DNA of 64,000 nucleotides, from positions 1 to 64,000 of the forward strand of contig MU858216.1 in assembly GCA_033297075.1 (NCBI GenBank). The letters run 5' to 3'. A program made the translations under genes and the position numbers. Shown piece after piece: positions 1-64,000 of this stretch. Position 1 is the stretch's first letter. Each line of letters opens with the position of its first letter. The DNA comes from Rhypophila decipiens. Taxonomy: Eukaryota; Ascomycota; Sordariomycetes; Sordariales; Naviculisporaceae. Below the pieces are notes generated by a model that made no database searches, was not told where the DNA came from, and was given only the letters and a program-made list of their open reading frames with translations.

Positions 1-460
1 TACATACCATTTACTTGATTGGATCTTCCAATCAAGTCTAGTTGCTCTTTTGGGCTATGTTACGTAGTGGTGTGGTATGTCACGATCGTTACAGGCCTCG
101 TGCAACGTGATCTGGGTCCGTGACTTCACCACTTCAGACGTCTTTACATTAAATTGCAACCAACACTACTATTTATAATAAAATCTTAGTTTATTTTCTT
201 AAACTAACGTTACGTTAATACTATTAAAATAATACTATTCTTAAAGAAGAAGATAAAGACTAATAAATTTAAGGCTCTAGAAGTCCTTATAGCTAATAGT
301 AGTAATAGTAGAGATATAGTTTAACTAGAGTATTAGCTAGAATAACTAGATCTTCTAGACCTACTCAAATATTGTAAATATTTAAATTAAATTAATTCAA
401 TTTAAATTAGGCCTAAAATAGTTCAAATCAAATCAAATTAGACCCCCTATTTAATTTAAT
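1..460. repeat. AT-rich, probably RIP-mutated relic
   Basis: From about 170 to 460 the sequence is almost entirely A and T, with TTAA and TAATA runs and no usable reading frame. It ends abruptly at ordinary GC content near 465. The first 170 bases have mixed composition. Such a compositional cliff is typical of repeat-induced point mutation acting on a transposon copy in filamentous ascomycetes. No terminal repeat or transposase frame can be recognised, so the element type is unknown. Confidence 0.45.
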
Positions 461-2927
461 TTGCTTTGTGGCCACCCTTGGATATCCGTGGTCACTATTC
501 GCGATATGGTACGCGATGCTGTGCAGACGTACGTACCACGTTACTGCAGAGGCCTGGCCAGCAGAGCGGTTCTCCATGTTTGCCATCTCCAGCTTTTTCA
601 GTTACCTTCGTCAGCCAACCGGCATGGCAATCTGGAGTGTGATATGCTGTGGACCGCGTTACTGATCACCCGGCACGCCTCCGCCGTTTTCCCCACGAAC
701 TTGCGTCGAATCAAGCATGTACGAGTATGTGGGAAGCTTATTAACTTACGGTGGGAGTCGATGATCATACAGATGGATTTACCAATCCAATGATATGTTC
801 AAGCATGCTAAACTGATGAAGATATAAACGAAATACAAATCCGTCTCTTGACATAGTTCATGAAGTGTGATCAAGCAACGACAAGAAACGACAAGAAAAA
901 GTCAAGACAGGTCAAGCAAAGTCAAGAGATTCCCGCCCCTGGCATTCTAACCTCCGATGCAAGCCACCGAGCTCCTGGAGGTCGTGCCCAGCTTTAGCCA
1001 AGAGGTCTTCTTTCGGAAGGAGCAGCTTCGATGGAAGGATCCGATATTCGTGGCCAGCGACCTTCCATTCCCAAGAAATGCCCAGCATGCCCAGCCACGG
1101 GACAACTTGCCCTTCCTGTCAAGAACGGCCGCTTGCTCCTTTTTGGTATCGGCCACCACTGCATACCGGTACTAACAAAAGGTGAAATTCAGGTTCAGAT
1201 TTACCATGTTGGTAAACTTGTTACTCTCATGGATGGGATTTAAAGTGAGATATCGCCACTATCAAAGCAGATGTCAGCACGGCGTGCTTCGTGCACGCCC
1301 CGTCTGATGTCCCAATGGGTTGGTTTGGATCTCCCAACCCTTTACCGGTGTCTGACATTGATTGTTCTTTCAACTCGGACCCGCAAAAGATGGTACCGCA
1401 GCTCCCTCTTATCTTGACATTCATCCCGGGATCCAACTCCTTCCCCAACCAAGGTCTTCTGCGCATCATCGACCTCAGTAATGTAACTTGTCAGACTTCC
1501 ATCTTATACCGAGAACCTGGTATGACCCTCAATGCGGCATAGGAACTTCATAAACCACCAACCGCACAGTGTCTCGAATGGAAGTCTGAATGGACAGTGG
1601 CGAGTGAAGCACTATTGCCAGGGCTGACCCGGATGAGTACAGGGGCACACCCTCAGATCAGATAGGGACATGAGAATATATCAAATAATATCAGTTCAGG
1701 GGGCATTGTGAGTCCAGAACCCCATTCAGGTCAAAAGCAGGTCGGATTGTCATACAAGAGACAGAAGGGAGTGGGAGTAGCTTTCCTGTTTCCTGTCAAA
1801 ATGCATGTAATCCACTTCCTTGCCAATGTACAGTTTTTCAATGACTTCCTCGGTCTACATACCGCCACGGGTTTCAACGGTTATATTTGTCATCTCCGAG
1901 TATTGATGGGATGGCTGACTGAAATGACGGGGGTTGATTTCTTCTGTACAGTTTGCTGTGATAACTGAAGACCAACAACAATTCCGATTCGCTTGCAGCG
2001 GTTGGTCCATTCGTACAAGGTGAAGATAGTCCCAACAGCACGCGATATGCGGTCAACATGGCGAGTTTGCCATATCAGGTAATCAACCGCTTCCTGCAAT
2101 CAACCTCTGGGCATTCCATCATGTACCTGTAACACTCTCACCCTCACTCCAGTCTGTTGAGAAGCCCTCGTATCCTTGGAGCACTAGAATTACTTGAGAA
2201 TGAAACATCACTGATCGTAGGCACGCCCTCTTGCCTCTACCTACCCAGTGTTGACAGCGCTTGAGTATCAACCGAGGTCCCTGTCTCCAGCCCGGCCTGA
2301 ACGAAATAGGGGAGACAAGTCATGACGCTGAAGACAAAAGCGTCCAACACATCGGCGGCTGCTCACTCAGATGGCTATCCCTTATTGACCGTTCAGGCGA
2401 AAATCCACATGCCTATTTCGTCCGCTCGGTGTTACAAATATTCTACCATCTTCTGACCAATCAATGCCTTACTCGAGTTGGATAGCGTCAGATAGTGCTC
2501 TCCTCCTGCTTGCCCTATCAAAAGGAGTATCCGAGTATGCCTTCTGAGCTCTAGACTTTTCTCTTCCATGTTGTGATTTCTTTCTTCAAGTTTCGCATCT
2601 TCGTCCATTCGACAAGCTGTCCCACGAAAAAAGAAGAAGAAGCTTCGGGATAGAAACATGACGACAAGCCCTCACTGTCGAGCTACTTGCAGAATTGGGA
2701 CATTTTAGTGAAAACCAACCCTATGCCAGAGTGCAGCACAAAGGTTCAATACTTATATATTCTCTTGGGAAAAGAGATTGTACAACCCATAAAAGGCACA
2801 AGAGACTTCATCCCTTGTCAGGTGTAAAGAAAATAAACTTGGAATCCGCCCGATTTCCATCATGAACAAGAGATGAGAGCCTCGGTCTCACCTTCCAAAC
2901 AGCTTCAAATTTTGACCGTCCCATCAC
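461..2927. other. Intergenic, no supported gene
   Basis: This stretch holds only short open frames (below 90 codons) on both strands without recognisable motifs, splice-linked partners or coding-like composition. Around 870-930 there are short imperfect repeats of a CAAG/GTCAAG motif. I see no RNA gene. Confidence 0.5.
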
Positions 2928-3647
2928 TCAATCCTTGGGCGCATCAGTCAAAGGCACATACCGCACCCCAAACAGCTTCCTCTTCTCAATCTGGCCATCA
3001 GCATCTTTATCCACACACCAGATATGCTGACTATACCCGCCGGCATCGTCGTCCACCGGAATAAACATGCGTCCCGGACTTTTCAGTTGATCCAGCAATT
3101 CATCATGTAATGTCGAAGCCGACGCGCCAACATGGATAGCATCCCACCTGTCAATCCTCTCACCGTCATCAGCCCGTTCCACCCAGCCCCGCCGCCCATC
3201 ACCAACTCGAAACCTAGCCCGTCCGCTGCTCAAAAACTCCTGGCCCTCCGCACTCTTGCCCATATTCTTCTCGCCTAGTTCCTTCAGTTCCGAGATATGC
3301 TCTACCCCAACAACTACCCCTTTATCACCAACAAGCTCAGCAAGTGCATGGGTGAGATAGCCACTTCCACTGCCAATATCGAGGACCCTTGGCGCTGGCC
3401 GTTCCTCACTGGGCAAGAGATAGGGCAGCAAATTCTCCACGGCAGAGGCGTGCATATGCGGCGCCGAGATGGTGGCCCCGTGGCCGATGGACTTGGGCGA
3501 GTCATCGTATGGATGCGAGGACGGGGCGTAATGTGCGCGGTCGACTGAGAGAAAGGCGGATTTCACGACGGGCGTGGTGATCATTTTGTTTCGCCACAGG
3601 TTCTCGATCAGATCTGTGTTGGTTGCGCCCGAGGATCGCCAGGCCAT
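2928..3647 (-). CDS. Protein-L-isoaspartate O-methyltransferase
   Basis: The product (239 residues) transfers a methyl group from S-adenosylmethionine to abnormal isoaspartyl carboxyls, starting repair of aged proteins, usually in the cytosol. The sequence shows the PIMT opening MAWRSSG with a TDLIEN block, the SIGHGATISAPHMHA substrate loop, the SAM-binding motif VLDIGSGSGYLT and the DAIHVGASA motif. It is a single exon. The ATG at 3647 sits in a CAAAATGG context and its following residues match the start of animal PIMT, so I prefer it. The frame stays open upstream to an ATG at 3956, which would add 103 residues with a basic, Ser-rich tail that could be a mitochondrial leader. Confidence 0.9.
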   Translation of the reverse strand: MAWRSSGATNTDLIENLWRNKMITTPVVKSAFLSVDRAHYAPSSHPYDDSPKSIGHGATISAPHMHASAVENLLPYLLPSEERPAPRVLDIGSGSGYLTHALAELVGDKGVVVGVEHISELKELGEKNMGKSAEGQEFLSSGRARFRVGDGRRGWVERADDGERIDRWDAIHVGASASTLHDELLDQLKSPGRMFIPVDDDAGGYSQHIWCVDKDADGQIEKRKLFGVRYVPLTDAPKD

Positions 3648-4606
3648 TTTGGACAGGATGCTGGGGCTGATGGTGGATTGGGATCGGGTTTGGGCTTTGA
3701 TATGAAAGGCCAAGCTGCTGGCTGGGCGAGGGCAAATATTCTCGATTATTGTTATGTTTGAACGGAGGGACAGCCCGGCGATGTGGTCGAGGCAGGCCGT
3801 TGTGGATGAGATCCTAAAGACTGGAAAACATGGGCTTCGACGCCGGATCTTGGCCGTGAGAGGTGTCGATGTGGTTCTTGTTTGAGGCGGAGACCGGCAA
3901 GATTTGAGTTTGCCACTATTCCTGTTGTAGTGAATCTTGTGGTAATGAGGAGGCATGCGAGACGGGCAGCTCTAATGTTCTTATTCGACGACTAGACGGG
4001 AAAACAAGGCTTGTTTAGTTGACTGGCAAGGTAAAAGTCCAAGCGTGAAATAAAGAAATGGCAAAAACTTGGGTAACCCAAATGAACAGAGGTTGACGTT
4101 GGGTGATGTCACGAGCACACGACTTGTCGGTGGTGCTCTGATGATGAGAATGAGGGGCCGGCCTCTCAAAGGGGCTCCCCGCAGTCGCGCAGGCTGATGC
4201 TCCCCTCATTTTTCTTTGACCACTGCCGACTCCCCGACAGATCCGGGCGATTGGTTTCCGTGGCAGGATCAGCAAAGTTTATACGGCTTATGATATCAAC
4301 AAACCGAGTTCTCACGGCTCCATATAGCAAGTGCACCGCTTCAAAACTGCTGGTCCGAGAGCACAAGTATATATATATTTACCCAGAGCACGGGGCGAGG
4401 AATGCGTGCTCTAGCCACAGGACCCCAGATGCTGCGAAATGACCAAACACAAAAGGGAATATGAAGGGAATCAGACTCTTGAACGCCAAAAACAAAGAAA
4501 CCCAGTGTGTACGTGCGAGTGCTAGTGCGTTCGATGAACGAGTAAAATCGTTGTCCCAACCGAGTGATGCAAAGTATTGGCCAAGACAAAAAGAAGAAAA
4601 GAGTTA

Positions 4607-4641
<35 letters not shown>

Positions 4642-4681
4642 CAGCCCATCTGACGTAAAAAGAAAACGACCAAAACCAGTG
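3648..4681. other. Intergenic between two convergent/tandem minus-strand genes
   Basis: The part up to 3956 is an open in-frame extension of the methyltransferase gene. The remainder carries no supported gene; it should contain the promoter of that gene and the 3' end of the downstream BSD2-like gene, plus the GT microsatellite listed separately. Confidence 0.5.
4611..4637. repeat. (GT)n microsatellite
   Basis: An uninterrupted run of GT dinucleotides of 27 bases lies 45 bases beyond the stop codon of the BSD2-like gene, probably in its 3' untranslated region. Runs like this are length-polymorphic between strains. Confidence 0.95.
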
Positions 4682-5856
4682 CTATACCACTCTCTCCGAG
4701 CTTTCTCCCTCGGCGATTATGGGTATGCCCAACCCCCGATCAGGACTCTGCAGCACCAGTTGTTCGTGTCTCCTCGCTTTGAGATAATCGGCCACCGCCC
4801 GGATCAGAATAAACCACCCGACAATCATCATGATATAAGCCACCCAGTCGCTCCCCGAAATGTCCGAAATCCCTCCGCCGCCGTTATTTTGGTTCACCGT
4901 GTTAGGGTCAAAGTCGTGCGCGTTTGGATCGGGCGGGTTCGCATATTGCCCCTCCGTATTTTCGTCGCTCCCCATGCCGCCTGCGCCAATGTCCTCTGCT
5001 CCTTTCATCGAGAAACCCTGTGTGATGAGCGTTATGCCGAGGCCGGTCCGCGAACCGTTCTTGGCTGCGTGGGTCGAGTGGAGGAGATACGTGAGCAGGA
5101 AACCGGGCAGCTGGAAGGCCATGGAGATCATGGCATTCCAGACAAAGCTAAAGACAGAGCCAACCGGCATGCCGTCTATGTACACCTCGTCGAGGCCACC
5201 AAGACCTGGCGCCAGGATCGTTGTCTCCCAGTATGGTGGTGCGGCGTCGGCTGCGGCTTGTTCATATGTCTGTGATGAATATTGTTAGCAAGAAACGCGG
5301 CTGGAAATAAGGGTGCGGCGTAGCAAGAGATTTGACATACAGGTGGCTGTTCCTCCTTCTCGACACCTCCTCGTTCCGGCTTGGCAGTTAAATTCGAAAA
5401 GACGCCGTCCGACTGAATTCCGCCTCCAAAGACTCCTCGTACGCGAGATGCCGATCCTGCGGGGGGTGGTGGTGCAGCCGCGGGTTGCGCTGTCGTCTGG
5501 GGTTGTACAGGCGGTAGGTGCTCCGTCGGCCTGGCGCTCAGGGGTGACGTGTTGCTCCGCACCAAGCGCTGTCTGTCGTCCGCTTCATCGTCGCTCCATT
5601 CACCATCACTCTCGAATGCATCGGCAAGGTCGGGATTTACTGGTCCGTTTATTTCTCTCGACGATCGTCGCGAGCGGAAGGACGGCGGCGGCGAGTTGGG
5701 AATCGTTTGCAACTGTCTTGGCACAGCGCTGACGGTCGGTGTCTCGGGCTCGTCCTCATCGTGGGCATTCACCTGCGCATCGTTAGATATCGGCCGGCGG
5801 AGTCCATCATCATCGAATGAAGACGCTGTTCGTACCCTCTCGTATCTTCCCGCCAT
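4682..5856 (-). CDS. BSD2/NDFIP-like Rsp5 adaptor, metal homeostasis
   Basis: Two exons (5341-5856 and 4682-5269) flank a 71-bp GTATGT...CAG intron and give 367 residues. The N-terminal half is acidic and Ser/Pro-rich. The C-terminal half has the family signature: VYIDGMPVGS, then a hydrophobic segment with FVWNAMISMAFQL, an HAAKNGSR loop, and a last membrane segment near residue 325. Yeast Bsd2 and animal NDFIP are Golgi/endosomal membrane adaptors that recruit the HECT ligase Rsp5/Nedd4 through PPxY motifs, sending transporters such as metal carriers for degradation. Here a PPTY motif is created exactly across the splice junction. The residues after the last membrane segment are short and charged. 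Confidence 0.85.
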
Positions 5857-6584
5857 TCTTGTTGGTATCTGAGGTATTTGATGTGTGGCTGGCTTTGTTG
5901 TTTTTAAGGCCCCTCTTGATTGCGCGGCGAATGGACGCTATGAGTTTTAGTTCGGGGTTCGATGGAAATGCGATCGACGCTTCGAATGACGAAAGAAAAA
6001 GATATAATAATCAGAGGTCGTGAACGGAAGAAGCGCAAGGTAAAAGGAAACCGAAATGCAAGAGAACGTGGTCTGGTGGCGGAATGTATGGTGTCGAGAA
6101 AACGAGGTTCAATTGTCGGAGAGTCGAGTTGCTAAGGAGAAGCGCTGAAGAAGCGAATCAAGGATGGCAGTTGTAGCGGAGGTATGATGTGCCAGCAGCG
6201 GCTGATGAATTCCCATGACACCGCCCTGGAACCCAGTGGAAGTGGAACCGGGAACCGTCCAAATGCCCGCCAGTTTGGCCCACTGCAGTTGGTTGCCTCA
6301 GGCGTTCAGTCTCGGCAAGGGTCTCCGTCTCACACAATTTCCACGGGTCCACATGACGGGACACTGCAGTTTCGCCACACCCTAGCCGGACCGGGAGCAC
6401 CTGGCACCAACAACGGCTTTGTGGCTCGTGACAGGTGTGGCTAATGGAAATAATTGACTGCCCGGGGTGGGCCCGACCGTGGTATCAATGAATTGATAAG
6501 ATCTGGAGAGCTCGGATGGAGCTTGATCATCAGAGCTCCCTTTGCGCATCCATCCTCAACAGCAAGTGTCACTCTTGACACGCA
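5857..6584. other. Divergent promoter region
   Basis: About 730 bases separate the starts of the BSD2-like gene (minus) and the bc1 assembly-factor gene (plus), so both promoters should be here. Only short meaningless frames occur. I cannot assign individual sites. Confidence 0.5.
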
Positions 6585-7101
6585 ATGATGTCTGCCTCGG
6601 TGAGTAGCTGTCGCCTTATTCACCAGCAATGCGACCTACATGATCTGGAAACTGACCACCGTCCCACCCGCAGCGCGCACACAGACTCCTCCAAAAGGCC
6701 CTCGAGCGCTGGCCCAAGGACCCCCTCCGACCCGAATGCCAACTCCAAAATGTCCTCGCAAAGCGCCTCCAAGCAGGGCACTCCCTCGTCCCTCCATATG
6801 AGGCATCTCTGACCGGCGCCGCGAGAGAGCAAGCCGAGCTCAAACAAGCGAATGCGCTTTACGGACTGCTGGAGAATAGATATCAAAATAGTGTACGCTT
6901 GCAGCCCTCAACAAATGGACGATATGCCGGATGACAAAGGCTAAACAAGAACAGTACAAACTCAAACAAAACCGAATCATGGAGCCGAAAAGCAACCCGA
7001 CATACTACAAGGACCTGGTCAAGGAGCTGGAGGAGGCGCCGAACCGGACCTGGCTGGGCCGCATTGCGAACCGAATTAAAGGTCTCGTGCGGCTCGAATA
7101 G
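6585..7101 (+). CDS. Cbp6/UQCC2-like cytochrome bc1 assembly factor
   Basis: Three short exons (6585-6599, 6674-6892, 6955-7101) joined at GTGAGT...CAG (74 bp) and GTACGC...CAG (62 bp) give 126 residues. The first exon encodes only five residues (MMSAS). The mature order is a basic helix with ALERWPKDPLRP, a middle with QANALYGLLENRYQ, then SNPTYYKDLVKELEEAPNRTW. The helix ending in WPKD and the LLENRY block resemble UQCC2/Cbp6 proteins, which bind newly made cytochrome b at the mitochondrial ribosome and hand it to complex III assembly. This is family-level recognition by eye; a generic LYR-like mitochondrial protein is the alternative. The exon structure itself is well supported because all phases close. 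Confidence 0.72.
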
Positions 7102-7517
7102 TAGAGCAGAGAGCGCGAACGGCCTCAACAATCAACGGGCGACACGCTGTTGCCTCTGTGCAAGCGTGGACGGAACGGCGGTACTCTGCGGGAAGTGGGC
7201 TTGTGCAACCGCTCCGCCTACCAGTAACCTGTCACGGATACCACGCGAGACGAGACGAAATGCGACCCTTGAGAGGGGCTGGGTATGATAATTGTGCAAT
7301 TTGCATATGGTCTGATGGGCACCGTCAACCCTGGCGTTCTGGAGTTGATCTTGGGCATGATGCGGACATGCCGGTGGACGGAAGGGATGCAAAACCAAGA
7401 CCCGTGTATTTTTACATGTACAACAAGTTGATGATCCTCTTCGGACAAAGAAAACAACCGAAATCGGGCGAGGGAAAGGGTATATGTAACAAACATGACA
7501 AAATATCAGTCCCCCAT
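7102..7517. other. Intergenic between convergent genes
   Basis: This gap holds the 3' ends of the bc1 assembly-factor gene (plus) and the citrate carrier gene (minus). No credible coding region or terminator structure is visible. Confidence 0.5.
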
Positions 7518-8671
7518 TCATATATACTTCCTCTCTGGGTCAAACTTGTCAAACAGCTCCATGCTCTTCTCGTACATGGTAAACACGATGCCGCCGCTCA
7601 TGACCAAGCGCGCCAGTCTAGGCAGCGCACCGCTCCAGAAAGTCAACACGCCCTCTTGCTTGAAAATCATGGCCGCGCATCGGAAGGTGTTGCCGTAGGT
7701 CGTCTTGGCGTCCGGGCTCTGCATGCGCGTCTTGATGGTATCCAGCGGCTGGGTGACAATCACCGTTATCAAGCCCGCAATGCCGCCCATCGCAAACGTC
7801 CCCACCGTGCCGAGCTTCTCGCCGGGCGCCGTGTAGCTCTCTGCCAGTTGTTTCAGGGCTGTGTAAGCCGAGAATCTCGTCGCGCTGTTGGCTGCCTGTC
7901 GGGCCGTGGTGGGCACGAATCCTTGGAAGAAACCGCGGATGCCGCGCTCGCGCCAGATTATGGGCGTGGCGTGGAGGAAGCCGCGCAGTCGTGGGTTGGC
8001 GGATTTTCGGTCGTCGATCCTGCAAAGAAGACCACGGTTAGATTCACGTTCGGTGACTGTGGTGTATGTGTACCGTGGTCGGCGCGCACAGTGTGGTCTT
8101 GATACTCTCGGTTGGAGTGACAGCCAGCAGTGACTCTGTCACGCCAGCGCCGAATCCAGCGATCACGGTCCGCGGACCGGACAGCTTGCCATCGGAGTCT
8201 GCAAGCAGTTTCTTGTATTGGTCAAATGCGACGAATCCTGCCGTCCGGTCTTAGCAATTGTCAATTATCCTGTCGCAAGGGGAGTTGACCGTACGAATTC
8301 CCGCCTTTGCCGAGTTTCCAATAATCAGCGTCGTGCATCCCGCGTACCATTGTCGTCCGAATGGCGGCCAGGGGAGCTTTTGGCCTTCAGCTAACCTCCG
8401 GTTGAGCTGTGTCCGGGTTTTGGCAACTGTCGGCGAGCAAAGGTCAGAAATGCGGGTTTGGTATGGAGGGTTGCGGAAACCGTACATTCAGCCGGGTATG
8501 TGATTGCTATACAGCGTTGGGCAACTGGTTAGCAACTATGGCCATGATCTCGCAAGCCTGACTCGGAAGCTCACCAATCTCGACGGCGCCGGCCGTGGAA
8601 CCGGCCAGGATCGACCGCAACGCGCTGGGCCCTTTGACCGCCGGATGTTGCGACTCCTCCTTGGACGACAT
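7518..8671 (-). CDS. CTP1: Mitochondrial tricarboxylate (citrate) carrier
   Basis: Five exons (8575-8671, 8486-8506, 8295-8426, 8090-8237, 7518-8019) with introns of 57-70 bp encode 299 residues, the normal length of a mitochondrial carrier. Three repeats each carry the carrier signature: PAEFAKTR, PTESIKT and QPLDTIKTR. The sequences TTARQAANSATRFSAY and SGALPRLARLVMSGG are characteristic of the citrate/malate exchanger of the inner membrane, which exports citrate for cytosolic acetyl-CoA. The second exon is only 21 nt and supplies the first half of the first signature motif (ITYPAE), so skipping it would destroy repeat one without shifting the frame. Start chosen at the ATG that yields MSSKEES, a typical short N-terminus. 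Confidence 0.93.
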
Positions 8672-10443
8672 TGTGAGTGTTGTCTCTTGCGGATTGGGCG
8701 GGGCTACTGCAGGAAGACTGGTGGTTGAACTGCGAAAAACAAGCTGAAGCAGAGGAGCTCGGGCCAGGATTTTACAGGTCTGAATTGATGATCAGTCGCT
8801 AAAATGTGCAATGACATCGGCCTTGGCGCTGCGATTGCGGGGCCCCACTGTCCAAAAGCGGAGGGTGGCGCCAAGACCCCAGACTTCCCCACGTCAGAAC
8901 GGGGCGTCGTCTGTGCAACCAAAGGGGTGTATACATCATGCAAGAGGAGGATGATTCGCAATTATAAACAGCGGTTCAGATATCCTGATTTATTCATCAT
9001 TCATTCATTTGTTGGGTATACTAAATGTATGGTCTCTCACTAGTATGGAAGTCTAAAAGCACACATCGTAATATCACTAGGCGGGCCACATGAGATGGAC
9101 TCCGAATCACAACGCTTCGACGATTCCCGTTGCGAGGGGTGGTAGAAATTCCGAAGATAGAATCACCAGTATGTGCTTTTACCCTGTCTTACTTTGGAGG
9201 CTGAATCGTCAAATGCTAGGTTGAGTGTTGTGTCAGGACCAATCATGAGAAGAAGAGAAAATTAGGGCGAGACTTGGGGTTGAAACGGTTGTTTCCTCAC
9301 CTCCAAAGCCACGTTATCATTGACCCGGTGTGCTGAAAGTCTTGTCGTTTTCCTGGAGCAATGGATTTTGAGTAATGCATGGTCGGGATCCGCAAGAGGC
9401 GCCCAAGTTCTCTGGTGCTCTATGTACACACCAGCGGTTTGTCTCTGCTTGATTATACGCTTGGTCTGTCAGTCCCTTCAGAGACATGAAAAAAAGACGA
9501 GGCCGCTTCCATCATGCATCGGAGCCGGAATCCCCAGAGGTTCATGCGGTTGCCTGTTCTGCGTCAACACGCACACGTGCCTTCCTTGTGTTTTATACAT
9601 CCGTGAATTTATTGTAAAACTGTCTGGTTCTACTAGACTCATTGTAAAGGTCTTCGGAAACCACTCGGGCGCGGTACGACTTTTAACCAAGGCTCGAGGT
9701 CCATCGATAGCGACCAGTGGCTGATCGACCCCCAGAACGAGGCTGTGGCAATCGCGACAACTTTGGAGGAATCAAGGCATCTGTTCTCGCAAAGGCAGCA
9801 ACGCGGTTAGCCATATGGGATTGAGGTATAAGAAGCGGTCCATGAAAGTAAATTCGCTTTTGAAAAACAAAAGGAATTGCAAAATGCAAGTAACGCAGGC
9901 GAGGCTACTGGTAAATTCTTGAGAGAGGATATACGGCGAGTTTTGGTACCCATTGAAACAGAAAACCTGCTCAATTGAGGAGAATGGGCGGTTCAGTTGC
10001 ACTGAGAACTGACGGCAGCTTGCAAGCTCCTGCCGTGTTTGTGTTTTCGCGGCATCTGCGGCCCTGGTCCACCATTTTGGGTGCGACTTGGCCTGCAATC
10101 CGCACCACCCAAAGGGTTTCCACTTGGCAGACACGAACAAGCGCGCCGAATTACACTGGACAAATTACCACATTCTCTGCGCAACGCGCAACAGCGATAT
10201 CAAGGAACATCACGTCTTACGGTCGGATTCGATTTCAAGTCTCGGGCGCATGCCTGGGTGTCCTACCCACCGACCGCCGGTCCTACTGTGGCCCAAAATC
10301 AACTGCTGAGTCGTCAAGGCCAACATCCAGTCGATAACATACAGAGACGCATATCGAGTATCACGGCAACAACCGTCCCACGCGAGAACGTCAATCTTCT
10401 CAAACCCCGCTCTTTGGTTTTCCTGTGCTCCAGACGTTGAACG
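8672..10443. other. Intergenic, no supported gene
   Basis: The first few hundred bases should hold the citrate carrier promoter. Open frames of 60-130 codons between 9320 and 10440 have no recognisable motif and no consistent splice partners. The last part may be the 5' leader of the downstream STAND-type gene. Confidence 0.45.
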
Positions 10444-10599
10444 ATGGGTGCGTTGGATGCTCTCCCGAAAATCCCCCTAGAGGAACCATTGATGATTGAC
10501 CTGCCTCAACACATTGTCGACATTACCAAGCAGAACTTTGATGGCCTAGACAGCATAATCGGCTCTGGGCGCGATTCACCACCAGCTCAAGCCTCATGA
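10444..10599 (+). promoter_or_regulatory. Upstream ORF overlapping the next start codon
   Basis: An ATG-initiated frame of 51 codons (starting MGALDALPKI) ends in a TGA that overlaps the ATG of the following gene as ATGA at 10596-10599. If transcription begins upstream, ribosomes would meet this frame first, and termination-reinitiation or leaky scanning would be needed for the main protein. An alternative is that this is just chance in an untranslated leader. Confidence 0.4.
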
Positions 10600-12272
10600 T
10601 GGATCCTCTAGCCATAACCGGGTCGTCAATCAGCTTGGTGTTCACCATCTACGGGCTCATCGCAAAGACCCGCGACTTCGTTGGGAAATTCAAAGAAGCC
10701 GAGAGCGATGTCAGGGCCATCACAGGAGATTTGGAGGCTGTTACTCGGATCCTCCAGTCCATTGCAGACAACGACGATGGCAATGGATACCCCTTGGTCA
10801 GCGACCCAAACTTTGATCGTTTGGTGGATGACACGATTGCCCACTTCAAAGAGGTGGTGTCAGAGGTAGAGGCATGCCTTTGTCGATATTCTCAACAGTC
10901 TTTCAGAAGCAAGGTGTCCTGGGCGGCATCAGGTCGAGAAGAGATGACAAGGCTACTGGGGAAGGTCAAAATGCACAAGTCCACCCTAGAGCTTGCCCTG
11001 AGCCGGGCTCACATGTTAGTTTCCGCCCGACGTCTTGAAGTTGGCTGTTACTAACATCTGCCAATCTAGGGCACACGGTGTCGAAATCAAGTCCGGAATA
11101 GAAAGTCTCGGCGTGGATATGCACTCCAGACTGGCCGAAATAACGGAACAAGTTCGCGAACTCCATGCCAGGATGAAGACACCAGACAACACATACGACC
11201 CCAGGAAGGTCAGGTTGACCCAGAGACTAGAGGAGCATCTGAAGCTTACAAAGCAGCGCCTCCAGTTTCCTGTGGCTGAAGGGACAAAGGATGCAGAGAC
11301 CATCTCCAAGTTCGTCAGCGGGATATCTAGAATAAGCTCAACGCGCCACCAATCTCGGCGGCACTCGGTCGATGAGACCGAAGCCAGCCTTGAGAGGCTG
11401 TTTGCGGAGCTCGACGCCACACCAAATGTTGCAACCACGGAGCCTTACTTGTCCGAGCCGAGCTTGGGGATGCGTGAGCGAATAAACAGGTTCCCTAGCC
11501 AACCGTGTCTCTCGGGTATCATAGATTCGCGGCGAGGGGGGACTGAAAATGGGTGGGACCACCGGCGTGGTTATGCTGACCATTTTCCAGACATCAATTC
11601 CGATGATCCAATGTCCTTTCAAATGCTAGCCACCGAGCCCGGAACCGCGCGGGAAACAGGAAAAGAATCCTCTGGACCGTGTGTCCAGCCACAACCTCAG
11701 CCCCGTATCTCACATCCGCGATTCGTCATCTCAACGAGCCCATGGCACAATATGGACAGTTTGCCACCATACCAACTAGTTCACAAGGTGCAACCGAGAA
11801 TGCTTTTGCCATCGGCGCGGCCTATAGGGAGACTAGAGCACTGTGCACTCTGGAGGAGCTGAACCGCAGGTTGACGTTGACAGCATCACATACAAGCACG
11901 GATAAGCCTTGTTCCCTGCTTATGATGCGGCGCAAGTTTGACCGCGATTGGTACGAAGACCTAGCAATTGAGGAATGGAAACTCTCGCTTGGCAGTTCAT
12001 GGGAAGAGATATTTCGGAAACGCGAAGAGTTCCATGACAACACCCAGCAACAGTGTAATTTGATTTATCTGGACTTCGTAAAACCGATTCAGCAACGATG
12101 GCTTTTTGACCATTTGTTGTGGAGGGACGACGTTGCGGGACGCATTTACCGTTTTGTGGTCATAGAGGTGAGCATCACTTACATCCATACCAATGATCAA
12201 GCAACTAAAAGGCGATTTTGGGTTACAGAATGTGCAACCCCCGAGGTCGATACAGACGCCCTGTACGCTTAA
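10596..12272 (+). CDS. Protein with fungal STAND-type N-terminal domain
   Basis: Exon 1 (10596-11014) joins exon 2 (from 11070) across a 55-bp GTTAGT...TCTAG intron. The first ~140 residues (MMDPLAITGSSISLV, then FKEAESDVRAI and helices with VVSEVEACL) match the helical domain found at the N-terminus of fungal NOD-like STAND proteins (PigL_N type), which mediates signalling or oligomerisation in heterokaryon-incompatibility-like systems. A Ser-rich linker follows, then a conserved-looking segment with KFDRDWYEDLAIEEWKLSLG and HLLWRDDVAGRIYRF. The frame must change between 11606 and 11862; an intron 11553-11629 would do this, but so would a frameshift. No NACHT, NB-ARC or repeat domain follows. 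The 3' end is uncertain: a different frame continues to 12670. Confidence 0.55.
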
Positions 12273-14061
12273 TAAACTGTTATATGTTTTTTAACAAAGG
12301 AAAGGACAGTCACAAGCTACCCGCCCTTGTCGAGAAAATCGTTGAATCTTGGCAACCGACCCTCAATTTGTGTCTTCCCCCCGGAACAGGGATTGAGATT
12401 CTGAGCAAGCGTCGAGCAGATCGACTACGGTCCAACGAGCCTGCCCAAAGCTTCGTAGATGCGGCACAGGAAAACTGTGCATCATCACGACTTGATCTAG
12501 GACCTCAGGTATCCGCTGCTGGGTCGGAATCGTTGGAGGCGAATACTGAGCCAAACATTAACGGCTTCCTCCCGCAGAGAGATCAATGCTCAATTGTCAA
12601 CTGGTGGATTCCTCCCAGCCCGCCGAAACGAAAGCGGAAATTCCTTGGGTATTGGGCCTTTCACTGGTGATGATATCGGCGTCGACATGGAGGCGGGGAG
12701 ACCTGGCGACTGCGCACTGAAGTGGATCCATTTAGTCGTCGACTCTTTATTCTGAGACGACAGCGGCGCGTATGTTTCTCGATGGGAGTAGTGGGTTTGG
12801 AGTATGGTCCTTTAGTACTGAAAGCGGCCGGATTCGATGTCACGGAGGGTAGGGTGATAATGTATCTCAGAGGGAATTTTCAGAGAGTAGAGATGGGGTC
12901 AAGGGATAACACACCGGAAATGCGTGACGTTCAGCGTCATGTTCACGCCTGTTTGCGTGCGACGGAACTTTTGGTCAGAAGGGGTCTCCTAGAGAACTGT
13001 CCTTGTGGGTGTGTTTTGGTCCTTTTAACGACGTGATGAAATCTATTTCTTTTCCATGACGTGGGAGGTATTGCCAGTCATGGCTCGACAGGACAACGAC
13101 GTGTAAATGTACGGTATGTACCAGATTCATCCCACATCCACACATTTGCTAGCGTGCCTTTCAGTTGATTCCAAGGGGAGGAAACCAGACCTTCTGGCTG
13201 ATTTTTACGGACCGCAATAGCAAACCATGGAGTAAAATTAAGCGCGTTGACATTAGAGAAAAATTGACAGCTTCATCTCACACAGTGAGTACGCATATCC
13301 GCCAGCCTGTCATCCTTGTAAGCCAAAAGTCCAACAATAAGTAGGCAAACCAGAAAGAAAAGACCGAAGAACATCGGGGAGTGTCTAAGCATTTTCGCAC
13401 CAAAAGAAGCACCTGAGGAAGATGGTACAATTTATTATTTCTTTCCAACCCATATTTTAGCCAGCTCCTTCGGGCCTTCCCCAGTCATTTTTTAACTGGA
13501 AAGGACCTTCAGGGACCTTATGCTCATCTGAACCTGGTGACATTGAAAATGACCATATGACAGTCGCGCTGGCGTTCTGTGGGCATCTTCCTCTCGGTTA
13601 CTAGGGGCAGCAGATTCCCCTTGGTTTCAGCTCATCACTGCTTCTCGGAATCCAAAAGATCAGAGACAATGACCGCACCCATAATTAAATAGAATAATAA
13701 CATCATGATCATGGTAGTTCATTGCCGAGCTGATATCGCTCTTTCTCATGCTTTGATATTCATAAAAGAGCCGCAGCAAGTGGCGCAGGCAGCATTGCAA
13801 GCAACAAACACGCAAAATTCATCCCGAGTTCGTCGTCCATGTTTGAAGCCACCCGGCCTCCCTGCCTGTCTACCGGGCTAGTCTCTGCGTGCTTCTCGGG
13901 TAGTGTTGATCAAGCCAATATCAGTGCCTCCCGCGAGTCCCGAATTTCTCCTTCTCCTCTTCTTTTTTTCCTCACCCAAACAAGAAGCCATCACCGTCAG
14001 TACCCCGACCACAGCAGTGTGTTTGATGAGATTCACGATACTGATAGTACTCTTTAAGCAG
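12273..14061. other. Possible 3' end of STAND-type gene, then intergenic
   Basis: From 12212 to 12670 another frame is open (with a KIVESWQPTLNL segment and basic PPKRKRK near the end) and could be a last exon if a 44-bp GTGAGC intron at 12168-12211 with an AAG acceptor is used. Beyond 12700 I see no gene. The region from about 13840 is pyrimidine-rich and leads into the mini-exon array. Confidence 0.35.
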
Positions 14062-16557
14062 ATTATTATCACCAAGTACTCGACGCCGTCGACTTTCGCG
14101 TAAGTTGCACCCTTTGTCCCTCTGCGGTTTCGCGACAACATCGTCGCAAGAGGCGAAACATCGCCGGTTTTGCACGACTCCCTCACATTTACCTATCCAT
14201 CTATCTACTTCACACCATCCTCATCTTTCCCGTCACTGCCTTTGGGATCTGCTTGCTTGCGGCATCTAGATGCCCCTTCTCCTTTCTCAAACCGCTTATC
14301 TTTTACCGCCGGTCGCGTCTGCACATTTCTGCAACCGTGCTTGGCTTTACCACCTTTTTCCCTTGCCCACCAAGCCAGGATTCTCCTTCATTCTCTACAT
14401 CTGGTCGAGTACTTGACTGACATCTTTGTTTTGGCAGACCACCAATTACTATATCGTCGCTGCCCCCGGGCTTGTAAGTTAAGGTCGCTCCCCCAGTGAA
14501 ATGCCATGTACTGACAGTTGTCTATTCCCAGCTTACCAAACAAATTACCTTCGGCTTCGGCTTCGGCCTCGTAGGTGGCGTCGTTCCTGCCCTACCTGAT
14601 AACACGAGGCGAGCTCCAAGATGTGGTCGCTAACAGTTCTTCCAACAGCAATCATAACCTTATCCTTCGGGAACCTGTAAGTCCAAGCCTCTGTGAGCCC
14701 TTTTGTCGTGCCGTTTCAACCAAGAAACTAACAGAGGCGGATTTGCAGAACTATAAACAAATATCATACCGGCGATTCGCCTCGTACGTGGCTCCTAGGC
14801 GACTGAAAGCCGTTGATGTTTACTGACCGTAGTTCTCAGACACATATCTCTACCCACCTCTACCTACCTCGGCTTCCGTCCTTCTAGTATGTACTTTTGC
14901 CAAACCATCCACACATTGGAAATATCCTGACAGCGTTCTCTTTGCAGATTACCATACTCATCTCCTCCGGCTCCGGCCAGTAAGTCTGATTCGTCCCTGC
15001 TGCCTTTTTCGACAAGGCTAACATTCCTCTGGCAGATTATTATCGGTTATTATACCATCGCCCTCGGGCCGTACGTTTCGCATGCCTCCTGCTTTGGCAA
15101 TCCACCTCCTCGATGGTTTCTAACCTGGCTGATAACAGTATTATCACACGCCTAAAGCCTCGCGGCTGTGAGTGACCCCCTGCCCATCTGTCTGGCCGGG
15201 CCATGCTAACTTGTCGTGTCCAGATATTTATCTCTACGCCCTCGGGCTGTAAGTCCTGCTTTCAACATATATACCGGGCATTCATTGACATCATCGGTTC
15301 AGCATATTACCCACCTCTCGCCTTTCGGCTGTAAGTGCCACTTCTTTCTGGTATCCCCCTTTGAGTTGTGTGCCACGGCTAACATCTTGCTTGCGCTTAG
15401 CACATCTTTACACGCTCACGAGCAGTACGTGCTCTGTTTTTGCTCTCCTTTCACGAGCATGATCAACAGGCTGGACAGAAACTGACATTTTGTTTCCAGT
15501 ATCGACATATCCCATCGCCTCTCGGCTGTAAGTGACTCGCCCACCATCCTTGTCAAATGCATTGCTAACATATGTTGTGTCTTTAGATCAACCTTGACTA
15601 CGCCTACCGCCAGTACGTCTTTTGCATTAGCACATGTCACTCGGGAACAGTTACTGACATTGTTGGCTAGTATCAACAATCCCTACGCCTCTCGGCCGTG
15701 AGTGATATCCTGCTCTTTTTTGCTGGGTCTTGACTAACATTTTGTGTTCAGACCTATCATAACGACGGCTACGAGCTGTATGTCTGGCTCGAGCATTCCT
15801 TGTTCCTTCGATAATTCAGCGGCTTCGTACTGACAGCCGTAGGATCAGATCTACCATCAGCCTTTCGCCCCGCGAATGTGAGTAGCTCATTCTCTCCGGG
15901 TGTGAGCTGGCCTTGGACATTTGCTAACGGTGTGGTTCTCAGATATCCCCATAAAGCCAACAAGCTGTACGTCTCAGCAGTCCTCTACAGCCTCGATCTT
16001 TACTGACGCAGTATCTGCAGACCAGACATACCAATTCCTCTCGTCTACGTCTTTCGGCTGTAAGTCTATCAAGTCTGCGTTTCCGCTGATATTGTCTTGA
16101 TGACTGTTGCTAACAATGTGGTGCTCAGATTATTACATCTCAAAGCCCACGGCTGTACGTTCAGCCGGACCTTGGTTCTCTCTTTGTGACCTTGTCAGAG
16201 TGCTGACATGTCGGTGCTTACAGACTATCTCTCGAATTTTCGGACCCAGCGGTAGGTTTTTTCTCTCTTGCTTTGTGCTCATTCGGAGGTCTTGTTTAGG
16301 GTCCAAACGCTCGCTAACACTTTGCTTGAACAGAATCATCTCTCCATGTAAGCTTCTGTTGCTATCCTGTCGCCAAAGTCATCCACCGTGGCGCAAGGCT
16401 GTAAAGTATCACGGTCTTCAGAGCGAACCACATCTCCTCTCCTTGCTTTATTCTTCTCATTGATTTCCCGTACCCCTTATTATCAGTTTCCAGCACCTTC
16501 TTCACTATATCTGGCCTTTGAAAAAGAGATATGCTAACCATATTTCTTGTTGTTCAG
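14062..16557 (+). other. Array of ~21 mini-exons with minimal introns
   Basis: Canonical donor (GTAAGT, GTACGT, GTGAGT), branch (GCTAAC or ACTGAC) and acceptor (YAG) signals alternate with striking regularity. They delimit mini-exons at 14062-14099, 14438-14473, 14532-14570, 14649-14676, 14749-14783, 14840-14886, 14948-14979, 15036-15070, 15139-15167, 15224-15248, 15303-15330, 15401-15424, 15500-15527, 15587-15612, 15671-15697, 15752-15777, 15843-15877, 15943-15966, 16021-16059, 16129-16154, 16224-16251 and 16334-16347, then a final exon at 16558. Most introns are 54-82 bp. Many mini-exons start with ATTAT/ATATC and end CTCGGCT or TTCGGCT, so they look duplicated from one exon-intron unit. 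Exon lengths are not multiples of three. One frame stays open from the first exon to a TGA in the exon at 15587; no frame runs through the exons from 15587 to 15966. Whether this is coding, a leader of the next gene, or a non-coding transcript is open. Confidence 0.7.
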
Positions 16558-16574
16558 ACCAAACTTATATCAAA

Positions 16575-17759
16575 ATGTCGTCTCCCGTTGGTTCGGTCTC
16601 GGCTTCGGCCTCATTTCCTGCTGGCTCTGCCAGCTCTGCTGCTCCTGCTCCTGCTCGTGTTGGTGGTCCTATTCGCAGCAGAGCTGGTAGGGCTGGCGAC
16701 AACAACAATGCTGGTCGTGGTGTTGGACGTGGCGGAGGACGGGTTGGTCGTGGTGGTGCACGTGGTGCTGCTGGTCGTGGTCGCGGAGGTGTCGGCGCTG
16801 GTGCCCCTGCCGCTGGCGCGGCCTTCGCTCGCGGAGGTCGTGGTAGAGGTGCCGCCCGCCCTCGGGGACGACATGCTCGTCGCCCTTCTCCTGCTCCCTC
16901 GTCGGGGGCATCATCATCGTCGGAGGATCCGTCGTCTTCGTCTTCGGACGATGATGACGAGGACAGCGACGGTGGTGTCTCTGACGCGTCTGCGGGCTCT
17001 GCCGACGGGGGCGACAACGCTCGCCCGGCAATCTACCGCCGCCGCAACGAGGTAGATTGGCGGGACCCCGTCGTGCAGGCCGAGATGCTGGAGCTGGAGT
17101 TCGACCCGGCCCGCCCATACGCGCCGCTGGCTGCGCATGAGCTCCCTCGGTTCCGGCGGGAACAGGAGCCATCGCCCTACCTGGAGGTGACAACGTGGCA
17201 GCTGGGCCTGGTCGGCCTGCTCTACCCGGAGGCCGAGTTCTTGGTGTGCCGCTTGCCGGTCAGCCCGGGGAATCAGGTCCTCCTGGTCAAGGGCAGGGGA
17301 CTGGCCCAGCTGGGGGTCCTCGCGGTTGGAGAGCCCTTCGCGTTTGTCGCAGATGCTCCAGGTAGGATAGGCCAGCCTGGCGCGGATGGAAGGTACCGCG
17401 TGCACCTCGACTTCAGCATCTTGCGCTTCGGGGTCACCCTGGTTCGCAGGGACTGGCCCCAAGGAGAGGTCGCCACCCTCTCCGACGGGGAAGCCCATAC
17501 TCAATTTGTCCGGCGCGTGTTCAACACGTTTGGCTCGCTTCCCCGGGAGCGCCTGGTGTGGTCGGCGCAAGTAGGACAGGGCACTCCCAGCAGGAAATGG
17601 TTGCGGGCTTTCGCGCCTGCCAATGCACAGCAACTCCCTTCGGACGAACAACGCAGTGCATGGATCTTCAGTCAGCCGGGCGTCATCCGAGAGCATCCGT
17701 GGCAGCGCCAGCGGATGATATTCGCCGCTGCTGCTGCTGACCCTTGGGGTGGCGCCTAG
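16575..17759 (+). CDS. RG/RGG-rich and acidic protein, unknown function
   Basis: The last exon of the array (from 16558) carries an ATG in a CAAAATGTC context and an open frame of 394 residues. Order of parts: Ser/Ala-rich start; residues ~45-110 with many GRG, RGG and GRGRGG repeats; a Ser-rich stretch merging into an acidic run (SSSDDDDEDSD) near residue 135; then a folded-looking C-terminal half of about 250 residues (WRDPVVQAEMLELEFDP, TTWQLGLVGLLYPEAEFLV, RDWPQGEVATLSDGEAHTQF). RG-rich tracts bind RNA and are targets of arginine methylation, so an RNA-binding role is a fair inference; I do not recognise the C-terminal domain. The frame stays open upstream into the array (QTYIK) without another ATG, so upstream mini-exons would be leader sequence for this start. 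Confidence 0.7.
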   Translation: MSSPVGSVSASASFPAGSASSAAPAPARVGGPIRSRAGRAGDNNNAGRGVGRGGGRVGRGGARGAAGRGRGGVGAGAPAAGAAFARGGRGRGAARPRGRHARRPSPAPSSGASSSSEDPSSSSSDDDDEDSDGGVSDASAGSADGGDNARPAIYRRRNEVDWRDPVVQAEMLELEFDPARPYAPLAAHELPRFRREQEPSPYLEVTTWQLGLVGLLYPEAEFLVCRLPVSPGNQVLLVKGRGLAQLGVLAVGEPFAFVADAPGRIGQPGADGRYRVHLDFSILRFGVTLVRRDWPQGEVATLSDGEAHTQFVRRVFNTFGSLPRERLVWSAQVGQGTPSRKWLRAFAPANAQQLPSDEQRSAWIFSQPGVIREHPWQRQRMIFAAAAADPWGGA

Positions 17760-19092
17760 GCCGCTGGCGACGCATGAGGGCACTGCACTGGTGGGGGTGT
17801 CGCGGCCACTGACAACCCTGTGGCCTCTGCCACGAATGGATAACTGTTGGGGAGGGCTGGGCAGGACGGTGTATGCTGGGGGGAGGGGGGGGGGGGGGGA
17901 TGTGGAAAGGGCTGGGATAAAACGATAATAATGAAGAAGAATTTTGGTGTGCGTCGCATAATGATTGTTTTTTTTCCGTGAGAAAAAACGTTCAACCCAC
18001 TTAAACGCTGTTAATAATAGTTTCAAGAATCTATAAGCTATGGGACAGACTTTGATATTCGACCACCGGCTCCGGAGCCTAGGCCCGGAGTGTCCAATCA
18101 GAAACCTTATTGGCATGTCTTTCAGCCGCAGCGGACTAGGCCCGAAATAGTAATCGTTACTCTTGTTTTCACATCACTTCTGCTAGCTTTCTGGAATCCT
18201 CCTCATCCTTGTTGTCTTTATCCTCTTTAACGACAAGCTGGGCTGAGAAGCTTCGGGTTTCTTCTCTCCCAGATCGATACGACGTGCAGCGGCTGAATTT
18301 GCGACACCCGGACTCGTTGTCGAATACTGTTGGTGTGGGTGCGTCATGTTCGACATGTTCCGACGAGGGGAGGAGGCCCCTGAGTCGATAGCAGGATCCG
18401 CGAGTCTTCCGATATTCTTGGTAAGTCGAGTTCTAGGGATAGTTGCTGTTCGTTTGATGTCACGCGCAACTAACCAGGCCGTTCATATCACGGCGCTTAG
18501 TGTCATGGCAAAGCATTTTCTGGGCTCTGCTCGGGGCCGTCTTTACCATTACGCTGCAAAACGCCGGGAACATTTCTGGTGTATCGGAAGATGCTGAATC
18601 TCGAGACGGTGTGGAAAGGACGGAAACGCCTGGCTGCCCTGGGAGGAGACCGTTCTCAAGCTTGCCATGGGCCTGGTCAAGGCTTTGATATCGGTGATGG
18701 CAGGACAGTAGGACTGACCAATGAACAGCGTTGAAAAACTCGGAAAGGATTGTTGCATGACCTTGTTTCTTGTTCTGAATTTCGTGGCTTTTCTCTTTAT
18801 TATTGCGCTGCGGGACCGGGAACCTTCAAACTGGAATGGGCAGACAAGCTGGGTTCCAGGTTAGTGTAGGGACAGACTACAGTACTTTATTGTGTGATAG
18901 CGTGTCAGCGATTATTGTTACGCGGTCGGGAAACAAGGAAGGAATGGACCTGTGTAAGAACGGGCTCATGTTGTCGTCATCGGCTCAACCCTAAGCTTCC
19001 TGGGCTCATGGTGTCCCCACAGGCCACATCACATCGAACCTGGACGGGAGTAGAGGGTCTGCCTCTTTACTGCCCCCACCACGAGAACAAAA
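17760..19092. other. Intergenic with a poly-G tract
   Basis: Downstream of the RG-rich gene there is an uninterrupted run of 15 G at 17885-17899, preceded by other short G runs, probably in the 3' untranslated region. Apart from a doubtful two-exon frame listed separately, no gene is supported. Confidence 0.5.
18346..18597 (+). CDS. Doubtful two-exon small protein
   Basis: An ATG frame (MFDMFRRGEEAPESI) runs 25 codons to a good GTAAGT donor at 18421; a 57-bp intron with a CTAAC branch ends at 18477, and the frame continues for 39 codons to a stop, giving 64 residues with a basic C-terminus. The splice signals are good but the peptide shows no recognisable motif. The first codons also lie in an open frame through the intron. 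Confidence 0.2.
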   Translation: MFDMFRRGEEAPESIAGSASLPIFLVSRVLGIVAVRLMSRATNQAVHITALSVMAKHFLGSARGRLYHYAAKRREHFWCIGRC

Positions 19093-20922
19093 ATGCAAAC
19101 CATCGCAGACCCCAGGAGCATTGCCCTGGGAAGTCCTCTGCCTCCAGGCGATATCCATGTAAGTTACCACCCTCGCAAGATTTTGGAATTTCCCGCTAAA
19201 ACAAATTTACAGGCCGTTGGTGTCCACCTTCCAGAATGGCGCGACACATTGGGATGGGCAGCTCGAGAAGGCAGAGTACTCGACGCCATGAAGACCGGCT
19301 ACCCCCGCTTCTTTGTTCCGCGTGTTGTCGACAAGCTGGCCGAAAGGATTTTAGAGCTTGGCCTTGCTCCAGAGTCCAATAGCCACCCCAGCAAGCCAAA
19401 CTACCGCTCCATCATTTTCCCGAGCAAGCGATACGTTGACTTTTATATCGGCTTTCTTCGTCGCCAAGGGCCTCCTGGGACCAATCTGGATCAAGTGTAC
19501 GCTCTCATGTTGAAATGGGACGGCACGACAGCGAACCTCGATTTCAAGAAAACAGACCAGTCGATCTCAAGACGCTGCTTAGATGGCTACCTGCACGTGG
19601 ATAACCAGCCAAACCAGAGACCCATCTTTGCAGTTTTGTATCCCGCGAGCCTGTACTCCTTGACCAAAGCTTTCTGGCAACATACGGGATTTGGCATCTC
19701 TAGCCGACACGCAACTTACTGGCTTGAAAACGCAGAGATCTTCAAAACACCGGACGGAGATGCGTCAAAATCATTCCATGAACGACCCATACGGGGATCC
19801 TCCTATAGGTCGGCAAAAGAGTCCATAACAATCGTGGTCAAGAGCGGCCAGTCACCAGAACATGTCGAATCTGTCGCCGATGATAACATACTACTATACC
19901 CGACTGGAATGACTGCCATTACAGAGGCGGCTGTCGCGATCAAAGCCTTGCGGTCCACAGTTGGCGGACGATGTGCCGCGGCTGTATTCGGGTTCGTCCG
20001 TGCTCTTCCCTCTGTCCAAGGCTGAGCCTACCTAACCATCTCGAGTCGTGGCAGATTCACCTATGTCGACACCTACAAGACAATAACACGAGTTCTCGAC
20101 TTTGACGCGACCTTGTACAAGTACGCAGACGCAGACGAGCTCGAGAGACAGCTCAACGAGGGCCTGAAGCTTGACCTTTTGATCACCGAATTCCCCGGCA
20201 ACCCACTCCTGCAGTCTCCCGACATGACTCGCCTCCACGACCTCGCCAAGAAGCACGACTTTATCCTCATAGTTGACGACACGGTGGGGACCTGTATCAA
20301 CGTCAACCTGATGCAGTACTGCGATGTGGTCTGCACAAGCCTCACAAAAATGTTTAGCGGCCGATGTAACGTCATGGGCGGTGCTGTGGTCGTCTCGCCT
20401 CACTCTCCGCACCAGGAGGGGCTACTCACTGCCCTCGGCAAAGTCTACGAAGAGATCTGGTTCCCCGAGGATGCCTCTGTCATGGAGACAAATAGCCGCG
20501 ATTTCCGAGAGCGAGTCCTGCGCGCCAATTCCAACGCCGAGTTCGTTGTGTCGCTGCTCCAACATAGTCCGGCGATCGAGGAGGTGTACTACCCCAAGGG
20601 CAGCACTACTCAGCACATATACGACCGATTCCGTCTTCCAAATGGAGGCTATGGGTTTCTCTTGTCCATCAAGTTTACGTCTCCCGCAAGAGCGATCGCT
20701 TTCTACGACAACCTAGACGTGGCCAAGGGCCCTAGCCTCGGAACCAACTTTACCCTGTGTTGCGCGTATACCTTGCTGGCGCATTACAGCGAGCTCGAGT
20801 GGGCCGCAGAGTACGGAGTAGTAGAGCACTTGGTCAGGATCAGCGTTGGCCTGGAGGACGAGGAGTGGCTGAGAGCCCGGATTGACAAGGCCCTGAGGGC
20901 TGCAGAGACGGTTCGAGATTGA
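19093..20922 (+). CDS. Cystathionine gamma-synthase-like PLP enzyme
   Basis: Three exons (19093-19158, 19213-19991, 20055-20922) give 570 residues. Fungal cystathionine gamma-synthases (Neurospora met-7, yeast STR2) make cystathionine from an activated homoserine and cysteine in methionine synthesis, and carry an extra N-terminal domain as here. Visible landmarks are LGSPLPPGDIH with LPEWRDTLGWA near the start, MKTGYPRFF, LLYPTGMTAI in the PLP fold, the cofactor aspartate region IVDDTVGT, and SLTKMFSGRCNVMGG with the PLP lysine at about residue 380. Intron 1 is 54 bp, a multiple of three without a stop, so retention would insert 18 residues; removing it restores the family sequence. Upstream divergence from typical met-7 (R and C in SGRCNV) suggests a paralogue. 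Confidence 0.85.
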
Positions 20923-21517
20923 TTAGATTTCTGACGCATTCAAAGGTTTTTAATCATTCATTCACTGTATTGACATTCGGGATTTTCACATCCCATCTTT
21001 GCACTTTAGAATCCGCGCTTTTCAAAGATTTGCATATTCAAGTTACGTATCAATACATGTAATGGCCAAGTACAGATACGATGTTACCGGTCACTCTTTC
21101 ATGTTAGAGAGGGTATACGAGTCGACGATATGAGTTGACAATACACTTGATCCAAAATCCACATCGCTTTATACACAAGCACATCTTTTGTTTACCACAT
21201 TCATAAGGAAACAAAACTTTGAACAGAATACAATCGAAATCCGGATACCGCTGTACAGGACCTGATATCCTCACGTGATGCGTGCTCCTAGCGTTACATT
21301 GACGGCCAAGTTCTCACGGCCAAGCTTCAGGGGGTCCGCCAACTTTTTGGTTGCATCAGGTTTGAAACCCGACCGTGCCAGGAAAAGCGAACCAGGAATC
21401 GAGACACCAGTGATAACCTGGTCGGCGGACCGGACAACGTGTCGATGGATCTTCATCTCGAAATTATAGATTGTGGATGAATTCTAATTCTCACTAGACA
21501 ACAATACCGACGCCACG
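20923..21517. other. Intergenic
   Basis: This holds the 3' end of the cystathionine gamma-synthase-like gene and the promoter of the SET gene. No coding region or RNA gene is visible. Confidence 0.5.
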
Positions 21518-23119
21518 ATGCACAGGTTGCGATTAGTCCTGGGTCTTTCGACCCTGGCATTGACCACCACTGCTGAAAGCCTCAGCTCAAACAGCAGACA
21601 GCAAGCGGCTTTATCACATCTCCCACCATTCGGGATATGTCACGGAATTACCAACGACGCGGCATCGAGCATATGTCCGGTAGACGGAGCCTCGGTCACC
21701 AATCAAAGTCAAGCAACGGAATACACGACCTCTGACAACAGTGACAAGCTGGCGTCTTCGCCGCCTCCAGCAGTCCCCCAACCAGATGAGCCCAAGAAAG
21801 AGTCCAAGTCCTCTTCTCCATGGTCAAGAGGCGCCATCTGCCGCAGAGCAGGCAAGGATGACTTTTGCGCCTTTACCCATTCGTCATTCAACAACGGCGA
21901 GGGCATCTCGATCATCACATCGCCGATTTATTTCGTGGGAATGATTTCTCAGGCACCTCTAAGTGAACCCGCGTCAGCGGCAGGAAAGAAGCAGCCCCGT
22001 GCTCGTGCCGCCGCTACCGAAGGCCCCTACAAAGACGTAGCCTTCCCCGGCAAAGGAATCGGCCTCATGGCGACGGAACCGATCCGCGCAGGGCGACGAA
22101 TCATGGCCCGGACGCCAGCCGTCATGGTAGACGATCGTGCCTTTAGAGGTCTCCGACGGGATGATCTTGCCTTGTTACTGGCACAGGCCATTCTCGCGCT
22201 GCCAGAGCCCCATGTGGGCCGGTTCTTGAACTTGTCGAGCTCTCACGACGCGGCCGATGCCTCGGGGTCTACTTCCCAGTCCCAGATGGACTTGATCTAC
22301 AAGATCTTTACCACCAACGCGTTCAAGACAACCGTCAAGGTCTCTCTCCCGGATACGAGTGCCCAAGCCCCAGCCGGCGATGGTCAGGAACCCAAAGCGG
22401 AGGTCAAGGAGATCGATTTCCATTCAACCTTTACCGAAGTCAGCCGACTCAACCACGACTGCAGCCCAAACCTGGGGTATTACTTTGACACCGCGACGCT
22501 ATCGCACAAGGTCTATGCGGTAAAAGATATTCTTCCCGGGGAAGAGCTCAGCGTGAGCTATGTCGACGTTCTCCATCCGCGCGAGACCCGGCAGAGGCTG
22601 TTACAAGCAACTTGGCATTTCAAATGTGTCTGTTCGCGGTGCGGCGGACCTCATGCCCACGAAAACGACGACGCGCACATCCTGGCCGAGTCGGATTCCC
22701 GCGTCAAGCAGATCAACGCTCTCCGCCGCGAGCTGGACAACTACAACCCTACTTCGTCGTCCTCTGGGGCCAGTGGGAACAAGGTCGTGGTAGGAAGCGG
22801 CACCCCAGCCAAGGCCCTCCTGATGATAACGCTCTACGAACTCGAAGGCGCGCAGGTCCGCATCTACGAGGCGTATTACCGCGCTGCGCTCGAATATAAC
22901 GGCGTAGGAGACGCCACGAATGCGATGATTTATGCGCGGTTGTGTCTTGCCAAGGGGCTGGTTGCTAGGGGTCCTGATAGGCCGTTTATCACGAGCATGA
23001 AAGAGCTGATTGAGGATCCGGTTAGGCATTGGAGCTGGCGGTTTCGACTGGGCGGGGCGAATCCTTTGTCGGATGCAGCTGGGAAGGGACAGTCTGAGGG
23101 CAAAGAGGAGGGAAAGTGA
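21518..23119 (+). CDS. SET-domain protein with signal peptide
   Basis: A single exon of 533 residues. It opens with a signal peptide (MHRLRLVLGLSTLALTTTAES). Residues ~105-150 form a Cys-containing module (WSRGAICRRAG, CAFTHSSFNNGEGISI) that often precedes SET in this fungal group. The SET domain starts near residue 170 (PGKGIGLMATEPIRAGRRI) and shows the NH motif SRLNHDCSPNLGYYF, the Tyr-containing GEELSVSYVD motif and a zinc-binding post-SET FKCVCSRCGGPH. SET domains methylate lysines using S-adenosylmethionine. The leader implies secretion or an endomembrane location, where the substrate is unknown. Intracellular relatives (Set5/SMYD) lack the leader. Confidence 0.85.
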   Translation: MHRLRLVLGLSTLALTTTAESLSSNSRQQAALSHLPPFGICHGITNDAASSICPVDGASVTNQSQATEYTTSDNSDKLASSPPPAVPQPDEPKKESKSSSPWSRGAICRRAGKDDFCAFTHSSFNNGEGISIITSPIYFVGMISQAPLSEPASAAGKKQPRARAAATEGPYKDVAFPGKGIGLMATEPIRAGRRIMARTPAVMVDDRAFRGLRRDDLALLLAQAILALPEPHVGRFLNLSSSHDAADASGSTSQSQMDLIYKIFTTNAFKTTVKVSLPDTSAQAPAGDGQEPKAEVKEIDFHSTFTEVSRLNHDCSPNLGYYFDTATLSHKVYAVKDILPGEELSVSYVDVLHPRETRQRLLQATWHFKCVCSRCGGPHAHENDDAHILAESDSRVKQINALRRELDNYNPTSSSSGASGNKVVVGSGTPAKALLMITLYELEGAQVRIYEAYYRAALEYNGVGDATNAMIYARLCLAKGLVARGPDRPFITSMKELIEDPVRHWSWRFRLGGANPLSDAAGKGQSEGKEEGK

Positions 23120-23540
23120 GGGATGGTGGAGAGATATTATCTAGTGTTGTGTGACGTGGTTGTTGAAGCGGACATGAAATTGTTGGATGCACGGAGGACG
23201 ACGTGGATGATTTCCCAGGACGAGTCTGCTTTTGGTGTTTGGGGCGCATTTGGCGCTTGAGGTTGGTTGTTCGGATGGGACTTTGTTTTTTCCTTATTTC
23301 TTTTTTGTTGCTACTTATAACACCATATATAGGCACGTGGTAGATATTATTAGGTGAAATGGGCATTGCTAAATCTAATTTCAGCATGCTGTATCAGTGA
23401 GGCAGCCAAATACCGATACGTCATAGTGCTTGGTAAGGATTCCATCCAAATCCCAGTTCATGTTATAGGCTGCGACCCCAAACACCAAACACCAAGGCCT
23501 CAACCGTCCAACCTGTGACAAAACAAGCCCCCTACTAAAG
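23120..23540. other. Intergenic
   Basis: A short gap with the SET gene 3' end and the promoter of the next gene. A minus-strand frame here is not supported by motifs. Confidence 0.5.
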
Positions 23541-24650
23541 ATGTCTTCAATCTTGGACATGCCTGGGACTAACCCCCCAAATCCATTTACTCCCATTATT
23601 GACCAATATCTCGCGCAGACTACTACTGACAGTAACTCTCCAACAGACACAGCTAAGGCCATCGTCGATCGGGTCACTACCTCCCCCAACCCCGGCAACG
23701 CCCTCTACCAGCTCTGGGACGCCTTCTTCAACAGCATTGTGCGAACCCCCCTCGTTGAAAATAATGCAAGGCTGTCCTTCGAGCACCACCTAGCCCTCCT
23801 ATCCTCGATCCGCGCTCACACACCAACAAGTCCAGCCCATCCGGCGGTTAAAGCGGGCTCCTACCGCGAGGATCATCTCCTCGCGAGCGGTCATCTACAT
23901 CGGGACGAGAATGGCAGCAGTCATTTTGACTGGAGAAGGCTTCCCCTTTTCCCAGCTCAATGGCGCGATACCCATGATATACTCGAGTCGTGGCGCTCAT
24001 GGGACGGTATTCGTCGAGGAGCTGGTGGACAGGGGACGGGCACGACAACAGCGACGGCTACATGTCAGCCAGCCGAGTTTCACACGCGGTTCGTCACCTT
24101 CTCGGCCTTGATGGTGCAGCGCCAATTCGAAACAGACCGAGATGGAGATGGAGATGGAGATGCAATACTGATCCATCCCATCTGGGTATTCTACGCCGCA
24201 AGAGGCACGCTAGAGACGGACCACCCAGGGGGACGACGGCCCGGTGACGGAGACAAACGGGAAGTGATAACCAGGGAGGGCTACTTAGCGCCTGAACAGC
24301 TCTGGCAGCTGGACGTCAAGGTGGCTGCTACATGGCTTCGCTATGGAGGGCGGACGCTGTGGGGGATGGATGCGTCGTCAAATCTGAGGGAACATTATGC
24401 GACGACGTTGGATTGGGAGACGGATTTGTGGAAGAGAGATGGACATGGACATGGAAACCGAGAGGGCGGAATCAGCACGGCGAGGTGGACTCTGTGGGCC
24501 GAGAGGCTAAGGGGCCTGATGGAGGGGACGGTGAATCAGCATTATAGACTGGATCGGGAGACAAGGGACGAGGTCGAGCAAGCGAGCAAGGTTTTGGAGG
24601 GCTTACTCTTGGGTGAGCAAAGAGTAGGATATATGCTTAATTCTCATTAA
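23541..24650 (+). CDS. DUF3632-like hypothetical protein
   Basis: A single-exon frame of 369 residues starting MSSILDMPGTNPP. It has no signal peptide or membrane segment. The pattern of tryptophan-containing helices (YQLWDAFFNSIV, EHHLALLSSIRAH, FHTRFVTFSALMVQRQF, LWQLDVKVAATWLRYG, ARWTLWAERLRGL) resembles the fungal family DUF3632, whose function is unknown. Residues ~195-235 contain a Gly/Asp-rich low-complexity insert (DGDGDGD). Assignment is by overall pattern only. Confidence 0.7.
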   Translation: MSSILDMPGTNPPNPFTPIIDQYLAQTTTDSNSPTDTAKAIVDRVTTSPNPGNALYQLWDAFFNSIVRTPLVENNARLSFEHHLALLSSIRAHTPTSPAHPAVKAGSYREDHLLASGHLHRDENGSSHFDWRRLPLFPAQWRDTHDILESWRSWDGIRRGAGGQGTGTTTATATCQPAEFHTRFVTFSALMVQRQFETDRDGDGDGDAILIHPIWVFYAARGTLETDHPGGRRPGDGDKREVITREGYLAPEQLWQLDVKVAATWLRYGGRTLWGMDASSNLREHYATTLDWETDLWKRDGHGHGNREGGISTARWTLWAERLRGLMEGTVNQHYRLDRETRDEVEQASKVLEGLLLGEQRVGYMLNSH

Positions 24651-24913
24651 AAAGGTACGCGGAAAAGCAAAAAATAGCATGCCTCCCACTGTCAGACCTT
24701 GGCTACCTGCCTCTACCTGCACCAGGCTAGTCCGTGTACGAATCCTTCTAAGCAAACAACATCAAGTCTATGCTTTCCCATGGCCTGTCTAAAAATGGTT
24801 GGCTGGAATAATATTCTCAAGTGAATCAACAATAAATCACTACTCGGCGCACTCGACGTGAATCATAGCTTGCTCTTCTCCCATATACACCCGTTGGACT
24901 CGCTATCAGCGAG

Positions 24914-27900
24914 TCAGATCTTCTCGCCAACTCCGTCAGGGATGTGGTCCTCCACGGCACTGAGGGCCGCCAGGTTGACCTCACCCATGGTGAGAACCCC
25001 GCCGCTTCCTCCAGCGCCGGCGGCGGCGACACCGGCAAGAAGAGCCACACACTCTATCACATCCTCGGGCTCCAGCAGATGCCAGCGAGCAAGCGTCACC
25101 TTGGTGCTGGCGCCAACGGTGACGCTGAAGCAGCTGTCGGCGTCAATCTCGGCAGTTCCGTCTGCCGGCCCAGACAGACCATTGAGCGCGCGGAACATGT
25201 CCTCGTCGGTAAAGTCGTCGCCCAGGCACAGGACAAACTCGAGGTTTCGCGAGTCGCAGGGGCTGTGCGCCGGGGTGTCGAGGGGCTTCATCTCGGCATT
25301 GTAGGTCGTGACGAGCCGCTTCGCGATCTCACCCTTATTGATGAACGTGGGGCGGACCTCCAGATTGGCCTTGCCGATCATGACCTCGACATCCCACTTT
25401 CGGGCCACCGTGTTCTCGAGCTCCTTGTGGCACTCTTGGGACATGTGCACGCCCTGCTCCGGGTCCGCAGCACGGTAGTGCCATGTCAAGGCGCATCGCT
25501 TGCGTTCAGTAAAGGCACCTGTAAACTGTCAGCACATCATTCACTCGTTACATCGCGTCAGGAAACCTACCAGGGGTCCTGTCAGTGTACTTCTGGAACA
25601 CCTCGAGCACCTCGGCCTGCCAGCCCATGTCGAATTTCTCGGTCAAGTTCTCCCACTCAGTCGTGCCGGGGTGTCTAATAAAGCTCCCGTGCTCGGCGCT
25701 GAAACCCAGCTCGGTGATGTGGCCAAGATGTTGGTCGAGGAATTCCTGATCACGGCCAGAGATGATCCACACGGCATTGCGGTGGTCGCCTGCCAGCGCC
25801 TTCAGGCTCTTGATGACGCGCTCAGACGGGATCGCCGCGCTGGGCTCCCGTACAATCGGTGTCAGAGTTCCGTCGTAGTCGAACATGAACAGGCGCTTCT
25901 TGGCTTCGCGGTACTTGCGAAGCATCATGGCCCGGTCAAGCAGGGGCGTCGAGACGGCGCTCTTTCTGCTGCCCAGCACATTGACAAGACGGCGGAGCAG
26001 GCCAGCGGTCCAGTACTGCACATTCTTGCTAGTAACATGATTGAGCAGATTATCCTGCATGCTCCTGCGCTTCTCCTCCGACATGGTCAAGGCATTGTTG
26101 ATCTGCTCGGCGACGCCAGACAAGTCCCAGGGGTTGATGTGGATGGCGTCCTTGAGGAAGCCAGCCGTGCCGCTGAACTCGGAGAGAATAACTGGACCGG
26201 CGCGGTCGCGTTGGCAGATGACGTACTCGAGCGACGTCGTGTTCATGCCGTCACGGACCGATGTGATGAGGCCGATGTCAGCGGCCCGAAGCAGGGCAAA
26301 GTACTCCTCCTGGCTGATGTATTGAGGATAATGCTGGACTGGGGAGAAGCCAAGAGAGCCATACAGCCCATTGATCTTCATGACGAGCTCATTGACGCGA
26401 CTGGCGATCTTGTTCTCGGGGTCCTCCGTCTCCTGGATATCCGTGGGCGAGGTGACCTGCATAAGGACCACCTTGTCCCGCCATTCAGGGTACATCTCGA
26501 GAAAGCGCTCAAAGGCCATCAGCTTTTGGGCAACGCCACGGACGCTGTCCAGGCGGTCACGACCGACCACCAGCTTCTTTCCAGCATAAAGGTCCCTGAG
26601 CGCTTTGTACTTCTTGTCCACCTCGTCATTGTATGCCAGGCTGGCGACCTTCACGGCGTCGATGCCAATCGGGAACACTCCAACCTCGACGCGCGCACCA
26701 TATGCGTCCACGCCGGAGGTGTCGGAGGGGAATCCCAGGATGCGGGTGCAGCAGCTGGAAAAGTGACGCGAGAAGCTGTAGCTCTGGAAGCCAACCAGGT
26801 TGGAGCCCAGCACACCCTCGAGGATCTCCTTCCTGCGGGGGAGGCATCTCAGGAACTCGCTGCTTGGGAAGGGCGAATGAAGATAAAAGGCAATGTACAT
26901 TTGCGGCGCCCGCTGCCTCAACATGCTAGGAAGAAGCATCAGGTTGTAGTCGTGCACGATGACGATGTCGCCGGGCTTGTAGACCTCGAGGATCTTGTTG
27001 CAGAACTTCTGGTTCAGCCGGAAGTAGTCGGCCCACTGTACTCGCTCGGCGCGACCGTCTGTGGGTTCGTGAATCTTGTAATGGAAGAGTGTGTAGAGGT
27101 CATGCTCGGCATAACGTCTCCAGCGAGCCTGGTCCTTTAGCCTTATTCCCTCCTCGTGGCCTTCTGTGTCGTCTGCCAGCCAAACAGGGACGGTTTTTAT
27201 GCTCTTGTGGTGCGAAAGCTGGTATTCCAGTCTTTGCATGTCTTCTTTTGAAATCCACAATCCATCGACCAAAGGAGGCGTGGGAGGCGCCCTGCTGGCT
27301 GCATCGACCGGAATAGGCGCGGAGAGCGCATTGAGCGATCCGAGATGGACGGTGGTCGCGGGCGGCGTGCCAGGAGGAGAAAGCTCCTCTGGGACTTGCT
27401 CGATCTCGCCTGTCCATGCGACGACGGTGTGGTTATAGGGGGCGTCGGGGGAAGACAGGTATGCGAACGAGTCGAAAAGGGCAGACTGGCCGCGGCGGGG
27501 TTTCAATTCCTGCATTCACCATGACATCAGCATCCCACCCTCGCCATCCGATCATATGCTTGCAGCAGGGGTCACATAGCCGACAAGCGCAAAGCCAAAG
27601 TTGAGATTACTCACCCAGTCTTGTCCCTTGCGATACTTGAGCCCATGGGGGACAGTGAATGTGGCCGAGATGATGTTTCCGCTGAGCGACAAGCCGGGGT
27701 ACTTGGACCGAATGTCGGTCAACGAGTCCTGGGAGCCCATGGCTGCGAGACGTAACCTCTTAAGGAAGTCCTTGCCTGCCTCGGCGCCGGCTTCGATCTG
27801 GCCCTGGGCTGGCTGTTCTTTACCGACGGGCACGGGAGAGGCGGCTAACTCGTGGTCGACAACCTTTCTGGAGAAGTATTCTGTGGCCTCGTTCGAAGGT

Positions 27901-28067
27901 GTCTCGTCGTCTGCTGGGACGTAGGCACCAAGGTCAATTCCCGGTGTGACAGGCACGGCTGTAATCGCAGGTTTCAGGTGCCCTGGAAGTGCTGTCTCGG
28001 TGCGTACGGGTACCGCAGGTCTCGCCGAAGGCGGAGTGCCACCTTGGGCTGCCGGCTTCTGGTCCAT
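24914..28067 (-). CDS. TPS2: Trehalose-6-phosphate phosphatase (TPS2 type)
   Basis: Three exons (27615-28067, 25571-27509, 24914-25518; introns 105 and 52 bp) encode about 998 residues. The N-terminal 150 residues are Pro-rich. A GT20 glycosyltransferase-like domain follows (~150-640; WTGEIEQ, VHDYNLMLLPSMLR, FPSSEFLRCLPRR, GRDRLDSVRG). The C-terminal HAD phosphatase domain has FDYDGTLTP (catalytic Asp near residue 694), WIISGRDQEFLD and GDDFTDEDMF near 897. This pairing is that of Tps2, which removes phosphate from trehalose-6-phosphate within the trehalose synthase complex; intact HAD motifs argue against the regulatory subunits Tps3/Tsl1. The gene is expected to respond to stress. The last exon is separated by an intron placed between TPG and AFTERKRC. 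Confidence 0.93.
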
Positions 28068-30772
28068 GGTGATGCAGGGTCAGTAAGCGAAGAGCAAGAT
28101 GGTTAATGGTGACAACGTCCAGCTCTCAAAAAGGTGTGCGTTTTATAAAACGGCAGAGTGGAAAGGCAGTTCAGAGTTAAAAAGCAAGGAAAGAAAGTAT
28201 AAAGGTGGACGGGAGTTTTGGAAGCGGAAGAGAGTCGGTGAGCCTTCCACTGGGAGGAACAAGATAGAGACGAAGATGTGGGCAGCTTTCTAATCTCCAG
28301 GTGCGTCACCGTATCCCTGGCCGACCTGACAGTGGATGAGATGGAGAGATGACGGCGGGGCGCTGGACGGCAAGCAGGCAATTCGACCAGGGGGGAAGAA
28401 CAAAGAGCAGGGAAGGAGCAAGCAAAGTTCTCAAGACCCGCTCCACAGTGAGCCCACGCCCTGTCTTCCGGAACCTTGTTAGGATGAGAGATCGCTGGAG
28501 CCAGACGTAGTGGGGTACCCAATGTTTAAAATTCTCAAATCTCCCCGCTTTGGTTCTTGCCAGAAGTGTCTCGTCCGGCTCGGGAATCCACTCTCTGCGT
28601 TTCTCTCTCATCAACCCCATAGCCGCACTCCAAAACAGTCTCCAGTCTGATGATATCCGTCATGCTCTTTGTTGCAGCAAGCTTCGATTGCTTGCAGGAA
28701 ACCAACAGCAACTGTTACTGGCCCGAAACAATTCGCCCGCGATTGGATCCCGGATAGACACAGGCTCTGTTCTGATTGGCCAGCGCGCGTGTTGGAGGGG
28801 CATGGAGGGGCAAGTCTTGGAGCGAGGTCCAGATCTGATTGCTTTTGGCGGGGTCGTTCCAGGTTTCTCTGCGCGATGCCACCCTTCGGCGCCATCTCCC
28901 AGCAGCGGCGCCAGCTCGATAGCGGTTGAGAGATCCGACAGCATCGTCAATTGGCGGCCGGTCTTGGCACTCAGATTGGTGCTCCGAATATCTGCACTAT
29001 TTTCCGACACCACCTCCTGCCCCTCCTAGGCGACTGCCATCTCCAGAGTCCACGCAGCTTTCCACAGACGTCTGCAGTCACTGGATTTTTCGGGATCCAG
29101 AACTCGGGACGACGGGAACGGCTTTGGGCCAAACTTTCTTCGGAACGGGGTCGACAGGCATGGCTCTCCCAACTGTGGGAACTCTGGACCTTCCTTGCTT
29201 TCGCTCGGCATGAAAATGGAGATAGGAAATGCAGAGAAAACGCACCTTGACGTAATGCTGCTCGGGTCACTTGACGGCCTTTCCCGAGAGCCCGCCGGAA
29301 CAAAACTCGCGGCGAATGATTTGACGCGATTGGGGCACGGTCGGCGATGCGATATTGGTATTGTGCTCTTGCTGATTCGGATGCGATATGAAGGGAGCTT
29401 CTGCTGTCAAGAATGGAAACAAGAAGGAAGCGGCTGACCGATCTGACAGGGAGCAGGATTCTTCTTTTCAACTCGCTTGACAAGTGCAGTGTTTAAAAAT
29501 AAGATTCACCCAGATTCCTCTAAACAGCGCCGCCAACGTAACCGCGCTGCTTTGGGTGTTCCGGGCGTCCGCTTGGCAGGCTTCTGGATGCAGTGGATTG
29601 CGGTGTCCTGATTAGCTGATAGCAGCCACACACGCCATCAACGAGGATATTGGAATTGGGGATTTGGACGCAGAGATAACGAGAACCATCACCAACGCCG
29701 GGCGGGCTCTTGTTCAAATACTCATCACACAAGTCCAGACCGACACCGAACCCCAGACCCTGCACCACAATCCTCGCCAAGTCCCATCGATCTCGCGCAA
29801 CGGCAGAGACACAAGAGTGACCCGGTAGCCTTTAGCTTGGCAGATCGAGACAGCTGATGTGCTTCACCGCCATCATGAGATCCTCTGTCTCAACATGTCA
29901 AGCTACTTTTCACGACGCATTCTTGCGATAAAATATCGGCTGCAACTACCGGCTCTGAAAGGTCTGGAAGTCCAAGATAAAGGAGAGCACGATAATGCGA
30001 CACGGCCTGATGCTACACGGCCTGATGCTGCGCGCAAGCTATATCAGGCTATATATTGCCTGCGATGGCGCTTGGGGGGGTCCCGAAGCGAAACGCGCCA
30101 AAAAGGGCAACATGATGGCGAACGAAGCGCTGATACTGAGCCATTTTCTTTGCCTCCCGCAGAGCGCGCCGACACCACTCGCCGTAGTTGGGCCGCGTGG
30201 AATTTGACCGCAATTCCCCGACTGCAAGGCCTCTCACATCTCTCTATATTCTGTCATTTGTAGCTCTCGGGATGCAAATAGTATGCAAATTGGACGGCGA
30301 CGGGAAGGAGGCCTGCAGCACGGGAGCATTCTTCACATGTTCAGAAGCAGCCACCTGAGTGGCTCTAGACTCCCGCCTCTTGCTCGACTTTTACACCACC
30401 CAAGACGCCGGAATATTGATCAGTCAAGTCTCAGCTATCTTTCCGTTTTATGTTTCAGCATGTCTCTCACGAGGTAGCATGGCATTGGCACCCAACGAGC
30501 TGCAGTGCGCCGCTGAACGGCTTGTGCAGAGCTGCGCTATCGGGTCTAACGGGAACACGGAGCGTCCTCGGCGTTCTATGGTCTCTCGCTACTCCAAGTC
30601 ACTCCCATTGACGAGGATGCATCGCACGACATGCGCGAATTTGTCTTGTCAAAATCTGCACTTTTCATTCAGGGTCCCTGGGAAAACGTGACTAAATATG
30701 TCGTTTCGGGGCATGCTGATTATCTATGTACAGGTCATTTGCGTTTCCCGTCGCAAGCATTCCGACAAGGAA
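28068..30772. other. Long intergenic region
   Basis: The proximal part is the TPS2 promoter; an AGGGG stress-element core occurs near 28388. No supported gene lies in the remaining 2.5 kb. A perfect 15-bp direct repeat (CACGGCCTGATGCTA/G) occupies 30001-30030. Short open frames have no motifs. Confidence 0.5.
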
Positions 30773-31593
30773 CTACTCCTGTCTCTTTCGCTTCTTCTCG
30801 GGCGCGCTGTCGGGGATCGTCTCGCCTGAATCTTCATCGACCAAGTCACTCTCATCAGAGAGACCCGAGAATTTGGGCAGACCGTCCTTGATGTCCACCA
30901 CGCGCTGCGGGTAAAACATGTGGCACTGCGCCTTGAAGGCCTCTCGCCCCTCCTTGGTGTTGATGCCATCGATCAGAGTCGGGAACAGCAATATCATGTT
31001 GCGGCCTTCGTCCATGATGGGTGTCCGGCAGTAGGCGCATTGGACCTTGCAAGGGAGGTGATGAGTGGTTGACTTGTTTGTTGGGTCGTACCATCCTAGG
31101 TCGTGGTGGCCTTTGGTGAAGTTGATGTCTTCTTTGTGAAAGATGGTTGCCCATTGGAAGGGTGCCTATGGTCCATGTTAGCTTCCGACTGATATTGCTC
31201 AAGTGGGTGAGTGCTTACTCCGTGCATTCGCTGACATGTCGTGCAGTGGCAGTACTTGGACGACAGAGGCTTCTCCCGACTGAGTTGGTATTCTATCTTG
31301 CCACAGTGGCATTTGCCTGTCCACTTGGCCTCAAATTTGTCGTTGTCCTCGTGGACGCGGTATGGTGCCCGAAACTTCCATTGGTCCTCCTCGCGATCGG
31401 TGCTTGTTCCCGCTTGGAACTGATGTGCTTCGGCGCCGGCACCACCGTTCTGCTTGCTCTCGTCCTTGGTGTCTGACATGTTTGTCCACCTGGTAGTGGA
31501 TGAGAAGTTGGCTTTTATCAGGGGAGTGCGCGCCTGAAGCTTGAGCTGGTGTGAAAGGACCGGTAGGATTCTGCTTCGGTAACAAGGGAGCAT
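30773..31593 (-). CDS. GFA/CENP-V-fold protein with mitochondrial-type leader
   Basis: Two exons (31219-31593, 30773-31165; 53-bp GTAAGC intron) give 255 residues. The zinc-binding GFA fold is clear: GKCHCGKIEYQL, SKYCHCTTCQRMHG and, after the intron, VQCAYCRTPIMDEGRN. Family members bind two zinc ions; glutathione-dependent formaldehyde adduct formation is known for some bacterial members, but the substrate of most fungal ones is unknown. From the ATG at 31593 the first ~38 residues are basic and lack acids (MLPCYRSRILPVL, FSSTTRW), like a mitochondrial presequence. A second ATG at 31479 (MSDTKDE) would give a leaderless cytosolic form of 217 residues, so dual targeting is possible. Confidence 0.85.
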
Positions 31594-32072
31594 CGACAGT
31601 TGGGGTTTCGCGAGTCCGAATGATGTTATGTGCAGTTGATGATACAATGCGTAAAGTGGTTTGTATTCAACTACAAACGAATATTACAGCTAGGAGTGGC
31701 ACTTATAATTGTTTGAGCTCCAGCTGCTGCGTCGCTCGGATCCGTTCGATCTGATGTGCGCCCCTTGCATCAATCGACAGTGTTGACGTCATGATGATCC
31801 CGCAGGCTCTGCTCCTGGCCGAAGCACGCGACAGTGAACCACGGCTGCTTCGGGTCGCTCAACCTTGTCTCTGCTTTGCATCATTGATTATCGCTGTGTC
31901 GGGAGACGGCAGGTGGCACAATTTTCACGGAATAACCTTAACGATCGCTTATTGCCATGCTCAGGAGAAACACAGCTCAACGCCACATGACGATTCCACG
32001 AGAATATGAAAATTCACTATAATATTGAAACGACACAGACAATAAAAATTTACTCAACAAAATGAATCCACT
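31594..32072. other. Intergenic
   Basis: Promoter side of the GFA gene and 3' side of the O-methyltransferase gene; nothing else is supported. Confidence 0.5.
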
Positions 32073-33605
32073 TCAGGCCCTTGCGCACTCAACCACAACC
32101 GCGGTGTCAGCCTCTCGCGTGTAATATCCAACAACCTTCAGCCCAGCCTGCTGAGCAAGATGCATGTACATCTTCTCATTGCGCAACTTTCCCCCGATAT
32201 TGAGCATGACCATGTCGACGATGCGGTTCATGGGGTTGGGCGTGTCGACAAGTCTCGGCTCCATGATGAAGACGCGGGCTCTTTCTGCGCCGTCGTAGGC
32301 ATCTGGGAAAGGCAGAGCGTTTGCGAGATGCTTCAGGATGTTGATTGCTAGACTGTCGGGATAGTCCAGCAGGATGCGCCGGACAAAGTAGATTGTTGCG
32401 TTTTGGCTCGAGGCTGGCTGGGGCTGGTGGAAGTCGTGCGGCATTATGCCTATCTCGTTTAGGGATTTGGAGGATGGGGTGTTGCGTATCTGGGCGACGG
32501 CTGCTTGGATGACTTCTTCTCTGTCTTGGAGAATGCATTGCGATGGGTGGAGTCCTGGGATCTCTCGCAGCATGTCCCCTAGCAGCTGGCCTAGACCGCC
32601 GCCGACGTCGACAACCACCGGCGCGAGCTTGGGACTCGGTTTGCTTGACCCGTTGGTGTTGCTGTTGCCGTTTATAGCCGCGTTCGCCTTCTCGTCGAGG
32701 CTCTTGTCTCTTCCCCAGTCTTGCAACTCGGCCTGCTCTCTTCGACGCTTCGCGAGCTCTCCGACCCAGGAGAAGTCATACATGGATCCCGGACCAGCCA
32801 GCTTCAAGTACCCGGTCACCATATCCCGGCTCGCCATGCTTTTCTCGAACTTGCGAGCGTACTCGGGATAAAGCGCCTTGACGGCCCAGGGCTCGAGCTC
32901 GGGATGGCCCCAGGAGAAGCTAAATGGCGTGTTGGTGACGGCTGTGGGTTCCCGGCGGCCGTAGGTGGAGAAGTAGGATGGCCACTGGGCATAGGGTTTC
33001 ATCCCGTTGCCAACAGCCACCGTCACCAGTGGCGAGAAGGGATGCTTGGAGGTGTAGAGGGGCGATATCCGGCTGTGGGAGACGTGCATTGATGATCCTG
33101 AGGAACCCTGCCCGAGTCTGAGGGTTGATGTCGAGACTAGCAGGGAAGCAATTCGGCCTTGAGGATCTTGTCAACTACCATCCATCGTGAAACACGAAAG
33201 TGTATGGTCACTCACCGACCACGCTCTCGTCAGCGCCGACTGCAGCTGCCAAAGCCTGGACCGAGATTCCGGCTGGGTCGTCGAGCGGGATATGGTCAAA
33301 GACCTTCCAGTCTATAAAGAGGTTCGCTGCTCCGACGTCGGCGAGCTGTCTTGTTGTTAGACCCATGTGATGGCTTGTGTGAGAGCAATATCTCTTACCT
33401 CAACCCACTTGGATCGCGCTATATCAGCTGGGTCGCCAACTTCAAATGCCACCTTCTTGGCCGTCATGGCTAGCTTTCGACGCAGCTTTAGCTCATTTGG
33501 TTTGGTTGGCCTGAGGGGTTCAATGGCGCCGGCGGTGATAGCTGCGAGCTTCTTGGCATCTTCGAGCATGCCTTCGATAGCCTTGATATAGTCAAACTCA
33601 GCCAT
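32073..33605 (-). CDS. O-methyltransferase, secondary-metabolism type
   Basis: Three exons (33399-33605, 33216-33345, 32073-33157) give 473 residues. An N-terminal helical dimerisation region (MAEFDYIKAIEGMLEDAKKL, then IDWKVFDHIPLDDPAGISVQAL) precedes the SAM-dependent domain with VVVDVGGGLGQLLG near residue 295, YFVRRILLDYPDSL and a C-terminal GYYTRE. This arrangement is that of sterigmatocystin 8-O-methyltransferase relatives, which methylate hydroxyls of small aromatic products. The intron 2 acceptor is AAG. A Ser/Asn-rich insert (INGNSNTNGSS) interrupts the domain. No polyketide or peptide synthase lies nearby, so the substrate cannot be inferred from context. Confidence 0.85.
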
Positions 33606-35115
33606 GTTGTTAGTTGGAAGGATATTGCTTGAGGCTTTTGGTGGGTTCTTGTTCTGAAGGGTTAGTTTCAGATTTGTAGGAAATCATTCGCCTCTGCGTG
33701 GAGTTATTCTCAACGTGGTCGGAAGATAGGATCAATATCAGCCCCAGCTGCATGATCTGTGGTCAGGTTGACGACCTCTTAGTTGTCAGGCTCCGTTGTC
33801 AAAAGCTTGGGAGCTGTTGACGAGACTACGAGCATATATACGAAAAACCATCAGCCGCTTCACATCCCAACATCTCATTTGATCATCTTGCATGTCCAGA
33901 CAGCTCCCTGGGACTCAAATCTGACCCATGCACGGAGCTCTAGTGGGGAAACGCGAGCACAGCGCATGATGAGCACTTTGAGGCTTTCAGGCTCCAATCA
34001 TTCCTTTCGGCGGAGTTGATAAATGTGATGGGATAGGATAAAGGAATAAGTCTGCTCGGCGTGAATGCACGGTATGTCTAGTGCGTTCGGACAGCCGGGG
34101 GAGCCGGTGCTCGGCATAGGTTGTCCGCAGAGCGGCTCCGGAGGTCGAACAAGTCCTTGGCGGCCAAGTATCGTTGCTACATGTAGGTTCCAGAGCGGTG
34201 GTTATATAGTCCGATATAGCTTCATATACGGATTTGACAGTTGCTTTAGTCGAGCCGCCATGAACAAAACACTCCCCGCGAGTAATGCGGCATGGCATTC
34301 ACTTGTTCAAAGAGGTGTGAATATGTAGCATGATGCAAGGGATCTCGGTACCAGACGATCTCTCAATGTCCGTCATTTATCCAGCCCTTCATCCCTACTG
34401 TCACAGCGAGGGGATGAAGAACAATACTGAGCCGGATAAAAGCTACCTACCCTTTGTTGCTTGTATGAAGGAATCGCCTGAGAGCCCAGAAGGACCGTCC
34501 GCAATTTGAAAAGTTTAGTACTCCGAGAAAGGGAGTTGCCGCTGAACAGAGTACAATGATTGATGGTGGATAATGAACGAGCTCCTCTGTAAAGTGAAGT
34601 GGGATTGCTCGAGTTAGGTTGGCAGTAAATGCCGATATCATAATTATTGTCTTGCAAATAGGAGGGAATGTTTTTGTTATTATTTGTTAAATTCAGCATC
34701 ATCTGACTTCCCATCAATTCAACTTGTTTTCGAGCTCCTGGCGGAAATTTACTCAGTAAAGTCGTCAGGAGGGCCCGTCATTTGTCAGCACACGTCCAGC
34801 GTCCGCGGAGGCACTGTGCCTTCCTTCGCAGCGAAATGCGGAAGAGAACCGCGAGCTAGAACACCGAATTTCCGGAATGGTCGGAGGCTTGCAGTGATGT
34901 CAACGCCACTACGGAATATTGGCCTACAGACGACCTCACTGGACCACTGGGTCAGCACACAACTCCCGAGAGGCCACATTCTGCGGCTGAAAATAAACCA
35001 TGATCTCCCTTGACCTTTTCATCATCTCTCCGCATCCCCCGATTCCGATACGATACATTGGGCTTGAGCATCCACCGCTACCCATCCGGCCGCTAGATCA
35101 GGTTACAGGCGCAGA
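33606..35115. other. Divergent intergenic region
   Basis: The promoters of the O-methyltransferase (minus) and the HSPA12-like gene (plus) should be here. Frames of up to 114 codons have no motif. I see no RNA gene or mobile element. Confidence 0.5.
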
Positions 35116-37790
35116 ATGACGTCGCCTTGGGCACGAGAGAAAGTGGTGATCGGGATCGACTTTGGCGACGAGTACACGTAGGCACATACAACTCTGCCAG
35201 GAAGGCGTTTGAAACCCGGTCGCCTGATTTCTAACGTCTTGCCTAGATCTGCGGCCCATGGCGATACACTGAGTTACATGCACGAGGGGATCACGAGCAT
35301 CCGCTTGCTTACAAGCTGGCCTAGATTCATCCAGAACTCGATACACCAAGAGTTCAGGACCGCCGTCGCATACGCCGAGGATGGCCACACTGTCGTGGCA
35401 TGGGGTAACCAGATTCGATCAGGATATCCGTCAGGGCCAGTTTATTTCAACCTGAAGTCGAGAATCGCCAAGGAGTTAGCGGAAAAGGCTCTTCGAGCCG
35501 AGAGTCCTGGAACAACGCCGAAACAGGACAAGAGGGATATGTTGAATGACAAGGCGCTATCAAATATCGTCAAGATGATGGCCGGCATCTCGTGGACGGA
35601 ACCTGCTCTACTTAATATCAAGAAGCACATGCCGACCAGTGAGACGCCTCAGAGGGGCCGAACATCCAACGAATTTTTGCATGGGCAGGGTCCCGATTCC
35701 TATGCCAACACACTGGCATCGAGAGAGGAGCTTTTGACCAGTATACGGACGTTTCTCCAGGATGGAAAGCTCATTAAAACCTCAGGGCCAGCTGGTCGCA
35801 TCCTAGCGCTCATGAAACAGGAAATCCCGGAATTCCTAACAGACAACGATACCAGTGGACCGCATATGCTCGAGCACACGTCCAACGGATCTTCAGCGAA
35901 CCATCTAAGGATGAAGCCGCCAAGTAGTGTCGAGAACGACGTCAACACACGAGTGGAAAACAACAAAGTGGTCCCGGCAAGGCCGGCGATCGATCTTGTG
36001 ACCGATCTTTTTCGAGGAGTCCAGAAGAGTATATGGGCGGAATGCAAGATAGTTTATGGAGCAGAGGTATTCTCGGCCTTCCAGAAAGAGCTCGTTGTTA
36101 CAGTGCCAGCTGAATGGTTGGAGGAGACCAAGGATCAACTCATCGAAGCGCTTAGCCGAGCCTTTCAGTTCGGACGACTGAGCAATGTTCGCATGGCGAC
36201 TGCTGAGGAGGTGGGAGCCTTGTATGTTTTGAAGTACAACCAGGATGAGGAGAATATAGCCATAAAGGCAGGGGATACCTACATTCTGATGGATTGCCGG
36301 CAAGACTATTCCGTTACGGTTCGTTCGTATCACGTCACTCAGACTAGCCCAGCTCTTGTCATCGAGCAGGTGGGAACTGTCTCTAGTGATCAACGAATAT
36401 CCGGCCAGCCAATGAGGGTACTGTTCAGCCTCTCTCATTCTCTCACATCAAACTTTAAAAGCTTACACACATCTGATATTTGCTTTAGGATTTTCTCCGT
36501 TGGCTCTGCAATTGGGTAGGGCGAGAACGGTACAGCCGAATTCCAGAGTCCAAGCTCGGGTATGAAAGCATGCTTTTAACTCAGATCACGTCGTTCCTTT
36601 TTTATTTCGGTGGCGCAGATGACGAAGTGTGGGAAATTCGGCTTCCCCCAGAACTAGGAATAGAGGATGACGAGGATCTTTGCATTGAGGATCGTACTCT
36701 CGAGCTGTCCGGGTAAGTGTGCTCGTGGCTTGCTGGACGACAGGATGACTGGCTAAACCGAATGGCGAGAAATAATACAGGCAGCGGATAAGACACATAT
36801 TGCAATCCTATCTGGATCGGGTGTTCGATCTCATCAAGCATCAAATTGATACCAGTCTGGTCAGGCCGAAAGTGCGTAAACACCCGCCCACCATATTCAA
36901 CTACCATCACGCGCATCAGCTCATATGCTTTTATCATATGGCATATAGGGAGTTATCCTCACGGGCGATGGACTACATACTCTCCGGTACTTGGGTGAAC
37001 AGATCAAAGACTACTGCCGATCTCTTGGAGTTTTGCCCCTGAAAACTTGGTTGGGATATCGGTGAGTCCTATAGATTCTACCACACCTCCCAGACAAATA
37101 GGAGCAGCTGATTCTTACTATATCGCTTGTCTCTCTAGTTGTGTCGACATTGGGGCTGTTTTGCACGGACTCCAGGCAGGAGGAGTGAAGGATAGTTCAA
37201 AGGTTAGATTCTCGCGGGCCCATTACGGGCTTGTCATACCTGGTAAGTCTTGGTGGCCGATTATAGTTTGTTGCTCTCGCACTCCAAAGACATTGACATC
37301 CGTTCCAAGGGACAAATGGAGAGATCGAATGGCTGGTCGAGAAAGGGGAATGTCTGCCAAAGACCACAATCCTCACGAGGACTACCATGACCAAGAGATT
37401 CGTCGGTTCAACCAACCTGACATACCCTGTCGAGGAAGAAGATGACGGCCTTACCATGGTAGTGAGCGATAAATACACTATGCCTGGAGGCCTGGCTGAT
37501 CCAGGTGAGTTTCCTATACTTGTCCACTCGCCAACAACCCTCGTGTGAGTAACTAACAGCCTCTAGATGTGGAATCGACTTGCAAAATTAGGATGACGGA
37601 ATTTCCACTACAGAAGATCAACCCCGCGAATCACTTTTCTCGCAAGTGGACAGACAGGCAAGGTAGACTTGTATACGAGATGGCATTTCCGATTCGTGCA
37701 GAGTTCAACGATACTATCTCCTTTACAATTCTGCATCGCGGAGAAGCGCTGGGGGAGACGAACTTGGAGTATTATTCCCAAGTAAATTAG
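35116..37790 (+). CDS. HSPA12-like Hsp70 relative with eroded ATP-binding motifs
   Basis: Eight exons (35116-35177, 35247-36417, 36489-36712, 36781-36871, 36949-37061, 37139-37242, 37310-37504, 37567-37790) join in frame to 727 residues. The order follows fungal HSPA12 proteins: phosphate-1 strand VVIGIDFGDEYT (residues 11-21), VTVPAEWLEETKDQLIEAL, DFLRWLCNWVG, DDEVWEIRLPPELGIEDDEDL, then HILQSYLDRVFDLI and a C-terminal beta region. These are actin-fold ATPase-domain proteins without the usual peptide-binding domain. Unusually, the nucleotide-binding loops are degraded: GTT becomes GDE, the expected DAGGGT loop is DCRQDYS (370-376), and the adenosine loop GGFG is TGDGLHT (near 521). Fold intact, ATPase probably lost. 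Two introns use GTGCGT and AAG sites. Confidence 0.85.
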
Positions 37791-37986
37791 TTGTGGTCAT
37801 TTGTACCAGTCTAACAGATAATATTGAGTGAATAAAAGAGATCGAGGTATTGATAGTTGTATAACATGAACGTTATATCGCCCATGTATCGAGCCTGAAA
37901 GAAGAAAAGAACTTGGAGTCGTGACACACGCCCGATCCCACCTCCTATAAATGTGATGTCCTCATATTTTAGAAAAGGACGGCCTC

Positions 37987-39070
37987 CTAGTCTCGACCTC
38001 CCTCGGAATTCTCGTCCGGTACACCCTGCTGGACAGTCCGCTTCTGCCTCCAATTGGATGTGGGCGGGGGCAGGTCCTTCTTGACCGCACATGACTGGCA
38101 AGCCGTCCGGATCGTCAACTTGCGTGGCGCGAGGTGGGTGAAATAGCCTCTGTCTCCATTCTTGGTCTGGCGGGGCTTGTTTTTGCAGAGGGTGCACTTT
38201 TCATCTGGCGCAAGGGCGAAAAAGTCGCCTGTGCTGCGCATGGTGCGGAACAGATTAAGGGCAAAAAGCTGACCGGCGGAGCTGGAGTCCATGAACTGGT
38301 TGAATTCTTCATTTTGCAGGAGAGCGAAGCGCACAGCGTGAGCAAAGAGGAGAAAGGCGCTGCGGATGGGCGAGACATCTGGAGCGAGGGGGTCCCCGGT
38401 TGGGAGGCTCATGTCAGAGTAGAGTATGCGGATTGCCTCGACAAGCTCAGCAAGCCAGACAGGGTCGATCTCGTGGAGGATTTGCATGGACGCCAGCTTG
38501 GATTCGAACTCGGCAGATAGGCTGTCCAGCGCGATGTTCGCCAGCGGCTGCATGGCGAAGTAGTCGGCCACCGTGTACACCTGGATGCAGATGAGGAAGT
38601 TGGTTGTTGCCGTTGGGTCGCGGAGCGCCGTGATATCGCAGACGCCCGTGTATATGTAGCGGATTACCCAGCCGACTGCCGCGGGGTCGAAATCTGATAT
38701 GTTGATGACGCCCGTTTTGGACTCCTGTGCCACAATGTTAGCCAAGTGACTGGGTAGCAATCCTGAGACGATAGGTGGACGAATCACTCACCTCGTAGTT
38801 CCCGGTTAGTGCCTTGTTGAACCACACGCTTCGAGAGCAGAGAATGTTCTTGTGCAAGTTCCAGGCTGTATCGCCACACTTGACCATCACATCAGAAAAG
38901 AGACCCGACTCTAGAAGCCTGTAAAGAGAGACAGCCAGTTAGCTTGATGAATATTCGCGTCAATTCTGCGTGAGGTGATGGATCGGGGAATGCGGGCAGC
39001 TGGGTAATTAGTGACGACAGCGATCAAGGTCTACTCACCGCTCGTCTGACGAAAGGAATCTGTTCTCCAT
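37987..39070 (-). CDS. BTB/POZ domain protein
   Basis: Three exons (39039-39070, 38792-38918, 37987-38724; introns 120 and 67 bp) give 298 residues. The BTB fold is at the N-terminus: LLESGLFSDVMVKCGDTAWNLHKNILCSRSVWFNKAL, split here as two blocks around KC, then ESKTGVINISDFDPAAVGWVIRYIYTG. Such domains self-associate and often link to Cul3 ligases or act in transcription. The C-terminal part has helices (YFAMQPLANIALDSL, SPIRSAFLLFAHAVR) and a putative metal site with CTLCKNK and CQSCAVKK. Fungal BTB-only proteins of this size are common and mostly uncharacterised. The end is Arg/Asp-rich. Confidence 0.85.
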
Positions 39071-39882
39071 CTTCTTTGATTCTCTGGATCGATGGCGCGT
39101 GTGCAGGTAGTCCGAGAATCAATGGCGGTGTCAGTGTTGTTGTGGTTAGGAGGAAGATGAATAGTGAAGCTTTCATTGGTCTCGTTCATTCTTGGTTTGG
39201 CCGATGCTTGGCACCCCCGAAAGTGACTAATCAATCGAGGGTTAGGGTTGAGATCGTATCCAATTTCCCTGGCTGGAGTGGCGAATATCACCACAGGTGT
39301 ACCGCCAGGAAAAGATTCTGTTAGGATAAGGCACAGGCCAGTACCCTACCCCAGAGGTCTACTATACTACTAGTTATATAGTATAGTTCTCTAATTAAGG
39401 ACTATCCCCTTTTCTTAGTTAGCTTTACTTAGTACTAGTAATATATTTAGTATTTCTGCCCATGTGCTTCGCCTAAGAGATTCTTTGGCTACTTAATTTT
39501 GGATGGATTTCTATTAGTTTAGGGCATTAAATTTCAAACCCATAAACTTGTAAGGGGGCTCGCGGTCTTGGAGAGGCTGTCGGGGCACGCCAGCATCTGC
39601 GACAAAGTGACGGACGGCCACGCACCCATCTCGCGAATGATATTATTGGTAGTCAGCTCTACGGACTCTGGTACGTGTTCCCTGTTCCCTCAGTCCATGT
39701 CAAGTAGTTTGCCTTGATTGCTGGATAGCAAAGGGCGCGATAGGGCCCTAGTTACCAAACCATCCCTTGACAAATCTGTCTCCCGTGTTCAACTCTTCCA
39801 CCTGCTAGCGGCTTCGTTGGAGATGTTGTAATGCGGGACCCGATGACCAAGCTAATTAGCCTCCTCTTGATTCAAACTCTCC
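39071..39882. other. Intergenic with AT-rich scar
   Basis: The BTB promoter lies at the left. Between about 39360 and 39470 the sequence becomes strongly AT-rich (ACTAGTTATATAGTATAG-like), suggesting a short RIP-mutated relic. No gene is supported. Confidence 0.45.
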
Positions 39883-40503
39883 CTATGTCTTGCGCGGCTG
39901 CCTGCGGCGGGAACCATCAAGCTCACAGCCTTGGCTTCGGGAGTCTCGGTACTGGGATCTCCGTCGGTGCCGGTTCTTCCGACGATCCGCCTGTCTAGAC
40001 AGTGAAGAGGTTGTTAGTCTAATGTCTTTGCGGTCGTGCTGATATAGCCGCAAGGGAATGATTATGTTCCTTACCACCATTGGTCGGCCGTCGGTAAAGG
40101 TTGCCCAAGAATCCGGTGGAATGTCCAGTAGATCCACACTCCTGCCATAATGGCGCTTTGTAGCCATCTCCAGGCAGCAAGAAGTGCAGCACATCAACTT
40201 GCGCATACACATGCCCTGCGTAGTTTGTTGTGTCTCATGAACCATAGCTGATTGACATGGCGAATCAAAGGAGTATTGCCCCCCATTATAAATCTCTTTC
40301 TGTTCGTATCGGCCGACAGTAGGATCTCGGGAGTGTGGTTGGCCAGGAAGGATATGCGGTTCAACGGAGGCAGAGGATCGGCCGGATCGATCAGGATTTG
40401 AGAGAACCCTGGCAGTTCGGGTAGTTAGAACCAAGGTATCCAGCTGCATAGGGACATGGAACTTACAACGCGAACGTGTCTCGGCAATCCTTGTTCTCGC
40501 CAT
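39883..40503 (-). pseudogene. Probable broken gene, unknown family
   Basis: Good splice signals define exon 40467-40503, a 58-bp intron, an exon 40075-40408, an 80-bp intron and an exon from 39994 down. After the first splice the sequence reads like protein (ILIDPADPLPPLNRISFLAN, FIMGGNTPLIRHVNQLWFMR) but stops near 40196; in the next frame it again reads like protein (HVYAQVDVLHFLLPG, WQECGSTGHSTGFLGNLYRR) into the second donor. A one-base frameshift near 40215 would explain this. The continuous 206-codon frame through the introns is less protein-like. The neighbourhood of AT-rich scars fits a decaying locus. I do not recognise the family. Confidence 0.35.
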
Positions 40504-41464
40504 CGACGCGGTGTTCGGCTATCTCCGTCGAGCCACGAGGCTGTGGGATGAACTCTCATGGTGCTAGGTCTTCCGGTAACAGGGGTTGGTGAGCCTGTTC
40601 CAACTAGTAAATTCAACTAGGGTCGAGGAGGCTTTGGGTGGACTGGTCTTGGTGATAGTGACTCGAGGCAACCCTGCATCTTCCGCTTTCGGTCGCTAAG
40701 CGGAAGCGGGACGAATCGAGTTCTATTTCGGACGCGTGTTATTTCGACTGAGTGTCAGGGAACCGAATTCGATCGTCTTGGGCGTCAGTAAGAGCCAGGT
40801 AGTGGAGGCTGTTAGCCCCTGATGAAGGGTTTCGACACCAAAATCAAGAAAGAGACAGCCATGCCAGTCAGCCTTGGTCGGTGGAAGAAAATGGGCCAAG
40901 CAAAATAATCATCTGAGCGAGGTTGAGTAAGAGGGAGCTTGACAAAGCAACTGCAGCAGCTTGGAGAGGCATTTCCTGGTGGTATCGGACCTCTCTTGAA
41001 TTCTTCCGCTCTGTAACGCGTCTGGCCAGCCTGAGGCGCCAAATCGCTGACCGTGCCGTGGACGCGTTTGTGCGCCAATGTCCAGGTTAGGTCCACCATC
41101 AATTACAGCCTCCACAGGACCACAGGACCCACCCAGGCCAGCCCCACGCCTGATGGGCAAAGGTACAGGCAACTTTACAATCACAGCTGGGACGATGCGA
41201 AAAAGCAGGTTTTGGTAATACCACAGCTCTTCGCTGCAGGAATAGAAGTGGCATTGATTTTCTGTTTCATGTCTCCCATAACCAAGCACCCGTGGCTCTA
41301 TCAAGCCAGTTGAGATTCTCAAGTAAATCTTAACCAAGCCTTCAGATCATGTACACATTGCTTCATCAGTCTCATCAAAAGAATGTCCATAAGTAACTCG
41401 TTTCTCGTTACAACCCATCTCCATCACAACACCTCATTGTGAGGGCCTAAAAGTCAAAAGACAT
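40504..41464. other. Intergenic
   Basis: No supported gene; several frames of 80-140 codons on both strands lack motifs. Confidence 0.45.
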
Positions 41465-41917
41465 CTAGCAGATGCCCCACTTGTCAAGGAAGTCACCGAG
41501 GGCGCTGAAGCAGCCGGCGCAGGAGCAGAGCTGTGTTTGATGTGGTGATTAGCTCATGTCATCGTACCAGGTATGTGTTTGCTGGGTTGAGGAGACTCAC
41601 ATCCTTCTTCTTGCCGCAGTCGAGGATGGCCTTGTAGTCGTCGTCCTCGATAGCCTCCTTGACGCACTTGGCGGCGCCGATGACGCTGATGCAGCCTAGG
41701 ATGCTGCAAGAGGCCGGGGGAGCGAAGGAGAAGACTGTGTTTGGTGTTAGTGAGAGCTTGCGATAGCTCGTTTGAGCGCAAGGGGTTGCAGGAACATACC
41801 CTCGGCTTCGTTAAAGGCAGCACGGGGGCTCATGTCAGCCGGGAGGTTGACAACAGCGCTGGGGGCAGCCTGGACGGCGCCGATGAGAGCGATGGTGGAG
41901 ATGACGGAGAACTTCAT
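41465..41917 (-). CDS. Small secreted cysteine-rich protein (fungal calcium-binding protein-like)
   Basis: Three exons (41800-41917, 41601-41734, 41465-41530; introns 65 and 70 bp) give 105 residues. A clear signal peptide (MKFSVISTIALIGAVQA) is followed by a short propeptide-like stretch and a compact domain with eight cysteines: PASCSILGC, AAKCVKEAI, ILDCGKKKD, LCSCAGC, WGIC. The pattern resembles the fungal calcium-binding protein family related to CBP1 of Histoplasma, a secreted helical disulfide-rich protein. Homologues occur widely in ascomycetes and some act in host interaction; here the role is unknown. Introns after residue 39 and 84 are typical of rapidly evolving secreted proteins. 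Confidence 0.8.
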
Positions 41918-43861
41918 TTTGATGGAGTGATGGGAGCGAGGCTTTGAGTCTGGAGACTGGGCTTTGATGTTGCGATGAAGGCAAGGAATGTTGTGATCTG
42001 CTGCTGCTTGGTGAGATATGAGTTTGTCAAGAAGGGAGGACTAGGCCATGGCTTTATACTTTTTGATGCTCAGAATCCCGCTCATTCAACGATTGGTGAA
42101 GATCCGTTGCCATATTGAAGCTGCTGCTCTCATTTACCCAGTCATAGTGGTTGATGAGAGCATGACTCGGAATCCTCTCATAGAGTAGCTCATAGAGTAA
42201 CTGATTGTCTCTGATGATGTCTCTCCCCTCATACGATTGCTCGCCGTGATTTGAATTGATGAACGGCGCTTGGTTGATCTGCCAAGGAGCCGCTGCCATA
42301 TTGACTCTCGCTTCACTTTGCTTCATCCACATCGTGGACATGTCGCCAACCTCTCCACAGTTACAGTCTGGATATGACGAGAGGGGAAGTTGCGATCGTT
42401 GGACTTTCGGCCTACAAGTGAAGGCAGCGGACGGTGTTCTAGGTTCGGCAGATCTTGACGTCTAGAATCCCTTCCTTTCAACTCTTCACGTCAAGGGCTT
42501 CGCTCTGTGAGCCGTTTCAGGATCTTGGCATGCATTGAGGAGAAAGGTCATACGAGAACGGAGAAAGGAAGCAGAGGCTGTGGAGTCTTTGGAAACAAGT
42601 TAATTAGGTTCTCAGATGAAGATGTCACAGCTGCATAGGTCTCTGATGTCTCTCGTTAATCTTTGCCATAGCTTTATACCGAGCCGGTAACGTTGCGATG
42701 CGGCCTGGGACGTATCCCGTTGACCTCGGGCATGTTTACGTGAGAGAAACCTCCACGCCTTGGTTCGCCTGATGGCTGTATTTCCGGCCATAAAACAATT
42801 CATCACTGCCGTGCGGCTGACAATAGGGGATGCAAGTCAATAACGGCCCAGGAGTGCAGGGGACTTGTGGGTGTTCATATAAGGGAGGCGAATCTCGACC
42901 GTTGGGACGAGCCAGGCCACCAAACACAGAGTCTTGGTATGACTTTCTCGGGATCTAATAACAATGGCTGGACCACAGCCTGTCCCGTGAAACGCGATAT
43001 ATAGCGCTCCTTAATTGGATCGCCTTGTGGTGCATATCTCCGAAGCAAAATCACTCACCGTGGTGTAGAACTGTGCCTAGATGGGACAGCCTAGAAGCGG
43101 CTTGAGAGTGGAGAGCTACCGATCTGATATATACGCTGCATGTGTTATGCGACCAAGTCGCTACTTGCACCGTTCCATTGGGTGGTCAGATACTGGGAAC
43201 GTCTTTGCATGTGACTATGGTGGTATTCGCTCGCTAAAACTCATGGTTGGTCGTTCAGCCCAGTCTTTAGGCAAAACGGAAACCACTTGCTCACTAGCCA
43301 GGCCCGGAACATCGCCGGAGAGTTGGGATTCCATTACGCCGTTTCTTGCAAGATGATATGGACTCGTTTGTTGATATTAGCTGCAGCCTGTCCCCCCGCA
43401 TATGATTCGTCGATGGTTGTGATGTTTCTGAGTTTGGACGTACCTTTTAGTCCTGGGCCGTGCCATTCAAGCGTTCCGAAAGGAAAAGGATGGATATCGA
43501 GGAACACGATGGCCCTACCCAGACTCCTCAAGATCGTATCTGGGCAGCTGATCTTCTTCCAATCCACTCGTTAGCTTCTGCAGCTGGCGGACTCGGAGTG
43601 GAAGACGTTGCCCCCTCAGGCCAGAAATACGAGGTCGACATCATAAGCTTGTTTGCCCCTGGAAAGCTGCTGTGACAAAATGGCCTTTATGCTCACTTCC
43701 GGGCAGGCGAAGCCAAAAGAAACATTATGATTAACCACAAACGATCTATCCAAACCAAGAACTTCCAAGACTTAGTCCCGTTCCAAAGGCCCAATAACGC
43801 CAGTCCAATCTGCTTTCATATTTCTCCATTATTCAAAAACCGGTTGACAGGCGCAGCGACA
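41918..43861. other. Intergenic
   Basis: The left part is the promoter of the small secreted protein. A short direct repeat (CTCATAGAGTA twice) occurs near 42177-42200. Open frames reach 95 codons but none shows a motif or splice partner. Confidence 0.45.
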
Positions 43862-45108
43862 CTAATAATGATGCACCCGGTCAATAACGTTCAGCAACGG
43901 CTTCCTTGTCTCCTCCTTTGAGCCCGTGCCATCATCCATCAGAACCTCCAAGTTGCGCTCAATGATCCCGAGCACCCTCTCAAAGTAGTGCGGCGTCTGC
44001 CAGCTCACGTGCGGCGTGACAAAGATCTTTCCTGGCTCTTGGACCATCATCTTCAAGAGCTCGTGGCCCTCAGGCAAAGGCTCAGGGTCCGTGACATCCA
44101 GCGCAGCGCCCCTGATCTTGTCCGTCTTGAGCGCATCCACCAGCGCATCGGTATCGATGATCTCTCCCCTGCCAATGTTTGAGATAAAAGTCTTTCTTCC
44201 CGTCCCGCCGTTTTCTGGAAGGGAAGTTTGCTCCACAATATCAAACTGTTCCTTACTCATCATGCCTTTTGTCTCGGGCGTGAGGGGGAGGCTGATCACC
44301 ACGACGTCCAGGTTTTGTGACAGAAAGTTGTTGGTATCGGCTTTTGACCCGCCGTGAAACCATCTTGTTGGAATGATGCCCTCGGGATCTCCCAGCACGC
44401 CTGGCGCAAGGTAGCTATCGTCTTTGCGCGCCTTGGGGGTCGGCTTCTCACGTCGGGTGTATGCGTAGACTTCCATTCCGAGGGCTTGGGCTATGCGCGC
44501 GACTTGGCGTCCGATGGCGCCATATCCCAGGATTCCCATGCGCAGGCCAGGAGAGTCTTGGACTTGGAGATTGAGAAGCTTTTGCTGCGGTTTGGTCGGA
44601 GAGGCTTGCTGCTGGGCAAAATACGACAGGAAGTGGTGCGCGTGCTGTAGGTAGGTACCGATTACCCATTCTGCTATCTGCGGACTGTTTATGGAGACTG
44701 GTCAGCTTATGTGGCCAAACATTCTCAAACACACATTGGAAATGGTCAAGCTTACGGATGGGTTCCGTTGGCGGTGCAAAAGACAACCTTGGAGTTCTTG
44801 TATAAGGGGGTATTGATCCAGGCATCCGCTCCTGCTTGCGCGATCTGGACGTAGCGCAGCTTGGGAAGGTCAGGAGAGGGCTCGCCCGGGGAGCAGAGCA
44901 TGGTGACGCCCTCGTAGGCCTCCGCTGGCAGAGCAATCTTTTCAAAGCCCCACGGCCGGGTGTACCATCTGACTTTGAAGCCGGGATATCTTGCTTCCAC
45001 CTTGGCGATCCAAGCATTGTCGGGTTCGAAGGGCATGTGGATCAAGAGGACATCGCCGTCGAGCTTTGGGGCGCTGACGGAGGCCGATTCGTCGTTGGCA
45101 GATGCCAT
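43862..45108 (-). CDS. D-isomer-specific 2-hydroxyacid dehydrogenase
   Basis: Two exons (44756-45108, 43862-44684; 71-bp GTAAGC intron) give 391 residues. The enzyme class interconverts 2-keto and D-2-hydroxy acids with NAD(P)H in the cytosol. Visible are the substrate-domain segment IAQAGADAWIN, AEWVIGTYLQ, the nucleotide-binding GILGYGAIGRQVA (from about residue 167), the catalytic Arg in SNIGRGEIID, DVTDPEPLPEGH with the acid, and VTPHVSW with the catalytic His. An insert between the Rossmann glycine loop and NNFLSQNLDVVVISLPL carries Lys/Pro-rich sequence. Glyoxylate/hydroxypyruvate reductase-like activity is possible, but the substrate cannot be told from sequence. Confidence 0.9.
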
Positions 45109-45656
45109 GTTGGTTGATTTCGTTCAGGAGGGTGTGGGCTAGTTTTGAAGAAGAAAATAGTGCGATTTTGGGTGTGTGGTTACGTCGATGTTTGATTGTT
45201 CTGTTTGTCGCTTTGAATTGTGAGGATTGAAGCTCAAATCGAGGGGATCGTCTTTGGTTTAAGAGCTCCTCAGTCACCCCCTTTGTCGGCCACGGTCCTG
45301 GGGCCGCATCCTTACAGCACACGCGCTGCCCGCACCGCTGGGTGTAAACCAGCATACGGCACATACGACCGCGGCATTGGATGGAGACGGGACCCCACAG
45401 CACATGTACCGCCCGCTATTGAACGGGTCGCATACGCCGAACCCCCCAACTCCGAGACAGGCATTGCCGACCGAGGGTGTAACCTGGCGCTGCAGGGCAT
45501 CTACTAATCCGACCGTTGGCATTCGTCAGGCACATATTCCGAGTTTTCTGCGGACATGACATCACCGGCTCAAAATGATACAACCGATTCCTTCTGATTT
45601 AATTGCTCAACTAATTTTTCGAAATACCACAGAGTCCCCCAAGCGCAGCACCCTGC
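45109..45656. other. Intergenic
   Basis: Promoter of the dehydrogenase and 3' side of the second GFA gene; no other feature is supported. Confidence 0.5.
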
Positions 45657-46217
45657 CTATCTCCCTCCCTCATCGCCAACACCGGGGCCATCATTGGCGG
45701 GACCCTCTGACTTGGATGCTGACCCAGGCCGACCTTCCATCACCTCCGGACTGCCTTCCCACCTCTTGGCCCCTGGCCACGGCCAGGTCTCCAAATCCAT
45801 GACCGCATGCGCCGTGTACAGATGGGTGGCTTTGCTGAAATCGAGCGCAGGGGCTTTCTCTTTGCCATTTCCAACGTGAGACTCTACAAGACACCCGGCT
45901 TTGAGACTAACCGTTTCCCTCTCCAGTCCATCAGGCTCCCGAATCCGATGCATAAGCCGACTCCCGCACGTGTTGCAAAAATAGCAGTCCATGCTCCGGC
46001 CTTCCTTTGTGGGTCTTGTCCAGACTGAGAGTTTGGCTTCGAGGTCGTCAGATAGGGGGAAGATCATGCTTGCTGGGACTATCGCGCTCGTTCCGAACAG
46101 CGAGGAAGATTGCCGGCGGCATTGTGTGCAGTGGCATATGTAGAGCGGGATCTCCTCCCCCGAGTCGGGATTCGGAATGGGGATCAAGATGGAGGCGCAT
46201 TGGCATTGGAGGAGCAT
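45657..46217 (-). CDS. GFA/CENP-V-fold protein, second copy
   Basis: A single exon of 186 residues. Zinc-ligand motifs of the GFA fold are present: LLQCQCASI, YICHCTQCRRQSSSLFGTSA and FCNTCGSRLMHR. After the fold (KATHLYTAHAVMDLETWPWPGA) comes a Gly/Ser/Pro-rich tail. The N-terminus is abrupt, beginning almost at the first CxC motif, so a short upstream exon could be missing. It is only distantly similar to the GFA protein at 30.8-31.6 kb, so this is not a recent duplication. The substrate is unknown. Confidence 0.8.
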   Translation of the reverse strand: MLLQCQCASILIPIPNPDSGEEIPLYICHCTQCRRQSSSLFGTSAIVPASMIFPLSDDLEAKLSVWTRPTKEGRSMDCYFCNTCGSRLMHRIREPDGLERETVSLKAGCLVESHVGNGKEKAPALDFSKATHLYTAHAVMDLETWPWPGAKRWEGSPEVMEGRPGSASKSEGPANDGPGVGDEGGR

Positions 46218-46880
46218 CCTGCTTTCTGTGACTAGGGGGGAGCCTGGCGCGAGTGTCGATATTGAGTATAGTCGGCGGGCTGAATTATAAAACGATACAA
46301 GTGGATCGGGCGTGATCTGTAGGGTATTGGGGACAAATATAGAAGGTTCGAATGACGTACTGTAACAAGAGCCCGTAGGTAACGGGAAGCGTGCGGGGCT
46401 GCCGCGCGGGAATAACGTTGCACAGGGTGGAGCCAGAAGGGCGTCGACACCGCGAGGCTCAGCATTCTCTGATGGGCTACCATTTGGAGACTGTCTAGAG
46501 TCTTTATATCATACTGCTGGCATCCGTGACTGGAGGTGGTACAGGAGGTGCAAGATGACAGGCATTGAGTCGTCTTTAATGCTAACATGAATCAATAACC
46601 GGCTTTATTGGCTCTGCAAATATCCCGGGATTGCTGACCAGATGTTGCCCGAATGGGGATATCCAGCCATCTGTGCGCCTTCCAAGGCATATCGTAAAGC
46701 ACGACAACCTTCCAAGGGTGTTCGCGCTCGTCAGCATGTTGGGATGGAAGCCAACGTACGGCCATGCCGCAGCCTTGTGACCCACATCCGGCACAGCGAA
46801 GCAAGGTAGCACAAAGGGGTTGCAGTCTATGCGAGGTATTCGGAATGTATATCAACAAGTCGTTCGTTCTTCTCCTTCGG
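46218..46880. other. Intergenic
   Basis: Contains the promoter side of the second GFA gene and the 3' side of the Zn2Cys6 gene; nothing else is supported. Confidence 0.5.
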
Positions 46881-49575
46881 TTACAGCTCATGTGTCTGGA
46901 AAAAGTTGTGCCATGGAATTTGGCAAACATCCGTTGGTCCCTTTTGGACTTGGAGGTCCCACATAGACTGTGCAAAGCAGAGTGTTAGCAATTCGGATGT
47001 CAGTTCCTAGTCAGGATGGTGACGAATGGCTTACCCAGTCCCCTGTCACGCTGGCTTCCACAATGCCGTCCATCAGATCCTGCGCCTGGCCATCCAGATC
47101 GGAGAGCCAAGTCTGCGGTGCTTGTCCCAGCCCTGTATTATCCGCAAAGTCCATCGAACCCCAGTTGGGAGTTTGCGTCTGGGAGGAGCCGCTGAGGTCG
47201 AGCGGCGCAGTTGACATGTTCGATCCTGTACGTCGCGTCAGTCGTCCTGTCTGCAATCTTGTGTCCCATAGCGCAGGTTAAATAAAAAAAGGCCTACCAG
47301 TGTCGGCGCCGAAATGGAAAAATGGAGGATAAGCTGCCATGCTCTCTTCCATGTTGAGCTGGGGAGCTGCCCCTGTCGACTCGGGGCTGCTCTCAAACGC
47401 AGTCCCCGTAGACTCGTTGAGCATTCTAGTCAGGATCTTGAAGCCCTTGTTCGCCTCGGCCGAGTCCTTGCGCATCGACTGCCATATCGACCTGGAAGTC
47501 TGGAGTATCTCCATGATCTGCTCTTGGGACATGATATCTTTGCTCGTGTCTTGGGCGAAATGTTTCATGACCTCGGGCCTCGACTGGGGATTCCTCTTCC
47601 TGGCATTCACGAACGACAGCTCTAGGCAGAGAATCATATCGGCGAGGAGAAAGTCGTGGATGCTCAGACTGGTAATCAAACCTCGGTCTTTGGCGAGGCG
47701 GCCACCAGGCTGAGTCTCACAGTGAATATCGTACTGATGCTTCAGGATCTGGGTAGCCGCGTCGAGGCAGGTTCGGCGCGAGTATTCAAAGCGCTTGTCC
47801 ATCCTCCCACGGGCAAGGAACTGGCGGTGGAGGATCAGGCGTGACTTTTGGTACGTGAAGTCGAGCCAGTACCGCTGCATGATCAGATCGACCGGATCTG
47901 CCAGGGACTGGCTGAACGAGCGGTGCTGGAGGATCGAAGGCGTGGTCTGGTGGGCTTCCTCCAGCCGTTTATCGAGACTGGCAAAGGTTGCATACGTCAA
48001 GCCGTCTCGCGCATTCAGTGCTGAAGTAATGTCTCCAAAGACACGCAAGAGGCGCGCTTTGACAATAGTGTGGAGGCAGATTGTTCGTTCGGTCTCGGGT
48101 CGCGACGGCGGCAGTTCTTTGGAGTCAACGTCGAAATCGGTGTCGTGTAGGTTGCGGGGGAGTTCGGTATCGGCAATTCCGGGATGGACGTTGCTGGGCA
48201 GCCCGAACTGGTACGAGACCAGTCGATCAATCTCTGTCAGCAGCATCCACGCCCTCCGGCGCATCTCTCCTTCAAAGGGCGTCATGTCAGGGTAGTGCTT
48301 GGGATCTCGATGCATGCCCATATGCATGGCAAGCCGGACCATGATGGAGAGAATGATGGAGCAGCCTAGGGGACTATCGTTCTTTTGAAAATACTCGCAG
48401 CCAAAGTACAAGACCAGGGCCTCGACTTTCCATTTTCCAGGGGCCGAATAGTCCCCAAGGCAGAGGCAATGAGCAGCGTATCTCTTGAACGTTTCAAAGA
48501 CTTGGCGCGGAGGGCCCAAGTTGCCGGGCACCTCGTCCCAGTCCTTGGAGCGTTCGCAGTCAAGCGCTGCGTACGATGCCATGCAGAAAAGCAGGCCTAT
48601 CCAGGAGTATGTGGCCTGGCTTTTATCCCGCCAAAACGCGTCGTACTCCCTGAGAAACGATGGGACATGATAGACGACCCATCCCGGTTCGGGGATTTGA
48701 AAAAGACGAGAAATCAAACGGTCAAGCACCGGGCGCGGTGGAAGGAGTGCGGCGAGCTCAGAGACTGTCGCGTACGGGAAGCCACCAGCAAGCAAAGAAA
48801 TGTTCTTTTGTGCCGGCGGAGGCTGTTCTGTGTAGTCCAAGTCGTCCGATTGTTCGTGCGTCTTTAGGTCGTTGGTCAGGCTGACGATCTGTTGATGGTA
48901 TTAGCCTTATGGGTGACGGAACAACAGCTTCTTGGGTCTGATCTGGTGCTTACATCGTCGAGAATAGACTCCCAGTTGGCTGCCTCGACATATCTCTTGT
49001 CCTCGGTCAAGACCCCGGCGAGCTTGTTATCGCAGTGGGCGGGGAGGCGTTCGTCGTCTTCAGGTTTGGGGCTAGCCGCCGCTACCGTGCTTGACTCGGC
49101 TGCGTCGCGTTTCTGAGACTTGAGAACCTGCACAAGGTGTTCCAGGTGCTTGAGACGGGAGTGCATGGCGGGTTCGCCAGCTGGAACCTTTCCCCGGGGA
49201 CCGGGACCAGGACCGGCGGAGGATGGGCTCCCCGGCGCGAGTGCCTCTCTTGCTGTGCCATTGGCCCCAGGCCGAGGGTTTACGTACGGGACGAACCTGC
49301 ACGAATCCGAAAGGTGTCGCTTCTCGCACTGGTCGCAGGGGGACTGGCGATTACATTTGAGTCTATCACGCGTTGTTAGAGGTTTGGGTACAACAATAGA
49401 ATGGGCCATATGCTTACTTCTTATCCCGACATGACGTGCAGGAGAAACGAATACGGTTCCTCTTTTTCTGTTCCGAAAGACTGCTGGAGGTAGAGGTGGT
49501 GTTGGTCGTTGTAGCTCCGGCGCTGGGAGGTAATTCCGGGGACCCCTCAGCGGAGTTGGCAGTGGTTAAATCCAT
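46881..49575 (-). CDS. Zn2Cys6 fungal transcription factor
   Basis: Five exons (49418-49575, 48954-49362, 47298-48888, 47035-47225, 46881-46967) give 811 residues. The binuclear zinc cluster is split by intron 1 and has its six cysteines at about 46, 49, 56, 62, 65 and 74 (CTSCRDKKLKC, CDQC). A linker with a coiled-coil-like HLEHLVQVLKSQ follows, then the fungal-specific middle domain (WIGLLFCMASYAAL, YAAHCLCLGDY, SIMVRLAMHMGMHRDP, RRRAWMLLTEIDRLVSYQFGLP). The C-terminus is acidic with NWGSMDFADN. Such proteins are nuclear activators or repressors of metabolic genes; the target is unknown. The ATG at 49575 is the first in frame. A last coding exon of 28 residues is supported by a CTAAC branch and CAG acceptor. 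Confidence 0.9.
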
Positions 49576-50605
49576 GGATCTGGGCAGCTGTTCTTGGTAC
49601 AGCGGCAACACGCGTCTAGGCCTGGGACAGCTTGAATTCTTGTTGGACTAAGCGAACCACTTGACGGGAAAGCTCTGTATCGACAGGTACGATGAATATC
49701 GCTTGATCTCAAATTCTGAATTTTGCTGGACGTGGTTTAGGTCTTTTCTTACTCAGCAGCATCTCCGTTCCGTCTCGGGATTATGTGTTGCACCGAGCTC
49801 CTGCCCTTATCATGGCTGTAGGATTCGTTTTTGTGGGCGTTAATGGGCTCGAGCTTGGCCCCTGCAACATGGGACTGCTGTCAGTTGGATCACATTCGAG
49901 CTGGTCTTTTCTTACTCAGCAGCATCTCCGTTCCGTCTCGGGATTATGTGTTGCACCGAGCTCCTGCCCTTATCATGGCTGTAGGATTCGCTTTTGTAGG
50001 CGTTAATGGGCTCGAGCTTGGCCCCTGCAACATGGGACTGCTGTCGGTTGGATCACATTCGAGCTGGGAGGCAGGACAGAGACTTCTCACGTTGCAATTG
50101 GTCTCTGTTGAACATGGCCTCTGTTATCGACGCGAGATGATATATCTAGAGTGAAGGGAAGACCTTTGGTAGCCATAACGGCTCGTTTCTCTGGCCTTGA
50201 CATGGCTGCTTACAAATTACATGTACGAAACTCAGCGCAGTTCCAGTCGTTGCCCGGAGATAAACAGTTGGGGTCACGGAACGAGAAGAGGGGAACTAGT
50301 GCGAATAAACAGCGCCGTAAAATCAAAGGAAGAGCACTAGTGAATTCCAGTCCCAGCGTAATCGCACTATTCAGGGGTCTCCTAGAGTGACTGATCCGCC
50401 ACAGGGATCCGAGCCAAGCGGGGAGCGTTGGACTTGTTTGGTTTAGCGTGTGTGCCCCAAATCCTTAGCTTGCGTCAGCTGCTGCAAACCCCAACGCCAC
50501 CATCTCCCGGCAGTGCTGTCAACAGAAGCCATCACCAACTTTACTACTGCTGCGACTCCACGAAGCCATCTCCTCGCGCATGGTACAAACACTTCGTCCT
50601 TCGTC
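49576..50605. other. Divergent promoter region with tandem duplication
   Basis: Lies between the Zn2Cys6 gene (minus) and the EI24-like gene (plus). Apart from the duplication listed separately no coding region is supported; ORFs across the repeats differ only because of the repeat. Confidence 0.5.
49741..50066. repeat. 163-bp tandem duplication
   Basis: Two head-to-tail copies, 49741-49903 and 49904-50066, begin GTCTTTTCTTACTCAGCAGC and end in TTCGAGCTG plus G. I count only three differences between them, so the duplication is young. It sits in the upstream region of the Zn2Cys6 gene and may change spacing or dosage of its control sites. Confidence 0.95.
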
Positions 50606-51594
50606 ATGCCTCCCACCAATGAAGTAGACGTCGAGGCGGGGCGCCTTGCTCCTGTCCGACGCGTCTTCTCTCGGCCGATCAACGATGTCTCGAGAGCACT
50701 GCGGGCGGCTTCCTACCCCCTCCGTGGAATCTGGTACTTCCTGCGCCGACCTGAATTCTATCCTCTCTTCGCCGGACGTCTGCTGCCCTTGTCCATCATC
50801 TCTTTCCTGGTATACGTTCTTTTGTTTACCTTTACCTTCCCTCTCCAACTCGCCTTTCTGGCCATTTTCCATGGATGGGCTGGCGCTATTATCAACACCA
50901 CCATCCTTGTCCTGGGCGAAGGACTGGTCATTATCCAGGCGTTGTTTGAAGGCTTCTTTGTCGACGAGGCTCGCGTTGACGTCTTTGACGTGAGTATACC
51001 TAAGCAGTCCGGTCCCCATTTCTTTTCTCTAACCGCTTCGCGACCCAGGCGACCTTGATCGACAAGGGCTATCTCGATCTTCTCGTCCGTCAGCGCGTCA
51101 TCTTCCTCGATGCCCCGAACCCGGTTAAGATGCTGGGAAAGCCGACACGCCGCGCCGAATACCAGCCCTGGAGCCTAGTCCAGATCGTCGAGATGATCTT
51201 CTTCCTCCCGCTCAACCTCATACCCGTCGTCGGCGTCCCTGCCTTTATCATGATCACGGGCACAAGGCTAGGAAAGCTCTCCCACCATCGATGGTTCACA
51301 CTTAAGGGCATGACCAAAAAGGAGATCAAGAGAGAGCTTAACCTGCGTTCTTGGGAATACGTCTGGTTTGGCACGGTCGCCATGGTTCTGAATCTGATTC
51401 CGATCCTGAGCTTCTTCTTCCTCCTGACCAGTGCTGCTGGCGCGGCGCTGTGGGTAGCCAAGATCCAAGACGAGACGAGGCCTGTGCCGGAGCCACCACT
51501 TACTCCTGCAGAGCACATCGCTCGTATGCGCGCGGGCATGGGACTCACAGGACCGCAAGACAATATGGAAGCGTATCACGACGACGAGGTCTGA
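50606..51594 (+). CDS. EI24-domain membrane protein (RRT8/LDS-like)
   Basis: Two exons (50606-50989, 51049-51594; 59-bp GTGAGT intron) give 309 residues. Several membrane segments are visible: LLPLSIISFLVYVLLFTF, LQLAFLAIFHGWAGAI with TTILVLGEGLVIIQ, IVEMIFFLPLNLIPVVGVPA and FGTVAMVLNLIPILSFFFLL. The NLIPVVGVPAFI and NLIPILSFF repeats are typical of EI24-type proteins; yeast relatives RRT8, LDS1 and LDS2 sit on lipid droplets and act in outer spore wall formation. The tail is Pro-rich and acidic. Start chosen at MPPTNEVD; the frame is open further upstream but without protein-like sequence. Confidence 0.82.
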
Positions 51595-54190
51595 TTCTGA
51601 AGCGGACACGGATGGAAATTTGCTATTATTACCTATATCTCTATTGCTGCTATACGTGCCCCTGACAAACTTTGGCACGACGAAACGGCAAAATGTCACA
51701 CCTAGCTAGACAATCACACTCGAGGATCTGTTCCGAGTCGACGGCGATGCTTCGCAGTCTGCAGAACGGAAGGAGGAGCTGGAAAAGACCTTTTGGTGGG
51801 AGGGCTGCCATACCTCAGGCACCTAGCTAGACATGTGGAGCATTCTGGACGCGTCACTTGACTGGCCGTCACGAGAATGCACCAGAAACTTTCTCGATCA
51901 CATCACTGTGGAGCTTATCTCCCGATTCATCATTGAAGATCTAGAGACCGAGGCCGGGAAGAGGTGGTTCCGGGTTCCCAGTGTGCCTGCCAGTCTTTCC
52001 AGACCGAGGAGGCTTAGCAGTCGAGATTCTAGACTCATTATGGGTCCGTCTAATCGTCTGACTAGTTCGCGGCACTCGGCCGGCATCGCAAAATTCCTAG
52101 GCACTCTCGGTCCCGTGCTTGCTCCCTGAGGAAGGACCTTCTGCCTACGTACTCTAGACACAATTCAAGTTATGACAACATGAACATGGCTATCTCTTGC
52201 TTCCTTTTCTGTCTCTTGTGACCAAATCTCGATCTAATCGAGGAACATGATATTTGATGCCCGACAAGTTCCCCAGTTTTTCTCGTTTGAGAAGGGACCT
52301 TGTTCTACCTTGGACCTCCAGATCTGGTCTGTCCAGCCGATTCTGTAGTCTTCATTTGTCCTTTCTCGCCCTACGACAAAGATCTCAATTTCGTAGGCCA
52401 CCACAATGGCAAATGCTTGAGATCGATCGCGTAGCCTTCTCCCTTAAGGAGGAACCCTAAGCTCTACAAAGCAAACCTGACCAGCCGCTATCTGTGCCTT
52501 CATCTTGCTTGTGAGTTTCCTCAATCTCGATCATTTCGGGATCCTGACGGCCCGGCGAAGGCCGATTTGAGCAAGATTTGCAGACTCCTTTCCCGCGGAA
52601 AGATTTTCACTGCTCCTAGTCCAATCTGGCCCCCTCTTTCTGCGCGCCTTCCGTTGCTTGTCCCGTGAGCACATTTTGCAAATTTTGCTTTTTGCTAGTG
52701 GGTCATCATAGCAGTACTACGGTAGGGCATGCTTGAGCAAGATCGCGTAGGCCTCATCCCCTACGAGGAGGGTTTTCTCTACAATCAAATCTGACTGGCT
52801 GGTCACGCGCAAGTGGCATTTCTTCGTGGAGCGAGCAAAGCTCGAACTGGTCATGATCATGAGGGCAGAAGGTGAACAAGTGTGGCAGCTTACTTCCCAG
52901 AGAAACATGTTCCAATTTCCAAATCAAATCTTAGCAGCGCCTCTCTGTGCCTCCCCTTTCTTCCCGCAGTGAGCAGAAGCTCGCCCTGATTCTCAGAATG
53001 ACGGTGGACCCTCGAGCAAGCTGTGCCATCCTTTCTCCTGGAGAAGGGACTCCTCTCTCGCGTCCGGAAACTGAATGTGACTAGCTACCTATGTATTCCT
53101 TCCGCTTCTCGTCCAGGTATCTGGCGCCTGATCGTCACGGTGGGTCCTTGAGCAGTTCTGCAGCTCTCGCAATCTCCGCGGACCGTCTCCGGAAGCGGGA
53201 AGCCCTCCTCTGGTTCGATCCCATCCCGCCCGCCGACCGGACTAGATCTACACAACCTTCCGGTGAGGCATGAGAAACAATCCTGTGATCCCACAAGTGG
53301 ACCCTTCGATCGTTGACTTGAGATAAGGTCTCAGGATCGCGGTCTGGCAGATGGAAAGCACCTCTGGGGAGAATCACCTGGACCCGTCTGGCTATCAGGT
53401 TTCTCAAGAGCCACCGTTTGAAATTGGAAGGCACCAGCCCTGAAGCAACCGTCTGCTTGTGACAGAGACTTCGACGGCCGCTCTCATCCAAGGGAACTGA
53501 ACCTGTGTATTCATCATCTAGAGTGACCATGTACAATGCTATAATCGCCATGCTGGCGTCTCCTGAAGACGAGGCTCTCCTCGCCTGTAAAGCTGGAAAA
53601 GGACTGACGGCGACACGCCGACACCAGGACGTGTATCTGCTCTTTCCCTGATAGAGGGCAACCGGACGTCCTTCCTATGCGAAGGGTGTGCCTTCCATTA
53701 ATGTCCCTGACGCCCCGACTGCTTTCTCAAACCTGCACCGGATGCAGCACCGGTGGAGTGCATGCTTTCCGATGGACCCCAAGAATGACGATAAGGGGTT
53801 TAATGACTCCTCGGAATCATCTGCGTCCGGTGCCTTCACCGGTGCCTTCCCCCGGAGTCTAGCGTCCGGCCGTCGAGAGAAAAAAAAAGCTGACCCACTC
53901 TCCAGCCAGCCCTCTGACTACAAATACCTCCCAACCCTCCTCTCTTCTCCCTCTTTTTTTTCTTCTTCTCTTCCACCCTCACCTCTCTCACTCTGCTCGA
54001 CACTCAACATCGCAGCATTCCATCTTCGAACTTGTTCTTCTCCCATTCACTCACTTCCAATCACTCTCTTCCAGTCTCGGCTTTCTGAGGATTCAGCCTT
54101 GATTCTTTGATTTCATTCTCTTCGACACCCAGTCGTCAATCCGCCTTTGACTGATCAGCATCCATCCGTCTCGGACTGATCGTCTCCAAG
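51595..54190. other. Long intergenic region with repeats and CT-rich leader
   Basis: Holds the degenerate 145-bp repeat listed separately. From about 53930 to 54170 the plus strand is strongly pyrimidine-rich with TC runs, the usual composition of the promoter and 5' leader of strongly expressed fungal genes, in front of the adhesin. No gene is supported. Confidence 0.5.
52250..53320. repeat. Degenerate ~145-bp tandem repeat, at least seven copies
   Basis: A motif resembling CTTGAGCAAGATCGCGTAGG then a CCTTCTCC...GGAGAAGGG stretch and CAAATCTGACC...CTCTGTGCC recurs near 52260, 52413, 52565, 52730, 52872, 53010 and 53146, spaced 136-165 bp. Each anchor is preceded by a GACGGTGGACC/GTGGGTCC-like block in the better copies. 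Copies are diverged and partly interrupted. No long frame is conserved between copies. Confidence 0.65.
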
Positions 54191-57100
54191 ATGCGCATCA
54201 AAGCATCTGTCGGGGTCATTGCAGGCCTGGCCTGCTTGACCGCTTCTGCCGTCGTTCGCCGCTAGTAAGTCTCTTTGGTTTCGGGCTTTCAGCCTCATCC
54301 GCCATTTCAGCACAGATCACTAACACTTTCACAGTGACGGGGACACTACTTGCACTACCACAACCACCGACCGCTCTCCGTTGGTTGTGACCGCTCCTGA
54401 GGCCGGCTCAGATGCCACCTCGAACGCTGTGCTCACCTTCACCATGTCTGCTGGCACTCCCGGCATGACTGGCGCTTCGGTTTCGTCTTCTGCCATCTCG
54501 GCATCGGTTCTCACATTCACCTTGTCTGCTGGCACTCCCGGCATCACTGCGTCTTCGGCCACTACCTCGATCGATGCTATCTCTGGTTCGGCTGATGCTT
54601 CGGCTTCGGCTTCCGTTTTCACTGTTACCGTCCCCGGTGTCACCTCTGGCACTTCCGACACCACTTGCACCTCTTCGGACATCTTCACTCCGGGCGGATC
54701 TACATCAGCCGCGTCTGGACCTGTCACGGTTACAGTCACTGAGATGCCTTTTGGACCGACTCCAGACGTCAGCACGGTCACCGTTCCGGTGGTCACCATC
54801 ACGCTGCCGGGAACGCCTCCCCCGGGATGGCCTTTCGCTTCGTCGTCGACTCCTGCAATCACTGCACCTCAGCCAACCGGCCCAGCTGGTCCTCTCGTCA
54901 CCCTGACCATCCCAGGTGGCAATGGAGGCTCCGGTTCAGACATGACCATCACTGTGCCTCTGGCTTCAATCCTGCCATCTTCGACTGCTGCAATCACTGC
55001 ACCTCAACCAACCGGCCCAGCTGGATCAGTTGTCACTGTCACGATTCCTGAGGGATCTGGCCACACTGCAACCATCGTCCTGACCATCACCGTTCCGGAC
55101 GGCGGCCTTGACTCTTGGTCGACCATCATCACTGTCCCGGGAGCAGCTGGCACGCCAACAGGCCCCATCGTCACCGTCTCTGCCTCGAACACCCCGGGTT
55201 CGGTTCCCACCCTCGATACCACCTGTACCTCGGTCTCTCAGGCATCAGACGCGAGCAACCTTCCAACCGGCCCCGAATCGGCCATGACGATCACTTATAC
55301 GCTGCCGATGGAGAGTGGCATGACTTCGCCCTCAACCGGTGTCATGACGATCACGCTATCGCCTCCCGTGTCGGCCCCCGTCTCGAACGGACCATTTGGA
55401 TCGTGGCCAGCAGGCTCTCCGATGCCCACCTTTGGTCACCACAGCTCTCCATCTGTCGGCCCAGCCATGCCTCCCAGCTTCTCCACGACGTGTTCAGAGA
55501 GCGTCATCACATTCACCATCCCGGCCATGGGTACTTACTCCGCATACACTGGCACCTTGACGCTCTCAGACAACGCCCCGCAGTTGACTGCGACTGATGC
55601 ATCTCCAGCTGTCATCACCTTGACGTCTACCGTTCCCGCTGCCGGCCAAGGTTCCCCAAACGGAGAGTCGGGGACCCCATCATTCTCGACGGGCATCCCT
55701 GGACAGATTACGACTACCCTTCTAGGAGAGACACTCACGTTCGCCGGATCTACGCTCCCCACTGGTCCGTCGCCTTATATCAGCCACAGCGCTGGCAACG
55801 GCCACCCCACGCAGTCATCCAACGGCGGCGAAGGCAGCTCGAGCTCCAGCGACGCTAATGTCTTTACCGTAACACTCCCCGGAGGCCAAGGCGTCTCGTC
55901 TGCCACTGACAGCATCCCATCCGAAGAGACTTTGACGCTCTCGGTCTCTCCATCCGTCAGCGGCCTTCCCGGCTTGTTCACTGTGACCATTCCTGAAGGC
56001 TCAGGCTCGCCTGGATCTCCCAATGGTGGATCTACCGGCACCAACACTGGCGTCTTCACTGTCACAGCGTCGGTCACTCATGGCACATCGTCCTCTCTCG
56101 CCGCTACCGACTCTGGAATGTCTGGTTTCACACCGTCGGTCGGCACTGTCGCTTACACGATCCCAGCTGGACCTGCCGGCCCTGAGTCAGCTTACACCGT
56201 GACTTACACTGAGTTTGTCCCAGTCTCATCCACTTCTGGCTCTGGAGCATCGCCTTCTGAAGTCCCAGGATACGGCAGCCCAGGCATTACATCTGGCTCG
56301 TCTATCGCCACACCGTCTTCCGCTTCAGGACCTGCGGTGGTCACTTTGACGAACGAATCTGGATCACCCACAGTCCTCACTTTGACGCCAAAGGGGTCCT
56401 TCACATCTACCAAGACATCTGGATCTGGCCTCTCGCCCGTGACAGTCACCATCACGGATGCTTCAGGTTCCCCAGAGGTCCTCACTTTGACTCTGCCTCA
56501 GGGAAGCTTGCCTGCTACTGTCACCTCTGTGGTTTCGTCTACTTCGCAGCCTGGCTCTGGTGCCACTCCTGTGACATACACATTCACCGATGCCTCTGGA
56601 TCGCCCCATGTTGTCACCCTGACACCCACTGGAGAAAGCCAGCCTTCCACTGTCACATCTGTGTTTGCTTCGGCCTCGATTCCGGGATCAGGCACATCGC
56701 CCTTGACAGTCACCATCACTGATTCTAATGGCCTGCCCCACACTGTCACGCTCACCCTCTCTGGCGAAGGCTCTGTCCCCACTGAGACATCCACAGTTCC
56801 AGGCTACGGCAATGGAGGTGGAAATGGTGGTTCGACCCAATCTGTCATCACAGTGAGACCTCTTTCCGGCACTCCGTTTGTGGCCACGATCACTCTGAGC
56901 GGTGGAGCTGTCCCGACTTCTACACCCGAGTCGAGCGAGCATCTGTCTACCGTCACCATCGAGCAGTTTTCGACTTTGACCTTTGGCACCGCCAGTCTTT
57001 TGACCGCCACCTTGTCTGGCTCTCCGATTGTCTTGACGATCCCAGTCGGCACCGGAAAGGCTTCAACCGCGACTGCATCCACCCAATCTGGCAGACCTTT

Positions 57101-59531
57101 GACCACGATGACCATCCCCTTTTCTGGCTCGTCGACGCGCCCAACCGGCTCAGCTGGATCGACTCCAAGCGTCGTCACAGTGACTCTGCCCAACGGCTCA
57201 CCTGTCGTCGTTACCATCCCTCTCGGTGGCTCATCAGCAACCGTTCCCGGCGGAGCAGGCGGCCCTACCCCGAGCGTCCACACTCTGACCTCTTCGGCTG
57301 GTTCGCAATCCGTTATCACCATTCCTCTGACCGGCGAAACATCGACCTCGCCTGCAGGATATGGTGGCGCTGGCCCGTCTGGAAGCCTTGTCACTGTGAC
57401 TCTGGACTCTGGATCACCTATTGTGCTGACCATCCCCCTTGGCGGACACTCTGCAACATCCTCGGGTGTTCACGCAAGCACCGTCACCGAGACTGTCGGA
57501 TCGTCTTTGACCAGCGGCCTCGCCCATACCGCGAGTCTCATCACGCTGACCCTCCCATCGGGATCACCTATCGTCGTGACTGTTCCACTGAACGGCGGGT
57601 CTCAGGGCATTCCCACTGCTACCGGTCCGGCTGGATACGGTGGATCGCCGGCTACAATCACCGCCCCATCGGTTGTCACGTCTGCATCTACAGGCTCCAA
57701 TGGTCATGGAACCGTTTCCGTCTCGGGCATCACGCTCACCGAGACAGTCCCCATTGGCACTGACGGCTCTGTCACGGTTATCCAAGTCACCACCGAGGTC
57801 ACACTTGGTCCCAGCTCTGTTGGCAAATCCGCATCGGTTTCGACCCTTGTTCTCACACCGACAGTCATGACCTACACCATGCCCGGCGCCTATGGCCACG
57901 ATGGAACTGTTCTCACCGTCAGCACCAACGTTCCCGTCTCGACGCAGGCTCCCTCGGTTGAGGTGCTCACCTTTACTCTGCCGACTGCTGCACCGTCGAC
58001 TATCGCTTCGACCAGCACTTGCACGTCCGACCAAGATGCGTCTGCCGTCCAACCTGAGCAGGGATCCAGCACCGCAGAACTTTCTGTCTCGGTCATCACC
58101 ATCCTTCCCGCGTCTGCGACCGGCACGACGTGCACCACGTTCACCACAGTGGTTCGATCGTCTAGCAAGCCCGCTGGCTCTGATTCAGGCGAGGTCTCCG
58201 TCGTGACCGTTAGCCTTGGATCCGGATCGTCTACCGTCCTCACAATTCCATTGGGAGCAGCAACTGCTACACAAAGCAGCTCTACAACTTGCACTGACAC
58301 TTCGTCGACCGTTCGAACCGAGACCGTTACTGTGGGCCAGGTGACCGCTGCTGTGACTGTTTTCACTTTTTTTCCTGATCAATCTGATACATCATCGGTT
58401 TCCGTGGATGCTGTCGGGGCTTCTTCGGTGGCTTCAGAATTGCTCCCTCCCCCGCAGACAGAGTTTCTCGGAGCCCAGTCTACCGAGGACGTCCCAGGAT
58501 ACACCTTCGCCACAGCTGAACCCGCCGCTTACGGCAGCCCTGTTCCGGCTTACGGGTCTTCTCCATCCAGCACCAGTGCTGATGAGCCTATTCAAGGTAG
58601 TGAGACCAGCACTCTTGTTGCGCCGACCATCACTTTATCCACTCTTGGATCAGCCAGTGCCTCTTCGGACGATCAGCCGACCCCTACGATTGATACAAGC
58701 ACCGACTCAACTGCAGAGGGATCGACCAGCGCGACGGACGCAATCTCTGCCACCGTCTCGGCTCTGAATGCCACCTCCACTGAGGCAGCAAGCGCTTCGG
58801 CTTCGCTGAACTCTACCAGCCTGGCCACAGTTGCACCGACTGCCACTGGCTCTACCTTGCCTGCGGCATCCTGCGGCTCGACTGGAAACCACGGACAGTC
58901 TGTGCTTACCTTCGACGACGTTCAGCCCAGCAATGACACTAGCTCTGACACTCAGGTATCTGTCGACATCCCTTCCACATATCGCCGCTTCCAGCTCTCC
59001 GGTGGATTCAGTGTCGTCGCCTCGTCCAATTCTCGATATGCAGCATCATCCGGCAATCAAATGATCGCATACAGTGCATCTTCTGCTCCCATCGCCCAGA
59101 TCAACCTGGCAGACCAGGGATCCAATGCATGCTTCAGTTTCGACTTTCTGGGAATCAGCTTGGGATGCAATGCGACTGGCGCTGACTGCAACTTTGCCAT
59201 CACTGGTGTTCAGTGGAATGGCACACACGAGATTGCCCAGGCGAGCAAGACCATGCAGATCGCTGGCTGCACCGAGACGTCCAACTGCACGATGCTTCAC
59301 CAGAGTCTGGACTCGGCGGCTGCCTCGCAGTTCACCAATCTGACTGCGCTCAACATCTCGTTGACTGTCGACGGCCAGCCTCAGGCTTGGTGGGCTGATG
59401 ACATGTCTGTCGCCTGGACCGATAACACTTGCGAGGGGACATCTTGCGGGGCTGTTGTGCCTCCCGTCCAGATCATGGTGCTCAACTCGCGCCGTGCCTT
59501 TAGCAAGCGCGTCCTCCGGTGGATGGCTTAG
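54191..59531 (+). CDS. Giant Ser/Thr-rich secreted adhesin- or mucin-like protein
   Basis: Exon 54191-54264 encodes a signal peptide (MRIKASVGVIAGLACLTASA) and joins 54335-59531 across a 70-bp intron; the product has 1756 residues. Almost 1,500 residues are Ser/Thr/Gly/Pro-rich, built from degenerate units of about 35-45 residues with cores such as GSPxVVTLTLP, SPVTVTITDASGSP and PSVVTVTLPNGSP. Isolated CTxxxxA-type TTCT motifs recur. The last ~200 residues form a distinct Cys-containing domain (VLTFDDVQPSNDT, PSTYRRFQLSGGFSVV, GSNACFSFDFLGISLGC, QAWWADDMSVAW) that I think matches a fungal domain of unknown function (DUF7371-like). No C-terminal GPI-type hydrophobic tail is visible. Likely heavily O-glycosylated, at the wall or outside the cell. 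Confidence 0.88.
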
Positions 59532-61341
59532 ACGGGACATCGAGAGTGAATGAGCTTGAGCCTGTTCACCACGAATGTCGGAACCCATGACGGTACCCTA
59601 CCGATCGATTTTGTTTCCTTTCTTATGTACCGACGGACGCGACTATGTCGAGGAGAGATGGATTGTATGTTTACATGGACATTGTCGGATTTTTTGGTCA
59701 CCAAGAGGTTGAACCTTACTGTTAGAGTCAATCATTGAGAGAGTCGGGATCTTTTTGGACCCTTTTGTCGGGGAATATGGGAGGAGAGCTTCCAGTAAAT
59801 TTTGTAATTGAAGTACGAGTATCTTCTGAGATGGACTGTTCGCGATGTAACTGTAGATTGTGTGTTCATTGTCTATGTGGCAAGAGCGGGAATACAATCT
59901 GGTGTGAGTCTTATATATGTTCATGTGTCTTGTGATTTGTGTGCATTTCTGTGGTGACTGCCGGTGTTCCTAACAAAGTGAGGTCTAACAAAGCAAGGCC
60001 AAAGTAAGTCAACACAAGGTAAGTCAAAGGGGCCAAAAATCGGCCCAAAACAAGGCAAAGTAGCGCCCCCTACCTCGGTGCCTTGATCCCCCATACATAA
60101 CCCTAACCCTTATGGTATTACAGCCTGGGTTAGGGTTATGTATGCCGGATCAAGGATCCAAGGTATATTAAAGCGTTGAATTATATGTCTTGATCAACTT
60201 CAAAGTAGGGCAAGGGTCCCCTACCTTGCCTTTACTTTACTTTTCTAGGAGTCCTGGTGACTGGTGATGATTCGGAAGCTGACGAGCTGTGGAGCGAGAT
60301 CGGCCCGGCACCGGCTATGGGTTGGATGCCAAGTTGACAAGCGCGCCCTTGGACGGACGCGGGTTCTCTCTGCACCAAGTATTCTCGCGTTCGCTCGCGT
60401 TTAAGCCGGAAATAAAGACTTGTGCGTTGATGTTTGTATGCTGACTCAATCTGGCCAGTGGCCGGGAAAACCTTTGATCAAAGAACGGTTGTTCCCATTG
60501 GTTGTTTATGCCCCTGAAAATGGACTCCTTGGCGGAGAAAACAACTCACTGGACTGATGACTAAGACGGACGTCACTCCATGATGACATTTTCTCCCATC
60601 TGAGAAAGTCATGATTTTTGAGGATGACGCCCTAATAAGAGACTTGACAAGAACCATTATCCGGCCGTTTTTGCCACTCGCTTTGGGGAGTGGGACAGCA
60701 TGCGATTTATTCTCAGTGGTGATACAACCTTTGTATTTAAAAACTTGTGCGCGAGGAGTGACCAGGCATATCCGGATACGGCAGGGGACATGATATTTAT
60801 TTCCAGAATCGAGCATCTCCAGCCACAGTTGCGAAACATCGTTGCCCCGATCCGGCATCCCGAACTCGGGTATCGGCCCCGACGTGATGTCGAGACTGGA
60901 GAGCCACCAAACCGATTACGCGATAGCTTGCCAGCAGCTAGTGACCTAGTCGGCGCTAGTCCAAAATGAATATATATGGAGTCAATGACTCCCCTTTTCA
61001 CTGCCATTGAACTCGCAGTCTCCACCGAAAGAAGGGGAAAATGATTCTGTCCCTCGTTGTGCTCGACCGTCTTTATTCTGAACATCTGAGATCCGCTAAT
61101 AACTGGAGTTATTGTTATTTCTGAAATCCAAGCCATCTCACACTGACTCATTCTCAACCGGACTCAAGTCTGACTCCTACCCAGAACCAAGAACAGTCCC
61201 GCTATATCCCATCTCAGAAAGAAGGCATCTGGTAGCATCAACATAGAGGGCTCTCAACAAAAGCGCTGCTGCCCTCAAGCCCGGTCATACTGCGCCGGAA
61301 AAGCTCACACTTCCGTTCAAGACATCTCCTCTCATACGACC
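59532..61341. other. Intergenic with a foldback region
   Basis: Contains the palindrome listed separately, embedded in a zone (about 59980-60250) whose two sides carry loosely complementary GGCAAAGTAAGT-like and CTTGCCTTTACTTTAC-like sequence, so the whole may be a foldback element. The last few hundred bases are the transporter promoter. No gene is supported. Confidence 0.45.
60081..60155. repeat. Palindrome with telomere-like CCCTAA repeats
   Basis: Arms 60092-60109 and 60127-60144 are perfectly complementary over 18 bases and contain AACCCTAACCC / GGGTTAGGG; the loop is 17 bases. Outside them, after a 2-base mismatch zone, CCTTGATCC (60081-60089) pairs with GGATCAAGG (60147-60155). The core equals the fungal telomere repeat TTAGGG, but only about two units are present per arm. 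Confidence 0.9.
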
Positions 61342-63004
61342 ATGGCCAGAGGGGACGAGAACCCTCCGGCGAGGAGGAGTAGCGACAAGTTCGACGACGC
61401 CATGTCCCAACCACACATTTTCTCAGAGGCGTCCTCCTCGACGTTGGATCTTGAAAAGCAGATAGCCCGGAGAGACCACGAGGACGATAAAAAGCAGCTC
61501 GAGGACGACCACTCAACAACGGACACCGGGACCGGCTCAGACAACGAAAACGACGACAACATCACTTCTCGCTCACAGCCAAACAACATCGAAACCGCCA
61601 AACCACTAACCAGAATCATCTCCCGCGTGCTGAGCCACACCTCACACATAACTCACAAGTCAACGGGGCCCCCTCCACCGCCTCCGGATGGCGGACTCCC
61701 AGCGTGGACAGCAGTCGCCTGTTCACATCTAATAATAATGAACACATGGGGCTTCATCAACTCGTGGGCCATGTTCCAATCACACTATCTCAACTCGTCA
61801 CCTGCCCTGGCACCACACAATACCCAGAGCGCCATTGCCTGGATCGGGTCCATCCAGATCTTCCTGCTCTTCTTCATTGGCACATTGACGGGGCGACTCA
61901 CTGATGCGGGATATTTTAAAGAGATTTATACGCTCGGTGCCATCTTCCAGATTGTAGGAATCTTCACGACGAGTGTGGCCTTTGAAGCTGGGTACTGGCA
62001 GCTTTTCCTTGCACAAGGAGTCTGCGTGGGCATCGGGAACGGGTGTTTGTTCTGCCCTACCATGGCGAACGTCTCTACCTATTTCCAGAAGAAGAGAGCG
62101 TTGGCTATTGCCATTGTCGCGTCGGGGAGCGGGACCGGCGGGCTGATCTATCCTAGCATGATGAGGCAGCTGGTTCCCAAGGTGGGATTTGCTTGGGCTG
62201 TCAGAGCGATGGGGTTTATCGTGCTTTTCAATCTCGTCGTCGGTGGTTTGTTCATGAAGAGGCGCGAGGGGCTGGGCAAGGGACGGGGAATCAAGGGCTG
62301 GGGAGATATTGTCGACTGGGCTGCTTGGAAGGAGCCGGAGTATACGTTCTATGCAGCTGGGACTTGGTTTGTGAGTCATGACCAGAATAGTTGCATGTGC
62401 AATCGTCCACGACTAACGCCTTTTCAACCAGATCTTCCTCGGCCTCTACTTTGGCCTGTACTACCTCTCAACCTTCAGCCGTGATGTTATCGGGCTCAGC
62501 TTCGAAGACAGCCTCAACCTTCTCCTGGTCTGCAACGGACTGGGCATCCCAGCCAGACTCATCGCCAACCACGCGGCTGACAAGGTAGGAATACTGAACA
62601 TGTTCATTCCCGCCGGAATCCTCGCGGGCGCTACGGTGCTAGCCTGGATGGGCGTCAACTCCGTCACCGGCATGTACGTCTGGGCTGCTGCGTATGGTGC
62701 CGGCGCCGGAGCTCTCCAGAGTTTGTTTCCTGCTGGTCTGACTACGCTCACCACCGACATCAGAAAGACTGGAGTTCGGATGGGCATGATCTTTACGCTG
62801 AACAGTTTTGCCACGTTGATTGGTCCTCCCATTGCAGGAGCAATCATCTCGGCTTCCGGGGGAAGCTATCTCGGCGCACAGGGATTTGCAGGGGCTTCAA
62901 TGGTGTTGGGAACAGTCTTGTTGGTGGGCGCGAGGTTTGTCAAGGGCAGGAAAATTGCCCAACAAGCTGGAGGGGAGAAGAGTTGGATTGCCGTGAAGGT
63001 TTGA
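61342..63004 (+). CDS. MFS transporter, monocarboxylate-type
   Basis: Two exons (61342-62370, 62432-63004; 61-bp intron with CTAAC branch) give 533 residues. A ~115-residue acidic, polar cytoplasmic N-terminus precedes PPPPPPDGGLPAWTAV, the DGG[WL] signature that opens fungal monocarboxylate-transporter-like MFS proteins. About twelve membrane segments follow, with the loop GRLTDAGYFK, ANVSTYFQKKRALA and SGSGTGGLIYPSM. Animal and fungal relatives carry monocarboxylates, riboflavin (Mch5) or unknown substrates at the plasma membrane; the substrate here cannot be told. The intron falls within a membrane segment (GTWF/IFLGLYFG). Start at the first ATG after the CT-rich leader. Confidence 0.88.
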
Positions 63005-63541
63005 TCAGACAGGGATAGCAGAGCAGTGACGATCAGAACGATTTAATGTGTAATGTTGAGAGTAGGACTAGAGTAATACATTCCAAGTTCAAAAAACAGC
63101 TTTCTGTGATTTCTTCCCATCCCTTTCACACCTTCCCGGCATGATTCATTGACCCCTGGTGCGATGGCACTGATTCACTGTTACCTAAAGCCCTATCCAC
63201 GGCCTGATAAGGCGTAACATGAAAATTAGAACGGGTTTCAATCCCAACCCGTTTTGATGACGTCCAGTGTGTCACTTGACTGTGGCGTTTCGTCTGATTC
63301 TCGGTGTGATGGTGGGTCCTTTGGGCACCTTAATGCACCTGACCAGTTCCTCAACTCGGGCACCATTCGTTTCGTTACTCACTACCACCTCTCCTCCTCA
63401 ACAGACCCTCGCCACACCTTCAAACTCTCACATCCTCGCATTCTCACATCTTCACATCATCAGACCATCAATCTTCTCAACTTCAAAGCAAAGCAGACAT
63501 TCAAGCTACTCGCTACATCACGAACCCAAGCTCTTACCAAA
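63005..63541. other. Intergenic and CT-rich leader
   Basis: From about 63385 to 63541 the plus strand is C/T/A-rich with almost no G, ending ACCAAAATG; this looks like the 5' leader of the gene at the right edge. Confidence 0.5.
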
Positions 63542-64000
63542 ATGTCAGAGGCACAACATACCACCGAGGATCAGTCGAAACCCATGGCTAATTTGCTATG
63601 GATTGCCCATTCCATCAATCCGGCTGCCATTTGATCAGTTGCTAATTAATTCTTGTTCCAGTCCTCGAGGCTATCGAGGATGTCATTGGTGAAGGTCGAG
63701 GCCCCCGGTGATGCTTCCCTGCCCAGAAGTCCGGCCCACGAAACCACCAGGACTTTGCCGGACGGCACGATCGAGATCCTCGACGACGAGAGTGCCGAAG
63801 ATAACAAACGGCACAATTATTTTGATAACCCTATTTTTGCCCTCTTGCGGCCAACACTGTAAGAATCCGATGACGTGCCTGGTTTGCTCCTGTTTGAATG
63901 TGAAGCTAACGTACCTACCTATTCATTAGGAAAGAAAGTTGGCATTAAGACGGAGGACTCGCCGATTTGTCAAAGAAGGGAAGGACTCGCCATTCCCGAG
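63542..64000 (+). CDS. Incomplete gene at window edge, unknown product
   Basis: An ATG in a strong context begins MSEAQHTTEDQSKPM and stops after 30 codons unless spliced. An acceptor (TTGTTCCAG) ends near 63660 and opens a frame with VEAPGDASLPRSPAHE and TLPDGTIEILDDESAED, ending at a GTAAGA donor at 63860; a CTAAC branch and TTAG acceptor follow at about 63930. The donor that would link the first ATG to the second block is not evident. An internal ATG at 63680 is an alternative start. The gene may continue beyond the window. Confidence 0.35.

Follow-up and report, generated by a model that had tools for sequence, protein, structure and literature searches.

What could a row of 22 very short exons, placed directly in front of a single open reading frame, be for? 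In the window, the whole stretch of 64,000 nt analysed here from Rhypophila decipiens (Rhypophila is a genus in the Sordariales, isolated from dung), 22 mini-exons alternate with 22 introns on the plus strand at 14062-16557 (Table 1). The exons measure 14-47 nt, with a median of 28 nt and a sum of 669 nt; 20 of the 22 introns fall between 54 and 82 nt, the exceptions being intron 1 at 338 nt and intron 22 at 210 nt. Donors read GTAAGT, GTACGT, GTGAGT, GTATGT or GTAGGT, with GTAAGC once, and branch sites (CTAAC or CTGAC, TTGAC once) lie 9-20 nt upstream of the intron end; small U2-type introns are the best explanation. A sequence-only reading of this DNA had described about 21 mini-exons of 14-48 nt with intact splice signals, separated by introns mostly of 54-82 bp, and its coordinates and architecture hold, with 22 exons in our count. 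Its remark that exon lengths are not multiples of three is also borne out, only 6/22 being divisible. The ATT/ATC starts and CTCGGCT ends that it took to be common were overstated: by our own reading of the exons, ATT or ATC opens 5/22, CGGCT closes 5/22 and CTCGGCT closes just exon 13 (1/22); anywhere in the exon, CGGCT is found in 9/22 and TCGGCT in 5/22. G is the last exon base at 1/19 array positions versus 20/59 at other intron-like places in the genome (p = 0.016), the latter being matches to splice signals and not proven introns.

The array is genuine and lies well outside what chance would give. A rule-based intron finder chained 20 introns in a row within it; under the same rule the minus strand of the array and either strand of the remaining window gave a longest chain of 1, the 40 strands of 20 control loci (200 kb) from the same genome gave 0 or 1, and none of 500 first-order Markov shuffles went above 2. 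A three-signal pattern had six matches in the window, all inside the array, against 0.14 expected. The donor-branch-acceptor pattern matched 112 and 135 times per strand, exceeding the 47 and 57 matches of the reversed pattern, so splice signals of the array type are the usual ones in this genome; the unusual thing is the row of introns, not the individual signals. These chain and pattern controls, and the conservation in two relatives described below, oppose any reading of the array as a decaying region or a chance run of splice-like signals, for which we found no supporting point and to which we assign a negligible probability.

The last array acceptor (16557) opens an exon with an ATG at 16575 and an intact ORF of 394 codons, a direct lead into a gene that the sequence-only reading did not mention; canonical splice signals join the array to this coding exon. 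We suggest that the array is probably an expanded multi-intron 5′ untranslated leader of the gene starting at 16575, as its exons precede the start codon with no competing AUG. One transcript would span array and ORF and would be spliced as drawn in Table 1, its leader interrupted by 22 (or possibly 23) small U2-type introns and expanded by tandem duplication, with a unit of two exons and two introns in the 3′ half. On the spliced leader, C/A/U-rich and free of AUG, ribosomes could scan through about 690 nt before reaching the main start. Intron composition is closer to the usual, and 14/22 introns contain ATG, so that each of these, if retained, would put upstream AUGs before the ORF. Protein output would then likely require the leader to be spliced almost completely, whether or not intron-mediated enhancement also contributes. 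Intron effects on expression are possible, and the leader may almost as well have grown neutrally, as a tolerated sequence, as under selection for a function.

The product of the ORF, which we call the RGG protein (394 aa), has arginine-glycine-rich and serine/aspartate-rich stretches in its N-terminal part. No Pfam domain was found in it, a comparison with the PDB gave no convincing match (best E 0.57), and an AlphaFold2 model from a 6-sequence alignment had a mean pLDDT of 35. Its best match, V8F06_006592, is 98% identical and labelled Rhypophila decipiens; further homologues come from Rhypophila sp. PSN 637, Naviculisporaceae sp. PSN 640 and two more. These matches place the window in Rhypophila, in R. 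decipiens or a close relative. Both the label of V8F06 and its belonging to the same species as the window are uncertain because one strain formerly called R. decipiens is now R. myriaspora (PMC12734299). A run of 15 G occupies 17885-17899, in what is presumably the 3′ UTR of this gene.

Table 1. Proposed parts of the mini-exon array and the adjoining RGG gene. "Both" means matched in the deposited proteins of both relatives, V8F33_005754 and V8F06_006591.
Feature	Position	Strand	Evidence and remarks
E0, tentative first exon	13940..13995	+	C/T-rich; perhaps near transcription start; read from sequence
Intron 0, tentative, 66 nt	13996..14061	+	Weak non-consensus donor GTCAGT, branch TACTGATAG, acceptor AAGCAG; read through by PSN 637 gene model
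Exon 1	14062..14099	+	Splice signals; both, different frames
Intron 1, 338 nt	14100..14437	+	Branch GACTGACA
Exon 2	14438..14473	+	Both
Exon 3	14532..14570	+	Both
Exon 4	14649..14676	+	Both
Exon 5	14749..14783	+	V8F06_006591 only
Exon 6	14840..14886	+	Both, different frames; apparent 2-nt insertion in V8F06
Exon 7	14948..14979	+	Both, different frames
Exon 8	15036..15070	+	Splice signals only; in neither relative's protein
Exon 9	15139..15167	+	Both
Exon 10	15224..15248	+	Both
Exon 11	15303..15330	+	V8F06_006591 only
Exon 12	15401..15424	+	Both, different frames
Exon 13	15500..15527	+	Both, different frames
Exon 14	15587..15612	+	V8F33_005754 only; holds sole frame-0 stop of spliced array
Exon 15	15671..15697	+	Splice signals only; in neither relative's protein
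Exon 16	15752..15777	+	V8F06_006591; borderline in V8F33_005754
Exon 17	15843..15877	+	Both, different frames; alternative acceptor 6 nt downstream possible
Exon 18	15943..15966	+	V8F33_005754; borderline in V8F06_006591
Exon 19	16021..16059	+	Both
Exon 20	16129..16154	+	Both
Exon 21	16224..16251	+	Both
Exon 22, 14 nt	16334..16347	+	Splice signals; too short for conservation rule; V8F06_006591 reads on into intron 22
Introns 2-6	14474-14531, 14571-14648, 14677-14748, 14784-14839, 14887-14947	+	Donor/branch/acceptor table, chain test
Introns 7-11	14980-15035, 15071-15138, 15168-15223, 15249-15302, 15331-15400	+	Donor/branch/acceptor table, chain test
Introns 12-16	15425-15499, 15528-15586, 15613-15670, 15698-15751, 15778-15842	+	Donor/branch/acceptor table, chain test
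Introns 17-21	15878-15942, 15967-16020, 16060-16128, 16155-16223, 16252-16333	+	Donor/branch/acceptor table, chain test
Intron 22, 210 nt	16348..16557	+	Donor GTAAGC, branch TGCTAACC, acceptor GTTCAG
Last exon	16558..17759	+	17-nt leader end, ATG 16575, intact ORF, stop TAG 17757-17759

Two relatives carry deposited gene models that translate the array. V8F33_005754 (Rhypophila sp. PSN 637, 690 aa) runs through the array into the RGG protein; V8F06_006591 (V8F06, 628 aa) combines an upstream gene and the array in one model that ends inside intron 22, leaving the RGG gene separate. The fused upstream gene corresponds to open frames at 10542-12670 of the window, the first of which has a weak PF17111 match (25.7 bits, below the cut-off of 27.2). 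The comparison with related species that had been proposed could be made through these two proteins, by exon-by-exon placement in which an exon was counted as found if its match beat the best of 60 shuffles. Exons were recognisable, in order, for 16/22 in PSN 637 and 17/22 in V8F06; the 6/22 and 5/22 that were not found under this rule include exons 16 and 18, each of which narrowly failed it in one relative, and exon 22, which is too short for it, and the placements of exons 4 and 6 in V8F33_005754 overlap by 3 residues. Fourteen exons were found in both relatives and six of them (E1, E6, E7, E12, E13 and E17) lie in different frames yet are conserved, which argues for conservation of nucleotides rather than of protein. 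Because they are conserved even where the relatives' models read different frames, the array exons behave as non-coding sequence. A frame step between exons 5 and 6 in V8F06_006591 points to a 2-nt insertion in exon 6 of V8F06, or to a different splice junction in that model.

How strongly the exons are conserved differs between the two comparisons. Counted as minimum nucleotide differences, which are lower bounds derived from the relatives' proteins, exons differ more than the CDS from V8F06 (14/510 versus 7/1182, p = 0.0006) and about equally from PSN 637 (34/471 versus 74/1161, p = 0.58). Against PSN 637, residue identity is higher in exons (132/151) than in the visible intron parts (36/54; p = 0.0016), counts that leave out 11 intron residues (10 aligned to intron 17, of which 8 fit exon 18, and one doubtful) as well as one start Met and 7 CDS residues. 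By our own reading, the tails of introns 1, 8, 9 and 18 in V8F33_005754 hold residues that fit a CTAAC branch; in the window, two of the four introns have CTGAC instead, which is a valid branch site as well. A YAG-compatible acceptor is present in 3/4 of these visible tails, intron 9 being the exception. The upkeep of splice signals claimed earlier is thus supported, mostly also in the sister species at the four visible intron tails.

The exons have a peculiar composition. The spliced sequence before 16575 contains no ATG in 686 nt, none of the 253 possible exon-skipping junctions creates one, and when the letters of exons 1-22 (669 nt) were shuffled 10,000 times, only 22 shuffles were free of ATG. 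Given the dinucleotides, this depletion is not striking (0 observed versus 1.05 expected), because TG as a whole is missing: it occurs 2 times in exons versus 23.0 expected, and 90 times in intron interiors versus 77.4 expected. Exons are also short of GT (7 versus 23.0) and AG (11 versus 20.5), and TA is in excess in the exons of 14062-16347 (52 versus 41), not in the introns between; the near-cognate ACG is not depleted (12). Avoidance of AUG and of cryptic splice sites accounts for this bias only in part, and not wholly for the missing CTG and TTG. Avoidance of TG seems to hold in the relatives too, since neither Met, Cys nor Trp occurs among the 157 and 170 exon residues compared. Repeat-induced point mutation was rejected as the source of this composition: most CA remains (48 versus 55.6) despite the loss of TG, and the introns between do not share the bias.

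The array carries traces of how it grew. From intron 9 to intron 21 the branch sites switch between CTAAC and CTGAC at every step (permutation p = 0.0019), 7/8 donors that have C or T at position 4 occur with CTGAC (p = 0.006), and within exons 9-21 members of the same parity resemble each other more closely (p = 0.018). Over all exons similarity peaks at lag 2, with a mean z of 2.56; intron interiors, at a mean z of 0.53, have no clear period. From the branch alternation and the likeness of same-parity exons we conclude that the array, at least in its 3′ half, probably grew through copying of a unit with two exons and two introns. Repeated duplication, as put forward in the sequence-only reading, therefore stands, and its single exon-intron unit is better replaced by this double one (branch alternation, p = 0.0019). 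As for an introner family, intron interiors are hardly alike, and a DNA search of the species' own genome with the array, which detects close copies only, matched nothing but the array itself.

If the exons were translated, the array would be a protein-coding gene of many mini-exons, as the relatives' annotations have it. Two deposited models do translate it, frame 0 of the spliced array runs for 144 codons without a stop and has a single one in 229, and exons are as conserved as the CDS against PSN 637, as a coding array would also show, a point that also weighs against the leader. Nevertheless, none of the exons has an ATG (a non-AUG start is conceivable), the three frames of the spliced array contain 1, 3 and 5 stops, and frame 0 is not continuous with the RGG frame; its scarcity of stops may simply reflect the rarity of TAG (0) and TGA (2) in the exons. 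The two models disagree on the frame of 6/14 shared exons, omit some exons and translate intron sequence, and both look like annotation errors; the apparent insertion in exon 6 counts against coding as well. We consider a coding array very unlikely. The alternatively spliced short peptides of the sequence-only reading are not supported on the same evidence, with no ATG in the exons, stops in all frames, conservation that follows no single frame and a probable 2-nt exon insertion in the nearest relative.

The relatives' models also bear on whether array and ORF belong to one gene, and here they disagree, which in itself counts against the leader. That of PSN 637 connects the array exons with the RGG ORF, in favour of a leader; that of V8F06 keeps two genes apart, as would be expected of a separate spliced lncRNA gene whose exon repeat is the functional RNA and whose neighbour, the RGG gene, has its promoter in intron 22. 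That intron is long and partly C/T-rich and might hold such a promoter, to the detriment of the leader reading, as is the absence of TG as a whole, which AUG avoidance alone does not explain. Exon conservation regardless of a single frame, and above that of the visible PSN 637 intron parts, is likewise compatible with a functional RNA. However, a non-coding RNA would not need to avoid AUG, a full branch site and acceptor stand 17 nt before the ATG, the array matches no Rfam family and the spliced RNA has an unremarkable fold (z -1.13 versus 20 shuffles), so we hold a separate RNA gene to be unlikely. At gathering scores Rfam gave nothing in the whole window, and its five weak matches in 13600-17900 (E 0.28-3.6) are all within the ORF. 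Known snoRNA host genes resemble the array in having many short non-coding exons, which would here be by-products of snoRNAs in the introns; but most snoRNAs need introns larger than 54-82 nt, a strict C box before a D box occurs in 0/22 introns, no Rfam snoRNA match appears in the array even at E 5, and the exons look better conserved than the introns, so that this origin can practically be dismissed. Exon-intron complements are in excess, with 52 7-mers versus 31.8 (sd 7.2) and 20 8-mers versus 7.7 (sd 3.7); as 11 of the 20 8-mer matches fall in intron 1 and we saw no pattern, base pairing as a guide to splicing was set aside, not disproved. We return to the multi-intron leader, for which a further elaboration may be imagined, in which it would be a splicing counter combined with a repeated RNA ligand. 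The nucleotide-conserved exons would serve as tandem binding sites, perhaps for the RGG protein of the same mRNA, and the AUG-bearing introns would cut translation steeply as splicing is lost, so that the RGG protein would regulate itself and report splicing capacity; this we regard as speculative and rather improbable.

Leader introns are common, and their function has mostly been asked one intron at a time. The array would be a natural series of about 22 tiny introns before one ORF, built up by recognisable duplications and free of coding constraint, in which intron number, order and loss would be directly testable, and it shows a route by which introns can multiply without new insertions. 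The locus also shows how gene models fail, the array being translated by two deposited models partly in different frames. Runs of many very short exons are known from aphid bicycle genes and schistosome micro-exon genes, and intron-containing units have multiplied in ascomycetes as introner elements and stwintrons. Schistosome micro-exon genes code for proteins, in contrast to the array with its lack of ATG and of a kept frame; the same difference separates it from bicycle genes, which are protein-coding (PMC9168663). Unlike introners, the array has exons that resemble each other more than its intron interiors do, and its introns lie side by side, whereas stwintrons are nested (PMC8469720). 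The 5′ UTR introns of filamentous ascomycetes are likewise small U2-type introns in an untranslated leader, from which this locus differs by about 22 introns in one leader, exons with a median of 28 nt and signs of tandem duplication; the descriptions consulted state no upper number for a single gene. The Xlr2 microexon of Trichoderma virens is, like those of the array, a very short exon in a filamentous fungus, and that paper states that functional microexons had not been described before in filamentous fungi; Xlr2 is, however, one regulated microexon of a coding gene, as opposed to an array of non-coding exons (PMC11121469). Among the titles and abstract openings listed in our literature search, which covered a minor part of the subscription journals, there was no comparable leader.

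Elsewhere in the window, two tandem copies of 163 nt with 98% matches lie at 49740-50067, near a minus-strand ORF (47281-48900) with a fungal transcription factor domain. A single open frame of 1735 codons at 54324-59531 encodes a Ser/Thr/Pro-rich product with DUF7371 (PF24086) at its end, perhaps, at a guess, a large surface protein.
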